Below the pieces are notes generated by a model, which did not search any database, had not been told where the DNA came from, and saw only the letters and a list, made by a program, of their open reading frames with translations. Positions 1 to 64,000 of a stretch of DNA of 64,000 nt are shown here, piece by piece. Origin of the DNA: a bacterium (GTDB taxonomy: Bacteria > Vulcanimicrobiota > Vulcanimicrobiia > Vulcanimicrobiales > Vulcanimicrobiaceae); NCBI GenBank assembly GCA_021790935.1, contig JAJYFL010000010.1:1-64000 (forward strand), written 5' to 3'. Position numbers and translations under genes: made by a program. Each line of letters begins with the position of its first letter. The stretch's first letter is position 1.

Positions 1-10
1 TTAGCGCGGG

Positions 11-1885
11 ATGAAGGACGGCAAGGCGAGTCCGAAAGGCATCATGGCGCTCGCGGCGCTCGGGGTCGTGTTCGGCGACATCGGAACCGATCCGTTGTAC
101 GCGTTTCGCCAGTGCTTCCACAATGGCGTCAATATCGCGCCTACGCCAGAGAACGTGACGGGCGTGGTGAGCTTGATCTTGTGGTCGCTGATCTTCGTCG
201 TCAGTATCAAGTACTTGACCTTCGTGATGCGGGCCGACCACGAGGGCGAAGGCGGCATCCTGGCGCTGCTCGCGCTCGTACTCCCCGCGCCGGTGCGCGG
301 CGTGCTCCCGAGGGCGACCTGGCTCACGTTCCTTATCGTTATCGGTGCCGGCATGCTTTTCGGTGACGGTGTCATTACGCCGGCCATCTCGGTCCTTTCG
401 GCGGTTGAAGGCCTCAAGGCCGTTACCCCTGCGGCGCAGCCGTACGTCGTTCCGATTACGGTGGCGGTGCTGATGGCGCTATTCGCGCTCCAATCGCGAG
501 GCACGCAGAAGATCGGCCGGATCTTCGGCCCGGTGATGATCGTCTGGTTCACAGCGATTGCCGTGACCGGCGTCGCGGGCATCGCCAAGCATCCGGCGGT
601 GCTCTGGGCGATCGATCCGAGGCATCTCTTGTATTTCATGGCAAGCCACGGCTTCGCCGGGGTGGTCGTGTTAGGAGCAGTCGTCCTCAGTGTCTCGGGC
701 GTCGAGGCCCTCTACGCCGACATGTCGCACTTCGGCCGCGCGCCGATCGCACTTGCCTGGTATACGATGGTTTTCCCGGCACTTCTGTTGAACTTTGCCG
801 GCCAGGGTGCCCGTGTTCTTGCCGATCCGAAAGCGCTCGATGCTCCGTTCTTCGCGCTGGTTCCGAGTTGGGGACTCTATCCGATGGTTGCGGTCGCGAC
901 TGCGGCGACCATCATTGCGTCGCAGGCGTTGATATCGGGCGCTTTCACGCTCGCGGGGCAGGCGATCGAACTCGGCTTTCTTCCGAGCATGCGCGTGTTG
1001 CACACGTCGAAAGAGTTTTCCGGCCAGGTCTTTGTGCCGTTCATCAACGTGTTGCTTGCCGTCGTGTGCCTTATGCTCGTGATAACGTTCCGGACGTCAA
1101 CGAAACTGGCCGACGCGTACGGACTGGCGGTGGCGGTGACGATGACCGTCACGTCGATTGGCTATTTCTCAGTCGTACGAAAGAAGTTCGGCTGGAATCT
1201 CCTCGCTGCGGTGCCGCTGGTGGGCGCGTTCTTAATCGTCGATGTTTCGTATGTTGCTGGCAGCATTCCGAAGATTCCGACCGGTGGTTGGATTCCGCTT
1301 TCGATCTGCGTCGCACTCTTTGCGACCGCGACCGTATGGCGGGCAGGGCGACGCCGGATGGGGCAGAGCTATCTCAACCAGTCGGTTCCCGTTGCGGATT
1401 TCCTCGCTGAAACCCGCGGCTCAAAAGGCAGCATCACCGGTACGGCCGTCTTTCTGACCGCCGATCCCGAGGGCATACCCTTCTTGCTGCGGCATCACCG
1501 GGCGCACACCGAGGCGATGCATGAACGGGTCGTGCTGCTGACGATCCTCATGGATAACCGGCCCGTGGTGGCGGAGAGAGACCGCGTGGAGGTCGAGACG
1601 CTCGCGCCGGCACTGATCCGCGTCACTGCCCGCTTCGGCTTCATGGAACAGCCGCTGCTCGCGCCGATCGTGCGGGCGTGCACGAGATTCGGGCTCGCGC
1701 TCGACGATAAGAGCACGACGTATTTCGCGGCAGATCCGGTCGTCGTGCCGGGCGCGAAGGACACGCTGCACGCGTGGCGCCGCGCCCTCTTCGGCTTTCT
1801 CTTGCGAAACGCGCAACCGCTGACGGCCACCATGCGGATACCGGCCGACCAGCTGACCAAGCTTGGCCTCGAGATCGCACTCTAA
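11..1885 (+). CDS. kup: Kup-family potassium uptake permease
   Basis: A 624-residue integral membrane protein matching the Kup/HAK/KT family over its full usual length. It imports K+ with protons across the inner membrane. The N-terminal family signature reads GVVFGDIGTDPLYAF (most family members have Ser where Asp follows GDIGT). About a dozen hydrophobic segments follow up to roughly residue 430, and then a soluble C-terminal domain. The start is secure because an in-frame TAG lies at 2-4, just before ATG at 11. The next gene starts within 16 bases of the stop, so the two may be cotranscribed. Family assignment is firm; the transport role is inferred from the family. Confidence 0.95.
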   Translation: MKDGKASPKGIMALAALGVVFGDIGTDPLYAFRQCFHNGVNIAPTPENVTGVVSLILWSLIFVVSIKYLTFVMRADHEGEGGILALLALVLPAPVRGVLPRATWLTFLIVIGAGMLFGDGVITPAISVLSAVEGLKAVTPAAQPYVVPITVAVLMALFALQSRGTQKIGRIFGPVMIVWFTAIAVTGVAGIAKHPAVLWAIDPRHLLYFMASHGFAGVVVLGAVVLSVSGVEALYADMSHFGRAPIALAWYTMVFPALLLNFAGQGARVLADPKALDAPFFALVPSWGLYPMVAVATAATIIASQALISGAFTLAGQAIELGFLPSMRVLHTSKEFSGQVFVPFINVLLAVVCLMLVITFRTSTKLADAYGLAVAVTMTVTSIGYFSVVRKKFGWNLLAAVPLVGAFLIVDVSYVAGSIPKIPTGGWIPLSICVALFATATVWRAGRRRMGQSYLNQSVPVADFLAETRGSKGSITGTAVFLTADPEGIPFLLRHHRAHTEAMHERVVLLTILMDNRPVVAERDRVEVETLAPALIRVTARFGFMEQPLLAPIVRACTRFGLALDDKSTTYFAADPVVVPGAKDTLHAWRRALFGFLLRNAQPLTATMRIPADQLTKLGLEIAL

Positions 1886-1900
1886 GTGGGAGTTTGGCCG

Positions 1901-2953
1901 ATGTGTTCTTCAATCCGATTGCCGCGCGTACGATTCCGTGGGGCCTTGGCAGTGGTTTGTTCTTGCGTTACGTTTGCCGCGTGCACGGCGCAGCGGCAAC
2001 CGCCCGGCGGCAGGAGCGCGCGCATCGCCGCCGGCGTTTCCGCGAAGCGGGCCGCTGCCGGCGATTTGCACGTCAAGCCGCGATTGCGCAGAGAAGACCG
2101 GGCGCCTGCGAATGCAGGGCGGACGAAGGCTCGAATCTATTACCGCAACGACGTGGTGGTCCTCACCTATCACGACGTCGCGCGCCGGGTTCCCGCCGGG
2201 ACGGATACCGTTTCTCCAGCACAGTTTGCCGCTCATATCGCCCGGCTGCAGCACGATGGTTTCCACTTCATCTCGTTATCCGAGCTTCAAGCCTTTCTCT
2301 CAAAAGGAACCGCGGTGCCGCCGAATGCAGTATGCCTGGTTTTCGACAACGGTTACCGTGGCATCTATCGCTATGCCTTCCCCCTGCTGCGGCGGCAACG
2401 CATTCCCGCTGCGGTATTCCTGATAGTCTCCTATGTGGACCGTCTCCGGAATGACTTGACATGGCGGGAGATTGCGACCATGAGCCACAGCGGAGTCTTC
2501 CGCTTTGGCACGGAGACGTATAACCTTCACCGTGCCGTGGTTATCGACGCGGCGGGCGATACTACGGCGGCGACGGTTGGGCGCGCCCTGCTCGCCGATG
2601 GCCGGCGCGAGACGCTCGCGAGCTATCGTCAGCGCGTACTCAGCGACCTGATTCGAGCGCGCAGGATCGTTGAGGCCAAGACGGGCCGATCGGTCAATGC
2701 CATGGTCTATCCTTACGGCCAGTACAGGCCGGCGCTCGTGTCGCTCGCGCACAAGGCCGGTTACGGGTACCTCTTCACCACGCTGGGCTGGGCCATCACG
2801 CCCGGCGCGAACCCGAGCCTGCTACCCAGACTCGATGTCGGGGTTTGGAATGAGACGCCTTCCAAGGTTGTAAATGCAATCCTAACCGTAGTCAACGACG
2901 CCGGACGAGATTCGTACCGTCCTCCGCTCCGTTACGCCCCGGTGTGGAATTGA
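1901..2953 (+). CDS. NodB/PgaB-like polysaccharide deacetylase, metal-site residues altered
   Basis: About 350 residues. ATG 1901 is preferred over GTG 1886 because GGGAG at 1888-1892 is spaced 8 bases from it. The N-terminus is a signal segment ending FAAC (Cys28), a possible lipobox, so the protein is probably exported and anchored. The NodB fold is recognisable: TYHDV near residue 89, a motif-1 region FDNG (D149, N150), a motif-2 region TETYNLH (E205, H210) and MVYPYGQY later. Active family members have FDDG and SHTYxLH, so one metal-binding Asp is Asn and the first motif-2 His is Glu here. Activity as a peptidoglycan or polysaccharide N-deacetylase is therefore doubtful. It directly follows kup and precedes the M16 peptidase. 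Confidence 0.8.
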   Translation: MCSSIRLPRVRFRGALAVVCSCVTFAACTAQRQPPGGRSARIAAGVSAKRAAAGDLHVKPRLRREDRAPANAGRTKARIYYRNDVVVLTYHDVARRVPAGTDTVSPAQFAAHIARLQHDGFHFISLSELQAFLSKGTAVPPNAVCLVFDNGYRGIYRYAFPLLRRQRIPAAVFLIVSYVDRLRNDLTWREIATMSHSGVFRFGTETYNLHRAVVIDAAGDTTAATVGRALLADGRRETLASYRQRVLSDLIRARRIVEAKTGRSVNAMVYPYGQYRPALVSLAHKAGYGYLFTTLGWAITPGANPSLLPRLDVGVWNETPSKVVNAILTVVNDAGRDSYRPPLRYAPVWN

Positions 2954-3089
2954 AACTCCGGAACGCGTGCCCGGCGCAGCCCGAAAGGGACGGCCGGCGA
3001 GAGGGCTTGCCGGAGCGGTTTTGGAATGCGCGGGTTGGAATCCGCCCCCGCGCGGGCTCCGTACTCGTTCGATCCCAGCAAGGGGTGTT
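2954..3089. other. Structured intergenic stretch
   Basis: No credible gene. It contains a strong potential hairpin: GCGCGGG at 3028-3034 pairs with CCCGCGC at 3047-3053 across a 12-base loop, with no T-run after it. Other short GC-rich inverted repeats are present. It could be a weak terminator or a leader of the M16 peptidase mRNA; the sequence does not decide. Confidence 0.3.
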
Positions 3090-5765
3090 ATGAATTCCAA
3101 GATACTTCGCGTCCTCGTCGCCGGCGTTCTCAGCCTGGGGCTCGGCGCACTCGTCTTTCCGCTTCACGCGGGCGCGCGGTCGCTTACCGTTACGCGCGCG
3201 ACCCTGAAGAACGGGCTGCGGGTGGTCGTGGTGCACGATCCGCTCGCGCCGGTCGTCACCACGATGCTCAATTATGAGGTAGGCTCCGACGACCAACCGA
3301 TCGCCGGCCTCGCGCACGCGACCGAGCACATGATGTTCCGCGGCAGCAAAACGCTGTCGTCGTCGCAACTCATGGATACGATCGGCGTGACCGGCGGTAG
3401 TTTCGATGCGGATACGCAAAATCAAATCACGCAATATTTCTTTACGGTTCCGTCGCAGTACCTCGATATCGCGCTGCATCTCGAGCGGTCGCGGGCGACC
3501 GGGCTCGAGATGGCGCAATCGCAGTGGAACCAAGAGCGCAAGGCGATCACCCAGGAGGTGACGCAGGACAACAGCAACGCGTTCTACCGCCTCTTCGTCA
3601 AGATGCAGACCGCGCTGCTCGCGGGTACTCCCTATGCGAAGAACGGCCTCGGAACCGTTTACGATTTCGCGCATACGATCAATCATCCGCAGCTGATCAA
3701 GTTCTACGACAAGTGGTACCATCCGAATAATGCCGTCTACGTGATCGTCGGCGACGTGAATGGCCCGGCGACCGTACGAGAGGTCGCGCATCTGTTCGGG
3801 AACATTCCGGCGGCGAAGCTGCCGGCTCGAGCCCCGGTCGTGCTGCGTCCGATAACGCCGCACGTCTATCACGATACGAGCGATCAGCCGTTTACCGCCG
3901 TGCTGCTCGGTTACCGCATGCCGGGATACGACAGTAAATACTACGCCGCCGGGCAGATCCTCGCCGACGTCCTGAACAGTCCCCGCGGCAACCTCTACGG
4001 ATTGGCGGCCAGCGGCAAGGCACTCGGCACGCAGTTCCAGGAGCAGTCTTATCCGAAAGCCTCCGTCGGCATCGGCGCCGTCATCGTTCCCGTGACGACC
4101 AAACCGGAAGTGGCCGACGCAATGGCCCGCGCGGTGATCGCGCAGTACCGCAAGACCGGCATCCCCGCCGGGCTGGTCGCGGCCGCAAAGCGCCGAGAGA
4201 TCGCCCAGCTCGAATTCAACGGCAACTCGATCCAGAACCTCGCATTCCAGTGGAGCCAAGCGGTTGCCGTGCAGGGGCTTCGCTCGCCGGACGCCATGAT
4301 CGCGGCCTATCGCGCCGTGACCCCGGCCGCCGTCGACCGCGTGCTCCGCGAGGATCTCCAGAACTCGAAGGCCATAGCGGCCTATGCCGTGCCCAAGAAC
4401 CTCGGCAAGATGAGCGCGGGCGGTCCGGGTGGGATGCAAAAAGAGAACAACCAGATCCCGCCGACCAAACACGAGCCGCTGCCGTCGTGGGCGCAGCACG
4501 TCCTAGCGCACCTGCGCGTTCCGGAGCAGACGCTCCACCCGGTCGCGATGATGCTGCCCAACGGGATCAAACTCATCGTCCAGCCGGAAAGCGTGACGCC
4601 GACGGTCGTGGTGAGCGGCGAGATCCTGAACAATCCGCAAGTGCAGGAACCGCGCGGTCAAGACGGCGTCGCAGACCTCACCGCCTCGCTCTTCCCGTAC
4701 GGCACGACCACCTACGGCCGCATTGCCTACCAGCGGCAACTCGACAAGATCGCCGCGTCGGTCGATGCAGGTACGAGCTTCAGCCTGCAAGTGCTCGCGC
4801 ACGATTTCGGCCGAGGCGTTCAGCTGCTCGCCGACGACGAACTCCATCCGCGTTTTTCGGCGAAAGACTTCGCGATCGTCAAGCAACAGGACGTCGGAGC
4901 GCTGACCGGCGAGATGACGTCGCCCAACCATCTAGCGTCGGTCGCGCTCGCGAACGCGCTCTACCCGATGGGCGATCCGCAGCGCCGGTTCGCTACGCCG
5001 AAAAGCGCCTCGGGGATCACGCTGGCCGACGTGAAGGCGTGGTTCCACAGCGCCTACCGGCCCGATCTCACCACGATCGTCGTGGTGGGCGACGTGACCC
5101 CGGCGCAGGCAAAGGCCCAGATCGAACGCTACTTCGGCGGATGGAAGGCCGTCGGGCCGAAGCCGCAGGTCTATCCCGGGCCGGTCCCGGCGAACAAACC
5201 GAGCGACGTGAGCGTCCCTGCGACGGGCCGCGTTCAGTCGTCGGTGCAGTTGGTGGAGACGGTCGGACTGCTGCGCAACAATCCCGATTGGGCGCCGATG
5301 CAAGTCGCCGACACGGTCCTTACCGGCGGCTTCTACTCATCGCTCCTCTACCACGATCTCCGCGAAGTGCATGGCTACGTCTACTACGTCGGCAGCGAGC
5401 TCGCCGCGGGTAAGGTCCGCTCGACGTTCTCGATCGATTACGGTTCCGATCCGCAGAACGTGATCCCGGCCGAGCAGCTCGCGTTACGCGACGTGCGCAC
5501 GCTGCAGAGACGTCCGATCAGTGCCACGCGCCTGATTCGGGCGAAGGCGCTGCTCATGGGCGAGGTGCCGATTGCGGAAGCGAGCTACGGTGGAGTGGGT
5601 TCGCTGCTGCTGCAATACGGCACGCTCGGCATGCCGCTCGACGAGAACCTGATCGACGCGCGGCGCGAGCTCGCCGTCACCGCGCAATCGATGCGAGCCG
5701 CACTCGCAAAATGGGTTCGTACCGACGGCTTCGTGCGCGTCATAACGGGGCCTGGCCCAAAGTGA
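3090..5765 (+). CDS. M16 family zinc metallopeptidase, two-domain, exported
   Basis: An 891-residue protein with a signal peptide (MNSKILRVLVAGVLSLGLG..., cleavage near AGARS). The N-terminal M16 half has the inverted zinc motif HATEH (H76, E79, H80) and the third ligand E156 in TQEV, 76 residues later, as in pitrilysin and mitochondrial-processing-peptidase relatives. The second half (from about residue 500) keeps the fold but lacks HxxEH, as is usual for the inactive partner domain. ATG 3090 is supported by AAGGGG just upstream and by the signal peptide; the reading frame is open further upstream but without such features. It probably degrades peptides in the envelope. The substrate cannot be told. 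Confidence 0.92.
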   Translation: MNSKILRVLVAGVLSLGLGALVFPLHAGARSLTVTRATLKNGLRVVVVHDPLAPVVTTMLNYEVGSDDQPIAGLAHATEHMMFRGSKTLSSSQLMDTIGVTGGSFDADTQNQITQYFFTVPSQYLDIALHLERSRATGLEMAQSQWNQERKAITQEVTQDNSNAFYRLFVKMQTALLAGTPYAKNGLGTVYDFAHTINHPQLIKFYDKWYHPNNAVYVIVGDVNGPATVREVAHLFGNIPAAKLPARAPVVLRPITPHVYHDTSDQPFTAVLLGYRMPGYDSKYYAAGQILADVLNSPRGNLYGLAASGKALGTQFQEQSYPKASVGIGAVIVPVTTKPEVADAMARAVIAQYRKTGIPAGLVAAAKRREIAQLEFNGNSIQNLAFQWSQAVAVQGLRSPDAMIAAYRAVTPAAVDRVLREDLQNSKAIAAYAVPKNLGKMSAGGPGGMQKENNQIPPTKHEPLPSWAQHVLAHLRVPEQTLHPVAMMLPNGIKLIVQPESVTPTVVVSGEILNNPQVQEPRGQDGVADLTASLFPYGTTTYGRIAYQRQLDKIAASVDAGTSFSLQVLAHDFGRGVQLLADDELHPRFSAKDFAIVKQQDVGALTGEMTSPNHLASVALANALYPMGDPQRRFATPKSASGITLADVKAWFHSAYRPDLTTIVVVGDVTPAQAKAQIERYFGGWKAVGPKPQVYPGPVPANKPSDVSVPATGRVQSSVQLVETVGLLRNNPDWAPMQVADTVLTGGFYSSLLYHDLREVHGYVYYVGSELAAGKVRSTFSIDYGSDPQNVIPAEQLALRDVRTLQRRPISATRLIRAKALLMGEVPIAEASYGGVGSLLLQYGTLGMPLDENLIDARRELAVTAQSMRAALAKWVRTDGFVRVITGPGPK

Positions 5766-5778
5766 GGGCCGCAGCCCG

Positions 5779-6495
5779 GTGACGCGATCGGGAACCCCAC
5801 GGCGACGAGTCGCCGTGGGGTTCGACTTCGATCACACGCTCGGCATCGATAACAACTTGGAGCGGGTGGCCTTCCTGCGGCTGCTCGCGGAGCTCTGCGC
5901 CGGCGGCGGCGAACCGCTCGGGACGCTCGCCTCGGAGATCGACCGCATCGATGCGCTACTCCGCCTGCAGCGCTCTGGACGGTATTCGATCGAGGAGGCG
6001 GTAGAGCGTTTTGCTCGCGAGCGCGGCGCACGCGACCCCGGCGCCTATCCGGAGCGTTACAAGCATCTTGCGCTGCACAGCGCGGAAGCCTTCGTGGTAC
6101 CGGTCCCCGGTCTCTCTCGCGCGCTCGCTGCGCTTCGCAGCCATGGGGTTGCCGTCGCCGTGCTGACAAACGGATGGAGCCCGCTGCAGGAACGCAAAGC
6201 GGCGCTGGCGGGCTTCGAGGGTCCGGTCGTCGTCAGCGCCGCGATCGGAGTGCAGAAGCCTGCGAAAGGCGCTTTCGAGGCGCTCGCGCGAACGCTCGCG
6301 CGGGCGCCGGACGAGGTCTGGTACGTTGGCGACGATCCGGTGATGGACGTAGCCGGTGCGATCGCAGCCGGGATGCACGGAATCTGGCTCGATGCGCGCG
6401 GCTCGGAGTATCCGGCGGATCTTCCCGCACCGGAGCGCATAATCCACAACCTGGAGGAATTGGCGGGCGCGCTCCCAATCGCACGGCAGGAGTAA
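5779..6495 (+). CDS. HAD-superfamily hydrolase
   Basis: 238 residues with a GTG start 13 bases after the peptidase stop. All HAD motifs are visible: FDFDHT (nucleophile D16, acid D18), VLTNG, a Lys in the KPAKGAF segment, and WYVGDDPVMDVAGA. The insert between motifs I and II is helical, as in C1-capped phosphatases such as phosphoglycolate phosphatase or haloacid dehalogenase relatives. It is a cytoplasmic phosphatase of unknown substrate. It ends two bases before rsmD, so it probably belongs to the rsmD-coaD transcription unit. Confidence 0.85.
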   Translation: MTRSGTPRRRVAVGFDFDHTLGIDNNLERVAFLRLLAELCAGGGEPLGTLASEIDRIDALLRLQRSGRYSIEEAVERFARERGARDPGAYPERYKHLALHSAEAFVVPVPGLSRALAALRSHGVAVAVLTNGWSPLQERKAALAGFEGPVVVSAAIGVQKPAKGAFEALARTLARAPDEVWYVGDDPVMDVAGAIAAGMHGIWLDARGSEYPADLPAPERIIHNLEELAGALPIARQE

Positions 6496-6497
6496 AC

Positions 6498-7067
6498 GTG
6501 CCAAAGATTACCGGTGGAAACCTTCGCAGCCGTAAGTTGGGCTCGCCGAAGGGGGCGAACGTGCGTCCGACGCCCGGACGCGTAAAGGAAGCGCTCTTCT
6601 CGATTCTCCAGCCGCGCATCGACGGTGCGCGGTTTCTCGACCTGTTCGCAGGTACGGGCGCAATTGGGTTCGAGGCGGCCTCGCGCGGTGCCCAGCGCGT
6701 CGTCTGCGTCGAGGCGCACCACGGCACGGCCGACGCGATTCGGGAAGCTGCCGGGGCTCTCGGCGTCTCCGGGGTCGTCGAAGTGGTGGCGGCTCCGGTC
6801 GATCGCGCGCTCTACCGGCTGGAGGGTCCGTTCGACGTCGTCTACGCCGACCCGCCGTATGCTGATGGCGTTCCGCTGCAGATGTTCCGCTTGCTGCTGG
6901 ATCGCGAGCTCCTGGCGCAGGATGCCGTCGTTATTTTCGAGCACGGCGCGCGGACCATTCTGCCCGAGATACCGGGGTACCGAACGGTGCGTGAAGAAGT
7001 ATACGGCGATGTCGCTTTGGCATTTTTTACGATCCGCGCTTCGAGCGACTCGGACCCTGCCCGATGA
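6498..7067 (+). CDS. rsmD: 16S rRNA (guanine-N2)-methyltransferase RsmD
   Basis: 189 residues with a GTG start right after the HAD gene. The start gives the canonical RsmD N-terminus VPKITGGNLRSRKL. The SAM-binding loop LDLFAGTGAIG lies at 47-57 and the N2-guanine methyltransferase catalytic motif DPPY at 118-121. RsmD methylates G966 of 16S rRNA in the small subunit. Linkage rsmD-coaD is a very common bacterial pair and supports both calls. Confidence 0.94.
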   Translation: MPKITGGNLRSRKLGSPKGANVRPTPGRVKEALFSILQPRIDGARFLDLFAGTGAIGFEAASRGAQRVVCVEAHHGTADAIREAAGALGVSGVVEVVAAPVDRALYRLEGPFDVVYADPPYADGVPLQMFRLLLDRELLAQDAVVIFEHGARTILPEIPGYRTVREEVYGDVALAFFTIRASSDSDPAR

Positions 7068-7085
7068 AGGCTGCCTGAGCCCGCT

Positions 7086-7616
7086 TTGGACATAACGGCA
7101 GGCGACGGGCGGCGGCTGCACACGCCGCGGGGCGTCTATCCAGGCTCGTTCGACCCGCCCACGCACGGGCACCTCGACGTCATCGAGCGGGCGGCCAATA
7201 CGTTCGCCGAGTTGATCGTCGCCGTGGTCGTCAACCCACAGAAGCGCGAGCCGATGTTCACGCTGGAGGAGCGCGAGGCGATGATCCAGGAATGCGTCTC
7301 TCACCTCCCCAACGTCCGGGTGGAGCATTTTCGCGGATTGCTGGCGGACTACGTGAAGAAGAAGCACGCCGACGTGATCGTCAAGGGTCTGCGCGTCGTC
7401 TCCGATTTCGAGAGCGAGATGTCGACCGCGCTCATGAACCGGTCGCTCTCGAATGTCGACACGATGTTTTTGATGTCCGACCAAAAGTACTCGTTCGTGA
7501 GTTCGAGTATCGTCAAAGAAGTGTTTTTTCTCGGGGGCGACGTCGCAGCGCTGGTTCCCGAGCCGGTTATGCGTCTCATGGCCGCCAAACGCGCTACTCT
7601 GCGCAGCTCAACGTAA
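7086..7616 (+). CDS. coaD: Phosphopantetheine adenylyltransferase
   Basis: 176 residues with a TTG start. CoaD makes dephospho-CoA from 4'-phosphopantetheine and ATP, the penultimate step of CoA synthesis. The nucleotidyltransferase motif THGH (26-29) sits in GVYPGSFDPPTHGHLDVI, and the C-terminal SSSIVKE motif corresponds to the ISSTxxR signature. The open N-terminus is about 15 residues longer than typical CoaD. No better start lies inside it, so TTG 7086 is kept with some doubt. Confidence 0.95.
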   Translation: MDITAGDGRRLHTPRGVYPGSFDPPTHGHLDVIERAANTFAELIVAVVVNPQKREPMFTLEEREAMIQECVSHLPNVRVEHFRGLLADYVKKKHADVIVKGLRVVSDFESEMSTALMNRSLSNVDTMFLMSDQKYSFVSSSIVKEVFFLGGDVAALVPEPVMRLMAAKRATLRSST

Positions 7617-7627
7617 GGGAGGTATCC

Positions 7628-8182
7628 ATGTCGGTCTATCGCGTTCTGGATAAACTCGAGTCGTACGTGCATGAAGGAACCTGGCTTCCCGCCGGCTATC
7701 GCATTCTGAGCGAAGAGCGGCTCGTCGAATTCATCGAAAAGGTGAGGTCGTCGCTGCCCGAAGAGGTTGGGCGGGCGAAGATCATCGCGAAGGATCACGA
7801 TCGGATGATTCGTGCAGCGCAAGAGAAGGCGCAGGCGATCGTAACCGAGGCGACCAGCAAGCATGAGGAGTTGACCGATCAAAACGAGATCGTGCAGCGC
7901 GCTCGCAAGACGGCGGAGGTCGTGCTGCGCGAAGCGGAGGAGCGGGCGCTCAAGGTGCGCGAAGGCGCCGACCAGTACGCCGCCCGGATGCTATCGGATC
8001 TCGAGGCGCGGCTGGCATCCGCAATCGGCTCGGTGCGCAAAGGCCGCGAAGCGCTCGCGCCTCGGCCGCAGGCACCCTCTGCGCCGCTTGCGGAGGCAGC
8101 CGCGAAGGCCAAGCGCGCCGCCTTTGACGCGCAAGCGGCCGACGAAACGGCCGAGCTCGAATCGGTAGAAGTTACGCAATAG
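7628..8182 (+). CDS. Coiled-coil protein of the coaD neighbourhood
   Basis: 184 residues, start ATG 7628 with GGGAGG eight bases before it. Residues about 50-140 form a long charged amphipathic helix rich in A, E, K and R, like V-ATPase subunit H/E or F0 subunit-b stalks and DivIVA-like proteins. The N-terminus (SVYRVLDKLESYVHEGTWLP) is globular and the C-terminus is Ala/Pro-rich. Similar small helical proteins, often annotated as an ATPase subunit, occur next to coaD in other phyla. No enzymatic motif is seen. Function unknown; a structural or cell-division scaffold role is only a guess. Confidence 0.6.
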   Translation: MSVYRVLDKLESYVHEGTWLPAGYRILSEERLVEFIEKVRSSLPEEVGRAKIIAKDHDRMIRAAQEKAQAIVTEATSKHEELTDQNEIVQRARKTAEVVLREAEERALKVREGADQYAARMLSDLEARLASAIGSVRKGREALAPRPQAPSAPLAEAAAKAKRAAFDAQAADETAELESVEVTQ

Positions 8183-8188
8183 GCGCGC

Positions 8189-9169
8189 ATGCGCGTCGAG
8201 CTCTCGCCGAACCGCCTCTTCATCTACGTCGCGGTCGCCATAGTGGCGGCCGCGTTCGTATTGGCGCGCACGCCGTACTCCTTGATCATGCCGGGCAAGG
8301 CGGTCGATTTAGGGCGCGCGATCGTGGTGGCCGGCCATCGTCCGCCCGCTACGCGCTTCTATCTCACCGACGTAACCTTCGCGGAGAACGCGACGCCGGC
8401 GGGTTTGTTGGAAGGCCTCGCGCCGGGCGTCGAGGTCGTTCGCACGAGCCGAGTCGTCCCGCACGGAATATCGCTCGGCGAGTACGAGAGCGTGATGCGC
8501 GAGTCGATGACCGAGAGCCAGGCGATCGGAGCCGTCGTAGCCGAACGAGCCGCGCATCTGCCGGTTCCGCAGCCGCGTACCCGGATTCTCATCGTGTATT
8601 TCTCGCCGCTCTCCCACGCCCGTGGCATACTGCGCGCCGGTGACGTCGTTACGTCGATCGACGGAGCGCCGGCCGCGTCGACGGTCGATGTCGAGCGGCT
8701 GCTCGCCGCGGTGAAACCCGGCACCCCGGTGCGAGTCGGCATCATTCGCAACGGAAGGCCACTTACGCTGGCCGTGCCGACGATCGCCTACCGCGGCCAG
8801 GCTCGGCTCGGCGTCTATCTCACGGCGATCCTGCAGCGGCCGAAGTTGCCGATCTCCGTGGCCTATCATCTGCCGGGCATCGCCGGAAGCTCGGGCGGGT
8901 TGATGTTTGCGCTCGACATCTATCGTTCGCTCGTGCCCGGGCGCGCGCGATACGCCCGCATCGCCGGGACGGGAACGATATCGTACGGCGGCGCCGTGGG
9001 GCCCATCGAAGGCGCACCTCAAAAAGTCATCGCAGCTCGCGCGGCGGGCGCACGGCTCTTTCTCGTTCCGCGCGCCAACTATCGGGAGATTGCGTCGACG
9101 CCTGGCATCCGCGTCGTGCCGGTATCGACGTTCCGGCAGGCGCTGGACGCGATCGGAAGGCGGAGTTAA
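8189..9169 (+). CDS. YlbL-like PDZ/Lon-type (S16) membrane serine protease
   Basis: 326 residues. One N-terminal transmembrane anchor (about 10-27) is followed by a PDZ domain (about 135-195; RGILRAGDVVTSIDG) and a Lon-type proteolytic domain. The catalytic Ser is S235 in GSSGG and the Lys is K279 in GAPQKVIAA, matching the Ser-Lys dyad of the S16 family. The B. subtilis homologue YlbL also sits near coaD, which supports the call. It is an extracytoplasmic processing protease with unknown substrates. Its stop overlaps the stop of the convergent regulator gene by a few bases. Confidence 0.88.
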   Translation: MRVELSPNRLFIYVAVAIVAAAFVLARTPYSLIMPGKAVDLGRAIVVAGHRPPATRFYLTDVTFAENATPAGLLEGLAPGVEVVRTSRVVPHGISLGEYESVMRESMTESQAIGAVVAERAAHLPVPQPRTRILIVYFSPLSHARGILRAGDVVTSIDGAPAASTVDVERLLAAVKPGTPVRVGIIRNGRPLTLAVPTIAYRGQARLGVYLTAILQRPKLPISVAYHLPGIAGSSGGLMFALDIYRSLVPGRARYARIAGTGTISYGGAVGPIEGAPQKVIAARAAGARLFLVPRANYREIASTPGIRVVPVSTFRQALDAIGRRS

Positions 9170-10113
9170 ACCGGCGGAGCCTGCACGTTGTGAGCGAACG
9201 CTTCGAGCCGCGCGCGGTCGATGGCCTTGACGCGGCCGCGGTCCAGTTCGACGGCACCCGCATTCTTCAGCCGCAAGAGCGCTCGTGCGGCCATGTCGCG
9301 AACGGTTCCCGCCGCCGCGGCGATCTGTGCCTGCGAGAGGTTCTCGACGCCTGGCAGCCCTTTGGTCATGCCGACCGAGGCGCGTGCGTAGCCGAGCAAG
9401 AACTTGGCGACGCGCTGCAGCACGTGCGCGAATGCGAGGTCGGAGATGGTATCGATCGAACGCCGGCGAGCCTGCGAAGCGGCCGCCAAAAATCCGAGAG
9501 CGAGATCGGAGTCGTTGCGGCACGCGTGCAGCAGCGCTTCGCTCGGCAGCGTGACGATGACGGCGTCGGTAAGGGCTTCGGCTCGGGTGGTCGCGCCGCC
9601 CCCGTCGAACGAGCCGCTCTCGTTGAGCGTGTCGTGCGTTAGGCGCTCGCCCAGCGTGTGCGTCTTGCCGTCGGGGGAGAGCAGCGTGTAGATTACGCGG
9701 CCGCTCTTGACCACGCCGAGATAAGGCCACATCTCGCCTTCGTCGTAGATCGTGTCGCCGGCTTTGTAGCTGCGCTCGCTCATCTGCATTGCGAGCTCCT
9801 TGATCGTATTGCTCTTGGCCGTTGCGAACGGGTGGACGTGCTGCAGGAACGACTCCCCTGCGGCATTCTCGTCGATGCGCTCGAGGCGCACCGTCCAGCG
9901 GTTGGAGCCCAGGTTTCTGGAGTCCCACGAGAACTTTCCGGGGCGCAGCTGCGCGATCTCGTTACGGAGGGCGCGCGGGTCGGTCTCTTCGCCGATCTCG
10001 AGGATCGCGCCGAGCGTCAGCTTGTCGAAGGCTTCGAGGATATGCTCGGTCTTCGCAGCTGCCGGAAGCGACCGGGCATCGAGGCTGATGGCGGCGGGGC
10101 GAATCATAGGCAT
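9166..10113 (-). CDS. DUF2249-Crp/Fnr fusion transcription regulator
   Basis: 315 residues from ATG 10113. Residues about 8-80 match the DUF2249 domain pattern (LDARSLP..., AFDKLTLGAILEI, DPRALRNEI, FSWDSRNLG, WTVRLERI). Residues about 107-200 form a cyclic-nucleotide-binding jelly roll (YKAGDTIYDEGE, SGRVIYTLLSPDGK). Residues about 255-290 carry the Crp winged helix (LSQAQIAAAAGTVRDMAARAL). DUF2249 proteins are often linked to nitric-oxide/nitrite metabolism and hemerythrins, so this may sense redox or nitrogen-oxide state; that is inference. The effector-site Arg of cAMP-binding Crp is not evident, so it is more Fnr/Dnr-like. The frame stays open upstream of ATG 10113, but the DUF2249 start fits this Met. 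Confidence 0.82.
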   Translation of the reverse strand: MPMIRPAAISLDARSLPAAAKTEHILEAFDKLTLGAILEIGEETDPRALRNEIAQLRPGKFSWDSRNLGSNRWTVRLERIDENAAGESFLQHVHPFATAKSNTIKELAMQMSERSYKAGDTIYDEGEMWPYLGVVKSGRVIYTLLSPDGKTHTLGERLTHDTLNESGSFDGGGATTRAEALTDAVIVTLPSEALLHACRNDSDLALGFLAAASQARRRSIDTISDLAFAHVLQRVAKFLLGYARASVGMTKGLPGVENLSQAQIAAAAGTVRDMAARALLRLKNAGAVELDRGRVKAIDRARLEAFAHNVQAPPV

Positions 10114-10236
10114 CGCCGTCTTGTACCAGGCCGCCGGCAAAAGCGCCTGCTTGCGCACCTGCGAGCCGGCCTGCAAAGGCCCGCCGGTGGGCCGTGGCGG
10201 AACTAGTTGGGCACTTACTCGACACAGAGGACTAAC

Positions 10237-11439
10237 TTGAGCACTCCAATTCGTGATACCGACATCGTGATCGTCGCCGGGGCGCGTACGCCGTTTGGCA
10301 ACTTGGGCGGCGTCCTGGCTGACCGCAGCGCAACGGAGCTGGCGGTCGTGGCCGCGCGAGCGGCCGTCGAACGCAGCGGCGTTCCGAAGGACCGCTTCGA
10401 CGACGTCGTCTTCGGCAACGTCATGCAGACCAGCGCCGATGCGATCTATCTTGCCCGCCACGTCGGGCTGCGCGCCGGCTTACCGATCGGCGTACCGGCG
10501 CTGACCCTCAACCGCCTGTGTGGAAGCGGCCTGCAGGCGATTCTCACCGCAGCCAACTCGCTGGCGTTGGGGCAGAGCACCTACGCGCTGGCGGGCGGCA
10601 GCGAGTCGATGAGCCAGGCGCCGCACGCGGTCCGCGGGGCGCGTAAGGGCTTCCCGCTCGGCGCGAACGTCAAGTTCGAAGATACGCTGTGGGAAGCGCT
10701 CACCGACTCTTACAACGGTCTGCCGATGGCCATCACGGCGGAGAACCTCGCCGAGCGGTACGGGATCTCGCGTGAAGCGTGCGACGCCTTTGCGCTGCAG
10801 AGCCAAGAGGCCGCCCTCGCCGCACAGCGCGACGGATACTTTGCCGAGGAGATCGTGCCGGTCGAAGTGCCCGCGAGCAAAGGCAGCACGCAACTGATCG
10901 ACAAGGACGAAGGCCCGCGCAGCGGCCTCTCCCTCGAGCGGCTTGGGAGACTGTCGGCGCGCTTCAAAAAAGGCGGCGTCGTGACGCCGGGCAATGCGAG
11001 CGGCATCACCGACGGTGCTGCGGCGGTCGTGCTCACGACGGTCAAGCAGGCCAAGAGCGACGGCCTCTCGTGGATGGGCCGCCTGGTCGCGGCGAGCGTC
11101 GTAGGCGTCGACCCGGACATCATGGGCATCGGTCCCGCCGTCGCGATTCCAAAGGCTCTCCAGCGGGCCGGCATCGCGCAAAGCGATCTGGCGGTCATGG
11201 AGATCAACGAAGCGTTCGCTCCGCAGGTCCTCGCCTGTCTGAAGGAGATGCACCATGCGGGCGCGGGGCTCAACCCGCACGGGGGCGCCATCTCCCTCGG
11301 CCATCCGCTCGGCGCGTCGGGCGCGCGAATCGCCTATACGGCTCTCCACGAATTGCGCCGCCGCGGCGGCGGCTACGCCGTGGCCTCGGCCTGCATCGGA
11401 GGCGGACAGGGCATTGCGGCAGTCTTCACCACCGATTGA
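10237..11439 (+). CDS. Thiolase (acetyl-CoA acetyltransferase)
   Basis: 400 residues. Start TTG 10237 is chosen because AGAGG at 10226-10230 precedes it by 6 bases; an earlier TTG at 10207 lacks this. The catalytic triad of class II thiolases is present: C95 (NRLCGSG), H356 (ISLGHPLG) and C386 (SACIGGGQG). It condenses two acetyl-CoA, or cleaves 3-ketoacyl-CoA. Close by on the minus strand are an enoyl-CoA hydratase and a 3-hydroxyacyl-CoA dehydrogenase, so the three together can run butyryl-CoA-type beta-oxidation or its reverse. Confidence 0.93.
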   Translation: MSTPIRDTDIVIVAGARTPFGNLGGVLADRSATELAVVAARAAVERSGVPKDRFDDVVFGNVMQTSADAIYLARHVGLRAGLPIGVPALTLNRLCGSGLQAILTAANSLALGQSTYALAGGSESMSQAPHAVRGARKGFPLGANVKFEDTLWEALTDSYNGLPMAITAENLAERYGISREACDAFALQSQEAALAAQRDGYFAEEIVPVEVPASKGSTQLIDKDEGPRSGLSLERLGRLSARFKKGGVVTPGNASGITDGAAAVVLTTVKQAKSDGLSWMGRLVAASVVGVDPDIMGIGPAVAIPKALQRAGIAQSDLAVMEINEAFAPQVLACLKEMHHAGAGLNPHGGAISLGHPLGASGARIAYTALHELRRRGGGYAVASACIGGGQGIAAVFTTD

Positions 11440-11485
11440 GAGGAGCGCCGAGCGAAAGCCGCGCGGCTGGTGGACGATCGGCCGC

Positions 11486-11977
11486 GTGTGGGATCTGCTC
11501 GCCCTGGCCATCATTGCGTACGTCGCATACAGGCTGCTGATCGCGCCGCGCGACCTCGATCGTTCCGCGGCATACCCGGCGCCGCGCGTCGCATACGCGA
11601 CGCTCGCCGGCCGGCCGTTCGTGCTGGCGCAGCAGCGCGGCCGCGTCGTCTTCTTGGATTTTTGGGCGTCGTGGTGCGAACCGTGCAAACTCTCGCTGCC
11701 GCTCGTGGAATCCTACGCCCGGCATCATCCGGGGGTCGCGGTGATACCCATCGACGTCGGTGAGCCGCGACCGGTCGTGGCCGCTTTCGCGCAAGCCCAC
11801 GGCATGAAAGACGTCGCCTTGGACCCGCAGGCCCGTTCGTCGGGATTCTTCGATCTGCGCGGCTTTCCGACGATGGTCGTCATCGACCCGCGCGGGCGAA
11901 TCCGAGCGACCTGGACGGGCTTCAACCCGGCGATCGAACTCAACATGGGCCATGCGGAACGGCAGTTGCGCCGCTAG
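11486..11977 (+). CDS. TlpA/ResA-like membrane-anchored thioredoxin
   Basis: About 163 residues if GTG 11486 is used. The frame is open into the thiolase gene, and the residues before 11486 (ERKPRGWWTIGR) look like a positive-inside flank, so the true start may be earlier (a rare ATT at 11435 is the only codon near the thiolase stop). One transmembrane segment (LLALAIIAYVAYRLL) is followed by a thioredoxin fold with CxxC in WASWCEPCK and the cis-Pro loop GFPTMVVI. It is a probable extracytoplasmic thiol-disulfide reductase for cytochrome c maturation or envelope redox. The stop overlaps the convergent enoyl-CoA hydratase stop. Confidence 0.82.
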   Translation: MWDLLALAIIAYVAYRLLIAPRDLDRSAAYPAPRVAYATLAGRPFVLAQQRGRVVFLDFWASWCEPCKLSLPLVESYARHHPGVAVIPIDVGEPRPVVAAFAQAHGMKDVALDPQARSSGFFDLRGFPTMVVIDPRGRIRATWTGFNPAIELNMGHAERQLRR

Positions 11978-12768
11978 TCTCCCTTCCAATCGGGTTTGCG
12001 CTTTTCGAGGAAGGCGCCGGTGCCTTCGCGGAAATCGTTGGTGTCCACGAGCGTGCCGAAGGCCAAGGCTTCGAGTTCCAGTGCGGCCTGAAGCGGCAGG
12101 CTCGCGCCTTCGTTGATGACGCGTTTGCAGGCTTCTATGGCGAGCGGAGCCTTGGCCGCGATGGCGAGCGCGACCCTGCGGGCTTCTCCGCGCAGGTCGG
12201 CCAGCGGAACGACTCTCTCCACCAGACCGATCCGCAACGCTTCGCGCGCGTCGATCGTCTCGCCGGTCAAGCAGAGGTACGCGGCCATGCCTTTACCGAC
12301 CAGCCGCGTCGAGCGCTGCGATCCGCCATAACCGGGAATCAAGCCGAGGTTGACCTCCGGCTGACCGAACTTCGCGTGCTCTGCGGCGATGCGGATATCG
12401 CCCGCCATGGCGAGTTCGCAGCCGCCACCGAGGGCAAAGCCGTTGACGGCCATGATGACGGGCTTGCGCAGGCGTTCGATCTGCAGCGTGACGGCCTGGC
12501 CGTCACGCGCGGTCTGCGCGCCGCGAACGGCGTTGGGCGTGGCGTTCAGCTCGCCGATGTCGGCTCCAGCGGCGAAGGCTTTCTCACCGGCACCGGTCAC
12601 CACGATCGCGCGAACGTCGTCGCTGCGTTCGAGTTCGCGCAGCGCGCTCGAAAGTTCGCGAAGGAGCTGCGCGTTGAGGGCGTTGCGTACGCTCGGGCGG
12701 TTCAGCACGATCGTTGCGACGGGACCTTCGCGTTCGACGAGGATATGCTCGAACGATCCGTCAGGCAT
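11974..12768 (-). CDS. Enoyl-CoA hydratase (crotonase family)
   Basis: 264 residues. Crotonase fold with the oxyanion-hole segments AFAAGADIGEL and GFALGGGCELA. Glutamates sit in the two catalytic positions (GGGCELAM and FGQPEVNLGLIPG). It hydrates 2-enoyl-CoA to 3-hydroxyacyl-CoA. It overlaps the preceding dehydrogenase gene by 8 bases on the same strand, so the two are translationally coupled and act on consecutive intermediates. Confidence 0.92.
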   Translation of the reverse strand: MPDGSFEHILVEREGPVATIVLNRPSVRNALNAQLLRELSSALRELERSDDVRAIVVTGAGEKAFAAGADIGELNATPNAVRGAQTARDGQAVTLQIERLRKPVIMAVNGFALGGGCELAMAGDIRIAAEHAKFGQPEVNLGLIPGYGGSQRSTRLVGKGMAAYLCLTGETIDAREALRIGLVERVVPLADLRGEARRVALAIAAKAPLAIEACKRVINEGASLPLQAALELEALAFGTLVDTNDFREGTGAFLEKRKPDWKGD

Positions 12769-13615
12769 AGTCGTAGAAGCCCTTTCCGTTCTTGCGGCCG
12801 TAACGGCCCGCGAGAACCATCCGCTTCAGGAGCGTCGGCGGCGCCATCATCGGGTCCTTGAACTCGTCGAACATAATCTGCGCGATGAAATAGGTCGTGT
12901 CGAGACCCACGAAATCGAGCAGTTCGAAGGGACCCATCGGGTACCCGCACCCGAGCTTCATCCCTTTGTCGATATCTTCTTTGCTCGCCAAACCATCTTC
13001 GTAAACGCGAATCGCGTAGAGCAGGTAGGGTACGAGCAGGCGATTGACGACGAAGCCCGGCGTGTCTTTCGCGTGGATCGGTTCCTTGCCGAGTTTCTGC
13101 GCGAACGCGAAGAGCCTATCGATCGTCTCGGGCGTCGTCGCGATCGTTCGCACCACTTCGACCAGCTTCATCACGGGGACGGGGTTGAAGAAGTGCAGGC
13201 CCGCCACTCTGTCGGGGCGCTTGGTGGCGGCCGCCAGCTCGATGACGCAGAGGCTCGAGGTATTCGTGCAGATAACGGCGTGCGCGGCGAGCAGATCGTC
13301 GAGTTGCTTGAAGAGCGCCGTCTTGATCGCGACGTTCTCGACGATGGCCTCGATGACGATATCGCAATTCTTAAGATCCTTAACGTCGGTGGTCGCGGCG
13401 ATGCGGCCCAAGACGGCGTCGCGCTCGGTTTGCGTCATGCGCTGCTTCGCGACGGCCTTATCGAGCGCCGCCGCCATGGAGGCCGTACCGCGCTGCAGCG
13501 CAGCAGCGTCGACCTCCATCAAGACGACCTCAAAACCGGCGGTGGCGGCGGTTTGAGCGATCCCGCTTCCCATCAAGCCGGCGCCGCAGACGCCGACCCT
13601 TGCAATCTCAGTCAC
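12761..13615 (-). CDS. 3-hydroxybutyryl-CoA / 3-hydroxyacyl-CoA dehydrogenase
   Basis: 284 residues, the normal length of short single-domain Hbd/PaaH enzymes. An N-terminal Rossmann motif reads VGVCGAGLMGSGIAQ. The catalytic His lies in AGLHFFNPVPVMKLVEVV, and the C-terminal 3HCDH domain contains KDTPGFVVNRLL and GPFELLDFVGLD. It oxidises 3-hydroxyacyl-CoA with NAD(P)+. First gene of a two-gene unit with the hydratase, divergent from phoU. Confidence 0.93.
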   Translation of the reverse strand: MTEIARVGVCGAGLMGSGIAQTAATAGFEVVLMEVDAAALQRGTASMAAALDKAVAKQRMTQTERDAVLGRIAATTDVKDLKNCDIVIEAIVENVAIKTALFKQLDDLLAAHAVICTNTSSLCVIELAAATKRPDRVAGLHFFNPVPVMKLVEVVRTIATTPETIDRLFAFAQKLGKEPIHAKDTPGFVVNRLLVPYLLYAIRVYEDGLASKEDIDKGMKLGCGYPMGPFELLDFVGLDTTYFIAQIMFDEFKDPMMAPPTLLKRMVLAGRYGRKNGKGFYDYA

Positions 13616-13645
13616 GAACGAGAGCCTCCTTATCGAGCAGTCCGA

Positions 13646-13675
13646 TTGCGTTCTCCGGACCTTTGCGGCTATACT
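13646..13675 (+). promoter_or_regulatory. Sigma-70-type promoter of phoU
   Basis: TTGCGT at 13646-13651 and TATACT at 13670-13675 are separated by 18 bases in the 94-base divergent gap between the dehydrogenase and phoU. The -10 is close to consensus. The start codon TTG 13710 follows after a ribosome-binding run of G (GGGGGA at about 13699-13704). Confidence 0.5.
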
Positions 13676-13709
13676 GTGGAGAACTTCAAAAATCTTTCGG
13701 GGGATACTC

Positions 13710-14345
13710 TTGCGTACCGCGTATCACGAAGCGCTGGAAGCCACGCGACTGGACGTCGTCCGGCTCGGCGCGTTGACGAGCGATGCCATCCGCGTGGCGG
13801 TCGAGGCGCTGGAACGCCGCGACTCCGCCGCCGGCGCGCGCGTGGTCGCCGGCGACGACGCGGTAGACGATCTCCGGCGCAAGATCGAGGCTTCGTGCAT
13901 CGAACTGATCTGGCGGCAGCAGCCGGTTGCCGGCGAACTGCGCGAGATTGCCGCGATGCTGGAGATCGCAACGGACCTGGAGCGCGTCGGCGATTACGCC
14001 GTCGATATCGCGAAACACGCGATCAAGCTCGCCGACGTCCTGCTCCGGCCGGCGCGCGTCGAAATCGATAGAATTGCGGGCGTGGCGCACGCGATGCTGC
14101 TAGACGCGATGCGCGCCTACACCGAACGCGATACGGCGCTGGCCGAAGACGTCATCGAACAAGACGACGAAGTGGATCTGCTCTACAAGCGCGGCATCAA
14201 GGCGCTGCAGGAAGAGATGCAGACCGATCCCGAGATGGTTCGCGCCGGCACGCGCATGCTCTTCGTGCTCGCCTCGCTCGAACGCGTGGGCGACCGTGCG
14301 AACAACATTGCGTGGCACACCAAGGAGATGCTCGGTACGGCGTGA
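13710..14345 (+). CDS. phoU: PhoU-family phosphate regulator
   Basis: 211 residues with a TTG start. Two three-helix PhoU repeats are seen, with the metal-binding pattern E(I/L)ATDLERVGDYAVDIAK in the first half and ASLERVGDRANNIAWH in the second. PhoU dampens PhoR/PhoB signalling and Pst transport when phosphate is ample. No pst or pho genes lie in this window, so the partner genes must be elsewhere. The stop overlaps the following aminotransferase start (GTGA). Confidence 0.93.
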   Translation: MRTAYHEALEATRLDVVRLGALTSDAIRVAVEALERRDSAAGARVVAGDDAVDDLRRKIEASCIELIWRQQPVAGELREIAAMLEIATDLERVGDYAVDIAKHAIKLADVLLRPARVEIDRIAGVAHAMLLDAMRAYTERDTALAEDVIEQDDEVDLLYKRGIKALQEEMQTDPEMVRAGTRMLFVLASLERVGDRANNIAWHTKEMLGTA

Positions 14346-15496
14346 GCGAGACGCCCCTATCGCGTGACCTGTTCGCGGTCACTTCAACCTATGCGTACTT
14401 GAATCACGCAGCCGTAGGCGTCTTGCCGCAGCCCACGCGTGCGGCGCTCCACGCCTTTGTGGACGCACATGCCGCCGGCGGCGTCATGGGTACCTATCCC
14501 ATCGAAGCGAAGATGCCGGAGTATCGCGAAGCGGTCGCCCGGTTCATCGGCGCCGGCGGCGCGGAGATTGCGTTTCTGCGCAACACCGGCGACGGAGCTC
14601 TCGCGCTGGCGGGCGGCTTGGACTGGCGCCCCGGCGACGAGGTGTTGCTCTGCGACAACGAGTTCCCAGCGAACGTGCAGCCGTGGCTCGCGCTGCGGGA
14701 CCGCGGCGTGAACGTGCGCTTCGTGAACGCCGAGCGCGAGCGCCTCACTCCTGGAGTGCTGCGGCGGCATATCACCGCGCGCACGCGCGTGGTCGCGGTA
14801 TCGTGGGTCTCGTTTGCCGACGGCTACCGCCACGATCTGGCTTCGCTCGGCGAGGTCGCGCACGCTGCCGGCGCGCTGCTCTGCGTCGACGCGATCCAAG
14901 GCCTCGGCGCGTTCGGCCTGGACGTGCGCGCCTGCGGGATCGACGCGCTCTACTGCGGCGGCGCCAAGTGGATGATGGCGCTGCAGGGCGTGAGCTTCCT
15001 GTACGTGCGGGAGAACCTCATCGACCGCCTGCGGCTGGCCGCACCGGGCTGGCGTTCCGTCGCGGACATGTGGGATTTCCTCAACTACGAGCAGCCGCCG
15101 GTCGCCGGCGCCGGCCGCTTCGAAGGGGGGACCCCGAACTTTATCGGCGCTCTCTCGCTCGCGGAGTCGTGCGGCCTCTTGGGAGGCCCGAGCGGACGGC
15201 CGATCGCGGAGCACGTCCTCGCGCTCACGGACCGCTTGTACGATGGCCTGCTTGCTTGTGGCGCCGAGGTTAAGACCCTGCGCGGCGACGGATGCTCGTC
15301 GGGCATCGTTACGTTCGTGTTGCCCGGCACCGACCCGGTCGCGCTGGGCAAAGCGCTTGCGAGCGAAGGGATCGTGACGACCTACCGGCCGACCGGCGTC
15401 CGCGTCTCTCCCCATGGATACAATACGTTTGACGAGATCGACCGGCTGCTCGAGGTGGTCGGGCGCGCTCGAAAGGAAAGAGTATGCTTCCCGTAA
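14342..15496 (+). CDS. Class V aminotransferase / cysteine desulfurase-like PLP enzyme
   Basis: 384 residues with GTG 14342 overlapping the phoU stop. PLP fold type I, class V. Asp183 in CVDAIQ would contact the pyridine N, and K209 in YCGGAKWMM is the Schiff-base lysine. The N-terminal YLNHAAVGVLP is typical of the isopenicillin-N-epimerase/CsdA-like subgroup. No obvious mobile catalytic Cys loop of IscS type is seen, so desulfurase activity is not certain. A kynureninase-, epimerase- or desulfurase-like reaction is possible. No specific substrate can be named. Confidence 0.8.
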   Translation: MSETPLSRDLFAVTSTYAYLNHAAVGVLPQPTRAALHAFVDAHAAGGVMGTYPIEAKMPEYREAVARFIGAGGAEIAFLRNTGDGALALAGGLDWRPGDEVLLCDNEFPANVQPWLALRDRGVNVRFVNAERERLTPGVLRRHITARTRVVAVSWVSFADGYRHDLASLGEVAHAAGALLCVDAIQGLGAFGLDVRACGIDALYCGGAKWMMALQGVSFLYVRENLIDRLRLAAPGWRSVADMWDFLNYEQPPVAGAGRFEGGTPNFIGALSLAESCGLLGGPSGRPIAEHVLALTDRLYDGLLACGAEVKTLRGDGCSSGIVTFVLPGTDPVALGKALASEGIVTTYRPTGVRVSPHGYNTFDEIDRLLEVVGRARKERVCFP

Positions 15497-16137
15497 TCTT
15501 CACGCCGCCGCCCGCCGCGGCCGCCGTGGCCGCTCCGTCCGACGGCACGTATACCTACCAAGCCTCGCTCGGAGGCACGCCGATCGGCAAAACGGTCATT
15601 ACCGTCAAGCGCAGCGGCGGCGTCTTGACCGTGAGCGAAGCGGCCAACGCGTCGGTTCAAGGGAGTGCGGGCAGCGCAAAGACATCGATGACCCTCTCCG
15701 CGTCCTTGGTTCCGACGGCTTACGCCGCGACCTACGCGATGGCGGGCCGGAGCATGCACGACCGGGTCGTTCTCGACGGCGCCTCCGCTACCGAGACGAC
15801 CCCCGGCGGTACCAAGACGTTCGCCCTGCAGCCAGGAACCAAGCAGTTCGTCATTCTCGACGGCAGCATGCTCGGGGGCTTTTTCATCTTGCCCGCCCAG
15901 CTTCACGCTTGGAACGACCCCACGGTCTTTGGGCTGGCGCCGATGTACGATGCCGGCGTGCCGATCTCGCCCGATGCCGCCCTCACGCCGGATCGCCCGG
16001 CGGGCGTGCCGCCCGAGGACGTCGCCCTCTCCGTGACCTCGCCCGTCGCCTTTACGGAATGGTACGATCCGCGCACGATGCTGCTCGACGAGATGAGCGT
16101 CCCCGCACAGAGCATCGAGGTCGAGCGAGTTCGTTAA
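15484..16137 (+). CDS. Exported protein of unknown function
   Basis: 217 residues overlapping the end of the aminotransferase gene by 13 bases; a G/A-rich run (GGAAAGAG) precedes ATG 15484. The first residues are weakly hydrophobic (MLPVIFTPPPAAAAVAA), perhaps a short signal peptide. The remainder is rich in small residues and alternating beta-strand pattern (YTYQASLGGTPIGKTVITVKR), as in exported lipocalin- or DUF-type beta proteins. No motif is recognised. Translational coupling to the PLP enzyme may be incidental. Confidence 0.6.
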   Translation: MLPVIFTPPPAAAAVAAPSDGTYTYQASLGGTPIGKTVITVKRSGGVLTVSEAANASVQGSAGSAKTSMTLSASLVPTAYAATYAMAGRSMHDRVVLDGASATETTPGGTKTFALQPGTKQFVILDGSMLGGFFILPAQLHAWNDPTVFGLAPMYDAGVPISPDAALTPDRPAGVPPEDVALSVTSPVAFTEWYDPRTMLLDEMSVPAQSIEVERVR

Positions 16138-16140
16138 GGG

Positions 16141-17601
16141 CTAATTCCCGGCGTCGCTCACGATGCACGGCGCCATGACGGCGTCGGTCATGCCGTGGAT
16201 GAGCCGTTTATCGGCCGGAGCGATCGTTGCGAGAATGCCGCCGAGGCGCACGGACTGCGCCGGATCTCCGCAGGTTCCCGTTACGAAATAGTAGGGACAG
16301 AGGCGGACGCGCCCGTCGAACTGGCGCACCTCGTCACGTTCGCGGTCGAAGTAGGATTGGCGAACGCGCTTGCCCTTGTGAAAGCGCTGGAGGATGCGCG
16401 GGGTCTTGTGGAAATCGCGGAGCGATTCTTCCAGCGTCTCGGTCCATTCGTCCTTCGTAAGGTCGTTGGCCACGCGGACGCCGCGAGAGCCCCACGCGAG
16501 CTCCGAAAATCCCGAAGGTTTCACGACGTAATCGCGCTCGCTCTTGCCGAGCGCGACGAGCTGGCGCCAGTCACTTACCGGCGCGCCGGCGGCGTCGAGC
16601 CCGTAGATAACGCCGTGGGGTGGAAGCGGCCGCGGATCGATGACCCACGTTTGCGGAAAGAGCGTCTTGAGCCTGCGGTAGATCTCCTTACCGTCGCGGC
16701 CGAGCTCGGTCTGCCAGAGTTGGGCGAGCGAGGGATGGTGAAGCAAGGCGAACGAGAGTTTCTCCTCGAGCTGCGCTTTGGGCGGCGGCGTCATCTTCAC
16801 GCGGTTGTGGCGCGCGGCGTAGAGCATCAGTTCTTGCTTGGGAACGTTGAGCAGATCGAAGAGCTCGAAGTTCCGGTAGAGCGCTTGGACCTTCTCCTCG
16901 CGGCCGTCGGGCAGACGCACGAAGAGCGCATCTTCGGTGAAGACGATATCCTGGGGCGCGCAGACGTAGGCGTCGAGCAGACCTTCGCGGCGCGCCGTAT
17001 CGGCCAGCCACTGCAGCTCCGCCCGGTAGTCGGCCGACTCCTCGGAGACGACGATCGCGACGCACGGCAGATCCGAGGCGGTCATCGCGCGCAGCATCTG
17101 CGCGAAACCCGCCGGGATTCCCAGAGCTCCGCCGATGCTCTCCATGCCGATCTTGCAGTACGCCTCGGACATGGCGCCGAGGAACCCCATGCCGCCCGGG
17201 ACGCTGTCGAGCTCGCTCGCGATGAAGCCGCCGTCGGTAAGGATCAAGTCCGGCCGGATGACGTGTGGGATATCCTGTTTGAAACGATTCTGGCGCGAAA
17301 GCCTGACGATATACTCCGGCTTGCCCTGATCGAGATAGGCCGCGACGAACGCCGGCGCGCTGCCCCGCACGCTGCGGTTGTACAGACTGTTGATCGCCCG
17401 GTAGAAAGCAAACAGGTCGCGTCCGGTTTGGACGATATCGTCGAGCGTCTTCGGGGATAAAGCGAACGGCTCGGGGCTGATGCGCCAGGCGATCGTTTCC
17501 GCCGCATCTTCGGCTTTGAAGAGCCCGGGCGGAATCGTCTCGTACAGATGGTGCGCTTGCTCGCGAGCCGTGAGATTCGGTGAAAACGCCGTACAGGCCA
17601 T
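16141..17601 (-). CDS. Large ATP-grasp-like protein (circularly permuted type possible)
   Basis: 486 residues from ATG 17601 (MACTAFSPNL); longer starts exist but are not protein-like. Segments such as DYVVKPSGFSELAWGSRGVRVAND, ILQRFHKGKRVRQSYFD and QFDGRVRLCPYYFVTG resemble the Lys/Glu/Asp ATP-binding strands of ATP-grasp ligases. A GGFIASELDSVPGGMGFLG segment precedes them, as in circularly permuted ATP-grasp proteins. It would ligate a carboxylate to an amine or thiol. No metabolic partner is adjacent, so the substrate is unknown. Confidence 0.55.
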   Translation of the reverse strand: MACTAFSPNLTAREQAHHLYETIPPGLFKAEDAAETIAWRISPEPFALSPKTLDDIVQTGRDLFAFYRAINSLYNRSVRGSAPAFVAAYLDQGKPEYIVRLSRQNRFKQDIPHVIRPDLILTDGGFIASELDSVPGGMGFLGAMSEAYCKIGMESIGGALGIPAGFAQMLRAMTASDLPCVAIVVSEESADYRAELQWLADTARREGLLDAYVCAPQDIVFTEDALFVRLPDGREEKVQALYRNFELFDLLNVPKQELMLYAARHNRVKMTPPPKAQLEEKLSFALLHHPSLAQLWQTELGRDGKEIYRRLKTLFPQTWVIDPRPLPPHGVIYGLDAAGAPVSDWRQLVALGKSERDYVVKPSGFSELAWGSRGVRVANDLTKDEWTETLEESLRDFHKTPRILQRFHKGKRVRQSYFDRERDEVRQFDGRVRLCPYYFVTGTCGDPAQSVRLGGILATIAPADKRLIHGMTDAVMAPCIVSDAGN

Positions 17602-17717
17602 GCCGGAATGCAGGCTCCTATCGACAGCCGTCGGGAATCTTGGAGTTATTGAACGCGATGTAGCGTCGCCGCATGTCACCCTTCAATCCGGCCGGTGGCT
17701 CGTTGGTTGCACCGGGC

Positions 17718-18101
17718 CTATTTGATGATGACGGCACCCGGTGTCAGGATGGCGCTCTCGATGGCGACCTGCCCGGCGCGCAGGAGCAGGGTGAGGTGGA
17801 GCGTGCCGTTCAGGTGGAGCGCGCCGAGCGGTACGTCCTCGATCACGCGCGACGGACCTTCGCCCGCGATGAAGTCGAGGGTCCGTTCCCGGGTGAAGGT
17901 ACCCGAGGCGTCACCGTAGCTCTCGCGCACGGTGATGGGCAGTTCGTGCCCCGGGGTGACGGGACCCGCGGCCACAACGCAGTACGTAACCGCTACCGGC
18001 GTACCGAGGACGGTGAGGGTCTCGTGCGTGCAGGGGGCCGCCGCGGCCGCCGCCGATCCGAGGCCGAGCGCGATGAGAGCCGTGAGCGTGATACGTAGCA
18101 T
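17718..18101 (-). CDS. Small exported protein of unknown function
   Basis: 127 residues. ATG 18101 is preferred over ATG 18122 because it starts a clean signal peptide (MLRITLTALIALGLGSAAAAAAP) and an AAGAGA run precedes it. The mature part has two Cys (PCTHET and VTYCVV) that could form a disulfide, and ends in beta-strand-like sequence. No family recognised. The 116 bases between it and the ATP-grasp-like gene hold no visible feature. Confidence 0.6.
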   Translation of the reverse strand: MLRITLTALIALGLGSAAAAAAPCTHETLTVLGTPVAVTYCVVAAGPVTPGHELPITVRESYGDASGTFTRERTLDFIAGEGPSRVIEDVPLGALHLNGTLHLTLLLRAGQVAIESAILTPGAVIIK

Positions 18102-18217
18102 GGGCGATCGATCTCTTTTCACTCCGTCAACGAGCCGAGTAGCGCAAGTGTTGCACGCCGGCCTGCCGCATTCCGCCCGGAGGGCGTTCGGTTGACACGG
18201 GGTATACCATTGACGTG

Positions 18218-19036
18218 ATGCCTGTCGACCTCGTCGCCCTGGACCTCGATGGAACGCTGCTGGACCCGCAGCACGGCGTCTCGCCGCGCAATCGCCGCGC
18301 CGTGCGTGCCGCCCTCGAGCAGGGCGTGCGCATCGTGCTGGTTACCGGCCGCGGCGTCGACCTGCCGGTCGCGCTCAGCAAGGAGCTCGGCCTTAACCTG
18401 CCGGTCATCTGCGCTCATGGGGCGCTAACGAAAGATTTTGGCGCGAATCGCACCCTCGGGCATATCCCGGTTCCGCTCCGCTACGCAAAGCCCATGGTCG
18501 AGTACGCGCAGCGGCACGGGCTCTCGATCGCGGTCTATACGGAGGAGTTCTTTCACCGTCTCGAGGGGAGCGCGATTCAGATGCAGGAGATGGCCGGTCC
18601 CGCTTGGCGCGAAGTGCAAAGCCTCACGGAGGTGCTTTCGGAGGCACCGACCTTTCTGCGTTTCCTCGGTCGCGAGTCGGTTGCCGCCATGGGACGCGAG
18701 TTCTCCGACCTGCCGCTTCATTTCAAGTACGAGTCCTGGGGCGACTTCGTCGAGTGTGCGGTTACGAGTCGTGAGGCGACGAAGCAGCGCGCGCTGGCGC
18801 GCCTCTGCGCGGATTTTCAAATTTCCCGGGAGCGCGTGCTCGCGGTCGGCGATTCGCCAAACGACGTGCCGATGCTGCGCTGGGCGGGCATCGGCGTTGC
18901 GATGGGCAACGCCTCGGCCGAGGTGCGCGAAGCCGTCGCATACGTGACCGCGGGGAACGCGGAAGACGGCGTCGCGGCGGCCATCGAACGCTTCGTCCTG
19001 CAGCCGCGGCGAGGCTTCGAGCAGAGACTCGCGTAG
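18218..19036 (+). CDS. Cof-type HAD hydrolase
   Basis: About 272 residues from ATG 18218 (GTG 18215 is directly in front). Motif I is VALDLDGTLLDP, motif II VLVTGRG, motif III TKQRALARL and motif IV AVGDSPNDVPML, the arrangement of Cof/YidA sugar-phosphate phosphatases with a C2 cap between motifs II and III. No Shine-Dalgarno sequence is visible. Cytoplasmic phosphatase, substrate not predictable. Its stop lies 2 bases before moaD. Confidence 0.88.
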   Translation: MPVDLVALDLDGTLLDPQHGVSPRNRRAVRAALEQGVRIVLVTGRGVDLPVALSKELGLNLPVICAHGALTKDFGANRTLGHIPVPLRYAKPMVEYAQRHGLSIAVYTEEFFHRLEGSAIQMQEMAGPAWREVQSLTEVLSEAPTFLRFLGRESVAAMGREFSDLPLHFKYESWGDFVECAVTSREATKQRALARLCADFQISRERVLAVGDSPNDVPMLRWAGIGVAMGNASAEVREAVAYVTAGNAEDGVAAAIERFVLQPRRGFEQRLA

Positions 19037-19038
19037 CG

Positions 19039-19287
19039 ATGAAGGTGAAGGTTCTCGCCTTCGCGCGCGTGCGCGAACTGCTCGGCGGCGATCGTTTCGA
19101 ACTCGACGTGCGCGACGGTGCGACCGCAGAGGATGCGTGGGCGCATCTCGCCGAGCGGTGCACCGCGTTGCTGCCGCTCGCGGCATCGACGCGCATCGCT
19201 CGCAATGGGCGCCTCCTCTCCGATCGCGCCGAACCGCTGAGCGATGGGGACGAGCTCGCTCTCCTGCCGCCGGTGGGGGGCGGCTAG
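19039..19287 (+). CDS. moaD: Molybdopterin synthase sulfur carrier subunit MoaD
   Basis: 82 residues with the ubiquitin-like fold pattern and the C-terminal GG needed for adenylation and thiocarboxylation (ends PPVGGG). MoaD carries the sulfur that MoaE inserts into precursor Z to make molybdopterin. It directly abuts moaE, and the activating enzyme (MoeB/MoeZ-like) is two genes downstream, so the sulfur-transfer set is complete. Confidence 0.93.
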   Translation: MKVKVLAFARVRELLGGDRFELDVRDGATAEDAWAHLAERCTALLPLAASTRIARNGRLLSDRAEPLSDGDELALLPPVGGG

Positions 19288-19722
19288 GTGCACGCGATCG
19301 TGCGCGACCGCGTCGACGCAGGCGCGCTGGCGGCGGCGCTGCGGAGCGACGCGTGCGGCGCTGCCATCGCATTTGCAGGGGCGGTACGCGATCGTTCGGG
19401 CGACGGGCGTACCGTTACGGGGCTGACGTACGAAGCCTACGAGCCGCTGGCACTCGAGGAGTTCGACCGGATCGCCCACGAGGCGCGCGAACGCTTCGGG
19501 CCATGCGAGATCGCGATCCATCACCGCGTCGGCGAACTGCGCGTCGGCGAGACGGCGGTTGCGGTCGCGGTGGCGGCGCCGCATCGCGCGGTTGCATTCG
19601 ACGCGTGCCGGTACTGCATCGACGAGCTCAAAGCGCGCGCGCCGGTGTGGAAGAAGGAGCATTACGGCGACGGCTCGAGCCGGTGGATCGAAAACGACTG
19701 CGCCGAGTTCGGCCGGCCGTGA
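19288..19722 (+). CDS. moaE: Molybdopterin synthase catalytic subunit MoaE
   Basis: 144 residues with GTG start immediately after the moaD stop. Family signatures: AIAFAGAVRDRSGDGRTV at the N-terminus, LTYEAYEPLA, and the catalytic lysine region APVWKKEHYGDG near the C-terminus. It converts precursor Z plus MoaD-thiocarboxylate into molybdopterin. Confidence 0.95.
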   Translation: MHAIVRDRVDAGALAAALRSDACGAAIAFAGAVRDRSGDGRTVTGLTYEAYEPLALEEFDRIAHEARERFGPCEIAIHHRVGELRVGETAVAVAVAAPHRAVAFDACRYCIDELKARAPVWKKEHYGDGSSRWIENDCAEFGRP

Positions 19723-20438
19723 ACGTCGATCTCTTTCGCGTCGCAGCGCAAAGGAACGAGGTGGCCGTTCTCGGTTACGAGGCGCGGCGCGCGCGCGGTC
19801 CGTGCATCGTGGCAGGCCACGGCTACTCGAGTTCCAAGCACAACCTCGATTTTTTGTGCGGTTTTCTTGCGAGCCACGGTTACGGCGTCTTCAGTTTGGA
19901 CTTCCCCGGGCATAAGTTGGGCGCGAGCGGCGGCGTTCTCCGCGGCGTGGAAGATCTCGTCGACGCGATGTCTGCCGTGGTCGCGTACGTGCGCGAGCGG
20001 CACGATGGGCCGATCTACGCGATGGGGCACAGCATGGGCGCGATGACGGCACTCTTTACCGCAGCCGCCGATCCGGGGATTGCCGGAACCATCGCGATCG
20101 CGGCGGGTTACGGCCGTCCGACCGCAATCGATGCGCTGCAGGGCAAAGTCACCGCCGATTTCCGCTCCTCGTACGTGGATGGGCTCAACCTGCTCGACCT
20201 CGTTCGCGGCGTAGAGGGACGTTACGACGAGGCGTTGGATCGCCTGGCCGGCCGCCCGCAAATCTACGTCGCCGCGGACCGCGATGCAATGGTCGACCGG
20301 CGCAGCGTCGAAGCGCTGTATGCGCGCGCACCCGAACCCAAACGCTACGCGCTCATCTCGAGCGACCACACCTACGCAGGCGAAAACGCGCGCACCGAGG
20401 TGCTGCAGTGGTTGAACGAACGGCATCCGCGGGATTAG
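19719..20438 (+). CDS. Alpha/beta hydrolase inside the Moco cluster
   Basis: 239 residues; GTG 19719 overlaps the moaE stop (GTGA). Alpha/beta-hydrolase landmarks are visible: oxyanion region IVAGHGYSSSKHN, nucleophile elbow GHSMGAM, acid region AADRDAMVDRR and a C-terminal His in SSDHTYAG. It is tightly coupled on both sides (4-base overlap with moaE, 31-base overlap with the MoeZ-like gene), which is unusual because no such enzyme is needed in textbook Moco synthesis. Substrate unknown. Confidence 0.82.
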   Translation: MNVDLFRVAAQRNEVAVLGYEARRARGPCIVAGHGYSSSKHNLDFLCGFLASHGYGVFSLDFPGHKLGASGGVLRGVEDLVDAMSAVVAYVRERHDGPIYAMGHSMGAMTALFTAAADPGIAGTIAIAAGYGRPTAIDALQGKVTADFRSSYVDGLNLLDLVRGVEGRYDEALDRLAGRPQIYVAADRDAMVDRRSVEALYARAPEPKRYALISSDHTYAGENARTEVLQWLNERHPRD

Positions 20439-21526
20439 GGCTGCGGCGGTACAGCCGGCACCTGCTCATCCCTGAAGTCGGTCTCGCGGGGCAGGCGAAA
20501 CTCGCGGCCGCACGCATGCTCTGCATCGGAGCCGGCGGCTTGGGATCACCCGCACTGCAGTATCTGGCCGCGGCGGGCGTAGGCCGAATCGGCGTGATGG
20601 ACGACGATTGCGTCGACGAGACCAATCTGCAGCGCCAGACGCTCTACGCTACCGCCGATATCGGCAAGCCGAAGGCGCAGGCGGCCGTCGACCGCCTGCA
20701 CGCGATGAACCCCTCGATCGCGCTCGATCCTATTCCCGTTCGCTTCGATGCCGGCAACGCGCGAGCGCTCGTCGCGCTCTACGACGTCGTGCTCGACTGC
20801 ACGGACCGTTTCGAGACGCGGTATCTCGTCAGCGACGCATGCACCCTCGAAAACAAACCGGACGTCTACGGATCGATCTTCCGTTTCGACGGGCAGGTCA
20901 GCGTCTTTTGGCGCGAGCGCGGACCGTGTTACCGGTGCCTCTTTCCACAATCTCCGCCGCGCGGCAGCGTGCCGACCTGTGCCGAAGGCGGGGTGCTCGG
21001 CGTGCTTGCGGGCATCGTCGGAGCGCTGCAGGCGAGCGAGGCACTCAAATTAGTGCTCGGTATCGGCGATCCCCTCGCCGGCCGCCTGCTGCTCGTCGAC
21101 GCACTGGGCGCGCGTATGCGCGAGATCGCCGTCTCTGCCGATCCGGAGTGCCGTGCCTGCGGCGAGCGTGCGACGATCGTCGACGTGCTGCCGCCCGAGC
21201 CGGACGACGAACCCGAGGACCCCGATGAGATCGACGCGCGAGACCTCGACGCGGCACTGCGCGATGCGCGGCTGATCGACGTACGCGAACCGCACGAAGC
21301 GGTGCTCGGCACGCTGCCGGGATCGCTGCACCTGCCGGCTTCCGTGTTCGAAGCTCGCATGCACGAACTCGACTCGAGCCAGCGCTACGTGGTCGCGTGC
21401 CGGGTCGGGCAGAAATCCATGTGGGCCGCGCGACGGCTGCGCGACGCGGGCTTTACGCGCGTCCGCCACCTGCGGGGTGGCCTCCTCGCCTACGCTGCTC
21501 AGAGAGCGGAGTTCGAGTTTTTTTAG
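20408..21526 (+). CDS. MoeZ-like adenylyltransferase with rhodanese domain
   Basis: 372 residues with GTG start overlapping the hydrolase. E1-like ThiF/MoeB domain (about 10-250): RYSRHLLIPEVG, ATP loop IGAGGLGSPALQYLAAAGVG, DDDCVDETNLQRQ, and zinc CxxC pairs CYRC and CRAC. C-terminal rhodanese domain (about 270-372) has the persulfide Cys in VVACRVGQKS. It activates the MoaD C-terminus by adenylation and can supply sulfur itself. The fusion matches MoeZ-type proteins. An A/T-rich palindrome (T-run, AG, A-run) spans the stop codon at 21518-21532 and may help end transcription. Confidence 0.92.
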   Translation: MVERTASAGLGLRRYSRHLLIPEVGLAGQAKLAAARMLCIGAGGLGSPALQYLAAAGVGRIGVMDDDCVDETNLQRQTLYATADIGKPKAQAAVDRLHAMNPSIALDPIPVRFDAGNARALVALYDVVLDCTDRFETRYLVSDACTLENKPDVYGSIFRFDGQVSVFWRERGPCYRCLFPQSPPRGSVPTCAEGGVLGVLAGIVGALQASEALKLVLGIGDPLAGRLLLVDALGARMREIAVSADPECRACGERATIVDVLPPEPDDEPEDPDEIDARDLDAALRDARLIDVREPHEAVLGTLPGSLHLPASVFEARMHELDSSQRYVVACRVGQKSMWAARRLRDAGFTRVRHLRGGLLAYAAQRAEFEFF

Positions 21527-21532
21527 AAAAAA

Positions 21533-21587
21533 CGGAAGGCCGATCGCTTGCGCCGGGCGTCCGCCGTAGGGTCGGCCATGCTTTCCG
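21533..21587 (+). promoter_or_regulatory. Structured leader before moaA
   Basis: CGGAA at 21533-21537 pairs with TTCCG at 21583-21587, and GGCCGA at 21538-21543 with TCGGCC at 21572-21577, leaving a 5-base bulge and a GC-rich inner hairpin. It ends 16 bases before the moaA start. Such a compact structure could be a regulatory RNA element, but I do not recognise the Moco-riboswitch core in it. Confidence 0.35.
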
Positions 21588-21602
21588 TGAAAGGTTTCAA
21601 GC

Positions 21603-22619
21603 GTGGCCCTGACGACCATCGATCTGACGGGGGCGGCGCTCACCGATCAGTTCAACCGGCCGATCACGTACCTGCGGATATCGGTCACGGACAAGTGCAA
21701 TCTCCGCTGCGTATACTGCATGCCGGAGCGCGGTCTGCCGTGGCTAGCCAGGTCGGAGATTCTCTCGTACGAGGAGATCGTTCGCCTGGTGCGGGCCGCG
21801 GCTTCGGTCGGCGTGAGAAGCGTGCGCCTGAGCGGCGGCGAGCCGTTGGTTCGCAAGAACCTCGAACGCCTCGTTGCCGCGATTGCCACCCTCCCGGGCA
21901 TCGAGGACGTTGCGCTCTCGACCAACGGACTGCTTCTGGAAGAGCAGATCGACGCGCTCGCCGATGCGGGACTTGCGCGCGTGAACGTCTCGCTCGACAC
22001 GCTCGACGCGAAGCGCTTCGAGACGATCGCGCGGCGTCCGGGGTTGGAGCGGGTGCTGGCGGGGATCGATGCCGCGCTCGCGCGCGGCCTCGAGCCGGTG
22101 AAGATCAACTGCGTCGTTATGCGCGGTGCCAACGACGATGAAATCGCGGCTTTCGCCGATTGGACGCGGCGGCGACGCATCTTCGTCCGTTTTATCGAGA
22201 TGATGCCCGTGCACGAAAACCTTGCCTTTCAACGCGATGCCTACGTCTCTTCGGACGAGATCCTTTCGGCGTTGCGTGCAATCGGAGATCTGCAGCCTTA
22301 CACGGGGCCGGCCGGCAACGGTCCGGCGAGATACTACGCCTTCCCGGGTGCTCCCGGCGCGATCGGCGTGATCAGTCCGCTTTCGCACGACTACTGCGAG
22401 CGCTGCAACCGCGTGCGCTTGACGGCGGACGGACGGTTGCGCCTGTGCCTTTTCGGCGATCACCATATCGATCTGCGCACGCCGCTTCGCAGCGGCGCGG
22501 GCGAAGAGGTTATCGCGGAGATGCTTCAGTCTGCCATGCTGATCAAGCCCGAGCGCCATCACCTGCAACTCGGCGAGGCCGCCTCGCGCATGCGAGCCTT
22601 CAGCGAGGTCGGCGGCTAG
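21603..22619 (+). CDS. moaA: GTP 3',8-cyclase MoaA
   Basis: 338 residues with GTG start. Radical-SAM motif CNLRCVYC near residue 32 and the second, substrate-binding 4Fe-4S cluster in YCERCNRVRLTADGRLRLCLFG. It ends in GG, which MoaA needs for activity. MoaA starts Moco synthesis by rearranging GTP to 3',8-cyclo-GTP. moaC is not present here, so the pathway must be split. The gap to the cluster upstream is 76 bases and contains a possible structured leader. Confidence 0.96.
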   Translation: MALTTIDLTGAALTDQFNRPITYLRISVTDKCNLRCVYCMPERGLPWLARSEILSYEEIVRLVRAAASVGVRSVRLSGGEPLVRKNLERLVAAIATLPGIEDVALSTNGLLLEEQIDALADAGLARVNVSLDTLDAKRFETIARRPGLERVLAGIDAALARGLEPVKINCVVMRGANDDEIAAFADWTRRRRIFVRFIEMMPVHENLAFQRDAYVSSDEILSALRAIGDLQPYTGPAGNGPARYYAFPGAPGAIGVISPLSHDYCERCNRVRLTADGRLRLCLFGDHHIDLRTPLRSGAGEEVIAEMLQSAMLIKPERHHLQLGEAASRMRAFSEVGG

Positions 22620-22877
22620 AGTCAGAGTGCCGGGAGTACGCGCAGCTGCGGGAAGAGAGGCGTGCCGTCACATGCTTTCGCAGGGACCTAACGCAGAGGA
22701 GGGCTGCGTCGCAGCCGTATCTCGCGGTACAATTCGGCGAAGAGGGAACGCCGGCAGCGCCCTTGCGGCTGGGATGCCCGGCCTGAAACGCTCGGCGAGG
22801 GCGTACCGCTTTGCGCGTGGTATACGTGCTATCGGTGCGACCTCACGATCGACGCCGCATAACGACAGGAGCAAGCC
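22620..22877. other. Intergenic, no gene seen
   Basis: 258 bases without a credible reading frame. A short perfect stem GGCTGC/GCAGCC (22702-22716, loop GTC) is the only clear structure. No T-run follows it. No riboswitch family is recognised. Confidence 0.3.
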
Positions 22878-23426
22878 ATGATTCGTGCATCCATCACCGC
22901 CGTAATGCTGGTTCTTTTTTCGTCGCTGGCCATCGCCGCGCCCAAGGTTCCCGGCCGGGGGCAGATGAAGGGCGACGTCATCGGCATGAACCAGCAGTTT
23001 CACATCACCGGCTACAACTACCGCATCAAGGCGATCCACTGGGTGCCCGCGACGGACCCGTTCGCGCAAGGCGCGTCGAGCTACGCCGGAACGGCCACCG
23101 CACCCAACGGCTATCTCGTCTTCGAGGTTCCGGCAAAAAATACGCAGAGCGAAGAGGACTGGGCACCTAACTTGGTCGTCACGGCGCTTTATAAAGACGG
23201 CACGACGGCAGACGGTGACCAAACACCCTTCTCCAGCGCCGGCGATCCGCTAACGAGCAGAAAAGTCTTCCCTGGACAAGGGATCACCGTGTACTACACG
23301 ATCGCGAACGTTCCTCAGCCGACCAAGGCCAACCCGCTCTTCAAACTCATTTTGAAGTATACCGCGAACAACGATCCGGGGTATCCGCCCGTCTACCGCC
23401 TGCTTCATCCCATCGTGAGCCCTTGA
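22878..23426 (+). CDS. Exported protein of unknown function
   Basis: 182 residues with a clear signal peptide (MIRASITAVMLVLFSSLAIAAP) and a GGAG-type ribosome site at about 22869. The mature chain is beta-rich (FHITGYNYRIKAIHWVP, GYLVFEVPAKNTQSEEDW, GITVYYTIANV), reminiscent of immunoglobulin-like DUF4352-type exported domains. No cysteines and no catalytic motif. Not recognised beyond that. Confidence 0.6.
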   Translation: MIRASITAVMLVLFSSLAIAAPKVPGRGQMKGDVIGMNQQFHITGYNYRIKAIHWVPATDPFAQGASSYAGTATAPNGYLVFEVPAKNTQSEEDWAPNLVVTALYKDGTTADGDQTPFSSAGDPLTSRKVFPGQGITVYYTIANVPQPTKANPLFKLILKYTANNDPGYPPVYRLLHPIVSP

Positions 23427-23463
23427 AAGACGCGCGTTCGTAAATAACGGCGGAAGGCGCACG

Positions 23464-23973
23464 ATGCTCGAGATACTGCCGACGAAATTCTCCGAGGTCC
23501 GGCTCGTCCGGCCCTCCGTCTACGCCGACGCGCGCGGATATTTCAAAGAGACTTATCGCGAACCGCGCTACGCCGAACTCGGCATCGTGGGGCCTTTCGT
23601 GCAAGATAACGTCTCGCTTTCGCGCAAGGGCGTGCTGCGCGGCATGCACTACGATCTGCGCATGGCGAAGCTCGTCCAATGCTTGGCAGGCTGCGTCTAC
23701 GACGTTTTCGTCGATATGCGCGAGGGCTCGCCGACGTACCGGTGCTGGGACGGTGCCGAACTCACGGGCGAGAATCATCGGCAGATCTATATTCCGGCGG
23801 GCTTCGCCCACGGGTTCTACACGCGCAGCGACGAGGCGATCGTCATGTACAAGCAGACGGCGCTCTACGATCCGGCATACGAGCGCGCGGTGAGTTGGCG
23901 CGATCCGCAGATCGCCATCGACTGGCAGCTCGATGGCGAGCCCGTGCTCTCGGCAAAAGATGCGGCGTTGTGA
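23464..23973 (+). CDS. rfbC: dTDP-4-dehydrorhamnose 3,5-epimerase family
   Basis: 169 residues, cupin fold of the RmlC family: FVQDNVSLSRKGVLRGMHYD carries the catalytic His, KLVQCLAGCVYDVFVDMR the core strands, and IYIPAGFAHGFYT the second signature. It converts dTDP-4-keto-6-deoxyglucose towards dTDP-rhamnose. It is slightly shorter than classical RmlC (about 180), and rmlABD are not adjacent, so it could act in a related deoxysugar pathway. The stop overlaps the next gene (GTGA). Confidence 0.85.
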   Translation: MLEILPTKFSEVRLVRPSVYADARGYFKETYREPRYAELGIVGPFVQDNVSLSRKGVLRGMHYDLRMAKLVQCLAGCVYDVFVDMREGSPTYRCWDGAELTGENHRQIYIPAGFAHGFYTRSDEAIVMYKQTALYDPAYERAVSWRDPQIAIDWQLDGEPVLSAKDAAL

Positions 23974-24818
23974 TTCGAAAACCGTTCGGGTCGAACGGTG
24001 CGGATCTGCCGGAGATCGGGCAGGGTACATGGGACCTGCCCGAGAGCGGTCTCCGGCTCGAGGAGGCGCGGCGGTCGCTTAGGCGCGGCATCGAACTAGG
24101 AATGACGCACGTCGACATGGCCGAGATGTACGGCGGAGGGCGCGTCGAGGAGATCGTGGGGCAAGCTATCGCCGGGATCCCGCGCGAGCGGCTCTTTCTG
24201 GCAAGTAAGGTGTTGCCGGGGAACGCATCGTACGCGGGAACGGTGCGGGCGTGCGAGAGTTCCCTGCGCCGCTTGCGAACCGAGTACCTCGACCTTTACA
24301 TGTTGCACTGGCCTGGCGCGCACCCGCTCGAAGAGACGATGGGCGCGCTCGAAGGGCTAGTCGAGCAAGGCAAGACGCGCTACATAGGCGTGAGCAATTT
24401 CGACGTCGACCAACTGCGCGCCGCCGCTTCGTACTTACGGCGTGCCGAGCTCGCGTGCGACCAGCTCTTCTATCACCTGCACGAGCGCGGCATCGAGAGG
24501 CACCTGATGCCGTACTGCGCGCTGCACGGAATCGCGGTCGTCGCGTACACGCCTTTCGGGCGAGGGCGATTCCCGCGCAAGGCGGCGGCGGCCGGCGGCG
24601 TACTGTCGCGCATCGGGGAGCGTTACGGCAAGACCCCTCGGCAGGTGATCTTGAATTTCCTCACGCGCGAGCCGCATGCGTTTGCCATTCCGAAGGCGTC
24701 GCGCGTGGAACACGTTGAGGAAAATGCGGGCGCCGCCGGGTGGCGGCTTGAGGCCGGTGACGTCGCGGAGATCGACGCCGCCTTTCCCGTACGCGACGGA
24801 CCGCTTGCGACGCTCTGA
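23970..24818 (+). CDS. Aldo/keto reductase
   Basis: 282 residues; GTG 23970 overlaps the rfbC stop. The AKR tetrad is present: Asp and Tyr in THVDMAEMYGGG, Lys in LASKVLP, His in YMLHWPG; the NADPH-binding IPKASRVEHVEENAGA segment follows. It reduces aldehydes or ketones, possibly a sugar intermediate given the coupling to the epimerase. Substrate not determinable. Confidence 0.92.
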   Translation: MIRKPFGSNGADLPEIGQGTWDLPESGLRLEEARRSLRRGIELGMTHVDMAEMYGGGRVEEIVGQAIAGIPRERLFLASKVLPGNASYAGTVRACESSLRRLRTEYLDLYMLHWPGAHPLEETMGALEGLVEQGKTRYIGVSNFDVDQLRAAASYLRRAELACDQLFYHLHERGIERHLMPYCALHGIAVVAYTPFGRGRFPRKAAAAGGVLSRIGERYGKTPRQVILNFLTREPHAFAIPKASRVEHVEENAGAAGWRLEAGDVAEIDAAFPVRDGPLATL

Positions 24819-24828
24819 TCCGGGAACG

Positions 24829-25962
24829 ATGCGCGAACTCGCCGTTCGCACTGCGTTCGAACTTGGAGCCGGTGCCGTACGCGTGGCGTCCGCCCGGCGC
24901 GACGAACGCACCGAGGCCTCGATGCGTGAGGCGTTTACCCGCGGGGACCTGGCGACGTGGCCATACGACCGAGCCTACGCACGGAAGGCGGCCGCCCCGG
25001 AGGGGCTGCTTCCCGGCGCGCGTTGCGTCATCTGCGTCGCGGTCCCTTATGCGACGCCGCCCGCCCGCCCCGCACCCTTGAGCGGGCGGGTCTCGAGGTA
25101 CGCCTGGTCGCGCGACTACCATCGCCGCGTCCGGGCGATGCTCGTGCAGATTGCGGCGCGCATCGACGCCGCCGCGGGCGGCAGCGTCACCGCCGTCGCC
25201 TGCGATACCAAACCGATTGCGGAACGGGCATTTGCCGCGCGAGCCGGTTTAGGGTGGATCGGAAAGCATACCAATCTCATCGCCCCGCGGCTCGGATCGT
25301 TCGTCTTTCTCGGCGAGATCGTTACGACGCTCGACCTCGCACTCGACGAGCCGCTGCGCACCTCGTGCGGGAGCTGTTCGCGCTGCGTCGCGGCCTGCCC
25401 GACCGCGGCGCTGCGCGGCGATTACACGATCGACGCTACGCGGTGCATCGCGGACTTGACGCAGCGGAAGGACGGAATCCCGCGCGAGCTCCGTCCGGCG
25501 CTCGGTCTGTGGGTGTGGGGCTGCGATATCTGCCAGGAGGTCTGTCCGCCGACGCAGCTCGCCGGAGAGAGCGCCGCGCTCGAGAACCGGCCGCTCTCCG
25601 AGATGACGGCGACGCCCTCTCTGGTCGATCTGCTGAACCTGCGCAGCGGCGAGTTCGCGCGGTCTTTCCGCGACACGGCGATGGGTTGGCGCGGCGCGGC
25701 CGTGCTGCGGCGTAACGCCGCCGTCGCGCTGGGCAACAGCCTCGATCGCTCCGCCGTTCCGGCGCTGCGAGAGGCGCTCGGCGGGGATTCGCATCCGATG
25801 GTGCGCGGACACGCCGCCTGGGCGCTCGGCCGCATAGCCTCTCCGGCGGCGATCGCCGCACTGCGATCGGCGCTTGCGAGCGAGGCCGATGCGGGAGTTC
25901 GCGAGGAAATCTCCCTCGCTTTGGAACCGTTATGGAGCGAGAACGCGTTAGAACGACCATGA
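24829..25962 (+). CDS. queG: Epoxyqueuosine reductase QueG
   Basis: 377 residues from ATG 24829. QueG makes queuosine in tRNA by reducing epoxyqueuosine, using cobalamin and two 4Fe-4S clusters. Seen: RYAWSRDYHRR, CDTKPIAERAFAARAGLGWIGKH, ferredoxin-like clusters CGSCSRCVAACPTAAL and CDICQEVCPP, and a C-terminal HEAT-repeat tail (about 300-377). All cluster cysteines are intact. It is coupled to the next gene by an ATGA overlap. Confidence 0.95.
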   Translation: MRELAVRTAFELGAGAVRVASARRDERTEASMREAFTRGDLATWPYDRAYARKAAAPEGLLPGARCVICVAVPYATPPARPAPLSGRVSRYAWSRDYHRRVRAMLVQIAARIDAAAGGSVTAVACDTKPIAERAFAARAGLGWIGKHTNLIAPRLGSFVFLGEIVTTLDLALDEPLRTSCGSCSRCVAACPTAALRGDYTIDATRCIADLTQRKDGIPRELRPALGLWVWGCDICQEVCPPTQLAGESAALENRPLSEMTATPSLVDLLNLRSGEFARSFRDTAMGWRGAAVLRRNAAVALGNSLDRSAVPALREALGGDSHPMVRGHAAWALGRIASPAAIAALRSALASEADAGVREEISLALEPLWSENALERP

Positions 25963-26597
25963 TACGCGCCAAACGCGCGCTGCTTTTTGCGCCGCTGATC
26001 GCCGTGCTTGCCTGCCTGCAGCCTGCCTTAGCGGCGCCACAGACGCTTCTGCAGCGCATGGCGGATTTGAACCCGCATCTGCACAGCTATACCGCCTCCA
26101 TACATGCCGACGTACAACTGCACGCCTTCGTTTCGCTGAGCCCGAGCCTAGACGGCACGTACTATCACAAGGAACCGGATAAGAACAAGGTGGTCTTTAC
26201 GAGCGGCTTGCCGGCGATCGCCGCGCAGTTCGGCAAGGTCTATCCGGAGATCGAAAGCCCGTCGCGCTGGGATGGCCTCTACCGCGTATCGACGCTCGGA
26301 GACGACGGCACGTACACGAGACTCCGGCTCGTACCGCGCAAGCACGGCCGCATCGGCCGTATCGACGTCACCGTAAACGACGCGACGGCGACGATCGCAT
26401 ATATGCGCTGGATCTATAACGACGGCGGCTATGCCGAACTGCACCAGACGTATTCCAAGATCGACGGGAATCTGCTCGTCACCGGGCAGTCGGGCTCGGT
26501 GGAGACGCCACAGTACTCGGCGCAGATGCGGTCGACCTACAGCGATTTCAATCTCAACGCATACATCCCGGATAAGGTGTTCGAGCCGAACTCCTAA
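25959..26597 (+). CDS. LolA-like exported protein
   Basis: 212 residues; ATG 25959 overlaps the queG stop (ATGA). Signal peptide MIRAKRALLFAPLIAVLACLQPALAAP. The body (LLQRMADLNPHLHSYTASIHADVQLH...) has the half-barrel strand pattern of LolA/LolB and outer-membrane lipoprotein-sorting relatives. It probably binds a lipid or lipoprotein in the periplasm. Pairing with queG looks incidental. Confidence 0.6.
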   Translation: MIRAKRALLFAPLIAVLACLQPALAAPQTLLQRMADLNPHLHSYTASIHADVQLHAFVSLSPSLDGTYYHKEPDKNKVVFTSGLPAIAAQFGKVYPEIESPSRWDGLYRVSTLGDDGTYTRLRLVPRKHGRIGRIDVTVNDATATIAYMRWIYNDGGYAELHQTYSKIDGNLLVTGQSGSVETPQYSAQMRSTYSDFNLNAYIPDKVFEPNS

Positions 26598-26704
26598 CCG
26601 GGGCTCCGTGCCGGGGCACGTGCGGCGGCTACCGGAGCGGGGACCGGCGACAAACGTCACAGGAGGGCGTATCCTGGCGTTAGGTTAGAAAGGGGGGCCT
26701 CAAC

Positions 26705-27226
26705 GTGGAGCAGGTCTACCTCGTCGCCACCGGGGCGTCCCAGGCGCAGGGACGCGTAGAGTCGCTGGTGCGGGAGAACCAGACGAAACTCGCACGCTAC
26801 GTCCGCCGCATGATTGGGGACCCGGATATCGCCCTGGACATCGTGCAAGACGTATTTCTCGCCGCCTACAGAACGCTGCAGCGCGAGCCCGAGCGCCCGC
26901 TGACGGCGGGGTGGCTGTACCGCTCCGCGACCAACGCCGCGATCTCACATCTGAGGAGAAGAAACGTGCTGCGATGGACGGGGCTGGATCGCGACATCGA
27001 GATGCGGGGGCTGCGCATCGATGAGCGCAGCGCGGCTTCGATCGACCTTCAAATGGCGATGGGACGATTACCCGGCGACCAGGCGGCGGCCGTTCTGCTG
27101 ACGCTCTACGCGGGGTATTCGTCGACCGAGGCGGCGGCGATGCTGGGATCGAGCGCGCAGGCCGTCCGGCAACGCGTCTGCCGAGCCGTGCGCACGCTGC
27201 GCGGTGTCATGGCGGAGCGGCCGTGA
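26705..27226 (+). CDS. ECF-type RNA polymerase sigma factor
   Basis: 173 residues with GTG start after a G-rich ribosome site (AAAGGGGGG). Sigma region 2 is about residues 22-88 (VRRMIGDPDIALDIVQDVFLAAYRTL, LYRSATNAAISHLRRR) and region 4 about 115-170 (RLPGDQAAAVLLTLYAGYSSTEAAAMLGSSAQAVRQRVCRAVRTLR). No region 1.1 or 3, as expected for ECF sigmas. It overlaps the anti-sigma gene by 4 bases, the usual arrangement of a sigma/anti-sigma switch. Confidence 0.93.
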   Translation: MEQVYLVATGASQAQGRVESLVRENQTKLARYVRRMIGDPDIALDIVQDVFLAAYRTLQREPERPLTAGWLYRSATNAAISHLRRRNVLRWTGLDRDIEMRGLRIDERSAASIDLQMAMGRLPGDQAAAVLLTLYAGYSSTEAAAMLGSSAQAVRQRVCRAVRTLRGVMAERP

Positions 27227-28242
27227 GCGCCGGTACCCATCGGCGCACGGCGGAGATTGCCGGCGCAATAGCTTTGGGCGAAGCGAGCGATTCAGAGCGG
27301 GTGGAGTATCGCGAACACCTCTCCCGGTGCACCGCGTGCTTGCAGGCCTTTGGCGGCGAGCTCGAGATCGGGCGAGCGGCGCTCCTCGTAGCCGAGGCGC
27401 GGGACGGCGAGCTGTGGGAGCCGGAGATCGGCGCGTTACCGGCGCAGCGGATCGAGCGCCACGGGCGGCTTTGGCGACTCGCGTTCGTCTCGCTGGGGGG
27501 CGCCATGGTGCTTTCGCTCGCGCTCCACGCGGCCATCGCCGCGGGCTTCGCGCGCTTCTACCCGGGGCTGGCCGCTCCCGTCGTCATCGATGCGGGCGCG
27601 ACTCGGATCGTCCTCGAACGCCGTAGCGTGCCCCCGCCGCAGGCGGCGATGCCGCTGCCGCAACGGCATCTGCTGGTCGTTCATAATGTCGTGCGCCTCT
27701 CGCAGGCACCGGCCGCCTCGGGGCGCGCCGAGAGCGTCGCACTCCAGGTCGCACGTTCTGGGCGGCAGATCGCGCGGGTCACCGTCCACCCCGATCCCGC
27801 GGCGACGAGCGCGGCTGCAAACCTGCCGATCTGGCGCCGCGACGAGTGGACCACGGTTGCCCAGACCACGACGACGTCGCTCAGCGAGACGGCGCCGCAA
27901 GCGCGCGCAAACAGTGCGGAATCGCTCCAGATCGTTCCCGCGTATCCGACGCGCGAAGCTGCGCCCATCGGCGGCGACACGGCGATCACACCCCAGCCTC
28001 CGCTGATCGCATACGACGAGGGCGCGCACGGCACGGCGGCCTTCGAGGTGCGAATAGACAAGCACGGTAAGCCCACCAAATGCATCATCACGGAGTCCTC
28101 GGGATACGAAGTCCTCGATGTCGCGGTCTGCACGGCGGCAATGAAGGCGCGCTACACGCCAAAGATGGTCGGCGGCCATGCGCGAGCCGGCATCTATCGC
28201 GATGCGTTCACGTTCCGTATGAGTGACGGTACCGCAGATTAG
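27223..28242 (+). CDS. Transmembrane anti-sigma factor fused to a TonB C-terminal domain
   Basis: 339 residues starting GTG 27223. Cytoplasmic part: anti-sigma zinc finger HxxxCxxC (H32, C36, C39). One transmembrane helix, about 84-111. A periplasmic Pro/Ala/Thr-rich linker (about 115-265) leads to a TonB C-terminal domain at about 271-339 (TAAFEVRIDKHGKPTKCIITESSG, LDVAVCTAAMKARYTP), with two Cys (287, 303) placed as in disulfide-linked TonB_C domains. So one protein joins the sigma-inhibiting module to the module that normally grips the TonB box of outer-membrane receptors. A TonB-dependent receptor follows downstream. The last 181 bases are duplicated at 33506-33649. Confidence 0.88.
   Translation: MSAGTHRRTAEIAGAIALGEASDSERVEYREHLSRCTACLQAFGGELEIGRAALLVAEARDGELWEPEIGALPAQRIERHGRLWRLAFVSLGGAMVLSLALHAAIAAGFARFYPGLAAPVVIDAGATRIVLERRSVPPPQAAMPLPQRHLLVVHNVVRLSQAPAASGRAESVALQVARSGRQIARVTVHPDPAATSAAANLPIWRRDEWTTVAQTTTTSLSETAPQARANSAESLQIVPAYPTREAAPIGGDTAITPQPPLIAYDEGAHGTAAFEVRIDKHGKPTKCIITESSGYEVLDVAVCTAAMKARYTPKMVGGHARAGIYRDAFTFRMSDGTAD
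28062..28242 (+). repeat. Direct repeat, copy 1 (3' end of anti-sigma/TonB gene)
   Basis: This 181-base segment, ending exactly at the TAG stop, recurs at 33506-33649. The copies differ by five substitutions that I can count (three are synonymous in the copy-1 frame, two change V to I and T to K) and by a 37-base gap in copy 2. The repeats bracket the cassette 28243-33505. Confidence 0.92.
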
Positions 28243-28256
28243 CCCCCAGTTCCTCA

Positions 28257-28272
28257 TGCCCCTGAAGGGGCA
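28257..28272 (+). terminator. Hairpin after the anti-sigma gene
   Basis: TGCCCC (28257-28262), loop TGAA, GGGGCA (28267-28272), 15 bases after the stop. No T-run follows, so it is at best a weak or factor-dependent terminator that separates the sigma operon from the cassette. Confidence 0.35.
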
Positions 28273-28334
28273 CCCATGGCCGGATGGAAATCACGATGGG
28301 ATCGTTAGAGCCGGCTATTTTCACAACGGGGGGA

Positions 28335-28362
28335 TTGACAATCTCCGGTTTTGCTGTACTTT
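28335..28362 (+). promoter_or_regulatory. Sigma-70-like promoter of the cassette
   Basis: Perfect TTGACA at 28335-28340, then 16 bases, then TACTTT at 28357-28362. It lies about 115 bases ahead of the six-cysteine peptide gene. Consensus-like -35 boxes are rare in this GC-rich window. Its presence suggests that the cassette brings its own housekeeping promoter in addition to any ECF control. Confidence 0.5.
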
Positions 28363-28476
28363 AAACACATCTGTGCACGGGATTGGCGCGGAGTATACAC
28401 CCCTCGTTTTCGCGGCAATCACGCCGTCCTGCCACGGACGATTTTTCCTTATCGGCTTAATGGAGGAATATCTTCC

Positions 28477-28659
28477 ATGGCTCTCCTCATTCGTGCAAAC
28501 CGTCGGCTTTCAGCCCTTGTGCTGGGCAGCGTTTTGACTATCGGGACGTTCGCTGCGTTTACGGCGTCGGCAAGTGCCTGTATAACATGCAGTGTAACGT
28601 GCAACTCAAGAGGGTGCACCTATCAGTGCACCTACACACCCGGACCGTGTCGGTTATAG
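28477..28659 (+). CDS. Small exported cysteine-rich peptide (six Cys)
   Basis: 60 residues. GGAGG at 28462-28466 supports ATG 28477. Residues 1-34 form a textbook signal peptide: basic RANRR, a hydrophobic core and an A-S-A cleavage site before C35. The mature part would be 26 residues with Cys at 35, 38, 42, 47, 51 and 58 and almost no hydrophobic core, the composition of a disulfide-stabilised or metal-binding micro-protein. A strong hairpin follows directly. First gene of the cassette, with its own promoter. It could be a secreted effector or bacteriocin, a metal scavenger, or a ligand of the downstream receptor. I recognise no family. Confidence 0.72.
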   Translation: MALLIRANRRLSALVLGSVLTIGTFAAFTASASACITCSVTCNSRGCTYQCTYTPGPCRL

Positions 28660-28680
28660 CGCTACAGCAGTAGCAGAAAT

Positions 28681-28720
28681 GGCGGTTCCCGACATCGCAC
28701 AAGAGATCGAGGGAACCGCC
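28681..28720 (+). terminator. Perfect 10-bp stem-loop after the peptide gene
   Basis: GGCGGTTCCC (28681-28690) and GGGAACCGCC (28711-28720) are exact inverted complements around a 20-base loop, 21 bases after the peptide stop. No T-run. As in other operons that begin with a small peptide gene, it may limit read-through or stabilise the peptide mRNA so that the peptide is made in excess over the downstream proteins. Confidence 0.5.
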
Positions 28721-28750
28721 CCAACTGGGCCGCGCAACGGAAGCACAGCA

Positions 28751-29392
28751 ATGAAACAGATCGCAATTCTCAGTCTCGCGCTTACGCATTTCTCAACGTC
28801 TTTGGCCGTTGGTAAACCAGCGGTGGAGGTTGATATCCCGTTGTGCGCCAAGGCAGTTTTGACGGATGTGGCGAGCATAAGTGACTTCATAAATCCGATG
28901 ACAGGACAGCCGGCACCATATCCCACAGTAATAGACCTGTGCCGGAACGCGGTCGGTCTACGATTGAAGATCACGGCGACAGAACCCGATCAAATGATTA
29001 ACGCCTCACCGATGGCAACGCCGGACCGAATCCAAAACGGCGATTACGTCGCGGTAGCGTTTACGCTTGATCCAAAAGCGACGGAATCTTATATCTTTTT
29101 TGTCGATCCGAGGGGCCAAAAAGCAGCGCTCTCTAGCGTGGATCCCCACTACAATCCGAATTGGCTCGCCAATTGCTCACACGGAAGTTCGAGTTGGTCT
29201 TGTGACCTCGTAATTCCATACGATGCATTTATCGGCGTGGACCGCGCTGTTGCGGCGCCACGCATCGCGTTCATTCGGCATATGAAACGCGAGCCAATGG
29301 GCTACTGGTACTGGCCGAATATCAGCCCGGTTAAGCCGCTTAATCCGTCATCAGAGGCGCCGATAAAGCAACTGTTTCCAGGATCACGCTAG
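28751..29392 (+). CDS. Exported CBM9-like beta-sandwich protein
   Basis: About 213 residues from ATG 28751 (GGAAG seven bases upstream, signal peptide MKQIAILSLALTHFSTSLAVG). An earlier in-frame ATG at 28679 would place the hairpin inside the gene and is less likely. The segment GDYVAVAFTLDPKATESYIFFVDPRGQKA ... DPHYNPNWLANC ... WSCDLVIPYDAF follows the pattern of family-9 carbohydrate-binding/DOMON-like modules found at the N-terminus of outer-membrane DUF5916 proteins. It carries several Cys. It may bind a sugar or other ligand for the receptor. The function is inferred from the fold only. Confidence 0.6.
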   Translation: MKQIAILSLALTHFSTSLAVGKPAVEVDIPLCAKAVLTDVASISDFINPMTGQPAPYPTVIDLCRNAVGLRLKITATEPDQMINASPMATPDRIQNGDYVAVAFTLDPKATESYIFFVDPRGQKAALSSVDPHYNPNWLANCSHGSSSWSCDLVIPYDAFIGVDRAVAAPRIAFIRHMKREPMGYWYWPNISPVKPLNPSSEAPIKQLFPGSR

Positions 29393-29406
29393 GGAGACGT
29401 TTTCAT

Positions 29407-30249
29407 ATGCAAATGAAGGCCGGTGTCCTTTTGTTCCTAGTCAGCTTGACCGCTGCATGTAGCAACGCAGCGCAGCCAACAAGCAAGACTTTCAATCTCC
29501 GAGGCAGCGATGCGCCACAGGGAATCACGGTACCATCGCCAGCGCCGCGCGCAGTGAACTTGGTTTCCGCATCTTGGTCGGCTGCGCGTGGATCTCGATG
29601 GACGCATGTGCGTGCCGCAAGCGGGAACGAGGTAGCCGAGTTCTACGTCCACCGGGGTCAGGTGTACGAGCTCCGCGGTGCGACCAGCGTCGCCTACGAG
29701 CGCCCATTTCACTATCTCGTAACATCAGCTCCCGAGACCGCGCGAATCGTGCTACGCCACGTCGATTCGCCAAATACGACCATGATCCGGAGTGCGCCAG
29801 ACTCTGGATTGGCTGTTGTACACACGAACATTCGAAAGCCTTCAAGCCTTCTCGAGTTCACGTACGACAGAGGCGGTGCCGTTTATGTGCTAACCGATAC
29901 GTCCGGACCAAAACTCGTCGACATTTACGAACACGACTGCTTCGCGTGCACCTTCGAGAGCTCGGCGCTGGTTGCAACGGCGCAGAAGGTTCACAGAGCG
30001 GGCGGGCAGACCTTCATGATCTCTTCCGATGGCTTGCCCGTCCTCCAGCGTGACCTAGCGCGTTGGAACGGCGGCACTATTATAATACCCGTCCAAGATT
30101 ACCGGCTGTCAATATACTCGGTCGTCGGAGTCCATACTCTTCCACTCAACTATTTCATCCAGCGTAATAATCGCATAGCGGATGCCGAGTCCGGTAGTCT
30201 CCTGCCCAATTGGATCGAGCACGATCTGAAAGCTGTGGCCGTCCGCTAA
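29407..30249 (+). CDS. Probable lipoprotein of unknown function
   Basis: 280 residues, ATG 29407 preceded by an AGGGAG site. The signal segment ends SLTAAC (C18), a tolerable lipobox. The remainder has no match I recognise. It contains regularly spaced beta-type segments (EVAEFYVHRGQVYELRG, GAVYVLTDTSGPKLVDIYEHD) and a CFAC pair near residue 180. It ends directly before the receptor gene (GTG 30250), so the two are coupled. It may be a surface or periplasmic accessory lipoprotein of the receptor. Base composition is AT-richer than the flanking chromosome. Confidence 0.6.
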   Translation: MQMKAGVLLFLVSLTAACSNAAQPTSKTFNLRGSDAPQGITVPSPAPRAVNLVSASWSAARGSRWTHVRAASGNEVAEFYVHRGQVYELRGATSVAYERPFHYLVTSAPETARIVLRHVDSPNTTMIRSAPDSGLAVVHTNIRKPSSLLEFTYDRGGAVYVLTDTSGPKLVDIYEHDCFACTFESSALVATAQKVHRAGGQTFMISSDGLPVLQRDLARWNGGTIIIPVQDYRLSIYSVVGVHTLPLNYFIQRNNRIADAESGSLLPNWIEHDLKAVAVR

Positions 30250-33200
30250 GTGGGGTCGCGACGTTCATTTGTGAGATTACGTCGTTCATTCACATGGGTT
30301 GCAGTGATGCTCGTGACGTTGCTCACGTGCTCACCGTGCGGTAGCGCGCTTGCTCGGGCGACCAGCTCGTTACAGATTCTAGTAATCGACGGCATCACCA
30401 AAACGCCGCTGCCACTTGTAAATGTATCCATAATAGGGCCCACCGTCCGCATCGGGTTCACCGACGAGCATGGTGTCGCACACTTCGATAACGTGCCCCC
30501 TGGAAGTTACACTGTACGCCTCGCAAAGGCGAAATACAAACCATCAACCCTTCCAAATCTAACGATCGCCGCAGCCGAGGACTCGGCGGTGACAATGTCC
30601 ATGAGCCGGATCCTAAGAACCATCGGCGCTGTTACGGTAAAAGCTACCCCGAGGCTCGGCGGCTCACACATTGGAACCAATAGCCCTGAAAGAATCGCGT
30701 CCGGATCATTGGCGTCTGCACTTGGCCTCAACCCCTTTGTAGACGTTTCGGCCGGCGTGGGAAACGCGCAAAATGCGTCGATCGAGGGGCATTCGGCCGG
30801 TACAACGGCCGTTCTTGTCGATGGTGCCCCCGCAGCTCCATTGGGGAGCCCAGCAAATCTTCGCAGCCTCAGCACCGACTTGTTTGACGCAGTCAACATT
30901 TCAACAGACGTTACGGGATCGGGCGGTGGTGCACTTGACTTTCACATCCCAGATCCGACGTTGGCTCCGTCGTACTCCTTTGCGGGCAGCTACGGCACAT
31001 ACGATAGAAGCCGCGACGCCTTTCTGCTCCGGGGAACTGCAGGGCGGTTGGGATACTCGGTAGGCGATGGTACTACCGGTTACAACGACGTTTTGAATGG
31101 CAAGTACTATCTGGATACGAGCGGGCTCGATTACTTTCACGACGCGTCAACTATTGCCCGAACGCTCACGCTGAAGCTAAGATATCCGCTGGCAGAAAGC
31201 AACGTTCTATTCGGCGAGATCTTGGCGTCGAATAGCCTCAGCGCTGACTACTGCCGGCAGTTCTCGGCGCGTGTGCCCTGCGGATATGGGCCGGGCAACT
31301 ATACTTCCGAGTCGCTGCGGACGGTGCAGGTGCGTGACGCGGCTACGCTCGGCTGGACGTCCTTGAACGTACAATTGTTTGCTACGAACGAAATGGTCAA
31401 TGATGATCAGCGAAAGCGCTTCGTAAATGGTTTACCGAGTTCACTGAACGCGGCGTTTGCGGCACGCACTGACGGCGTTTCCATCTCAATGTCGTCGCCG
31501 CTCGGAACAGGCAACAGTCTCAATGCAAGCATTCTTAGCGAAGGAACCACTTATTCGGGGAATGCGATTGCTGGAACGCTGTCCGCAAGCATGCCATCGC
31601 AGCGTCTTGCGTTTGGGACGGCGGATATCGGGGCCACGGTGAGGTTTTCTCCCAAGACCACCGTTTCGCTGCAGGGCGGCCTATCGACCGAGAGCGGCGC
31701 CAGCTCGATGCCGAATGGCGCCGTGTCCATTATCTGGAACCCGACGGTGAACGATAGAGTCGTGGGTCTCTATACCGCCGGCAACATGCAGGTGCCCCCC
31801 ATAGCATCGAACGGCATTTCCGAACCCCAATCGCTAGAGTTCGAGTGTGCAGCTAGAGAAGCATTTGGGTATGGACCCGGCTTGACGGCTCACTCGGGAG
31901 ATTCTTCAACGGCGCGCCTATCGTGGCTGCATCGATTTGCCGATGCGCAAGTACTTGTTTCCCTTCATCGCCAGGTCGTCCACGATGATGTCATTGAAGC
32001 ATACGAGAATGGTTCGGCATTTAGCAGCAGTTTCTTTCCGCTGAACTACTTTCAAACGGCATCCGCTCTATACGCTTCTCCACTACAGTGTGGCGAAGGC
32101 AGAAGTCTTGGCCCCAGCGACATCTATTACCTTACGCCGGTAGCGGCAACGACCCAATACGAAGGCGGCAGCGTTCTCACGAAGGTCCCTTTAGGGCATG
32201 CCCTGATCGCAATGCCGTATTATGTCACGACCGTAGCGAAACCAACCGTCGTGATATCTCCCACGAGTTCGAGATTGGGTCTCATAGTCGGCAGCCAGAT
32301 ACCGAACGTGCCACTGCATAAATACGGTATGACGCTGGATTGGAAGGTGCCGCGGTCACCGCTAGAAGCGGTATTGAACATTACCCACGTTGCAACGAAC
32401 AATGCGAACAATCTCCCAGCATACACGCTCTTTAATGCTGGAGCCCTTTTGCAATTGCAGCGAGGCGAATTGATTGTCTCAGCAACAAACTTGTTCAATC
32501 AGTTTGCTGGACTCTACGTTTCACCTGAGAACGCCGTTGCGATAATTACGAACAGCGGGGCATCGATCCCAGTACTCGCGACGCCCTTGAACCCCAGATC
32601 GTTTCGGGTGGAATATCGTGTTCGCATCGGCAAGCCAGAGTCCCGCCCGGTATCATCCGGGTTGGAGAGTGAGCTCGGCGCGCCGACCTCAACAACGTTT
32701 GCCCTAAAGCCTTTCCCCTCAGAGCCGCCGAATGATGCGTTCGATATCGCCACCGACAATCCAGCGTGCGGTCCCGAAAGCGTCGGCCCGGCAAAGAAGC
32801 TTTTGGATGCCTTGAAAGCGTATGTCTCTGCAAACAGCTTTGTCGACTTAAAGATTCTCCCCTATGGAGTGAACGTCCGCCGTCACCTCACTCCAGCCGG
32901 TTATGTCCTGCTTATTGGCGGCGGCGAGAAGCGCGCCATGACCGCGCTCTTCGCGTGCGGCATTATACATGGTGGCTCAGACAACGACGTGCGGATGCAT
33001 GGCCTCTATATACCGACGATCGATGAATCGCGGCACTACGACCTGTTGTTCGATCCTCGCGTGGGGCTATACGTTACCAATTTGTTCGCTCCGAAGCCGG
33101 TCCATCTCACGCTGCGCGCACTTCCAAAGGCCCCACCGTCCAATCCATTCGCTTTGACGCCAGGTGCCGCATGTCCGTCGGAAGTGAGAGGTGCTGCTCA

Positions 33201-33474
33201 GCTTACGCTGGATTCGCTGAAGCGCTACTTCTCAGATGTCGCTCCAGGGCAAAGCCGCTCATCTCCGCAAGGGATCACAATCGTCGAACACCATGATCCA
33301 AATGCATGGTTCGAGATACGATTCGAAGATCCACAGCTTTCGATCGCGCTACTGCAATGCGGCATGATCGCCGGCGGCACATTAGACGAGATACGGAAAT
33401 TCGGCGTATCTGGTGTTCGTGTTCCGGAACTCGGATACGCAGCGAGGCTCGGACTATATGTGCGTAGCGACTAA
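30250..33474 (+). CDS. TonB-dependent outer-membrane receptor with duplicated C-terminal extension
   Basis: 1074 residues (GTG 30250; GTG 30271 is an alternative). Signal sequence, then a carboxypeptidase-regulatory-like beta domain (about 38-115; GFTDEHGVAHFDNVPPGSYTV). A plug domain follows (about 122-237; ASIEGHSAGTTAVLVDGAPAAP, LFDAVNISTD), then a barrel to about 798 that ends in FRVEYRVRIG. Unusually, two further units follow the barrel, about 822-937 and 957-1074. They share F-x-(about 9)-ACxxE, LDxLKxY, an ALxxCGxIxGG motif and a GLYV end, so they are tandem copies, each with two conserved Cys. FecA-type N-terminal signalling domain is absent. Sits in the cassette behind the ECF/anti-sigma-TonB pair. 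Confidence 0.82.
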   Translation: MGSRRSFVRLRRSFTWVAVMLVTLLTCSPCGSALARATSSLQILVIDGITKTPLPLVNVSIIGPTVRIGFTDEHGVAHFDNVPPGSYTVRLAKAKYKPSTLPNLTIAAAEDSAVTMSMSRILRTIGAVTVKATPRLGGSHIGTNSPERIASGSLASALGLNPFVDVSAGVGNAQNASIEGHSAGTTAVLVDGAPAAPLGSPANLRSLSTDLFDAVNISTDVTGSGGGALDFHIPDPTLAPSYSFAGSYGTYDRSRDAFLLRGTAGRLGYSVGDGTTGYNDVLNGKYYLDTSGLDYFHDASTIARTLTLKLRYPLAESNVLFGEILASNSLSADYCRQFSARVPCGYGPGNYTSESLRTVQVRDAATLGWTSLNVQLFATNEMVNDDQRKRFVNGLPSSLNAAFAARTDGVSISMSSPLGTGNSLNASILSEGTTYSGNAIAGTLSASMPSQRLAFGTADIGATVRFSPKTTVSLQGGLSTESGASSMPNGAVSIIWNPTVNDRVVGLYTAGNMQVPPIASNGISEPQSLEFECAAREAFGYGPGLTAHSGDSSTARLSWLHRFADAQVLVSLHRQVVHDDVIEAYENGSAFSSSFFPLNYFQTASALYASPLQCGEGRSLGPSDIYYLTPVAATTQYEGGSVLTKVPLGHALIAMPYYVTTVAKPTVVISPTSSRLGLIVGSQIPNVPLHKYGMTLDWKVPRSPLEAVLNITHVATNNANNLPAYTLFNAGALLQLQRGELIVSATNLFNQFAGLYVSPENAVAIITNSGASIPVLATPLNPRSFRVEYRVRIGKPESRPVSSGLESELGAPTSTTFALKPFPSEPPNDAFDIATDNPACGPESVGPAKKLLDALKAYVSANSFVDLKILPYGVNVRRHLTPAGYVLLIGGGEKRAMTALFACGIIHGGSDNDVRMHGLYIPTIDESRHYDLLFDPRVGLYVTNLFAPKPVHLTLRALPKAPPSNPFALTPGAACPSEVRGAAQLTLDSLKRYFSDVAPGQSRSSPQGITIVEHHDPNAWFEIRFEDPQLSIALLQCGMIAGGTLDEIRKFGVSGVRVPELGYAARLGLYVRSD

Positions 33475-33486
33475 CGTTCATTCCGT

Positions 33487-33500
33487 AGGTTGCGGGGAAC
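33487..33500 (+). repeat. Partial match to the intergenic TIR element at the cassette edge
   Basis: The bases AGGTTGCGGGGAAC match the inner part of the terminal inverted repeat found at 57160-57324 (AGGTTGCGGGAAAA in its right arm). It lies between the receptor stop and the second repeat copy. The match is short, so chance is possible. Confidence 0.3.
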
Positions 33501-33505
33501 GGCAT

Positions 33506-33649
33506 GCACGGTAAGCCCACCAAATGCATCATCACGGAGTCCTCGGGATACGAAGTCCTCGATATCGCGGTCTGCAAGGCGGCCATGCGCGAGCCGGCAT
33601 CTACCGCGACGCGTTCACGTTCCGAATGAGTGACGGTACCGCAGATTAG
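33506..33649 (+). pseudogene. Truncated, frameshifted copy of the anti-sigma/TonB 3' end
   Basis: A second copy of 28062-28242. It begins in the middle of the TonB_C domain (HGKPTKCIITESSG) without any upstream part or start. It has lost 37 bases between two GGCGG pentamers, which shifts the frame after AVCKAAM. It still ends with the same stop codon region. It can only be a remnant. The mostly synonymous differences show that it diverged as a coding sequence before decay, so it comes from a related allele or paralogue and not from a fresh duplication. Confidence 0.9.
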
Positions 33650-33658
33650 GGGTCTCCT

Positions 33659-34153
33659 CTAGCCGATCGACTTCCGAAAGAACGCGAGCATCTTCGTTGG
33701 TTCGGGCATGATGCGGAACTCTTCGAACCCCCACATCTTGGCTTGTCGGAGAGCGCGATGCTCGTTCATCGGCAGGCAGAACGTCAGTGTCTTGACGCTG
33801 CGCTTCTTGGCCAGCCGCTGCACCTCGGTCAAGAGTTGCGAGCCGACCTCGGGCGGGGCGTCGGCGCGGACCCGCAGACCCTCCATCATGGCGACATCCA
33901 AGCCGTTGGCCGCCTCGGGGTCGGCGTACCCTGCCGGAAAGGCAAAGACAAGCTGCACCGTGCCAAGTAGGCCGGTATGGTCCTCAGCTACGAAGACGGC
34001 ACGCCGGCCGGCACTCTGCTCGCTCAGCCACTTGACGATGCGCTCCGTCCACGTCCCGCGTGGCGGATTCGGCCCGGTTACGACCCGATCGGCAGTAAAC
34101 CGCGTGATATCGCTGGCTTGCGCGAAGCGGATGAAGATCTTACGCTGTGACAC
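33659..34153 (-). CDS. GNAT-family N-acetyltransferase
   Basis: 164 residues. GNAT signature: FIRFAQASDITRF at the start, VFVAEDHTGLLGTVQLVF (beta 4), GLRVRADAPPEVGSQLLTEVQRLAKKRSVKTLTF (acetyl-CoA loop and helix) and LRQAKMWGFEEF near the end. The pyrophosphate loop is a weak Q/RxxGxG/A (VRADAPPEVGSQLL). Substrate unknown. It is the first gene of host-like composition after the cassette. Confidence 0.85.
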   Translation of the reverse strand: MSQRKIFIRFAQASDITRFTADRVVTGPNPPRGTWTERIVKWLSEQSAGRRAVFVAEDHTGLLGTVQLVFAFPAGYADPEAANGLDVAMMEGLRVRADAPPEVGSQLLTEVQRLAKKRSVKTLTFCLPMNEHRALRQAKMWGFEEFRIMPEPTKMLAFFRKSIG

Positions 34154-34168
34154 ATCGACACTCTACGC

Positions 34169-34191
34169 AGGTGGGGAGAAGCCCACCTTTT
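34169..34191 (+). terminator. Terminator-like hairpin before the cytochrome c gene
   Basis: AGGTGGG (34169-34175), loop GAGAAG, CCCACCT (34182-34188) running into TTTT (34188-34191). This reads as a rho-independent structure on the plus strand in a divergent promoter gap. It may be an attenuator of the cytochrome gene. Confidence 0.4.
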
Positions 34192-34209
34192 GGCAAAAGC
34201 GCCTCTTCC

Positions 34210-34560
34210 ATGTGGTTGCGTCCGTTTGCCGTTTTGCTGCTCGCGCTATTGGCCGGGATCGCGCTCTCGGCGTGCGCGAGGAGCGAAACGACGCGGCACT
34301 CGCTCGCGGCGAGCGCGGCCGGGGCCGACCTCGGGCGCGGCGGCGTGGTCTACGCCGCGCAATGTGCCGCTTGCCATGGGGCCGGCGGCGTGGGTGGGCG
34401 CATCGGGCCGCCCCTGCGTAACGAGCGGCTGCGGCGCTCGTTCGATGCCGTCGTCAAGATCGTCGAGGATCCCAGCTCACCGATGCCCGAGCTCTATCCC
34501 GGCGAGTTGACGAAGCGCGACGTGTACGACGTCTCCGCATACGTGGAGTCGTTGCGGTGA
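34210..34560 (+). CDS. c-type cytochrome lipoprotein
   Basis: 116 residues from ATG 34210. Signal peptide with lipobox LSAC (C22), so it is membrane-anchored by lipid outside the cytoplasm. One haem c site CAACH (C52, C55, H56) and a likely axial Met in SSPMPELYP near residue 94, typical of small class I cytochromes. It is an electron carrier in the periplasm. Partners are not visible here; the photolyase follows 10 bases later. Confidence 0.88.
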   Translation: MWLRPFAVLLLALLAGIALSACARSETTRHSLAASAAGADLGRGGVVYAAQCAACHGAGGVGGRIGPPLRNERLRRSFDAVVKIVEDPSSPMPELYPGELTKRDVYDVSAYVESLR

Positions 34561-34570
34561 GGAGCCGCTG

Positions 34571-36022
34571 ATGGCTGCGGTCGTCTATCGCTTCGTTCGC
34601 GATCTGCGCATCGACGATCACGCGGGGCTAGCCGCTGCCGCCGCGCACGGCGAGATCGTGCCGCTACTCGTTATCGACCGCGCACTCGAGGCGCGCCTCT
34701 CGCGTTCCCCGCGGCGGGCCGCGTTTTTCTGCCGGGCGGCGGCGGCGCTGGATGCATCGCTGCGAAGGCGCGGTTCGGCGTTGATCGTACGCCGCGGCCC
34801 GGCCGGCGCGGCGATCCGGCATCTCGCTCGGGCAACCGGCGCGAGCGGTGCGGCCTGGAGCGCGAGCTACGATCGAACGGGGATGCTGGCCGATGGGCGC
34901 CTGCAGGCGGAACTGGAAGAGGCGCGCCTGCGTGCGACGGTGGTTGACGACGCGCCGGCGCTGCCGCCGGAGGAGACCTCGGCGGCCCGCCCGTCGGGGG
35001 GAGACGGGTACCGCGCCTTCGTTCCGTATCTCGACGTGTGGCAAAAGCTGCGAGTGGCTTCGTTCGAGGCGCCGTTGCTGTTGCCGTTCGCGCGGGTCGC
35101 CGTGCAAAGCGAGGCCTTGCCTTCGCCCGAGCAATTCGGTGCGCAGGATTTTGAAACGGAGGCTACGCCGGAGGCCGCCTGGCGCGCGCTGTCCGCGTTT
35201 CTTGGAGGTTCGGGACTGCACTACGCCGTGACGGCCAACGTGCCGGCCGACGACCGGACGTCGCATCTCTCCGCGCACCTGTCCTTTGGAACGATCGCCG
35301 CGCGCACCGTCGTGCGCGAAGTACGCGACCGCTGCGAGGATCCGTTCTTGCTCGTCGAGGAGCGGCACTCGCTGCGGCTCTTCCTACGGTCGCTCGCGAT
35401 GCGCGATTTCTTTCTCCAGCTCGCGTGGCATCATCCGCTATCCGAAGACGAAGCGCTGCAGGAGAAGATGCGCTCGTTTCCGTTCGTGAAGAAGCATCCG
35501 GCGCTCGAGGCGTGGCGCACGGGGCGCACCGGCTACACCCTGGTGGATGCCGGCATTCGCCAGCTGCACGCGACCGGGTGGATGCATCCACGCGTCCGCG
35601 CGATCGCCGCCTCGTTTCTCTGTTTCGATTTGGGCGTCGACTGGCGCGTCGGGCGCGCCGAATGGGATCGCTACACGATCGAGGACGACCCCGCGCTGGC
35701 CGGCGGCAATTGGCAATGGATCGCCGGGGTAGGTGCGGATATGGCAGCCTACCCGCGGATCTACAATCCTGACAAACAGGCGAGGCGCTTCGACCCGAGC
35801 GGCGCGTACGCGCGGACCTGGATCGAAGAACTGGCACACCAGCCCGGCGCGTTCGGCGCATCGCGCAGGCCGGACGCGCAGATAGAACTCCCGCTCTTCG
35901 GCCGGGAAGGCTACCCGCAGCCGGTGGTCGACCACGACCGGGCGGCGCGCGAATTCCTCGCGCGTTACCGTCGCTTCGGCGGCGAGGCTAGGCCGGCAGG
36001 CGCTCGTCCAGCCAGTCGCTGA
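34571..36022 (+). CDS. Deoxyribodipyrimidine photolyase / cryptochrome family
   Basis: 483 residues, the usual length for class I photolyases. N-terminal antenna domain: YRFVRDLRIDDHAGL. C-terminal FAD domain: TSHLSAHLSFGTIAARTVVREV, RTGYTLVDAGIRQLHATGWMHPRVRAIAASFLCFDLGVDWRVG, GNWQWIAGVGADMAAYPRIYNP and FDPSGAYARTWI. These regions bind FAD and the DNA lesion. Some positions differ from the E. coli type (for example GGNWQWIAGVG in place of NGGWQW), so the exact lesion type, CPD or otherwise, is not certain. It overlaps the convergent gene by about 35 bases. Confidence 0.9.
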   Translation: MAAVVYRFVRDLRIDDHAGLAAAAAHGEIVPLLVIDRALEARLSRSPRRAAFFCRAAAALDASLRRRGSALIVRRGPAGAAIRHLARATGASGAAWSASYDRTGMLADGRLQAELEEARLRATVVDDAPALPPEETSAARPSGGDGYRAFVPYLDVWQKLRVASFEAPLLLPFARVAVQSEALPSPEQFGAQDFETEATPEAAWRALSAFLGGSGLHYAVTANVPADDRTSHLSAHLSFGTIAARTVVREVRDRCEDPFLLVEERHSLRLFLRSLAMRDFFLQLAWHHPLSEDEALQEKMRSFPFVKKHPALEAWRTGRTGYTLVDAGIRQLHATGWMHPRVRAIAASFLCFDLGVDWRVGRAEWDRYTIEDDPALAGGNWQWIAGVGADMAAYPRIYNPDKQARRFDPSGAYARTWIEELAHQPGAFGASRRPDAQIELPLFGREGYPQPVVDHDRAAREFLARYRRFGGEARPAGARPASR

Positions 36023-36584
36023 GGATCGGCACGCGCACGTCTTCCCCGTGCCAGACCTTGATGCCGTAGTAGATGCTGAGCACGATCAGCACCGGCAGCC
36101 AGAACGCGAGTACCAGCGCGGCACCGAACTTGAGCACGGGGATGCTGACGACGACGGTGAGGAGGCCCCAGAGCGCCGCCATGCCGAGGTTGAATCCCAG
36201 CGCCTGGTAGGCTTGCTTGCGCAGCCGCTTCGAGTGCGTGCGGTCGAACAGGGAGATGAGCGCCAACGGCCAGAGCGGGTAGCCCAGGGCCACCAAGGCG
36301 CGAGACTCCGCAGAGTCCGCCGTATCGGCGGTCGCCACCCGTGCGGCCGGCCTCCGTGCTGGCCCGGGCTGCTGCTCTTGCCAGGGCTGCCGCCAGGCCT
36401 GCTTCGCACGAGGCGGAACCTCGCCGGCTAAACCGGGACGCGCGGCGGAGGCCGCCTCCATCTTTGCGGCGAGGCGGCAGCTGGGGCAGGTGCCCGCGTT
36501 GTCGCGACAGGTCGCGCAGATGGGTTTCGCACAATCGGCGCACGGTGCGACGGACGGGACGTTTTGATGGAAGTAGCAATCCAC
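35988..36584 (-). CDS. B-box-type zinc-binding membrane protein (DUF4870-like)
   Basis: 198 residues. The N-terminal Cys/His array MDCYFHQNVPSVAPCADC and PICATC... fits a B-box zinc finger (roughly residues 3-36). A Pro/Arg-rich linker follows, then three hydrophobic segments (ALVALGYPLWPLALISL, ALGFNLGMAALWGLLTVVVSI, ALVLAFWLPVLIVLSIYYG) as in DUF4870/Tic20-like proteins. Function unknown. It converges on and overlaps the photolyase 3' end. Confidence 0.7.
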   Translation of the reverse strand: MDCYFHQNVPSVAPCADCAKPICATCRDNAGTCPSCRLAAKMEAASAARPGLAGEVPPRAKQAWRQPWQEQQPGPARRPAARVATADTADSAESRALVALGYPLWPLALISLFDRTHSKRLRKQAYQALGFNLGMAALWGLLTVVVSIPVLKFGAALVLAFWLPVLIVLSIYYGIKVWHGEDVRVPILSDWLDERLPA

Positions 36585-36697
36585 GGTTTGTGACTCCCGG
36601 AAGAAGGTTCATCATAACGTACCCCCCAGCGCACGAGAGGTTTCACGCCCTCGCTGGCGCAAGCGAGAGGCCCGATGGAAGGTAACGCGGGAGCGCG

Positions 36698-38440
36698 GTG
36701 ACGCGGCGGGAGACGCTGGAGCGGCTGGCCCGCGAGGCTCGGCCGTATCTCGGCCGTTTGAGCGTCGCCATGTTCTTAGGTACGCTGGCAGGTCTCTCCA
36801 ATCTCGTGGCGCCGTGGGGTTTCAAGGAGCTGATCAACCACGTCCTGACGCCGAAGCGCACTCCGGATCTGCACGTGCTGTGGGTCGTGCTCGGGGCGAT
36901 CTTTGCGGCGATGGTATTGGGCGCCGTCGCCACCTACGGCCAATCGTATCTCACCGCGTGGAGCGGGCAGCGCATGATCGCGAATATGCGCGTGAGGCTG
37001 TTCGAGCGCGTGCTGCGCCTGCCGCTCGCAGAGTTCGACAAGTGGCGGCCGGGCGAGCTGATCGCCCGCTTCAGCAACGATCTCCAACTCATGACGGATG
37101 CGGTCAGCATCAGCGTTCCGCAGCTCGTGCAGAACACCGTGACGTTCGTCTCCTCTCTCGCGTTCATGGCCGTCATCGACTGGCGCCTCACGCTCACGCT
37201 TGCGATCGTCTCCCCGGTCGTCTCGCTCGCGGTATCGCGATTCCAGAAGCTCATCTCAGCCAGTACGCTGCGGACGCAGCAGCGCATCGCCGATCTCTCG
37301 GCAAGCCTCACGGAGACCTTGCACGGCCAGCGCATCGTCAAGGCGTTCGGGCGCGAGGGCTACGAAGCCGAGCGCTTCTCCCGGCGGACCGACGAGCTCT
37401 TCGGCACGTACATGAAACTCACGCAGTTTATCCAGACGCAGCCGCTCGTGCTATCGGTGCTCATCGTTACGGCGATCGTCGGGATCATCGGGCTCTCCGT
37501 CTATGAAGTCGTCGTTACGCGGCGCCTGAATATCGGCCAGATCTTCGAGTACTGGGGTCTTCTGGTCAACCTCATCAATCCGATGAACCGTTTTGCCGCA
37601 TTCGTCGGCGATATCAGCAAGGCGCTGGTCGGCGCGGGTCGGGTCTACGAGATTCTCGATCTGCCGGTCGAACGCCGCGAGAGCGATGGCGGCGGGCATC
37701 TCGGAAAGGTCGACGGGCGCCTTGCATTCGAAAACGTCTGCTTTTCTTATGGGGCCGGCGACCCGAGCGCGATCGACGGCCTCGACGCGGTGATCGAGGC
37801 GGGCGAGATCGTAGCGCTCGTCGGGCCGTCGGGCGCCGGGAAGACGACGATCGTAAACCTCGTCCCGCGCTTCTACGAACCACAGAACGGCCGCATCACG
37901 CTCGACGGCGTCGATATAGCAGCCTTACGGTTGAGCGAGCTGCGGGCGGCGATCGGCATCGTTCCGCAAGAAGCGCAGCTCTTTCGCGGGACGGTGACGG
38001 AAAACATCAGATACGGGCGTTTGGATGCGACCGACGACGAAGTGCGGGCGGCCGCACGCGAAGCCAATGCAGAAGAGTTCGTCCTCTCGCTTCCGGATGG
38101 ATACGCCACGCAGGTCGGCGAACGCGGCGCTCGATTCTCCGGTGGAGAGCGGCAGCGCATCTCGATCGCGCGCGCGATTCTTCGCGATCCGCGCATCCTG
38201 ATATTGGACGAGGCGACGAGCGCCCTGGACAGCCATTCCGAAGCGCTGATCGAGCAGGCGCTGGACCGGCTGCTGCCCGGCCGCACCACGCTGATCATCG
38301 CGCACCGGCTCTCGACCATCAGGCGCGCGCACAAGATCCTCTACATCGAGGGGGGGCGCATGCTGGAGGCGGGCACGCACGCCGAGCTGCTCTCGCGAGG
38401 CGGCTTCTACGCGCGTTTGTACCAAAGCCAGTTCGGTTAA
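36698..38440 (+). CDS. MsbA-like ABC exporter (fused permease-ATPase)
   Basis: 580 residues, GTG start. Six transmembrane helices to about residue 320, then an ATPase domain with Walker A GPSGAGKTT, Q-loop VPQEAQLF, signature FSGGERQRIS, Walker B ILILDEATSALD and switch His IIAHRLST. Half-transporter that would dimerise to export lipid, LPS precursor or drug. It is followed at once by the flagellar cluster, whose first promoter overlaps its stop codon. Confidence 0.92.
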   Translation: MTRRETLERLAREARPYLGRLSVAMFLGTLAGLSNLVAPWGFKELINHVLTPKRTPDLHVLWVVLGAIFAAMVLGAVATYGQSYLTAWSGQRMIANMRVRLFERVLRLPLAEFDKWRPGELIARFSNDLQLMTDAVSISVPQLVQNTVTFVSSLAFMAVIDWRLTLTLAIVSPVVSLAVSRFQKLISASTLRTQQRIADLSASLTETLHGQRIVKAFGREGYEAERFSRRTDELFGTYMKLTQFIQTQPLVLSVLIVTAIVGIIGLSVYEVVVTRRLNIGQIFEYWGLLVNLINPMNRFAAFVGDISKALVGAGRVYEILDLPVERRESDGGGHLGKVDGRLAFENVCFSYGAGDPSAIDGLDAVIEAGEIVALVGPSGAGKTTIVNLVPRFYEPQNGRITLDGVDIAALRLSELRAAIGIVPQEAQLFRGTVTENIRYGRLDATDDEVRAAAREANAEEFVLSLPDGYATQVGERGARFSGGERQRISIARAILRDPRILILDEATSALDSHSEALIEQALDRLLPGRTTLIIAHRLSTIRRAHKILYIEGGRMLEAGTHAELLSRGGFYARLYQSQFG

Positions 38441-38464
38441 GCTTCCGGCGGGGCCGGCCGATAG
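38438..38464 (+). promoter_or_regulatory. Sigma-28 type promoter of flgB
   Basis: TAAG at 38438-38441, 15 bases, then GCCGATAG at 38457-38464, against the FliA consensus TAAA-N15-GCCGATAA. It overlaps the ABC transporter stop. The expected start point is only 1-2 bases before ATG 38473, so the transcript would be leaderless; an AGGAA ribosome site (38463-38467) lies inside the -10 box. Confidence 0.6.
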
Positions 38465-38472
38465 GAACAGTA

Positions 38473-38913
38473 ATGGGCGAGATTCCCGGGTTAGGCTTCG
38501 GTACGACGGTCACGATGCTCGGCGACGCGCTGCAGGGCGCGAGCCTTCAGCAGAACGCGCTTGCGAACAATATCGCCAACGCCGATACCCCGAACTACCG
38601 GCGGCAGAGCGTCTCGTTCAAGCAAGCGCTGGCCGAAGTCGGCGGTGGATCCGGGGACCCGAACCGGCTGGCGCTCGAGACCGATAACCCTCGCCAGTTC
38701 TCGGCCGGCGGCACCGTAGCGCCCTCGCGGGCGTTCGACCCGAAGGTGAAGGTCGATACCGCGACCCGGATGCGCAGCGACGGCAGCAACGTCGATATCG
38801 ATCAGGAGATGGCGGAGGTTTCGCAGAACTCGGGCTATTCGCAGACGATGGCGAAGCTGCTGCAAGTGCAGTTCAAGCGGCTGCGCGAGGCTATTACGGA
38901 GCTGCCGAACTAG
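38473..38913 (+). CDS. flgB: Flagellar basal-body rod protein FlgB
   Basis: 146 residues. The rod-family N-terminus is clear: QQNALANNIANADTPNYRRQSVSFK, and the C-terminal helix ends QMAKLLQVQFKRLREAITE-like. FlgB forms the proximal rod that sits on the MS ring. First gene of the flgB-flgC-fliE operon. Confidence 0.95.
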   Translation: MGEIPGLGFGTTVTMLGDALQGASLQQNALANNIANADTPNYRRQSVSFKQALAEVGGGSGDPNRLALETDNPRQFSAGGTVAPSRAFDPKVKVDTATRMRSDGSNVDIDQEMAEVSQNSGYSQTMAKLLQVQFKRLREAITELPN

Positions 38914-38916
38914 ACA

Positions 38917-39327
38917 ATGGGTTTTTATTCGTCGGTCGAGATCAGTGCGTCGGGCCTCTCCGCAGAGCGGCTGGCCATGGACGTTATTGCCAACAACATC
39001 GCGAATGCCAATACGACGCAGACGCCGCAGGGCGGAGCCTTTAAGAGGCAACTGGTCGTCTTCGCACAGAAACCGACTGCAAATGCCTCGGGGCAGGGCG
39101 GCGTCGAGGTGCTTGGAATCGTCCAGGACCAGAGCCCCGATCGGCTGGTCTTCGATCCTGGGAACCCGCAGGCCGATGCGCGCGGCTACGTCCACTACCC
39201 CAACGTTTCGGTCGTCAAAGAGATGGTCGACCTGATGGCGGCATCCCGCGCCTACGAGGCCAACGTCACGGCGATTCAAGAGGCTCGCAACATGGGCCAG
39301 GCGACGATGGGACTGCTCGGCAGTTAA
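38917..39327 (+). CDS. flgC: Flagellar basal-body rod protein FlgC
   Basis: 136 residues, starting 3 bases after flgB. Rod signature ISASGLSAERLAMDVIANNIANANT and C-terminal VKEMVDLMAASRAYEANVTAIQEARNM, the standard FlgC ends. It is a proximal rod subunit exported by the flagellar type III system. Confidence 0.96.
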   Translation: MGFYSSVEISASGLSAERLAMDVIANNIANANTTQTPQGGAFKRQLVVFAQKPTANASGQGGVEVLGIVQDQSPDRLVFDPGNPQADARGYVHYPNVSVVKEMVDLMAASRAYEANVTAIQEARNMGQATMGLLGS

Positions 39328-39333
39328 CATGCG

Positions 39334-39681
39334 ATGAATATCAAGTCGCCCTACGATTCAGCCATGAGCAAGGTCCTTCCGGGAACGTTCGTCCCCGACA
39401 TCGCGCCGGGCCGCGTGCGCTCCGAGCCGATACCTGCCGATGGATCTGCGGCGGCCGGCGGAGTTTCGTTCAAAGACACCGTGAAATCGATGTTGAGCGA
39501 CGTCAACGACAAGTTGCAAACGTCCGACAAGCTCACGCGCGAACTCGCCACCGGCCAGACGAACGACATCAACAAAGTCGTGACGTCGGTAGAAGAGGCG
39601 ACGCTCGCCATGCAGTTTACGCTGGCGATCCGCAACAAATTACTGCAGGCCTACCAAGAAGTGTCGAGCATGCAAGTCTAG
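39334..39681 (+). CDS. fliE: Flagellar hook-basal body protein FliE
   Basis: 115 residues, 6 bases after flgC. C-terminal signature NDINKVVTSVEEATLAMQFTLAIRNKLLQAYQEVSSMQV is diagnostic. FliE joins the MS ring to the rod. Its TAG stop (39679-39681) is supplied by the left end of an intergenic repeat. Confidence 0.94.
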   Translation: MNIKSPYDSAMSKVLPGTFVPDIAPGRVRSEPIPADGSAAAGGVSFKDTVKSMLSDVNDKLQTSDKLTRELATGQTNDINKVVTSVEEATLAMQFTLAIRNKLLQAYQEVSSMQV

Positions 39682-39765
39682 CCGGTCGCGGAAAAATCTC
39701 CGCACCGAGCTCGCGGGCGCCTTCGGGCGCCTTTTCCGTTGCTCGAGATCGTTTCGAAGCGGCTA
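39679..39765 (+). repeat. Intergenic repeat element, copy A
   Basis: Begins TAGCCGGTCGCGGAAAAATC and ends CGGCTA. The first about 60 bases align with those of 57160 onward (shared blocks GCGGAAAAATC, CCGCACC, CGCGGGCGC and CGTTGCTC). Its ends are degenerate inverted repeats. Like copy B it supplies the upstream gene's TAG stop and ends on the T-A of the -35 box of a sigma-28 promoter. It contains a terminator. Confidence 0.6.
39716..39735 (+). terminator. Rho-independent terminator after fliE
   Basis: GGCGCC (39716-39721), loop TTCG, GGCGCC (39726-39731), then TTTT. It lies within the repeat element and should end the flgBC-fliE transcript. Confidence 0.7.
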
Positions 39766-39790
39766 AACTCCGACGCTGCTATGCCGATAC
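39764..39790 (+). promoter_or_regulatory. Sigma-28 type promoter of the flgF operon
   Basis: TAAA at 39764-39767, exactly 15 bases, GCCGATAC at 39783-39790: one mismatch to the FliA consensus. The start point is expected near 39797, giving a leader of about 115 bases that contains a CGTACG-ATAG-CGTACG hairpin (39869-39884). Confidence 0.78.
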
Positions 39791-39911
39791 TTTGAAGTGA
39801 ACGCGGCCGGACTGCCCTTCGCACGGGGTGGAGGCCGCGGCGGGACCCGATCGATTGACGGTCTCGCGCGTACGATAGCGTACGACCAGTCCGTGCGGAG
39901 GGGTTTTTGTT

Positions 39912-40691
39912 TTGGTACGTGGGCTTTATACGGCAGCGGCCGGAGCGCTCGTCGCACAATCGCAAGCCGACGCGATCGCGAACAATCTCGCGAACGTCAA
40001 CACGACCGGCTTCAAACGGACGCTCTTGCAGGTCGAGTCGGCTCCCGAGATCGGCATCTATCGCTTTCAAACCGACCCCGGCTCGGCTCCGCACAAAGGC
40101 GTAGCCGTCGCGCCGTACGTGGGCGCGCTCGGTACCGGTTCGCAGATCTACGATACGCCGACCGTCTTCTCGCAGGGACCGCTGCAGCAAACCGGCAACC
40201 CGCTCGACCTCGCGATCGAAGGCAGCGGGTTCTTCACGATACAGACCCCGCAGGGCGTGCGCTACACGCGCAACGGGCAGTTCGTTCGCAACGCGCAAGG
40301 GCTGCTCTCGACGACCAACGGCAATCTCGTACTCGGTACGAACCGCGGTCCGATCGCAGTCCCGAACGGTCCCTTCCAGATTGCGGCCGACGGCACGATC
40401 GCACAGAACGGACAGACGCTCGGGCAACTGCAGCTCACGCAGTTCGGCAATCTCGTCGCGCTGCGCCCGGAGGGCGATAGCCGGTTCGTCGATACCGGTA
40501 CCGCACGCCCGTCCACCGCGACGAACGCGACGGTGCAGCAGGGCTTCCTCGAGGGCTCCAACGCCAACGTCATACGCTCGATGGTCGACTTGATCTCCGC
40601 GCAGCGTTGGTTCGAAGCCAACGAAAAAGTCATCTACACGCAAGATGCCACGACCGGTCTCTCTATTACCGGCGTCGGCCAAGCCAAGTAA
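39912..40691 (+). CDS. flgF: Flagellar basal-body rod protein FlgF
   Basis: 259 residues with TTG start, supported by GGAGGGG at 39897-39903. Rod/hook N-terminus LYTAAAGALVAQSQADAIANNLANVNTTGFKR, core NPLDLAIEGSGFFTIQTPQGVRYTRNGQF, and C-terminal FLEGSNANVIRSMVDLISAQRWFEANEKV. Paired with FlgG, which is longer and more canonical, so FlgF (proximal/distal rod junction) is the best call. Confidence 0.88.
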   Translation: MVRGLYTAAAGALVAQSQADAIANNLANVNTTGFKRTLLQVESAPEIGIYRFQTDPGSAPHKGVAVAPYVGALGTGSQIYDTPTVFSQGPLQQTGNPLDLAIEGSGFFTIQTPQGVRYTRNGQFVRNAQGLLSTTNGNLVLGTNRGPIAVPNGPFQIAADGTIAQNGQTLGQLQLTQFGNLVALRPEGDSRFVDTGTARPSTATNATVQQGFLEGSNANVIRSMVDLISAQRWFEANEKVIYTQDATTGLSITGVGQAK

Positions 40692-40709
40692 AGGAGCACC
40701 TTCGGCACC

Positions 40710-41501
40710 ATGATGCGAGCACTCTACACGGCGGCCAGCGGAATGGAAGCCCAGCAGTTCAACATGGACACCATTTCGAACAACCTCGCCAACGTGAATA
40801 CGACGGGCTTCCGCCGCAACGTCGCGCAGTTTCAGGACTTGGTCTATCAGGAGATCAAGGCCCCGGGTGCGCCCGTCGGCGCGAGCGTGGTGCCCGTCGG
40901 CCAGGAAGTCGGCTTGGGCGTCAAGGTCGGTTCGTCGGAGAAGATCTTCACGCAAGGCAGTTTGATGTCGACCGGAAACCCGCTCGACGTCGCGATCGAA
41001 GGCGACGGCTTCTTTCAGGTGACGATGCCCGACGGCACGACGTCCTACACGCGCGACGGCTCGTTCAAGATCGACGCGAACGGTTCGCTGGTCACGGCGG
41101 ATGGATACTTCGTGCAGCCGCAGATCACGGTTCCACAGAATGCCGAGGCCGTTCAGATCGGTCAAGACGGCACGGTGACCGCGATGGTCCCCGGCTCGAG
41201 CCTTCCGCAGCAACTCGGTCAGATCACGCTGGCACGCTTCGTTAATCCGGCCGGCCTCTCGCCCACCGGAGGGCACAATCTCTATACGGAGACCGCGGCG
41301 TCGGGAGCTCCGATCGTTACGCAGGCGGGCCTCAACGGCGCGGGGACGCTCCAAGGCGGTTATCTCGAGGGCTCCAACGTGCAGGTCGTGCAAGAGATCG
41401 TGAACATGATCGTGGCGCAGCGGGCGTTTGAAGCCAACTCCAAAGCCATCAGCACCGCCGACCAGATGCTTCAAACGGCGGTCAATACGAAGAGCCCGTA
41501 A
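40710..41501 (+). CDS. flgG: Flagellar distal rod protein FlgG
   Basis: 263 residues, ATG 40710. Canonical FlgG: MMRALYTAASGMEAQQFNMDTISNNLANVNTTGFRRN, the FlgG-specific LVYQEIKAPGA segment, NPLDVAIEGDGFFQV, and YLEGSNVQVVQEIVNMIVAQRAFEANSKAI. It forms the distal rod. The stop abuts the flgA start (single-base overlap). Confidence 0.97.
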   Translation: MMRALYTAASGMEAQQFNMDTISNNLANVNTTGFRRNVAQFQDLVYQEIKAPGAPVGASVVPVGQEVGLGVKVGSSEKIFTQGSLMSTGNPLDVAIEGDGFFQVTMPDGTTSYTRDGSFKIDANGSLVTADGYFVQPQITVPQNAEAVQIGQDGTVTAMVPGSSLPQQLGQITLARFVNPAGLSPTGGHNLYTETAASGAPIVTQAGLNGAGTLQGGYLEGSNVQVVQEIVNMIVAQRAFEANSKAISTADQMLQTAVNTKSP

Positions 41502-42220
41502 TGAAAAGCACTTTCGCAATCTCGCTCGCACTCTCGATCGCGCTCCTGCCCGCCGGGGCCGCCGCGAACGCGCCGTCGACCCAGCGCATCGGCGGTGCCC
41601 GCATCGCGGCGCTGGCGGCTCGCGCGATCCGCGCGCTGCCCGTTACCGCCGACCGGAGCTACCTTCCGGCCTTCGCCGTGCCCGACCAGATCGTCGCCGC
41701 CGGGCGCGTGACGCTCGCCGCAGGCGCTCCCATGATCGCGCCAAGTTACGTAAACGTGCCCGTGACCGTCGACGTGAACGGCAAGTTCGAGCGCACCGTA
41801 TACGCCGGATACCGCGTGCAGCGCTACGTCCAAACCGCGGTAGCGGCCCGCGATCTCGCCGCCGGAACGGTGCTCTCCGCCGGCGACGTGAAGGTGGCGC
41901 GCGTGCCGTATGCGGGGCAAGCCGTCAACGGTACCGCGATTCTCCTCGGTCGCGAGATCGCTACAATGGTTGCGAAGGGTCAGCCGATTGCCGTCGCGTC
42001 GACCGTCACCAACATGATCGTCAAAGCTGGATCGACGGTCGTGCTCATCGTGCGCGACTCGGGCGTTGCGTTAACGGCGGACGTCGTTGCGCGGACGAGC
42101 GGCGGCCTCGGCGACCAGGTGCAGATATACAACCCATCGACCAACAAATCGCTCTCCGGCACGGTGATCGGCCCGGGGCGCGTGGAACTCGATCTCTCGG
42201 GAGGCAACGAGGCGCAATGA
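41501..42220 (+). CDS. flgA: P-ring assembly chaperone FlgA
   Basis: 239 residues with a signal peptide (MKSTFAISLALSIALLPAGAAANA). The C-terminal SAF/FlgA domain is plain: VAARDLAAGTVLSAGDVKVARVP, NGTAILLGREIATMVAKGQPIA, VKAGSTVVLIVRDSGVALTADVVA. Periplasmic helper of FlgI polymerisation. Coupled to flgH by an ATGA overlap. Confidence 0.93.
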   Translation: MKSTFAISLALSIALLPAGAAANAPSTQRIGGARIAALAARAIRALPVTADRSYLPAFAVPDQIVAAGRVTLAAGAPMIAPSYVNVPVTVDVNGKFERTVYAGYRVQRYVQTAVAARDLAAGTVLSAGDVKVARVPYAGQAVNGTAILLGREIATMVAKGQPIAVASTVTNMIVKAGSTVVLIVRDSGVALTADVVARTSGGLGDQVQIYNPSTNKSLSGTVIGPGRVELDLSGGNEAQ

Positions 42221-42807
42221 AATCCGTCGTGGTGATGCTGGCCCTCTGCGCCCTCCCGGCGGTGGGGATGGCCAATACGCTCTACGTCGCAGCACCGCCG
42301 CCGGTCGGCGCGGGGCACCCGCTGCGCTTGGGACCCGACCACCGCGCGACACAGGTCGGCGACCTGGTCTTCGTGCAGTTCAATTTTGCGGTGAACAGCG
42401 CCAGCAGCGACGTCGTGCAGAATGCCAAAGGCTACAACATCGGGCTGGATGCCGGCGTTGGTAACGCCGCACTTTCGTTCCTGCGGTTTCCGACGTCGAT
42501 CGGCGGTCAGACGGGCTCGCAGAGCAGCCGCACCAAGAACGGCAGCAATGCGTTCGTATCGTCGATGATGGCGCGCGTCGTCGGCGTGCTGCCCAGCGGC
42601 GTCCTACAGATCGCCGGTTCCCAGAACGTGCTGGTGAACGGGCAGCGGCAGGTCATGACGGTGACCGGATACGTGCGCCCCGAAGACATCGACGCGACCG
42701 ACACGGTGCTCAGCGCGCGCGTCGCCGGCGTCCGAGCTTCTTTCAGCGGTGACTTCCAGCAACAACACGAAGGCTTGATTCGCCGCTTCCTGGACTTCTT
42801 ATTCTGA
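42217..42807 (+). CDS. flgH: Flagellar L-ring protein FlgH, apparently not lipidated
   Basis: 196 residues from ATG 42217. FlgH core: DHRATQVGDLVFVQF, NGSNAFVSSMMARVVGVLPSGVLQIAGSQNVLVNGQRQVMTVTGYVRPEDIDATDTVLSARVA. It forms the bushing in the outer membrane. Classical FlgH is a lipoprotein. Here the signal segment (MKSVVVMLALCALPAVGMAN) has Cys11 in LALC, too early and in a poor lipobox, and an AMA/N-type signal peptidase I site fits better. Confidence 0.92.
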   Translation: MKSVVVMLALCALPAVGMANTLYVAAPPPVGAGHPLRLGPDHRATQVGDLVFVQFNFAVNSASSDVVQNAKGYNIGLDAGVGNAALSFLRFPTSIGGQTGSQSSRTKNGSNAFVSSMMARVVGVLPSGVLQIAGSQNVLVNGQRQVMTVTGYVRPEDIDATDTVLSARVAGVRASFSGDFQQQHEGLIRRFLDFLF

Positions 42808-43940
42808 TGGTGAGAACGATGAGCGTGCGTGGGCTTTTAACGGTAACCCTGTTAGCGGCATCGTGCGCGATGGCGGTGCCGGCAGCGCGGCCGGCCGCCG
42901 CGCAGAGCGTATTCGTAAAGGATATCGCACACGTACAGGGCGTAACCGGCAATCAGTTGGTCGGCTACGGTATCGTCACCGGCCTTGCAGGCACCGGCGA
43001 CTCGACGTCGGTTCTCTTTACCAGCCAGACGATCCAAAACGTTCTGCAGTCTTTCGGTCTCACCGTCACCTCGCAGGAAGTCCGCACGCGCGACGTCGCG
43101 GCCGTCATGGTAACCGCTACGCTTCCGCCGTTCGCGCATTCGGGAGATAACGTCGACGCGACGGTCTCCGCAATGGGGGACGCTACGAGCCTCCAGGGCG
43201 GGACGCTGATCCTCACCGAACTGCGCGCCGCCAACGATCTGGTCTACGCCACCGCGCAAGGCCCGCTCTCGATCGGCGGGTTTACGGCGGGTTTTGCCAG
43301 CGACAGCATCTCTCAAAACCACCCGACCGTGGGCCGGATTCCCAACGGCGCCATCATCGCACGCGGCATGCACACGGCCATCACGAGCGGCAACGGTTTT
43401 GACTACGTCTTGACGACGCCGGACTTTCGGACCGCGGCGAATCTCGCGGCAACGCTCAATCACTACTTTGGCGGCGGTACCGCGGGGGCGCTCGACGCCG
43501 AGACGGTACACGTGACGCTTCCGCCGCGCTATCACGACAATCCCGTGCAATTCCTGGCCGATGCCAGCGACCTCTCGCTCAACGAGGACCAACTGGCGAA
43601 GGTCGTCATGGACGAACGCACCGGGACGATCGTCTTCGGCGGGGATATCAAGCTCGCGCCCTGCGCGATCGCGCATGGGAACCTGACGATCACGATCACC
43701 ACCACCAATCGCTACGTTCCGTCGGGACCGTTCACCACGGCTCCGGGAGCCATGCAGACCAATACGCGGGTTCGCGCCCAAACGCAGAACAAGCACCTAA
43801 CCTTCATAGCGGGCGCGGCGACGCTCTCCTCGGTGGTGCAGGCGCTGAACACCATGGGGGTAACGCCGCGCGATCTCATCGCCATCGTCCAAGCGCTACG
43901 TGCTTCGGGTGCGCTGCAGGCCGATCTGGTGATCCAGTGA
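42807..43940 (+). CDS. flgI: Flagellar P-ring protein FlgI
   Basis: 377 residues with signal peptide (cut near AAAQSVF). Family signatures: VKDIAHVQGVTGNQLVGYGIVTGLAGTGDS, QTIQNVLQSFGL, AAVMVTATLPPFAHSGDNVDATVSAMGDATSLQGGTLILTEL, and VVMDERTGTIVFGGDIKLAPCAIAHGNLTI. It forms the periplasmic ring around the rod. Together with FlgH it shows a diderm flagellum. Confidence 0.97.
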   Translation: MVRTMSVRGLLTVTLLAASCAMAVPAARPAAAQSVFVKDIAHVQGVTGNQLVGYGIVTGLAGTGDSTSVLFTSQTIQNVLQSFGLTVTSQEVRTRDVAAVMVTATLPPFAHSGDNVDATVSAMGDATSLQGGTLILTELRAANDLVYATAQGPLSIGGFTAGFASDSISQNHPTVGRIPNGAIIARGMHTAITSGNGFDYVLTTPDFRTAANLAATLNHYFGGGTAGALDAETVHVTLPPRYHDNPVQFLADASDLSLNEDQLAKVVMDERTGTIVFGGDIKLAPCAIAHGNLTITITTTNRYVPSGPFTTAPGAMQTNTRVRAQTQNKHLTFIAGAATLSSVVQALNTMGVTPRDLIAIVQALRASGALQADLVIQ

Positions 43941-44290
43941 TCGGCGCGAGCAGCACCCTCGCCGTGCCTCCCGCGGAGCCGGAGTTGAGCGCGGCGCAGA
44001 GACGGGCGCTCGCGCAGCTGCACAAAGCGGCGACGCAACTCGAGGGAGTCTTCCTGGAGATGCTCTTCAAATCCATGCGCGACACGGTACCGAAATCGTC
44101 GATCTTCGGCAAGGCGTCAAATTCGGAGCATATCTACCAATCGATGCTGGACGACCGGCAAGCCCAGACGATGGCACAGAGCGGTTCCTTCGGCATCGCC
44201 AAAATACTCGAAGCACAGATGCGCGCGAGCGTGCTGGCCGACGCAAAGCGCGAGTCTAAGACGCGCGTATCGCAGGGAGTTGCACCGTGA
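43937..44290 (+). CDS. flgJ: Rod-binding protein FlgJ, N-terminal domain only
   Basis: 117 residues overlapping flgI. Rod-binding domain: AATQLEGVFLEMLFKSMRDTVPKSSIFGKASNSEHIYQSMLDDRQAQTMAQSGSFGIAKIL. The C-terminal peptidoglycan hydrolase half of enterobacterial FlgJ is missing. This is common outside Gammaproteobacteria; a separate lytic enzyme must clear the wall. Confidence 0.9.
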   Translation: MIGASSTLAVPPAEPELSAAQRRALAQLHKAATQLEGVFLEMLFKSMRDTVPKSSIFGKASNSEHIYQSMLDDRQAQTMAQSGSFGIAKILEAQMRASVLADAKRESKTRVSQGVAP

Positions 44291-44766
44291 ACGATTCTTG
44301 GGAGACCTTCGCTTCGGCGCTGCTCGACGAATCGCAGAGCCTTGCGAATCTCAACGCTGCCGCGATCGCGCTTACGCAGATCCTGCCGGCCGGCGATCCG
44401 GCGCAGATAATCGCCGCCGACCGCGCGGTCGATTCGGCGCGGCGCGCGCATCAGGGGGCTTCGGCTCGGCGGCGCGGCATACAGGCGCGCGGTTTCGGAG
44501 CGATGACGCTGCAGCAGGTGTGCCGTCACGCCCCGATTCATATGGCCGCCCACATCGATCAACGCCTCTCAGAGATCGCGTTCGGGTCGATCTCGCTGCG
44601 CATCACGGTCGCAAATAACAAGGCACTCATCGTGGCGGGGCTGGAGCGCCTGCTGGCGATCACCGCCAAGTTGCAGGAGTCGGTGAGCGATCGGTCGGGC
44701 GTCTACAAGCGCCGGGGCTTCGTGGCGCCGCCCAGCGGCAGCGTTCTGGTGAGCAGCAAGGCATGA
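44287..44766 (+). CDS. flgN: FlgN-family export chaperone
   Basis: 159 residues with GTG 44287 overlapping flgJ. Helical, no signal peptide. The region around residues 92-125 (HIDQRLSEIAFGSISLRITVANNKALIVAGLERLLAI) fits the FlgN pattern. Its position directly before flgK and flgL, the substrates FlgN escorts, supports the role. Confidence 0.75.
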   Translation: MNDSWETFASALLDESQSLANLNAAAIALTQILPAGDPAQIIAADRAVDSARRAHQGASARRRGIQARGFGAMTLQQVCRHAPIHMAAHIDQRLSEIAFGSISLRITVANNKALIVAGLERLLAITAKLQESVSDRSGVYKRRGFVAPPSGSVLVSSKA

Positions 44767-46871
44767 GTTTCTTCGGGCTGGCCCTGATGGGGAAGTCGCT
44801 CGACGCTTTCCAGTACGCGGAAAACGTAACGGCGAATAATATCGCAAACGTCAACACGCCCGGGGCGTCGCGCCAGCAGGTCGATCTCTCGGCGGCGCCG
44901 GCGGTCGTAGGTTCGCCGTTTTATTCCGCCCACACGGCGGGCACGATGGGCGACGGGGTGATCGTGTCGGGGATCCAACGCATCCACGCCAACTCCTACG
45001 ACGCGCTCTTCCGCGGCGCGTCGGCATCGCAGAACTACTATACCGTCGAACAGGCGCAGCTCGACTCGCTGCAGTCGTCTCTGGGCGAACCGAGCAATGG
45101 CCTGAACGCGCAGTTCACGGCCTTTCAAACCGCAATCAACCAGCTCGTCACCCAGGCCGGCAGCGGCTCGAGCACGTCGGCGCGGGCGAACGTGTTGGCG
45201 CAGGCTGGCGCCTTGGCGACCGGGCTGAACGGTGCGGCCTCCACCATCACGCAGCAGAAGGCCCAAGTGCTGCAGCAGGCCGGTACGGCCGTGACGACGG
45301 TCAACGGCATCCTCGATCAAATCGGCGCCCTGAACCAGCAGATACGGGCATCGACCGCGGTGGGCGACAACCCGAATACTTTTCAAGATCAGCGCGACCA
45401 TCTGATCGATCAGCTCTCGCAGTACATATCTACGCAGACGAGCGTGCAGCCGGACGGATCGACGCTGGTATCCGTCAACGGCCAATCCCTGGTCAACGAC
45501 GCCGTCGTCTACCATCTCGCGCAGCCGACGATCGGCATCGCCGCGAACGGGACGCCGGCGCTCAAGATCGATTTCCAAACCGTCCCGGCGCAGCCCGCGA
45601 ACGCTCCGGGCGTTCCGCTCGGAAGCGGCCAGCTGGCCGCGTTTGCCGACCTCTACAACAACAAGTTAACGGCTTACGGGCAGCAACTCGATAATTTCGC
45701 GTCGGGATTAGCCAACGAAGTCAATCGAATCACGCAGGCGGGATACGATCAGAACGGCGTCGCGGGTACCGCCCTCTTCCAGCCGATCGTCGGGACGCTC
45801 CCGATCTCGGCGGCGAACATCCAGGTCGGCATCACCGATCCGTCGCAGCTGCCGGCCGGTCTTGCATCCACTGCGGCCGGGTCGCTCGTGGTTCCGATGA
45901 ACTCGGCCAACAATACCGTCGATACGTCGGCCGCGCTGAACGGCAACCTCACGCTGGCAAACCCGCCGCCCGCCGGCGGGGCCACCGGCACGCTGACCGT
46001 CACCGTCGATGGGGTTGCGGCCGCCTTCGCATACGATACGTCGACGACGGACGCTTCGATCAACGCCTTCCTTACGCACTTCAACGGAGCGCACTTGGGC
46101 GTGACGGCGTCGTTCGATGCGACCTCGCAGCGGATCGTCTTCGCCCGCGACCCGTCGAACACCGATGCGGCGCATCGCGCGGCCCAGGGCTCGAATCCTA
46201 CCGCTCCCACGTTCACGATCGCCGATAGCAGCTCGCTGCTCGTTTCATTGGGCGCCGCCGGTATCGATGGCGTCCCGCAGAACTCGAGCAACGCATTTGG
46301 ACCCAACGACAACGGCGCAGCCAACGCGCTACTCGGCATGTTTTCCAGCAACGTGGGCGTTCCGGCACTGCAGACGACCAGTGCGGCGGCCGTGGCTGCG
46401 GGCATGGCGACGATCGCGCTGCCGGCCGGCGTGACGAACGTGCAAGTGGGGCAACTCCTCACGGTCGACGCGCAGCCGGGCGGGGCCGTTCCGCAAGAGA
46501 ACGTCGTCGTATCGGCGGTCTCCTTCAACCCGGTCACCGGCGTGGAATCGATCTCGGCGAACTTCTCGCTCGCGCACACCGCGGGATTCTCCATTGCGAC
46601 GGCCGCGACGCAGACGCTCGGCCAGTACTACGGAGGCTTCGTAACGCAGGTGGGCCTCGACGCGCAGACGGCGATCGCCGGAGCCGCGACGCAAACGAAC
46701 CTCACGCAGAGCATCGACCAAGCGCGCCAGGCCGTCGACGGGATCAACATCGACGAAGAGACGCAGAATCTCATCAAGTATCAAAGCGCCTATCAAGCGG
46801 CGGCGCAGACGATCACGGTCCTCGACTCGCTGGTCAATACGGTCATCACGTCCATCGGAGGGCTGAAGTAA
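44763..46871 (+). CDS. flgK: Hook-filament junction protein FlgK (HAP1)
   Basis: 702 residues, overlapping flgN by 4 bases. N-terminal rod-family helix ENVTANNIANVNTPGASRQQVDL, typical HAP1 FRGASASQNYYTVEQAQLDSLQSSLGEPSNGLNAQFTAFQTAINQL, and C-terminal NIDEETQNLIKYQSAYQAAAQTITVLDSLVNTVI. It is longer than the E. coli protein (547) because of an enlarged surface domain rich in Thr/Ala (about 370-600). Confidence 0.95.
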   Translation: MSFFGLALMGKSLDAFQYAENVTANNIANVNTPGASRQQVDLSAAPAVVGSPFYSAHTAGTMGDGVIVSGIQRIHANSYDALFRGASASQNYYTVEQAQLDSLQSSLGEPSNGLNAQFTAFQTAINQLVTQAGSGSSTSARANVLAQAGALATGLNGAASTITQQKAQVLQQAGTAVTTVNGILDQIGALNQQIRASTAVGDNPNTFQDQRDHLIDQLSQYISTQTSVQPDGSTLVSVNGQSLVNDAVVYHLAQPTIGIAANGTPALKIDFQTVPAQPANAPGVPLGSGQLAAFADLYNNKLTAYGQQLDNFASGLANEVNRITQAGYDQNGVAGTALFQPIVGTLPISAANIQVGITDPSQLPAGLASTAAGSLVVPMNSANNTVDTSAALNGNLTLANPPPAGGATGTLTVTVDGVAAAFAYDTSTTDASINAFLTHFNGAHLGVTASFDATSQRIVFARDPSNTDAAHRAAQGSNPTAPTFTIADSSSLLVSLGAAGIDGVPQNSSNAFGPNDNGAANALLGMFSSNVGVPALQTTSAAAVAAGMATIALPAGVTNVQVGQLLTVDAQPGGAVPQENVVVSAVSFNPVTGVESISANFSLAHTAGFSIATAATQTLGQYYGGFVTQVGLDAQTAIAGAATQTNLTQSIDQARQAVDGINIDEETQNLIKYQSAYQAAAQTITVLDSLVNTVITSIGGLK

Positions 46872-48151
46872 TGCGAATAGCGACATCGTCGCTCTACGAC
46901 CAACAGATCGCAGCGATCGATAACCTGGTAGCCCAGCAGGCGCAGTACGGCAACATGCTCAGCACGGGCAAGCAGTTGAACCAGCCTTCGGACAACCCGA
47001 CGCAGATCGCTCAGGACCTAGGGCTGCATACGGCGATCTCCGAGGAGAACCAGACCTCGACGAACATCCAGAACGCCACTGCGGAGATGACCACGGTGGA
47101 CGGCTCGCTCTCGTCGCTTACGAACATCCTGCAGTCGGCGCGTTCGCTTGCCGTGCAGGGTGCCACCGACGCGCTCAGCCCGGCTCAACAGAGATCCCTG
47201 GCAAGCCAGGTCGACGGTCTGCTTCAAGAGGCGATCGGGCTGGCCAACACGCAGTACGGCGGCACGTATGTCTTCGCCGGAACCGCCGCGCCTTCGTCGC
47301 CGCCGGTGAGCGGGAACGGTCAGCCGGTTTCGAGCGTCACCTTTACCGGTAATTTCGAGGCGCAGCAGCAGCGCTTCACCAACGGCCAGTCGACGAAGAC
47401 CTCTGTGACCTTGCAGCAGGCCTTTAACTACGGTGCGACGGACGGCTCGCCGGACGTCTTCCAGACCCTGGTCAACCTGCGCGATACGCTGGCCAATGGG
47501 AGCATCGTCGATCAAAGCGGGGCCGCGCTCAACAAAGCCGGGACGGTCGTCACGCCGGCGACCCAGCTGAACTCCCCGAGCCTGCGAACGGCCCTCGTGC
47601 CCGATTCGGCCGGAAAGATATCGATCCAGATCGCCTCCGCGGCGGCTCCGAACGGCGTAACCCTGACGTTCGGCCCGACCTCGACCATTGCGAACGTCGT
47701 CTCCGCGATCAACGGTTCGGGGACCGGGGTCACCGCGACGTTCGACGCGCAGACGCAGCGCATCTCGCTCGCGGCCGCGCAGCCCTTCCAGATCGCGGAC
47801 GTGCCGAGCCCGGGGGCTTCGACGAGCTCGAATCTCGTCGAAGCCTTGAGCGTTGCCCCGCAGGGCGACATGGTTAACAATCTGTCGACCCAGATCGGCG
47901 CTATCGATCACGTCCTGAACGTCGTAACGACCACGCGCGCGCAACTGGGGGGGAATATCCAGACGCTCGGCGCCCTCGGCACGACCACGAGTTCGCAAGT
48001 GGCCAACGATACGGCGGTTCAATCGAGCATCGAAGATGCCGATATTGCTAAGGTGGTCTCCCAATTTTCGCAAACGCAGACGGCGCTGCAAGCCGCGTAT
48101 GCCACGACCTCGCGGCTCGAGGGCAAGACGTTGATCGACTACCTACCCTAG
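46871..48151 (+). CDS. flgL: Hook-filament junction protein FlgL (HAP3)
   Basis: 426 residues, one-base overlap with flgK. Flagellin-like ends: MRIATSSLYDQQIAAIDNLVAQQAQYGNMLSTGKQLNQPSDNPTQIAQD at the N-terminus and IEDADIAKVVSQFSQTQTALQAAYATTSRLEGKTLIDYL at the C-terminus. Middle domain is variable. Forms the junction onto which flagellin assembles. Confidence 0.95.
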   Translation: MRIATSSLYDQQIAAIDNLVAQQAQYGNMLSTGKQLNQPSDNPTQIAQDLGLHTAISEENQTSTNIQNATAEMTTVDGSLSSLTNILQSARSLAVQGATDALSPAQQRSLASQVDGLLQEAIGLANTQYGGTYVFAGTAAPSSPPVSGNGQPVSSVTFTGNFEAQQQRFTNGQSTKTSVTLQQAFNYGATDGSPDVFQTLVNLRDTLANGSIVDQSGAALNKAGTVVTPATQLNSPSLRTALVPDSAGKISIQIASAAAPNGVTLTFGPTSTIANVVSAINGSGTGVTATFDAQTQRISLAAAQPFQIADVPSPGASTSSNLVEALSVAPQGDMVNNLSTQIGAIDHVLNVVTTTRAQLGGNIQTLGALGTTTSSQVANDTAVQSSIEDADIAKVVSQFSQTQTALQAAYATTSRLEGKTLIDYLP

Positions 48152-48172
48152 GCCGAAGGCATGAGGAGAACG

Positions 48173-48649
48173 ATGACCGCAATGGAGTCGCCCCAGACGA
48201 CGAGCATCCAAACGCAGCGTTTCGGCGAGGTGACGTTCGAAGCGAACGACCTCATCGAGTTCCCCTGGGGGCTTCCCGGGTTCGCGCACCTGCGCCGCTT
48301 CCTCGCGCTTACGCTCGACGAGCAGCCGAACTTTCTGTGGCTGCAGTCGGCCGACGACCCTACCGTCGCCTTGCCGGCAGCCGACCCGTGGCAGATGTTC
48401 CCCGACTACGAGCCGAAGCTCCCCGCGTACGCCACGGCGGCACTCGAGTTGCGCAACCCGGACGATTTCTCGCTCCTTTGCGTCGTGGTCGTGACGAAAG
48501 ACGCGCGTGAGATGACGATGAACCTGCTCGCACCGATCGTGATTAATTTGAAGTCGCGCCGCGCTCGCCAGGTCATGCTGGAGAACTCGGGATACTCCGT
48601 GCGCCGGCCGGTGCCCCGAACGGCAGAGTCCGCCGTCGCCCCAGGCTGA
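48173..48649 (+). CDS. fliW: Flagellar assembly factor FliW
   Basis: About 158 residues; ATG 48173 follows GAGGAGA (ATG 48161 also in frame). FliW signatures: RFGEVTFEANDLIEFPWGLPGFAHLRRFLAL, NFLWLQSADDPTVALPAADPWQMFPDYEPKL, LNLLAPIVINLKSRRARQVMLENSGYSVRRP. FliW binds CsrA and flagellin by turns, so it frees or blocks CsrA according to the flagellin level. It is next to csrA and flagellin, as in B. subtilis. Confidence 0.95.
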   Translation: MTAMESPQTTSIQTQRFGEVTFEANDLIEFPWGLPGFAHLRRFLALTLDEQPNFLWLQSADDPTVALPAADPWQMFPDYEPKLPAYATAALELRNPDDFSLLCVVVVTKDAREMTMNLLAPIVINLKSRRARQVMLENSGYSVRRPVPRTAESAVAPG

Positions 48650-48752
48650 CCCCGGCGCCAGGTGGCGCCGCCCGTTCGCAAGAAGCGGCCAGGTCCTAGA
48701 CCATCTCTTGGGCGGGCTCGGAGCCAGTCCGAGCAGCCAAGGAGGGCGAACC

Positions 48753-49085
48753 ATGCTTGTCCTGAGCCGAAAAGTCAACCAGTCGATCATGGTCGGCGAC
48801 AACGTCCGCATCGTCGTCGTCGGCGTGGACCGGGACCAGGTCAAGCTCGGCATCGAGGCCCCGCGGGAGATCTCGGTGCATCGTTCCGAGATTTACGAAG
48901 AGATCCAGCGTGCCAACCTGAGCGCGGCTTCGGCGGCCAAGATGCAGACCGAAGTGACCGCAACGGTCCCGACCGTTGCGGTCGGGACCGCCGTTCTCCG
49001 GCCGCGCAGCGCAAAAAACGCTAAACTCACCGGGCAGGCGGCCGATACCCTGATGGAAGGGGACAGGAAGTTCCCTCCAGACTAG
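48753..49085 (+). CDS. csrA: Carbon storage regulator CsrA with long C-terminal tail
   Basis: 110 residues from ATG 48753 with a strong AAGGAGGG site at 48739-48746. The RNA-binding dimer core is complete (MLVLSRKVNQSIMVGDNVRI; L4, R6 and R44 in SVHRSEIYEE). Typical CsrA ends near residue 60-75. Here about 45 extra residues follow (from NLSAASAAKM), low in structure. Part of this tail is dictated by DNA signals: a perfect 12-bp hairpin (48964-48990) and the sigma-28 promoter of the flagellin gene (49022-49048). CsrA is expected to bind the flagellin leader and block translation. Confidence 0.93.
   Translation: MLVLSRKVNQSIMVGDNVRIVVVGVDRDQVKLGIEAPREISVHRSEIYEEIQRANLSAASAAKMQTEVTATVPTVAVGTAVLRPRSAKNAKLTGQAADTLMEGDRKFPPD
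48964..48990 (+). repeat. Perfect 12-bp inverted repeat inside csrA
   Basis: CGGTCCCGACCG, loop TTG, CGGTCGGGACCG. No T-run follows. It lies 31 bases ahead of the flagellin -35 box, in the CsrA tail codons. Confidence 0.7.
49022..49048 (+). promoter_or_regulatory. Sigma-28 promoter of the flagellin gene, within csrA
   Basis: TAAA at 49022-49025, exactly 15 bases, GCCGATAC at 49041-49048 (one mismatch to the FliA consensus). Expected start near 49055. The leader (about 64 bases) holds GGA motifs at 49055, 49061, 49066, 49110 and 49113. The 49066 one reads ACAGGAAG and the last two overlap the ribosome site, as expected for CsrA repression. Confidence 0.8.
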
Positions 49086-49118
49086 TCATTCACGCACGCG
49101 TGTGATCACGGAGGAGAT

Positions 49119-50381
49119 ATGTCACAAGGACTCAGCATTGCCAACAACTTGTTGGCAAACAGCGTTCAGCTGAACCTCAATCGCAATCAAGCGGCTCTGC
49201 AGAACGTCGTAACGCAGCTCTCCAGCGGACTGCGTATCAATACGGCGGCGGACGATCCGTCAGGGCTTGCCATCGCAACCAACCTGCAAACGCAGGTCGA
49301 CGGATTCCAGCAAGCCATTCAAAACGTCCAAGACGCAAACAACGCGGCGCAGGTTGCGTCGGGCGCGTTGCAGACGACCACCGACATCTTACAGCGCATC
49401 CGGAGTCTCGCGGTCGAAGCCGCCAGCTCCATCAACAGCCAAAACGACCGCCAGAACCTGCAATCGGAGATCTCGCAGCTCCTGCTCGAGGTCAACCGCA
49501 TCTCGCAGAACACGAATTTCAACGGCCAGGCCCTGCTCGACGGTAGTCATGCCGGTTTCCAGGCAGAACAGAATTCGTTCCTCAACATCACCGCCAACTC
49601 GGCGCTCGCGAGCAACAACGGCACGCTCTCGAGCGGCTTCCTGGTGGCCTCGGCGGTGGCGGCTAACGCCAACTTCAACACCACGGTCGGAGCTTCGCAA
49701 GCCTTCGGCACCGGCACGTACGCAACCGTCGACGGCACGATCGAATTACAGGTCGTCAACACCGGTACGTCGATAGCCGTTCAGGAGACGTTCATCAACA
49801 GCGCGAGCGGCGCGATCTCGGTCTCTTCGACGCTCTACGGAGCCAACGGCGTTTCGGCGGACTTCGAGAACGTCTCGATCACCGTCGGGAACCTCACGTC
49901 GGCCGACGTCGGCGTAACGTCGTACATCAAGATCAGCCAGAACGTGGCTGCTCTGACCAACCCGAACAACCCGGCCTTCAACTTCCAGTCCGGTGCCGAC
50001 GAGGGCGACACGATCCAACTCGGTATCCAGGCGACCAATACGCAGACGCTGCGGATATCGAACGTCAACGTCGCGATCTCGGCCGCCAACAACCCGTCGC
50101 TCGGAGCGGAAGATGCGATCGGCCAGGTCGACAACGCGCTGCAACAGCTGCTGACGCAGCAGGCGCAACTCGGCGCGGTCATCGTGCGCCTCAACGAGGA
50201 CGCGAACAACAACAACATCGCCACGGTGAACCTACAGGCGTCGGAATCGAATATTCGGGACCTCAACGTCGGTCAGGCAACCACCGAGTTCACGAAACTC
50301 CAAGTCCTGGTCCAAGTCGGCACCTCCGTCTTGGCCCAGTCCAACGCCAACGCGCAGTCCGTACTCGGTCTGTTCCGCTAG
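49119..50381 (+). CDS. fliC: Flagellin
   Basis: 420 residues; GGAGGAG immediately before ATG 49119. D0/D1 N-terminus: NSVQLNLNRNQAALQNVVTQLSSGLRINTAADDPSGLAIATNLQTQVDG. C-terminal helix: NLQASESNIRDLNVGQATTEFTKLQVLVQVGTSVLAQSNANAQSVLGLF. The middle domain (about 165-300) is rich in Ser, Thr, Asn and Ala, a good target for O-glycosylation, which fits the glycosyltransferase genes beside it and pseB at the window end. Leader carries probable CsrA sites; transcription from the sigma-28 promoter in csrA. Confidence 0.97.
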   Translation: MSQGLSIANNLLANSVQLNLNRNQAALQNVVTQLSSGLRINTAADDPSGLAIATNLQTQVDGFQQAIQNVQDANNAAQVASGALQTTTDILQRIRSLAVEAASSINSQNDRQNLQSEISQLLLEVNRISQNTNFNGQALLDGSHAGFQAEQNSFLNITANSALASNNGTLSSGFLVASAVAANANFNTTVGASQAFGTGTYATVDGTIELQVVNTGTSIAVQETFINSASGAISVSSTLYGANGVSADFENVSITVGNLTSADVGVTSYIKISQNVAALTNPNNPAFNFQSGADEGDTIQLGIQATNTQTLRISNVNVAISAANNPSLGAEDAIGQVDNALQQLLTQQAQLGAVIVRLNEDANNNNIATVNLQASESNIRDLNVGQATTEFTKLQVLVQVGTSVLAQSNANAQSVLGLFR

Positions 50382-50407
50382 CGTTCGACGCGACTCCGAG
50401 TCGTAGG

Positions 50408-50436
50408 GAGAGCCTGCTTCGGCAGGCTCTCTTTTT
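50408..50436 (+). terminator. Strong rho-independent terminator of fliC
   Basis: GAGAGCCTGC (50408-50417), loop TTCG, GCAGGCTCTC (50422-50431), then TTTTT. It ends the flagellin mRNA 27 bases after the stop. Confidence 0.93.
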
Positions 50437-50463
50437 CTATCCGGTCTGCCGAAATTAGATAGG

Positions 50464-52536
50464 ATGCCGGTTCGAATAAAGACTGCGAACGCGACCCGCT
50501 CCGCGCCCCCGTCGGCGGCCGGAGCCTTGCCGCTGGGCCTGCCCCGGCCGCCGGGCGAGCGGCCCCAAAAACCTCCGGGCTTGAGCCTGTGCATGATCGT
50601 CAAGAACGAAGAGCGTTTTCTCGAGCAGTGCCTGCGCAGCGCGGCCGGCGTGGTGGACGAAATCTGTATCGTCGATACGGGCTCGACCGACGCCACGCTC
50701 GAGATCGCAGAGCGTTTCGGCGCTCGGATCGAGCATCGCCCGTGGCGCAACGATTTCGCGTGGGCGCGTAACGAAAGCCTGGCGCTTGCGACCAAACGGT
50801 GGATTTTGGTGCTGGACGCCGACGAAGAGCTGTTGCCCGAATCGCTCGCCGCCCTCGAAGAACTCAAACGAGCGCCGGCGTATCGGACCGCCGTCTGGCT
50901 GCGATGTTTCAATAAAGCCGACGACTATCGCGGCACGGGCACGATGTCGCACGCCTTGATTCGCATCTTCCCAAACAGCGACGAGATCCGATTCCGCGGC
51001 CTCATTCACGAGTTTCCAACCGTGGGCGATAGTCCGACGGGGCTGGATGGCGTGACCTCGCCGGTCACCATCCTTCACCACGGCTACCTCAAGGACGTAG
51101 TCTCGGCCCGCGACAAAGGCCGGCGCAATCTCGAGATCGTCACTGCGGCCACGGAGCGCGAACCCGACGATCCGTTCCACTGGTTCAATTTGGGGTCGAC
51201 GGCCTTCTTGATGGGCGATTTCGAGGCCGCGCGCGACGCCCTCGAACGGATGCGCGATCTCAACGGCCGGCGCGCGCGCGGATTCGTCCCGAACGGCCTG
51301 GCGATGCTCTCCGAAGTCTACTGCGACAAGTTGCGCGATCCGGAGCGGGGTGCCCAGACGGCGCGGCTGTGCTTGGAGTTCTCGCCGCATTACGCCAACG
51401 GTCACTTCCAGTTGGGGAAGTCCTTGGTGGCCTTGGCAAGACTGGACGAGGCACGGGAAGCCTATGCGGCGGCCATCGACGACGGCAACTACGCTCAGCA
51501 GCAGTTCGTCGTCGACGAAGAGGTCTCGATTTGGAAGGCGCAGAGCGAGATTGGGTCGACGTACGCGCAGCAAGGCGATTTCCAGCAGGCGCTCGCGTGG
51601 TTCGAAAAGGGTCTCGCCAATCGGCCGAAGGTGCAACCGCTGCGCGTCAACTACGCGCGCGCTCTCGAACAACTCGGGCGCTTCGGCGAGGCGCTGCGGG
51701 CGCTGCGCGAGCTCTACGAAGAGTTCGGCGACGAGCAGGCGATTCTCGACTATACGAATTTTCTGCTGCGCCATGGAGAGGAGTCCCGGGCCGTCGAGGT
51801 CATCGAACAATCCTACGGCCGCGTGGCAAAGACGACGGCCGTCACGATGCTGACCGCCGCCGCCGCCGTCGCGCAGCGTCGCGGCTGGTTCGCCCCGGAA
51901 CGGTACCTCGAGATGGCGCTCGAAATCGAACCGGGAGCGGCCACGGCGCTCAATGCGCTCGAGGCGCTCTATCGCGAGCGGGGAGAGGAAGCAAAGCTCG
52001 AGGCGCTGCTCGAGCGCGAACGCGCAACGGCTCCGGCCGAGAGCGCGGATTTCCTCCGCCGTTCGCATCAGCACATCGGTGCCGGAACATTTGCCTCCGG
52101 CTTGGATCTCGCGCTGCAAGGTCTCGCGCGCTGGCCGGAGGATCCGTTATTGCACTACAATGCAGCGATCTGCCTGGTCAATCTCGGCCGCAAGGACGAA
52201 GCGCTCGAGCATCTTGGCCGCATCGGAGAGGCGGCTACCCCCGCCTACGGACGCGCGCGCTTTTTGGAAGGCGTCGTACTGCGCGAGTTGGGCCGCTTCG
52301 ACGAAGCGCTGGACTGCGTCGACCGTCTGCTGCGCATCGACCCCGTGCAGCTCGACGCGCAACTTCTGCGAGCGGCACTCTTGGAGGCGAAGGGGCTGCT
52401 CGGTGAAGCGGAAGCCGCTTTGCAGGGCGCGGTGAGCCTCGATCGCCAACGCGCGTCGGTAGAGTTGGCGACGTTCTACTTGCGTGCCGGGCGTTTCGAC
52501 GATGCGCGGCGCGTCGCCGACGGGGCTCTGGCGTAG
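50464..52536 (+). CDS. GT2 glycosyltransferase with C-terminal TPR repeats
   Basis: 690 residues. GT-A domain at about 38-240: LSLCMIVKNEERFLEQCLRSA, IVDTGSTDATLEIAERFGARIEHRPWRNDFAWARNESL, LVLDADEEL (DxD-type metal site). From about 225 to the end run at least eight TPR-like helical repeats (DPFHWFNLGSTAFLMGDFEAARDALERM, NGHFQLGKSLVALARLDEAREAYAAAI). Resembles GT2-TPR proteins that modify flagellin or other surface proteins. Its position right after flagellin suggests filament glycosylation; that is inference. Confidence 0.85.
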   Translation: MPVRIKTANATRSAPPSAAGALPLGLPRPPGERPQKPPGLSLCMIVKNEERFLEQCLRSAAGVVDEICIVDTGSTDATLEIAERFGARIEHRPWRNDFAWARNESLALATKRWILVLDADEELLPESLAALEELKRAPAYRTAVWLRCFNKADDYRGTGTMSHALIRIFPNSDEIRFRGLIHEFPTVGDSPTGLDGVTSPVTILHHGYLKDVVSARDKGRRNLEIVTAATEREPDDPFHWFNLGSTAFLMGDFEAARDALERMRDLNGRRARGFVPNGLAMLSEVYCDKLRDPERGAQTARLCLEFSPHYANGHFQLGKSLVALARLDEAREAYAAAIDDGNYAQQQFVVDEEVSIWKAQSEIGSTYAQQGDFQQALAWFEKGLANRPKVQPLRVNYARALEQLGRFGEALRALRELYEEFGDEQAILDYTNFLLRHGEESRAVEVIEQSYGRVAKTTAVTMLTAAAAVAQRRGWFAPERYLEMALEIEPGAATALNALEALYRERGEEAKLEALLERERATAPAESADFLRRSHQHIGAGTFASGLDLALQGLARWPEDPLLHYNAAICLVNLGRKDEALEHLGRIGEAATPAYGRARFLEGVVLRELGRFDEALDCVDRLLRIDPVQLDAQLLRAALLEAKGLLGEAEAALQGAVSLDRQRASVELATFYLRAGRFDDARRVADGALA

Positions 52537-52546
52537 ACCTGCGCGG

Positions 52547-55183
52547 ATGCCCGAGCTGGATTACACGATCGTCATACCCGCGTTCAACAAAGCGGCGCTC
52601 ACGCGCCAGTGCCTGCTGACCCTGCGCCAGACTCTCGTCGGAGCCGGCGAGGGCGAGGTGATCGTCGTCGACAATGCCTCGAGCGACGAGACGCCGGCGA
52701 TGCTGGCGGAGTTTCCGTGGGTTATTGCGATCCGCAACGAAGTCAACCGGGGTTTCGCCGGCGCGAACAATCAAGCCGCCCGTGCGGCGCGGGGCCGTTT
52801 CCTGGTGCTGCTGAACAACGATACCGTCGCGCGGCCCGGGTGGCTCACCGCGATGCTGCGAACTGCGGCGCAGCCCGGGGTTGGAGCGGTCGGCGCGCGG
52901 CTGCTCTTCCCCGATGGCCGCATTCAGCACGCCGGCGTCATGATCGAGGCCAGCCCCTTCGGGCTCGCGCGCTTCGTGCCGCTGCACGATCTCTACCTTG
53001 CGCCGGGTGAAGACCCAAGCGCCCACGTCCGTGCGGATCTCCAGGTGGTGACGGCCGCCTGCTTCGTGACGCCGCGCGAACTCTATCTCGATCTGGGCGG
53101 TCTCGACGAGGGTTTTTGGAACGGCTACGAGGACGTCGATTACTGCCTGAAGGTTCGAGCGCGCGGCCTGCGCGTGGTGTACGAGCCGGAGGCCGTGCTG
53201 ACGCATTTCGAATCGCAGTCGGGGACGCAGCGCTTTCGCCGCGTCGCCGCGAACGTCGAGCGGCTGGCCCGCCGATGGAACGGCCGCGTCGAGTACGACG
53301 AAGTTGCGCGCGCGCTTCGCCGGGGCGAAGTGCGCCGGCGGCTGCGCGCCTCGAACGGGATCCTCACGAGCGAACTCTTGCCCGTGCCGACGACCACGGT
53401 ACTCGTCCACGGCGCGCGCGACGGCTTCGACGCAGCCGCATGCGAGCGTATGCTGCGCGCGAACGTCGCGCCGGTCGACCGCATTCTGATTGCCGGCGCC
53501 GGCCAGGAGATCGAGCTCGCGCGCCGCCAGATGGAGCGCCGGGGAGACCGCTACCTCGCCTTCGTCGAGGCCGGCAGCGAACTGCGCGAGGGCTGGCTCG
53601 ACGAACTCGTCCGGCAGATCGAGTTCGGCTGGAACGTCGCCGCCGCAACGGCAGCGCCCGAGTTACCGCCCGGCGACGACGGATCTCCAACCTTCGCCGC
53701 CGACGCTCGCTGCACGCTGATTGCGTTACGGCATTTCCCCATGCACGAACGGTTGGCCGATTTTCCCACGCTGCACGGCGCGGTCGCCGATTACTTGATC
53801 CGCGCCGCCGGTCTACGCCTGGGAACGCGCGGCGGCGCGCGCCGGCTCGGAACGTTCCCGGACCCGTGCGACGATCCGCAGTTCGAACGCGTCCATGGGC
53901 TGCGCCTTCGCGAAGTCCTCTCCGACGACGTTGCGCTGACCGAGCGGGCGCTGCGTTCGCTAGTACCGCGCGCGCGGGGGCTCGTCTCGATCGTGATGCT
54001 GAGTTGGAACGCTCCCGAGTTTACGAAACTTGCGCTCGAATCGATACGCGCCTATACGAGCCATCCGTACGAAGTGATCGTGGTGGACAACGGCTCCGCG
54101 CGCGAAACGACCGATTGGCTTCGCACGCTCGAGGACGTGCGGGTGATCTACAACGCGTCCAATCGCGGTTACGCAGGGGGTAACAACCAGGCGCTGGCCG
54201 CGGCGCGCGGCGAGTACGTCGTCCTGCTCAACAACGACGTGGTCGTCACCGAGGGATGGCTCGACGGGCTGCTCGATGCTTTCGACCGTATCCCGGGGCT
54301 CGGCGTCTGCGCTCCCCGGAGTAACCGCGTCGTCGGGCACCAACTGGTGGTCGACGTGGAGTATCAGGGTCTCGCGGAGATGCACCGCTATGCGGCCGAG
54401 CGCCGCGAACGCTACCGGCGCACCGGGTACGTCGCCGATCGGGCGATCGGGCTGTGCCTTTGCATCGACCGGCGGACGATCGACGAGATCGGCGGCATCG
54501 ACGAACGTTTCGGAGTCGGCAACTTCGAGGACGACGATTTTTGCATACGCGTGCGCGCGGCCGGGTATCGCATCTACGTCTGCAACGACGTCTTCATCCA
54601 TCACTTCGGAAGCCGCACGTTTGCCGCGAATAAGATCGACTATGCGGCGACCATGCGCGAGAACTGGCACCGCTTCACGTCAAAGTGGAATCTGCCTGCG
54701 GCCAATCCCGCGCACGGCTATTCGGCGCGGGGAGCGATATTGGGCGGATTCGACCGGCCGGCGCATTATTTCGCGCTGCCGGCCGAGGCGAGTGCGGCGT
54801 CCTACCGCATCGTTTTCCTCGCCGCGCCGTCGAGCGAAGCGGAGTGGGAGGAGATCGGCGCGTTCCTGCGCCGCTACGTTCGGGCGTATGCGGGCGTACG
54901 CGACGTGTTGTGCGCGATTGCGGCGCACGGCGAATTGAGCGCCCAGACGCTGGGATCTCGGGTGGAGCGAACGATCGCGCGGAGCGGCATCCCCACGGAG
55001 CAGACGCCGGATGTCGAGATCGGCGACGTGGACGATATCGAAGCCTGGCTCGCCTCGCTTCCTTCGGTACGGCGTATGCGCATCGGAGAGCCGACGCAGG
55101 CCGCACTTCTCGCGCTCGAACCCGTCGCCGACGCAAGCCCAAGCGCGTTGCGCCGCCTGCTCGAGCCGCTCGCGCCCGCATGA
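52547..55183 (+). CDS. Double GT2 glycosyltransferase
   Basis: 878 residues from ATG 52547. Two GT-A domains: about 4-250 (DYTIVIPAFNKAALTRQCL, VIVVDNASSDET, RGRFLVLLNNDTVARPGW) and about 478-720 (VSIVMLSWNAPEFTKLALESI, VIVVDNGSARETT, RGEYVVLLNNDVVVTEGW). Both keep NND in the metal-binding spot and an acidic EDVDYC / EDDDFC base motif. It may add two successive sugars or extend a chain. The stop overlaps the next gene (ATGA), so the glycosylation genes form one unit. Confidence 0.88.
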   Translation: MPELDYTIVIPAFNKAALTRQCLLTLRQTLVGAGEGEVIVVDNASSDETPAMLAEFPWVIAIRNEVNRGFAGANNQAARAARGRFLVLLNNDTVARPGWLTAMLRTAAQPGVGAVGARLLFPDGRIQHAGVMIEASPFGLARFVPLHDLYLAPGEDPSAHVRADLQVVTAACFVTPRELYLDLGGLDEGFWNGYEDVDYCLKVRARGLRVVYEPEAVLTHFESQSGTQRFRRVAANVERLARRWNGRVEYDEVARALRRGEVRRRLRASNGILTSELLPVPTTTVLVHGARDGFDAAACERMLRANVAPVDRILIAGAGQEIELARRQMERRGDRYLAFVEAGSELREGWLDELVRQIEFGWNVAAATAAPELPPGDDGSPTFAADARCTLIALRHFPMHERLADFPTLHGAVADYLIRAAGLRLGTRGGARRLGTFPDPCDDPQFERVHGLRLREVLSDDVALTERALRSLVPRARGLVSIVMLSWNAPEFTKLALESIRAYTSHPYEVIVVDNGSARETTDWLRTLEDVRVIYNASNRGYAGGNNQALAAARGEYVVLLNNDVVVTEGWLDGLLDAFDRIPGLGVCAPRSNRVVGHQLVVDVEYQGLAEMHRYAAERRERYRRTGYVADRAIGLCLCIDRRTIDEIGGIDERFGVGNFEDDDFCIRVRAAGYRIYVCNDVFIHHFGSRTFAANKIDYAATMRENWHRFTSKWNLPAANPAHGYSARGAILGGFDRPAHYFALPAEASAASYRIVFLAAPSSEAEWEEIGAFLRRYVRAYAGVRDVLCAIAAHGELSAQTLGSRVERTIARSGIPTEQTPDVEIGDVDDIEAWLASLPSVRRMRIGEPTQAALLALEPVADASPSALRRLLEPLAPA

Positions 55184-57162
55184 GATATCACTCCCGTCAC
55201 CGCGTGCTGGATTGCTGGCGCGATGCCGGTCGCCTGCGCCGCGTCGTCTCAGCGCAGACGCTGGTAGCCGCTCGCTTCGAACCGCTCTACCAGGCAATCC
55301 GCCTGGAGAGCGCGCTCGACCTCGTCTTCGCTCGCGACGGAGAGCTCGCGGTCGTGCCGTTCGTCATCGTCGACGGCGCGATGCTGCAGGAGATCGAGTC
55401 TTCGCCGCTGGTCTGGCCGCTCTCAGTGCATGCTGCGCTCTCGGAGGAGACCGTCGACGCGCTCGAGGCGGAGTTGCTGCCGTGGTTGACGGCGCACCTT
55501 CTGCATGCGTCGCTTTCGACCGAGCAGATTCGCCGCTACGATGCGCCGGCTGGAGCGCTGGAGCAGTTCGAAGGCGCGCGCGATCTCGGCTTTCTCGGTG
55601 CGGCTTCGTACGCGCGGGTGCTGGAGGCTTCGGCGCCGTATGCGTTCGCGGCGCGCATGGCGCGCGGTAAGGACGTGGCGGTTCGGGACGGGCCGGCTGC
55701 CGGGACGGGCCTCGCGATTCTGGCGCGCCACGCGCGGCGGCTGCAGGCCGATCTGGGCGACGCGTTCGCGGCCGTGCGCTCCTGGTACGGGCTCGATGCG
55801 TTAGGCGAACTCGACGAAAACGCGCCCCAGGATCTCTTCCTCGCGCGGGAGGCGCCGGCCGCGGCTGCGGTCACGGCGGTGCTGCTCGATGCCGAGGTGG
55901 GGGGCAGCCACGTCGTTCGCGTCGCACGGCCGGTGCCGATGGACGTGATGCTTTCGTTCGATCCGGCGGACTCGGAATGCGCGCGCGTCTTCAGCGTCGT
56001 GACGCGGCAGCGCGAGCAACTGCGGCGACCGTTGGGCGGTGCGACGCCGGCTCCGGTCGGCGGTTCGTCGGGGCGGGTCGTCGTCGCGTTACGCGACGAC
56101 TGGCGCCAGCATCCGGACTCTGACTCCGACGAGGCTTGCGAGCTGGCGCGGCGCTTGAATGCGGAAGGGTTTAGCGTCGACGTTCGGGGCCTCTCGGAGT
56201 CCATCGTGCCGGGCTCCTACGACCTCGGGCACGCGATCGGCCTCTCGCACCCGTCGAAGACGGCCGCGTTTCTCAGGCGTTTTGCCGAAGCGGGCGTTCC
56301 GGCGGTGCTGACGCCGCAGATCGAGAACGTCGAGCGCGAAGGCGTCTGGGGTGCTGCCGTTACCGGCGTCTTTCTGCAGGTCTCGCGCGACGAAGTCGCG
56401 CTGAGGGATCATCTTCGGATGCTGGCACTGCGGCGACTCGACGCCGAAGGCGTGACCAAGCGCGAGAGCGAGCCGTTCGAGGGATATGGCGCAGCGGTGC
56501 GCGAGGCGCTCGGTCAGGCGCGCGCGGTCATCGTCTCCTCGGCGGCCGAGGGGGGCTTTCTCGCCGATCGTTTTGCATGGGGCGGGACGCCCGTGATCGC
56601 CGCTCCGTGCGTTTCGACCGACCGCGAGGTCGAGCCGATAGCGGGCCTGGTCGGCACGGAGGATTTCATCTTGGCGCACGCGCCGATCGAGCGGCGGTGC
56701 AATCAGTTGCTGCTGGCGCGCGCTGCCTCCGCAGCTGGCTTGCCGCTGGTGATCGTCGGCCCGGTCTCGGAGAAAGACTACTACACGTTTCTCCAGGAGC
56801 ATGTGGACGAGCGGACGATCGTGCTGACGGACCTTTCGGAAGGGTGCGTGGCAGCGCTCTACCGGCGAGCACGCGTCTTTGCGAACGTTTCGTGGATGTC
56901 ATTTGGGTTGAGCCGCACCGTGCGGGCGGCCCTGTGCGGATGCGCTCTTGTGCTTCCGGCGCAGGGGTTCGCCGCCGAGCAATGGCGGCCGGGCCTTTGG
57001 GAGGTCGATCCGGCCTCGGTCGACGGGATCGCAGGCGGACTCGAGGACGCGTGGCTTCGAGCCGCCGATGGGGACGTCGCGCAGGCAGCCTCACGCATTG
57101 CCGCTGCCTGCGATCCGGTGCTGGCGCTCGTCGGCATCGTTGCTGCCTACGCCCGAGCCTAG
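55180..57162 (+). CDS. Large protein with GT-B-like C-terminus, probable glycosylation partner
   Basis: 660 residues from ATG 55180. The N-terminal half is unrecognised and Ala/Glu-rich. The C-terminal half (about 290-660) has GT-B-like features: VVVALRDDWRQHP, ARAVIVSSAAEGGFLADRFAWGGTPVIAAP, LPLVIVGPVSEKDYYTFLQEH, EGCVAALYRRARVFANVSWMSFGLSRTVRAALCGCALVLP, matching GT4-type nucleotide-sugar-binding segments only loosely. Coupled to the double GT2 gene. Its TAG stop is part of intergenic repeat copy B. Confidence 0.6.
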   Translation: MRYHSRHRVLDCWRDAGRLRRVVSAQTLVAARFEPLYQAIRLESALDLVFARDGELAVVPFVIVDGAMLQEIESSPLVWPLSVHAALSEETVDALEAELLPWLTAHLLHASLSTEQIRRYDAPAGALEQFEGARDLGFLGAASYARVLEASAPYAFAARMARGKDVAVRDGPAAGTGLAILARHARRLQADLGDAFAAVRSWYGLDALGELDENAPQDLFLAREAPAAAAVTAVLLDAEVGGSHVVRVARPVPMDVMLSFDPADSECARVFSVVTRQREQLRRPLGGATPAPVGGSSGRVVVALRDDWRQHPDSDSDEACELARRLNAEGFSVDVRGLSESIVPGSYDLGHAIGLSHPSKTAAFLRRFAEAGVPAVLTPQIENVEREGVWGAAVTGVFLQVSRDEVALRDHLRMLALRRLDAEGVTKRESEPFEGYGAAVREALGQARAVIVSSAAEGGFLADRFAWGGTPVIAAPCVSTDREVEPIAGLVGTEDFILAHAPIERRCNQLLLARAASAAGLPLVIVGPVSEKDYYTFLQEHVDERTIVLTDLSEGCVAALYRRARVFANVSWMSFGLSRTVRAALCGCALVLPAQGFAAEQWRPGLWEVDPASVDGIAGGLEDAWLRAADGDVAQAASRIAAACDPVLALVGIVAAYARA

Positions 57163-57324
57163 CAGGTTGCGGAAAAATCCCCGCACCAATCCCGCGGGCG
57201 CTTTGGGGCGATTTCTTCGTTGCTCATCAGTCACAACGCTACGGCGTTGCTCCCTCTTCACGCCTCGAACTCGCCCCAAATCGCTCCGCGGATATTGGCA
57301 CGAGGCTTTTCCCGCAACCTGCTA
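57160..57324 (+). repeat. Intergenic repeat element, copy B, with 13-bp terminal inverted repeats
   Basis: Starts TAGCAGGTTGCGG (57160-57172) and ends with the exact inverted complement CCGCAACCTGCTA (57312-57324). The inner arms also match in part (GGGGCGATTT near 57205 and its complement near 57272-57281), giving a large imperfect hairpin of 165 bases. TA at both ends would fit insertion at a TA target, as for MITEs of the IS630/mariner type. No coding capacity. The right TA is the first half of the -35 box of the flaG promoter. Confidence 0.75.
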
Positions 57325-57350
57325 AACTGCCCGAGCGTAAACGCCGAAAC
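57323..57350 (+). promoter_or_regulatory. Sigma-28-like promoter of flaG-fliD-fliS
   Basis: TAAA at 57323-57326, 16 bases, GCCGAAAC at 57343-57350. Spacing is one longer than ideal and the -10 has two mismatches, so weaker than the flagellin promoter. Right where late flagellar genes need one. Confidence 0.55.
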
Positions 57351-57382
57351 AGGGAAGTAGAAGCACTATGGAGGCCTCCAAC

Positions 57383-57703
57383 ATGGACGTTCAGGCTGTT
57401 GCGCCTGCGCCTGCCCGGGCACCGCACCCGACCGTAGTTGTACCGGCGCACGCCGTCGCGGATACGAACAACCCGGCACCCGGTGCGCTGACGACGGCGA
57501 TCTCGCGCTTGCTCGGCCAAGCGCACGGGACGCAGCCCACGTCCCTGAACGTGTCGTACCGCGTAGAACATCGTGAGATCGTCACGGTCTTCAGCGATCC
57601 GAAGACCGGCAAAGAGGTGGCGCAGTTTCCGCCCGAGCTGCTCATTCAGATGGCGGTATTTTTCGACAAGCACAACGGCGTGACGCTGGATCGGAACGCA
57701 TAG
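57383..57703 (+). CDS. flaG: FlaG family flagellar protein
   Basis: About 106 residues. ATG 57383 is preferred over ATG 57368 because GGAGG at 57370-57374 is spaced 8 bases from it. C-terminal FlaG signature: LNVSYRVEHREIVTVFSDPKTGKEVAQFPPELLIQMAVFFDKHNGVTLDRNA. It affects filament length in other species. Directly precedes fliD, the usual order. Confidence 0.9.
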   Translation: MDVQAVAPAPARAPHPTVVVPAHAVADTNNPAPGALTTAISRLLGQAHGTQPTSLNVSYRVEHREIVTVFSDPKTGKEVAQFPPELLIQMAVFFDKHNGVTLDRNA

Positions 57704-57705
57704 CG

Positions 57706-59721
57706 GTGTCGAGCATCGTTCCCGGCACGAACGTACCGCCGATATCGTTCCCGGGGATCGCCTCCGGGATCGACTACAACTCTATCATCCAAAAACTCAC
57801 CTCGCTCACGCTGGTGCAGAACGTCGCGCTCAACCAGCAGATCGCGACGCTCGACGCAGCGAATACCGAGCTCGTCACGATCAACGCCATGCTTGCCTCC
57901 GTGCAGAGCGCTTTGACGGGACTCTCGCAGCCCAGCCTGTTTAACACCTACGATGCCCTCAGCAGCAATACCAACGTTGCTACCGCACAGGGGATAGCCG
58001 GGGTGGCCGCAACGCCGGGCACCTACGTCATCGACTCAACGCAGTTGGCGACCTCGTCGCAGACTACCAACAACCCCGCCGCCGGCCATTCGATGCTCGA
58101 CACGCAGAACGGCGGCCCGAGTTGGCAGACGACCGTTCTCGACCAATCGTATGCGGCGATCGCCGCAACCAACGGTACGTCCGGTGGAACGGGGAAGGTC
58201 ACGATCAACGGCGTCACGGTCTCCTACGATGTTACCACCCAAACGCTACAGCAGATATTGAGCGACATTCAGACGCAGGTGCAGGCGGCGACCGGTGACA
58301 CGACGTTTACGATCGGCTTCGTCGCCGGTACCGATACCGTCCAGATCTCCGATACGAACAATCCCATAACGCTCGGATCCGCAGGCGATCAGGGGAATCT
58401 GCTCCAGGTCCTCAAGCTCGACCAAGCGCAGATCAAAAACGGCGGGGGATCGAACACCGTGACGGGCACCTCCGGTGTCGGCGGCATCAGCTTGACGAGC
58501 AGTTTCGATGCCGCTAACGGTGCCGGATTCGTGACCCCGGTGACGGCCGGTACGTTTACGATCAACGGCGTGCAGATCGCCGTCAACTCCGGCGATAACC
58601 TCGCCGACGTATTATCGCGCATCAATGCAAGCGGCGCCGGCGTCACGGCCTCCTATAACGGTGCGCTCAACAGCATCGTGCTTACGAATGCTTCCGCCGG
58701 GCCGCAGAGCATCGTCTTGGGCGCCTCGAGCGATACGAGCAACTTTCTGACCGCCGCCGGCCTGAAATCGGGGACGGTCGTCTACGGCAAACAGGCGCAA
58801 GTCGTCTTCCAAGACGCCAGCGGCAGCACGCAAACCGTATACAGCAATGGGAACCAGGTGACGACCGCGATCCCGGGCGTGCAGCTCAATCTCGTCGCAA
58901 ACACCAGTACGCCGTTCACGGTCACGGTCTCGCAGAATACCTCGCAGTTGGTCACCGCGCTCAACACCTTCGTTTCCGCATACAACACCACGATCAACGA
59001 GATCGACCAGGCGACCGCCGCGCCGGTGGTCACGCCGATGCAAACCGGTTCGCTTCCGGGGCAAGGCGGGGCGCATTCCTTTGCCGGCGGAGTTCTCTAC
59101 GGCAACGCAGACGTGGAATCGATAAAGGGGCAGCTCGAAAATATCGTTGCGGGCATCGTCAACAGCGGGAACGCCACCGGCTACAATTCGCTTTCGCGGA
59201 TCGGGTTGACGCTCGACAACTCCTTCACGGTCCTCACGACGGCGAACGACGGTTCGCCATCCGCCGGAGGCTCGAGCTCGACCTCGAGCAACCCGGTGCA
59301 GACGACGACCTATGCCGGAACCTCGGGCCAGCTCGCGCCGCTGAACCTCACGCAACTGCAGCAGGCACTGGCCTCCAACCCTGCGGCGGTGCAGAACCTT
59401 CTCAACGGTGCCGACGGCGTGGTTACGCAGCTCGGAAGCTACCTGACCGGCGTAACGGGCCTGCCGACCTCGCTCGCCTCCGGTTTGGCCGGCACGATTC
59501 CACCGGTTTCGCTGATGCAGGGCTTCGAGAACGCCAATACGGCCGACATTCAATCGCTGCAGCAGCAGGTGGCCGCCATTACCGATAACGCGAACCAGCA
59601 GGCCAACACCCTGCGGCAAGAGTTCGTCAGCACGGAGACCGCGATCGCCGGATATCAGGCGCTCCAGTCGCAGCTCTCGAGTTTCTTCAATACCGGCGGC
59701 AGCAGCGGCGGAACGCTCTGA
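57706..59721 (+). CDS. fliD: Filament cap protein FliD (HAP2)
   Basis: 671 residues with GTG start. N-terminal ISFPGIASGIDYNSIIQKLTSLTLVQNVALNQQI is the FliD_N signature. The C-terminal part has LNTFVSAYNTTINEIDQ, LNLTQLQQALASNPAAVQNLLNGADGVV and a final coiled coil (ADIQSLQQQVAAITDNANQQANTLRQEFVSTETAIAGYQALQSQLSSFF). Caps the growing filament; FliS and the FliT-like gene follow. Confidence 0.95.
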   Translation: MSSIVPGTNVPPISFPGIASGIDYNSIIQKLTSLTLVQNVALNQQIATLDAANTELVTINAMLASVQSALTGLSQPSLFNTYDALSSNTNVATAQGIAGVAATPGTYVIDSTQLATSSQTTNNPAAGHSMLDTQNGGPSWQTTVLDQSYAAIAATNGTSGGTGKVTINGVTVSYDVTTQTLQQILSDIQTQVQAATGDTTFTIGFVAGTDTVQISDTNNPITLGSAGDQGNLLQVLKLDQAQIKNGGGSNTVTGTSGVGGISLTSSFDAANGAGFVTPVTAGTFTINGVQIAVNSGDNLADVLSRINASGAGVTASYNGALNSIVLTNASAGPQSIVLGASSDTSNFLTAAGLKSGTVVYGKQAQVVFQDASGSTQTVYSNGNQVTTAIPGVQLNLVANTSTPFTVTVSQNTSQLVTALNTFVSAYNTTINEIDQATAAPVVTPMQTGSLPGQGGAHSFAGGVLYGNADVESIKGQLENIVAGIVNSGNATGYNSLSRIGLTLDNSFTVLTTANDGSPSAGGSSSTSSNPVQTTTYAGTSGQLAPLNLTQLQQALASNPAAVQNLLNGADGVVTQLGSYLTGVTGLPTSLASGLAGTIPPVSLMQGFENANTADIQSLQQQVAAITDNANQQANTLRQEFVSTETAIAGYQALQSQLSSFFNTGGSSGGTL

Positions 59722-59744
59722 GAGCCGGGACGAATGGAACTTCG

Positions 59745-60185
59745 ATGAAGAGCTCGCCGGACCAGAAATATCTGGAAACCTCGATCGCTACGGCTTCGAA
59801 GGAAGACCTGATCCTGCGGATATTCGATTATTTGATCTTGTCGGCACAGCAAGCGGTCGAGAAGATGCAATCCGACGCGGCCGACATCGAGGGCATTCAC
59901 CGACTGCTGTTGCGCGCGCAACGTGCCTGCTGTCTGCTGATGGGGTCGCTCGACATGGAGATCGGCGGCGATCTCTCCCGCAATCTCTTCCGGGTCTACG
60001 AGTTTTGGCATCACGAATTGGTGATGACCAACATGCAGAAGGATGTCCGCCGCCTTGAACGCACGTTGCCCTACTTCCGGGACTATCGGACGACGTGGGC
60101 GCAAGCCATCGCCCAGTTCAAAATCGAGCGGCGCCAGGCGATCGGAGGTTCGGATGCGGTATCGAGTTTTGGCGCCGTCGGCTGA
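59745..60185 (+). CDS. fliS: Flagellin export chaperone FliS
   Basis: 146 residues, helical. FliS pattern: YLETSIATASKEDLILRIFDYLILSAQQAVEKMQ with the YxxxxVxTAS-type start, and LMGSLDMEIGGDLSRNLFRVYEFWHHELVMTNMQKD (normally LNxEKGGEIAxNLxxLYxYM). It binds the flagellin C-terminus before export. Directly after fliD. Confidence 0.92.
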   Translation: MKSSPDQKYLETSIATASKEDLILRIFDYLILSAQQAVEKMQSDAADIEGIHRLLLRAQRACCLLMGSLDMEIGGDLSRNLFRVYEFWHHELVMTNMQKDVRRLERTLPYFRDYRTTWAQAIAQFKIERRQAIGGSDAVSSFGAVG

Positions 60186-60564
60186 CGCTCCGCCGGAGCT
60201 CGCCGCGGCTACCGCGCAGCTCGAGACCCTCGAGGCGCTTGTTGCTACGATGGAGCGCTGCCTGCTCGCGCGCGACTGGGCGTCGCTCGAGATCGCCATG
60301 GCGGATTCGCGCCGCGTGACGCACGCATTGCAAAACGCCATGGAAGAGGCACGCGACGCGCGCGACGAGTCGTTCGATTTAGGGGTCTACGAGCGCTTAC
60401 TATTCGTGCATGGGGCGCGGCAGAACCAGATGGCTCGCATCCGGCAGTACCGCGATAGCGTCGGGGAGCGGCTGACGCTGATCGCGCGCTGGAAGGATGC
60501 GGCCCGCACGATCGGCGGAGAACGCCGCCGGTCGACGCTGGGCACGCTCGACCGCATGAGCTGA
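60154..60564 (+). CDS. Small helical protein, FliT-like
   Basis: 136 residues. CGGAGG at 60143-60148 supports ATG 60154, which overlaps the fliS end by 32 bases. All-helical, charged, no signal peptide (QLETLEALVATMERCLLARDWASLEIAMADSRRVTHALQNAMEEA). Position after fliD-fliS is that of FliT (FliD chaperone) or a second FlgN-like chaperone. Sequence alone does not decide. Confidence 0.65.
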   Translation: MRYRVLAPSADAPPELAAATAQLETLEALVATMERCLLARDWASLEIAMADSRRVTHALQNAMEEARDARDESFDLGVYERLLFVHGARQNQMARIRQYRDSVGERLTLIARWKDAARTIGGERRRSTLGTLDRMS

Positions 60565-60570
60565 ACGCGG

Positions 60571-61353
60571 CTAACCGGCGTCGTCGACGAAGATGTACTC
60601 GAGCGATGCCGTCACGTGGCGCTCGCGTACGGTCGCTACGCGTTGCTCGAGCGGAACCAGCTCGGCCGTGCCGTCCGGTAGGCGCACGGCCATTCGTTTG
60701 GCGCTCGTAACCTCCGGGGGCGGCCACTCTTCGGGAACGGTGCGGCCCGTCGCCCGATCGTAGTGCCCGCAGCGTACGCCTGGATGTAAGAGAATGCCGT
60801 AGCCGATGGCGCGCAGCGAAGCGCAGAAGAGATAGTCTTCGTTGCAGATGCGTACGCGAGCCGCGGCCTCTTCGACGTAGACCTGCGTACGGAAGATCGG
60901 CCGCGGCAGGGTGGCCATGGCGGGCACGCGTATCGCGACGCAGCCGAAACCGACGCCGTCAACGCAGACCGGCGTACGGTCGTCGAAGGCTGGGATCCAA
61001 CCGGATGCCGTCGCCTCGCTTTTCCAGCCATCGACCGCCATCGGACGGAAGCCGTCGCGCGAGTAGTAGAGAGCGCCGACCATCGCGCAGCGCGGATCGG
61101 CGATCAGCGTGGCGCAAAGTTCGACCAGAGCGCCGCTCGGCAGGATCATGTCGTCGTCGATCATTGCGAGGATGTCGGCGCCCCACGCCAGGGCTCGGTG
61201 CGCGATGAGTTCGCGCTGGGCCGGAACGAAATTGCCGGAGCAGGTGAGCCGCGCGACCTGCCTGACGCCGTCGGGCACCTCCATTCGCGCGACCGACTCG
61301 AGGAACCCGGCAGCCGGCGAGCCGGCCGTTGGAATGCCGAGGAAGAGTTTCAT
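60571..61353 (-). CDS. GT-A-fold glycosyltransferase-like protein
   Basis: 260 residues. KLFLGIPTAGSPAAGFLESVARM opens a GT-A nucleotide-binding fold, ELIAHRALAWGADILAMIDDDMILPSG holds the DxD metal motif, and ICNEDYLFCASLRAIGYGILLHPGVRCGHYD resembles the acceptor side of GT2 enzymes. It overlaps the following 465-residue gene by 4 bases. It is on the opposite strand to the flagellar genes and may take part in the same surface glycosylation. Confidence 0.75.
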   Translation of the reverse strand: MKLFLGIPTAGSPAAGFLESVARMEVPDGVRQVARLTCSGNFVPAQRELIAHRALAWGADILAMIDDDMILPSGALVELCATLIADPRCAMVGALYYSRDGFRPMAVDGWKSEATASGWIPAFDDRTPVCVDGVGFGCVAIRVPAMATLPRPIFRTQVYVEEAAARVRICNEDYLFCASLRAIGYGILLHPGVRCGHYDRATGRTVPEEWPPPEVTSAKRMAVRLPDGTAELVPLEQRVATVRERHVTASLEYIFVDDAG

Positions 61354-62747
61354 CCGCCGACGACGGCGGCGAACGCCGCGAGGACGTTAACCGCAGCTGC
61401 GTCGAGATCGTGGTCCGCCTGGAAGACGATGCTCGTGGTGCGATCGATCCGGATGCGGACGAAGAATCGTTGGAGCATGGTGATGGCCGATTGGGCGTAG
61501 AGGCGAAGCGCCGACTCCGCGCGCTCCCGGGCGGCCGGATCGACCGGGCCGTCGAGGTGCTGGGCTACGAGCGCCAGCGTCAACTGGCGAGCCTTCACGA
61601 AGTCCCAGCGCTCGCGCTCGGAGCCGATCTTCTGCACGACCGCCAGGAGCGGTGGGGTGAGCTCGACGCTCAGATAGATGCAATCGCGATCCCTCGCCTC
61701 TGCGTGCCGAGGCGGCTGGGCCTCTGGAACCAGGCGCTCGAGATCGGCTAGGAGTTCGCCGGCGTACTGCGTTATCGGGTCTCTCTTGCCGAGCTTTTCG
61801 TGCAGCACGATGCGGTGCAGAAGTTGCGACTGCGCGTCTTGATGGCGCTTGAGGTCGACGGCGCCGGTTTCGTCGGCGTAGGGTTTCGTACACGCCAGCG
61901 CGTTCATGAACATGAAGTGGCTGAGCAGCGTGGGCGATTTCGTGCCCCGGAAGGTTCGCTCGAAAAAGGCGCGGCTCGGAGCATCGAAGCGGCCGAGGAG
62001 CTCGACGGTTGGGCGCGCGGGCTCGGGCAGCGCTTCGGCTGGCGGGGTGAAGTGCGGGGAGAGTGCGGACTGCACCGCTTCGTGCTGCAGCCGCTCTTCG
62101 TCGTCGAGCTCGTAGAACGGGAGATCTTCGCCAAACCGTGGCTGCGGAGAGTAGAGCGCCGGGTCGATGCGCGCGAGCTCGCTCTCGAATCCCGTGCGCG
62201 CCGCCTCGCCCGTCTTCCGGCCGACGATGAGCGAGGTTGCTCCGATGATGGCGGCGCCGTCGGCGGCGACTCTGGGGGCGATGACGAGCGGTTTGTTCCC
62301 CAAGCGAACGGCCAGCTTCCAGACGAACGTGGCACGTGAATGCGGGGCGAGGTCGCCGAGAGCGACGCCCGCTCCGAAGAGTTCGTCGGCGACGTCGTCG
62401 AGCATGGGGCGGCCGTCCTGCACGCAGGAACCGTTGCGGTAGGTTGCGCCGCCCGGCAGCGGCGCGGAGACTCGAATGCCGCGCGCGGGCAGGGAGCTCT
62501 CGTTGGCAACGCTCAGAGCGACGGTGACAATCGCGCCCGGAATGACCTCGCCGGGCGGGTTCGCGTGGGCCTCGATGGCGAGGACGGCGCTCGCAGCCTG
62601 CGGTACGATCTCGGCTTCCACCGCGTCGCCCTCGGCGGCGATCTCCGATTCCCAGTGTGGTTTGGCAGGCGGGGCGACGCCGAGAGCGGCGCGCTGCAAG
62701 TCCAGCAGCCGCATATCGGCGCTCGCTTCAAAATCAGGTTCCCTCAT
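61350..62747 (-). CDS. Unknown protein with DUF11-like N-terminal beta domain
   Basis: 465 residues. Residues about 50-175 resemble DUF11/conserved-repeat beta domains (NPPGEVIPGAIVTVALSVANESSLPARGIRVSAPLPGGATYRNGSC). The second half is helical with LLSHFMFMNALACTKPYADETGAVDLKRHQDAQSQLLHRIVLHEKLGKRDP. No signal peptide. Sandwiched between an ExeA-like ATPase (3 bases away) and a GT-like gene, so the three form an operon. Function not recognised. Confidence 0.55.
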   Translation of the reverse strand: MREPDFEASADMRLLDLQRAALGVAPPAKPHWESEIAAEGDAVEAEIVPQAASAVLAIEAHANPPGEVIPGAIVTVALSVANESSLPARGIRVSAPLPGGATYRNGSCVQDGRPMLDDVADELFGAGVALGDLAPHSRATFVWKLAVRLGNKPLVIAPRVAADGAAIIGATSLIVGRKTGEAARTGFESELARIDPALYSPQPRFGEDLPFYELDDEERLQHEAVQSALSPHFTPPAEALPEPARPTVELLGRFDAPSRAFFERTFRGTKSPTLLSHFMFMNALACTKPYADETGAVDLKRHQDAQSQLLHRIVLHEKLGKRDPITQYAGELLADLERLVPEAQPPRHAEARDRDCIYLSVELTPPLLAVVQKIGSERERWDFVKARQLTLALVAQHLDGPVDPAARERAESALRLYAQSAITMLQRFFVRIRIDRTTSIVFQADHDLDAAAVNVLAAFAAVVGG

Positions 62748-62750
62748 CGG

Positions 62751-63689
62751 CTATTTGGCGGCAAGGCGCGAGAAGAGCCGCACGAAGAAGCCCGGCGGCT
62801 GCAGTGGGCGCAGGGCGGGGGCGGGGGCGTGCGCCGCGCCGTTGCTCTCGGCCGGGGCCGGCAACGGCAACGGCAGGCCCCGGGCCACCATGGCGCTGCG
62901 AACGTGATCCTCCGTGACGATGGTGCTCGCTCGGTCGGCGGCCTCTTCCATCGCCATATGCGCGAGCATCGTCAGGCGGCGGGCCAATCCGCCGGTGCCT
63001 TCGACCAGCGTCCGCTTGGCTTCAGGGGTAAAGATGTTCTGGCCGGGGTTCAGGCCCGCGCGGCTCAGGCGAAAGTCGAGGATGGCTCCCACCATGGCAT
63101 CGTCGAGCGTCTCCAAGCGGATCCAGCAGTCTACGCGGTCCGCAAGGTTTCCGCGGCTCCCGATGCGCTCCTCGAGCTCGCTCTGTCCGAAGAGCAAGAT
63201 ATTGAGCAGCTTCTTCTGCGGAACCTGATAGTTTAGGAGCAGGCGCAGCGCTTCGAGGTTCTCGTCACTGAGGTTCTGGGCCTCATCGACGATCAGGACC
63301 AGCGTGCGATTCTCTAAAATCGCCGTCTCGTAAAAGAAGTTCTTTAGGGCGTTTTTCAGCGCGGCGCTGGAGCGCGGCGGAAGCAGGAGGCCGAAGACGC
63401 GACCGACCGCGATCAAGAACTCGACCTGGGTCGCAAACATCGGGTCCAGGATCTTTCCCAAGAGCACTCGATCGTCTTGCAGCAACTCCTGCTCGAGTGC
63501 GCCCGAGAGGCTCGTCTTGCCCGTCCCGGGCTCGCCGAGCACGATCGTCAGCCCGCGTGACTCATCGACGGCGGCATTCAGCCGCTCCTTGGCCTTACGC
63601 AACGCGCCCAGTTCGCAGTAAAAATATGGGTCGGCCGTATCCAAGAAGGGGTCGCGTTCCAGACCGAAGTAGCGGAAGTATTTGGACAT
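62751..63689 (-). CDS. ExeA/GspA-like AAA ATPase
   Basis: 312 residues. SKYFRYFGLERDPFLDTADPYFYCELGALRKAKERL is the standard ExeA/GspA opening. Walker A GEPGTGKTS, Walker B LVLIVDEAQNLS, and sensor/arginine region LNILLFGQSELEERI follow; C-terminal helical lid then a Pro-rich tail. In ExeA it helps place secretin or surface assemblies. No peptidoglycan-binding domain or transmembrane helix is seen here, so it is the soluble ATPase part only. Confidence 0.85.
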   Translation of the reverse strand: MSKYFRYFGLERDPFLDTADPYFYCELGALRKAKERLNAAVDESRGLTIVLGEPGTGKTSLSGALEQELLQDDRVLLGKILDPMFATQVEFLIAVGRVFGLLLPPRSSAALKNALKNFFYETAILENRTLVLIVDEAQNLSDENLEALRLLLNYQVPQKKLLNILLFGQSELEERIGSRGNLADRVDCWIRLETLDDAMVGAILDFRLSRAGLNPGQNIFTPEAKRTLVEGTGGLARRLTMLAHMAMEEAADRASTIVTEDHVRSAMVARGLPLPLPAPAESNGAAHAPAPALRPLQPPGFFVRLFSRLAAK

Positions 63690-63691
63690 CC

Positions 63692-63719
63692 TAACGTGAA
63701 ATTAGCCCCCGGCCGATAA
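63692..63719 (+). promoter_or_regulatory. Sigma-28-like promoter of pseB
   Basis: TAAC at 63692-63695, 16 bases, perfect GCCGATAA at 63712-63719. The predicted start point falls at about 63726, directly before GTG 63727, so the mRNA would be leaderless. It also overlaps the divergent ExeA-like gene's start region. Confidence 0.55.
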
Positions 63720-63726
63720 ACTCTTT

Positions 63727-64000
63727 GTGCGCTCGGTATTTGATGGGAAGTCGATCCTCGTTACGGGTGGTACGGGGTCCTTCGGCAAAGCATTCACCGC
63801 TGCGGTGCTGGAGCGCGCGCGTCCCGAGCGCCTGGTCATCTTCTCCCGCGACGAGCTCAAGCAATCGGAGATGGCGCAGCGCTGGAACGCGCCGTGCATC
63901 CGGTACTTCATCGGCGACGTGCGGGACGAGCGGCGCCTGACGCAGGCGATGTCCGGAATCGATTTCGTCGTCCATGCCGCCGCACTCAAACAGGTCCCGG
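63727..64000 (+). CDS. pseB: UDP-GlcNAc 4,6-dehydratase (inverting) PseB, 5' part
   Basis: Runs off the right edge of the window; about 91 residues are visible from GTG 63727. SDR Rossmann motif ILVTGGTGSFGKAF, then VIFSRDELKQSEM, IRYFIGDVRDERRL and VVHAAALKQVP, which are characteristic of PseB/FlaA1/CapD-like dehydratases. PseB starts pseudaminic acid synthesis, a sugar put on flagellins. The sigma-28-like promoter in front fits this. The related non-inverting or capsular enzymes cannot be fully excluded from this fragment. Confidence 0.82.
   Translation, partial: MRSVFDGKSILVTGGTGSFGKAFTAAVLERARPERLVIFSRDELKQSEMAQRWNAPCIRYFIGDVRDERRLTQAMSGIDFVVHAAALKQVP

Follow-up and report, generated by a model that had tools for sequence, protein, structure and literature searches.

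The window, by which is meant the whole stretch of 64,000 nucleotides that was analysed, carries on its forward strand a gene for an ECF sigma factor of 173 aa (positions 26705–27226; Pfam Sigma70_r2, 3.1e-14, and Sigma70_r4_2, 1.2e-10) and, from a GTG start that overlaps the stop of the sigma gene by 4 nt, a gene for a 339 aa protein (P0001; 27223–28242) in which a zinc anti-sigma domain is followed by a transmembrane (TM) helix, a spacer and a TonB C-terminal domain (TonB_C). The coordinates, frame and sigma overlap given for this fusion gene in the original prediction were correct. A promoter-like element, GTCAC-N17-CGTT (26656–26681, forward strand), stands before the sigma gene and is predicted to be an autoregulated ECF promoter. 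Downstream of the fusion gene lies an inserted cassette of low GC (28243–33502) with genes for a Cys-rich secreted peptide, two secreted proteins and a TonB-dependent receptor of 1074 aa (30250–33474, forward strand), and at its right edge the insertion is marked by a second copy of the fusion gene's 3' end, which has an internal deletion (33503–33649, forward strand).

The proposal that an anti-sigma finger and a TonB_C domain are joined in one membrane protein was borne out, and the fusion is real, with a true TonB C-terminal domain. This periplasmic domain (residues about 255–335, 27985–28227) matches the Pfam TonB_C model at residues 260–332 (E 1.1e-12, 48.7 bits against a cut-off of 24.6) and TIGR01352 (E 1.5e-9), and TonB_C is found by Pfam in all 18 orthologues of the same layout. 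The cytoplasmic zinc domain (residues 1–66, 27223–27420) is weaker by profile, with zf-HC2 at residues 17–39 scoring 16.8 bits against the Pfam cut-off of 22.2; of the two models expected to match, only TonB_C therefore lies above its cut-off in the window's protein. Among orthologues, zf-HC2 is recovered at E<=0.05 in 17 of the 18 fused proteins and in all seven that lack TonB_C. The three predicted zinc ligands, H32, C36 and C39, held up, and the set was incomplete: H6 is the likely fourth ligand, and the pattern [H/C]6-H32-C36-C39 (H/C-x24-26-H-x3-C-x2-C) is kept in 25 of 25 aligned orthologues, including the seven without TonB_C. AlphaFold, run with an 18-row alignment, gives a confident anti-sigma part (residues 1–63) and a confident TonB part (about 241–335; pLDDT about 88 for the C-terminal domain), joined by the TM helix and a disordered spacer. 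The top structural matches in Foldseek are TonB C-terminal domains, the best being FoxA-bound TonB (6i97_D, TMt 0.82, prob 1.00), and the anti-sigma factor RslA is a weak match for the N-terminal part. Two cysteines of the TonB_C domain, C287 and C303, are conserved. A profile search of the 18 fused members gave no match to the FecR family.

The TM helix (residues about 86–110, 27478–27552) contains S98-xxx-H102 as in TonB, where association with ExbB depends on S16 and H20 of SHLS (PMC8928145). Only these two members of the SHLS set are present in the window's fusion, with F109 and Y113 at the positions of the L and the second S. Among the fused orthologues SxxxH occurs in 12 of 18, one more has SxxxN and five have neither, and it is absent from all seven TonB_C-less orthologues, which mostly have SxxxN. 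According to the title of Swayne and Postle 2011, as cited in PMC8928145, Asn fully replaces His20 of TonB. Profile comparison relates the TM region of the fusion to that of a family of small TonB-like proteins that belongs to the predicted regulon (E 2e-5). Given the five orthologues without SxxxH and the partial SHLS set seen here, coupling to ExbB cannot be a general property of the fusion.

The sigma gene is single copy and occurs in 27 of 37 genomes of the family, and was not found outside the family at E<=1e-15; the hosts of the fusion are some uncultured Eremiobacterota. In all orthologous loci read, the sigma gene lies directly upstream of an anti-sigma gene, which takes one of two forms, with TonB_C (18 genomes) or without it (7 confidently read). 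Trees of the sigma factor and of the flanking genes place the fused and the TonB_C-less forms as sister clades at one conserved locus, and the order queG - (lolA-like) - moaA - sigma - fusion - (GNAT) - phrB - ABC is kept in about 20 further genomes. In the window's genus moaA (21603–22619) stands about 5 kb upstream of the sigma gene, a small local rearrangement, and it is directly upstream in nearly all relatives. In one set of Eremiobacterota relatives (L095–L101) the anti-sigma protein has a truncated TonB_C and a short spacer and lacks SxxxH, the domain being apparently in decay or put to another use; with such a spacer and domain a receptor would hardly be reachable. These relatives, together with the fused orthologues that lack SxxxH, speak against a coupling that is strictly mechanical, and could reflect either passive sensing or decay.

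Upstream of the sigma gene GTCAC and CGTT are invariant in 26 of 26 orthologous loci, with a spacer of 17 nt in 24 and 16 nt in two, and every further locus with the sigma factor has GTCAC-N16/17-CGTT as well. The motif resembles the characterised ECF41 promoter, which has a -35 element of TGTCACA, a -10 element of CGTC and a spacer of 16 +/- 1 (PMC3426412). The regulon was sought by scanning three genomes (G000, G036 and G026) for GTCACR-N16-CGTT and keeping only sites common to several genomes, which yielded three targets and the promoter of the sigma operon itself. The 22 matches of a scan of G000 alone are mostly coding and probably due to chance, and two shared pairs of sites (G000:C9:125571 with G036:C73:55929, and G000:C4:80620 with G031:C29:26986) were rejected as coding conservation or unsupported. 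The motif also occurs at a LytR-like gene in two genomes (G026 and G011).

The first target is the operon exbB-exbD-exbD-tonB-tonB, which is preceded by a gene for a periplasmic TPR protein with an N-terminal TonB_C-like domain (G000:C11:102482-103813); the motif lies inside this gene, 268 bases before its stop, as a predicted internal promoter. The second is a small TonB-like gene whose product has a TM helix with SxxxH, a proline-rich spacer and a C-terminal domain; the protein has no TonB match in Pfam or NCBIfam, and a fold search with its model did match, TonB domains first. The exb motif is intact in 15 of 16 fusion genomes (G008 has the fusion without it), in none of nine short-form genomes and in none of 12 without the sigma factor, and the TonB-like gene is present in 18 of 18 fused, three of five sigma-loss and none of nine short-form genomes, counts that overstate independence because TonB_C, the exb motif and the TonB-like gene may each represent a single event on one branch. 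Before the TonB-like gene the motif is found, in a constant position, in 14 of 18 fused genomes (nine exact, five with one mismatch; missing in four) and in none of the three sigma-less genomes; the exact copies lie 14–32 bases before the start, and the background of an exact match is <0.01 per 280 bases. The third target, a gene for a secreted DUF4139 protein, is absent from G000 and carries an exact motif in all six fused genomes that have the gene, in one of five short-form genomes and in none of nine that lack the sigma factor.

Since the sigma factor paired with a TonB-shaped anti-sigma is predicted to switch on the genes of the TonB motor, the motor may report its own workload. The reading that we favour, the simplest one, and regard as probable though far from assured, is a homeostatic loop in which the pair monitors the status of the TonB system and controls the supply of TonB-ExbBD. 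The zinc domain would hold the sigma factor at the cytoplasmic side of the membrane, and the fusion would sample the state of the TonB system, its TonB_C domain engaging the TonB boxes of receptors and, where SxxxH is present, the protein also contacting ExbB-ExbD. With more receptors engaged, or with ExbB-ExbD scarce, the state of the fusion would change and the sigma factor would be freed; both the sensing step and its direction are proposals. In the window's organism freed sigma factor would then transcribe its own operon, the exb operon from the promoter within the TPR gene and the small TonB-like gene, with the DUF4139 gene as a further predicted target in several relatives, so that the supply of the motor is raised. 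If this is right, the system would sense the overall load on outer-membrane uptake, with a TonB-like sensor and the TonB motor as its predicted output, and would offer an accessible route to how cells match the number of motors with the number of receptors.

How the domain would do this is less secure. It is possible, but on present evidence rather unlikely, that the fusion is a working TonB that docks to ExbB-ExbD and pulls occupied receptors, so that the pull, or competition for ExbB-ExbD, frees the sigma factor and leads to more ExbB, ExbD and TonB. Were this the case, the quantity sensed would be the total load on the uptake motor and not one ligand, and no dedicated signalling receptor would be involved.

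We regard as rather unlikely the idea that TonB_C is a periplasmic sensor that has ceased to be a TonB, binding a ligand, a partner protein or the cell wall and gating proteolysis of the anti-sigma factor; control of the TonB operon by the sigma factor would then belong to a response to the envelope or to nutrients. The loss of SxxxH from five fused orthologues agrees with it, as do the truncated domains of L095–L101, the conserved C287 and C303 and the presence in the same genome of a BlaR1-like M56 protein with a TonB_C domain beside a BlaI-type repressor gene. Set against these points are the complete TonB fold, with receptor-bound TonB as its best match, the conservation of SxxxH across most of the fused proteins when no TonB_C-less one has it, and the fact that the predicted targets are the TonB motor itself.

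Very unlikely, in turn, is the explanation that the fusion serves mainly as an auxiliary TonB that energises receptors, its N-terminal domain only setting sigma levels or acting as a tether without any signalling. The TonB-type TM helix, the long spacer, the TonB_C domain and the ExbB and ExbD encoded in the genome would all be expected of such a protein, but the short-form orthologues retain the anti-sigma part alone at the same locus, the zinc ligands are kept more strictly than SxxxH, and the genome encodes other complete TonBs.

The link from the sigma factor to exbB-exbD-exbD-tonB-tonB is, as a sequence-based prediction, well supported, and the strongest independent arguments for the regulon come from nested losses of the sigma factor and from codon constraint. 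Five genomes without the sigma factor (G012, G013, G020, G025 and G028) are nested within the fused clade with support of 1.0 in a tree of the TPR, ExbB and ExbD proteins, and none of them has the exb motif (Fisher p 3e-4, relatedness ignored). One of them, G025, still encodes the residues VTAYTQAAF with codons that break the motif. Two codon-specific columns of the motif rank first and second for synonymous constraint among the 230 testable columns of the TPR gene, and of all 5+17+4 windows in the gene none is as well conserved as GTCAC..CGTT (13 of 14 genera, against 8 of 14 for the next). Leu at the site is written TTA or TTG in all four genomes that have Leu there. Although the exb site does lie inside a coding frame, it is thus highly improbable that the motif is a coding coincidence and that the sigma factor regulates only itself, as none of 20,000 synonymous resamplings reached the observed count (at most 6 of 14 genera), the motif has been lost along with the sigma factor in the five nested genomes, and the same motif is found at two further target sites that are non-coding.

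The neighbouring receptor (30250–33474) matches CarboxypepD_reg (5e-10) and, below the cut-off, Plug (5e-4), and a profile search found no STN domain in it, in agreement with the original prediction that it lacks a FecA-type signalling domain. The further proposal that the fusion reads the occupancy of this receptor did not survive examination of the locus. The cassette that contains the receptor, 5.3 kb between the fusion gene and GNAT, has a GC content of about 0.55 compared with 0.67–0.72 outside, recovering past the second copy of a repeat: the last 180 bases of the fusion gene recur directly 3' of the receptor, minus a short internal stretch. This remnant (33503–33649) is 95–96% identical to 28059–28143 and 28171–28242 and is contiguous with the GNAT flank, as at the empty site. 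Such an empty site is seen in G001, of the same genus, where GNAT directly follows the fusion gene. In G002, also of the same genus, one contig runs from the end of the receptor gene through the remnant into GNAT, and a second has GNAT after the fusion gene, so that either the cassette is polymorphic or the MAG is mixed.

Apart from this trace in G002, the cassette is absent from the locus in G001 and in all more distant relatives, and it is not ancestral. To the question of how often the pair adjoins a receptor, the answer is that relatives keep sigma and fusion without one, the filled allele being confined to the window and G002; none of 34 named Eremiobacterota loci carrying the sigma/anti-sigma pair has this receptor, and the gene order conserved in about 20 further genomes, with which these loci agree, leaves no room for a receptor. 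The motif scan found no copy of the sigma promoter motif in the cassette or before the receptor. Relatives of the receptor family at 27–33% occur elsewhere in many of the compared genomes, and the genome of the window has about 10 receptors in all. The sigma-fusion-receptor neighbourhood is therefore misleading, its adjacency recent and probably fortuitous. That the receptor partners the anti-sigma factor and reports its occupancy through its own TonB box is accordingly most improbable: it would fit the adjacency seen in the window and, for G002, in its filled allele, a receptor with Plug and without STN, and a modelled TonB_C fold that appears suited to TonB-box binding, but the low-GC insertion, the duplicated end of the fusion gene, the empty site in G001, the absence from more distant relatives and the lack of a motif in the cassette count against this receptor as the fusion's partner. 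Contact between the anti-sigma factor and TonB-dependent receptors through the TonB domain is possible; the evidence links it to the cell's TonB-ExbBD system as a whole, not to any single receptor. The receptor has an apparent C-terminal extension of about 250 aa past the likely end of the barrel, and two similar units close the protein. At the head of the cassette, the small secreted Cys-rich peptide (28477–28659) consists of a signal peptide and then ACITCSVTCNSRGCTYQCTYTPGPCRL, and is possibly a modified peptide or the ligand of the receptor.

What is understood of TonB-dependent signalling comes, to our knowledge, only from receptors with a special signalling domain. The FecI-FecR-FecA, PupI-PupR-PupB and HasI-HasS-HasR systems also require TonB-ExbB-ExbD for signalling (reviewed in PMC9249621). 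The present system shares with FecI-FecR-FecA an ECF sigma factor, a single-pass anti-sigma factor with a periplasmic sensor and a connection to TonB-dependent uptake, but it has no FecR domain, STN receptor or conserved adjacent receptor, its sensor is a TonB domain, and its predicted targets include the general exbBD-tonB operon. A logic apart from that of FecI-FecR-FecA had been anticipated, and the FecR/STN scheme was rejected for the fusion for lack of domain matches. With the ZAS factors RsrA, RslA and ChrR the fusion has in common H-x3-C-x2-C with an upstream H/C ligand and the overlap with an ECF sigma gene, but differs in an outer part made of a TonB-type TM helix and TonB_C. It resembles E. 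coli TonB and HasB in topology, C-terminal fold and the S and H of SHLS; unlike them, it has a cytoplasmic N-terminal anti-sigma domain, lacks the L and second S of SHLS, and does not have SxxxH in all members. Serratia has in HasB a dedicated TonB paralogue, encoded in a locus that has its own sigma and anti-sigma factors (PMC9008036). In PUMA3/VreA of Pseudomonas aeruginosa a TolA/TonB-like domain also takes part in ECF surface signalling, but the model puts it on a small protein of its own that resembles a receptor and bears a signalling domain (PMC2729926), whereas here the TonB domain is on the anti-sigma factor itself.

No anti-sigma/TonB_C fusion, and no TonB-shaped anti-sigma factor whose sigma factor targets the general TonB motor, was found in the literature searched, which is weak evidence given thin coverage of subscription papers, and a search for similar fusions on plasmids gave only a match of TonB_C length in Vibrio. 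Within the genome of the fusion, the BlaR1-like M56 protein (G000:C18; L005, L007), which ends in TonB_C and is encoded beside the BlaI/MecI-type repressor gene, is likewise a signalling protein of the membrane whose periplasmic end is TonB_C, but it signals by protease and BlaI repressor and not through a sigma/anti-sigma pair.
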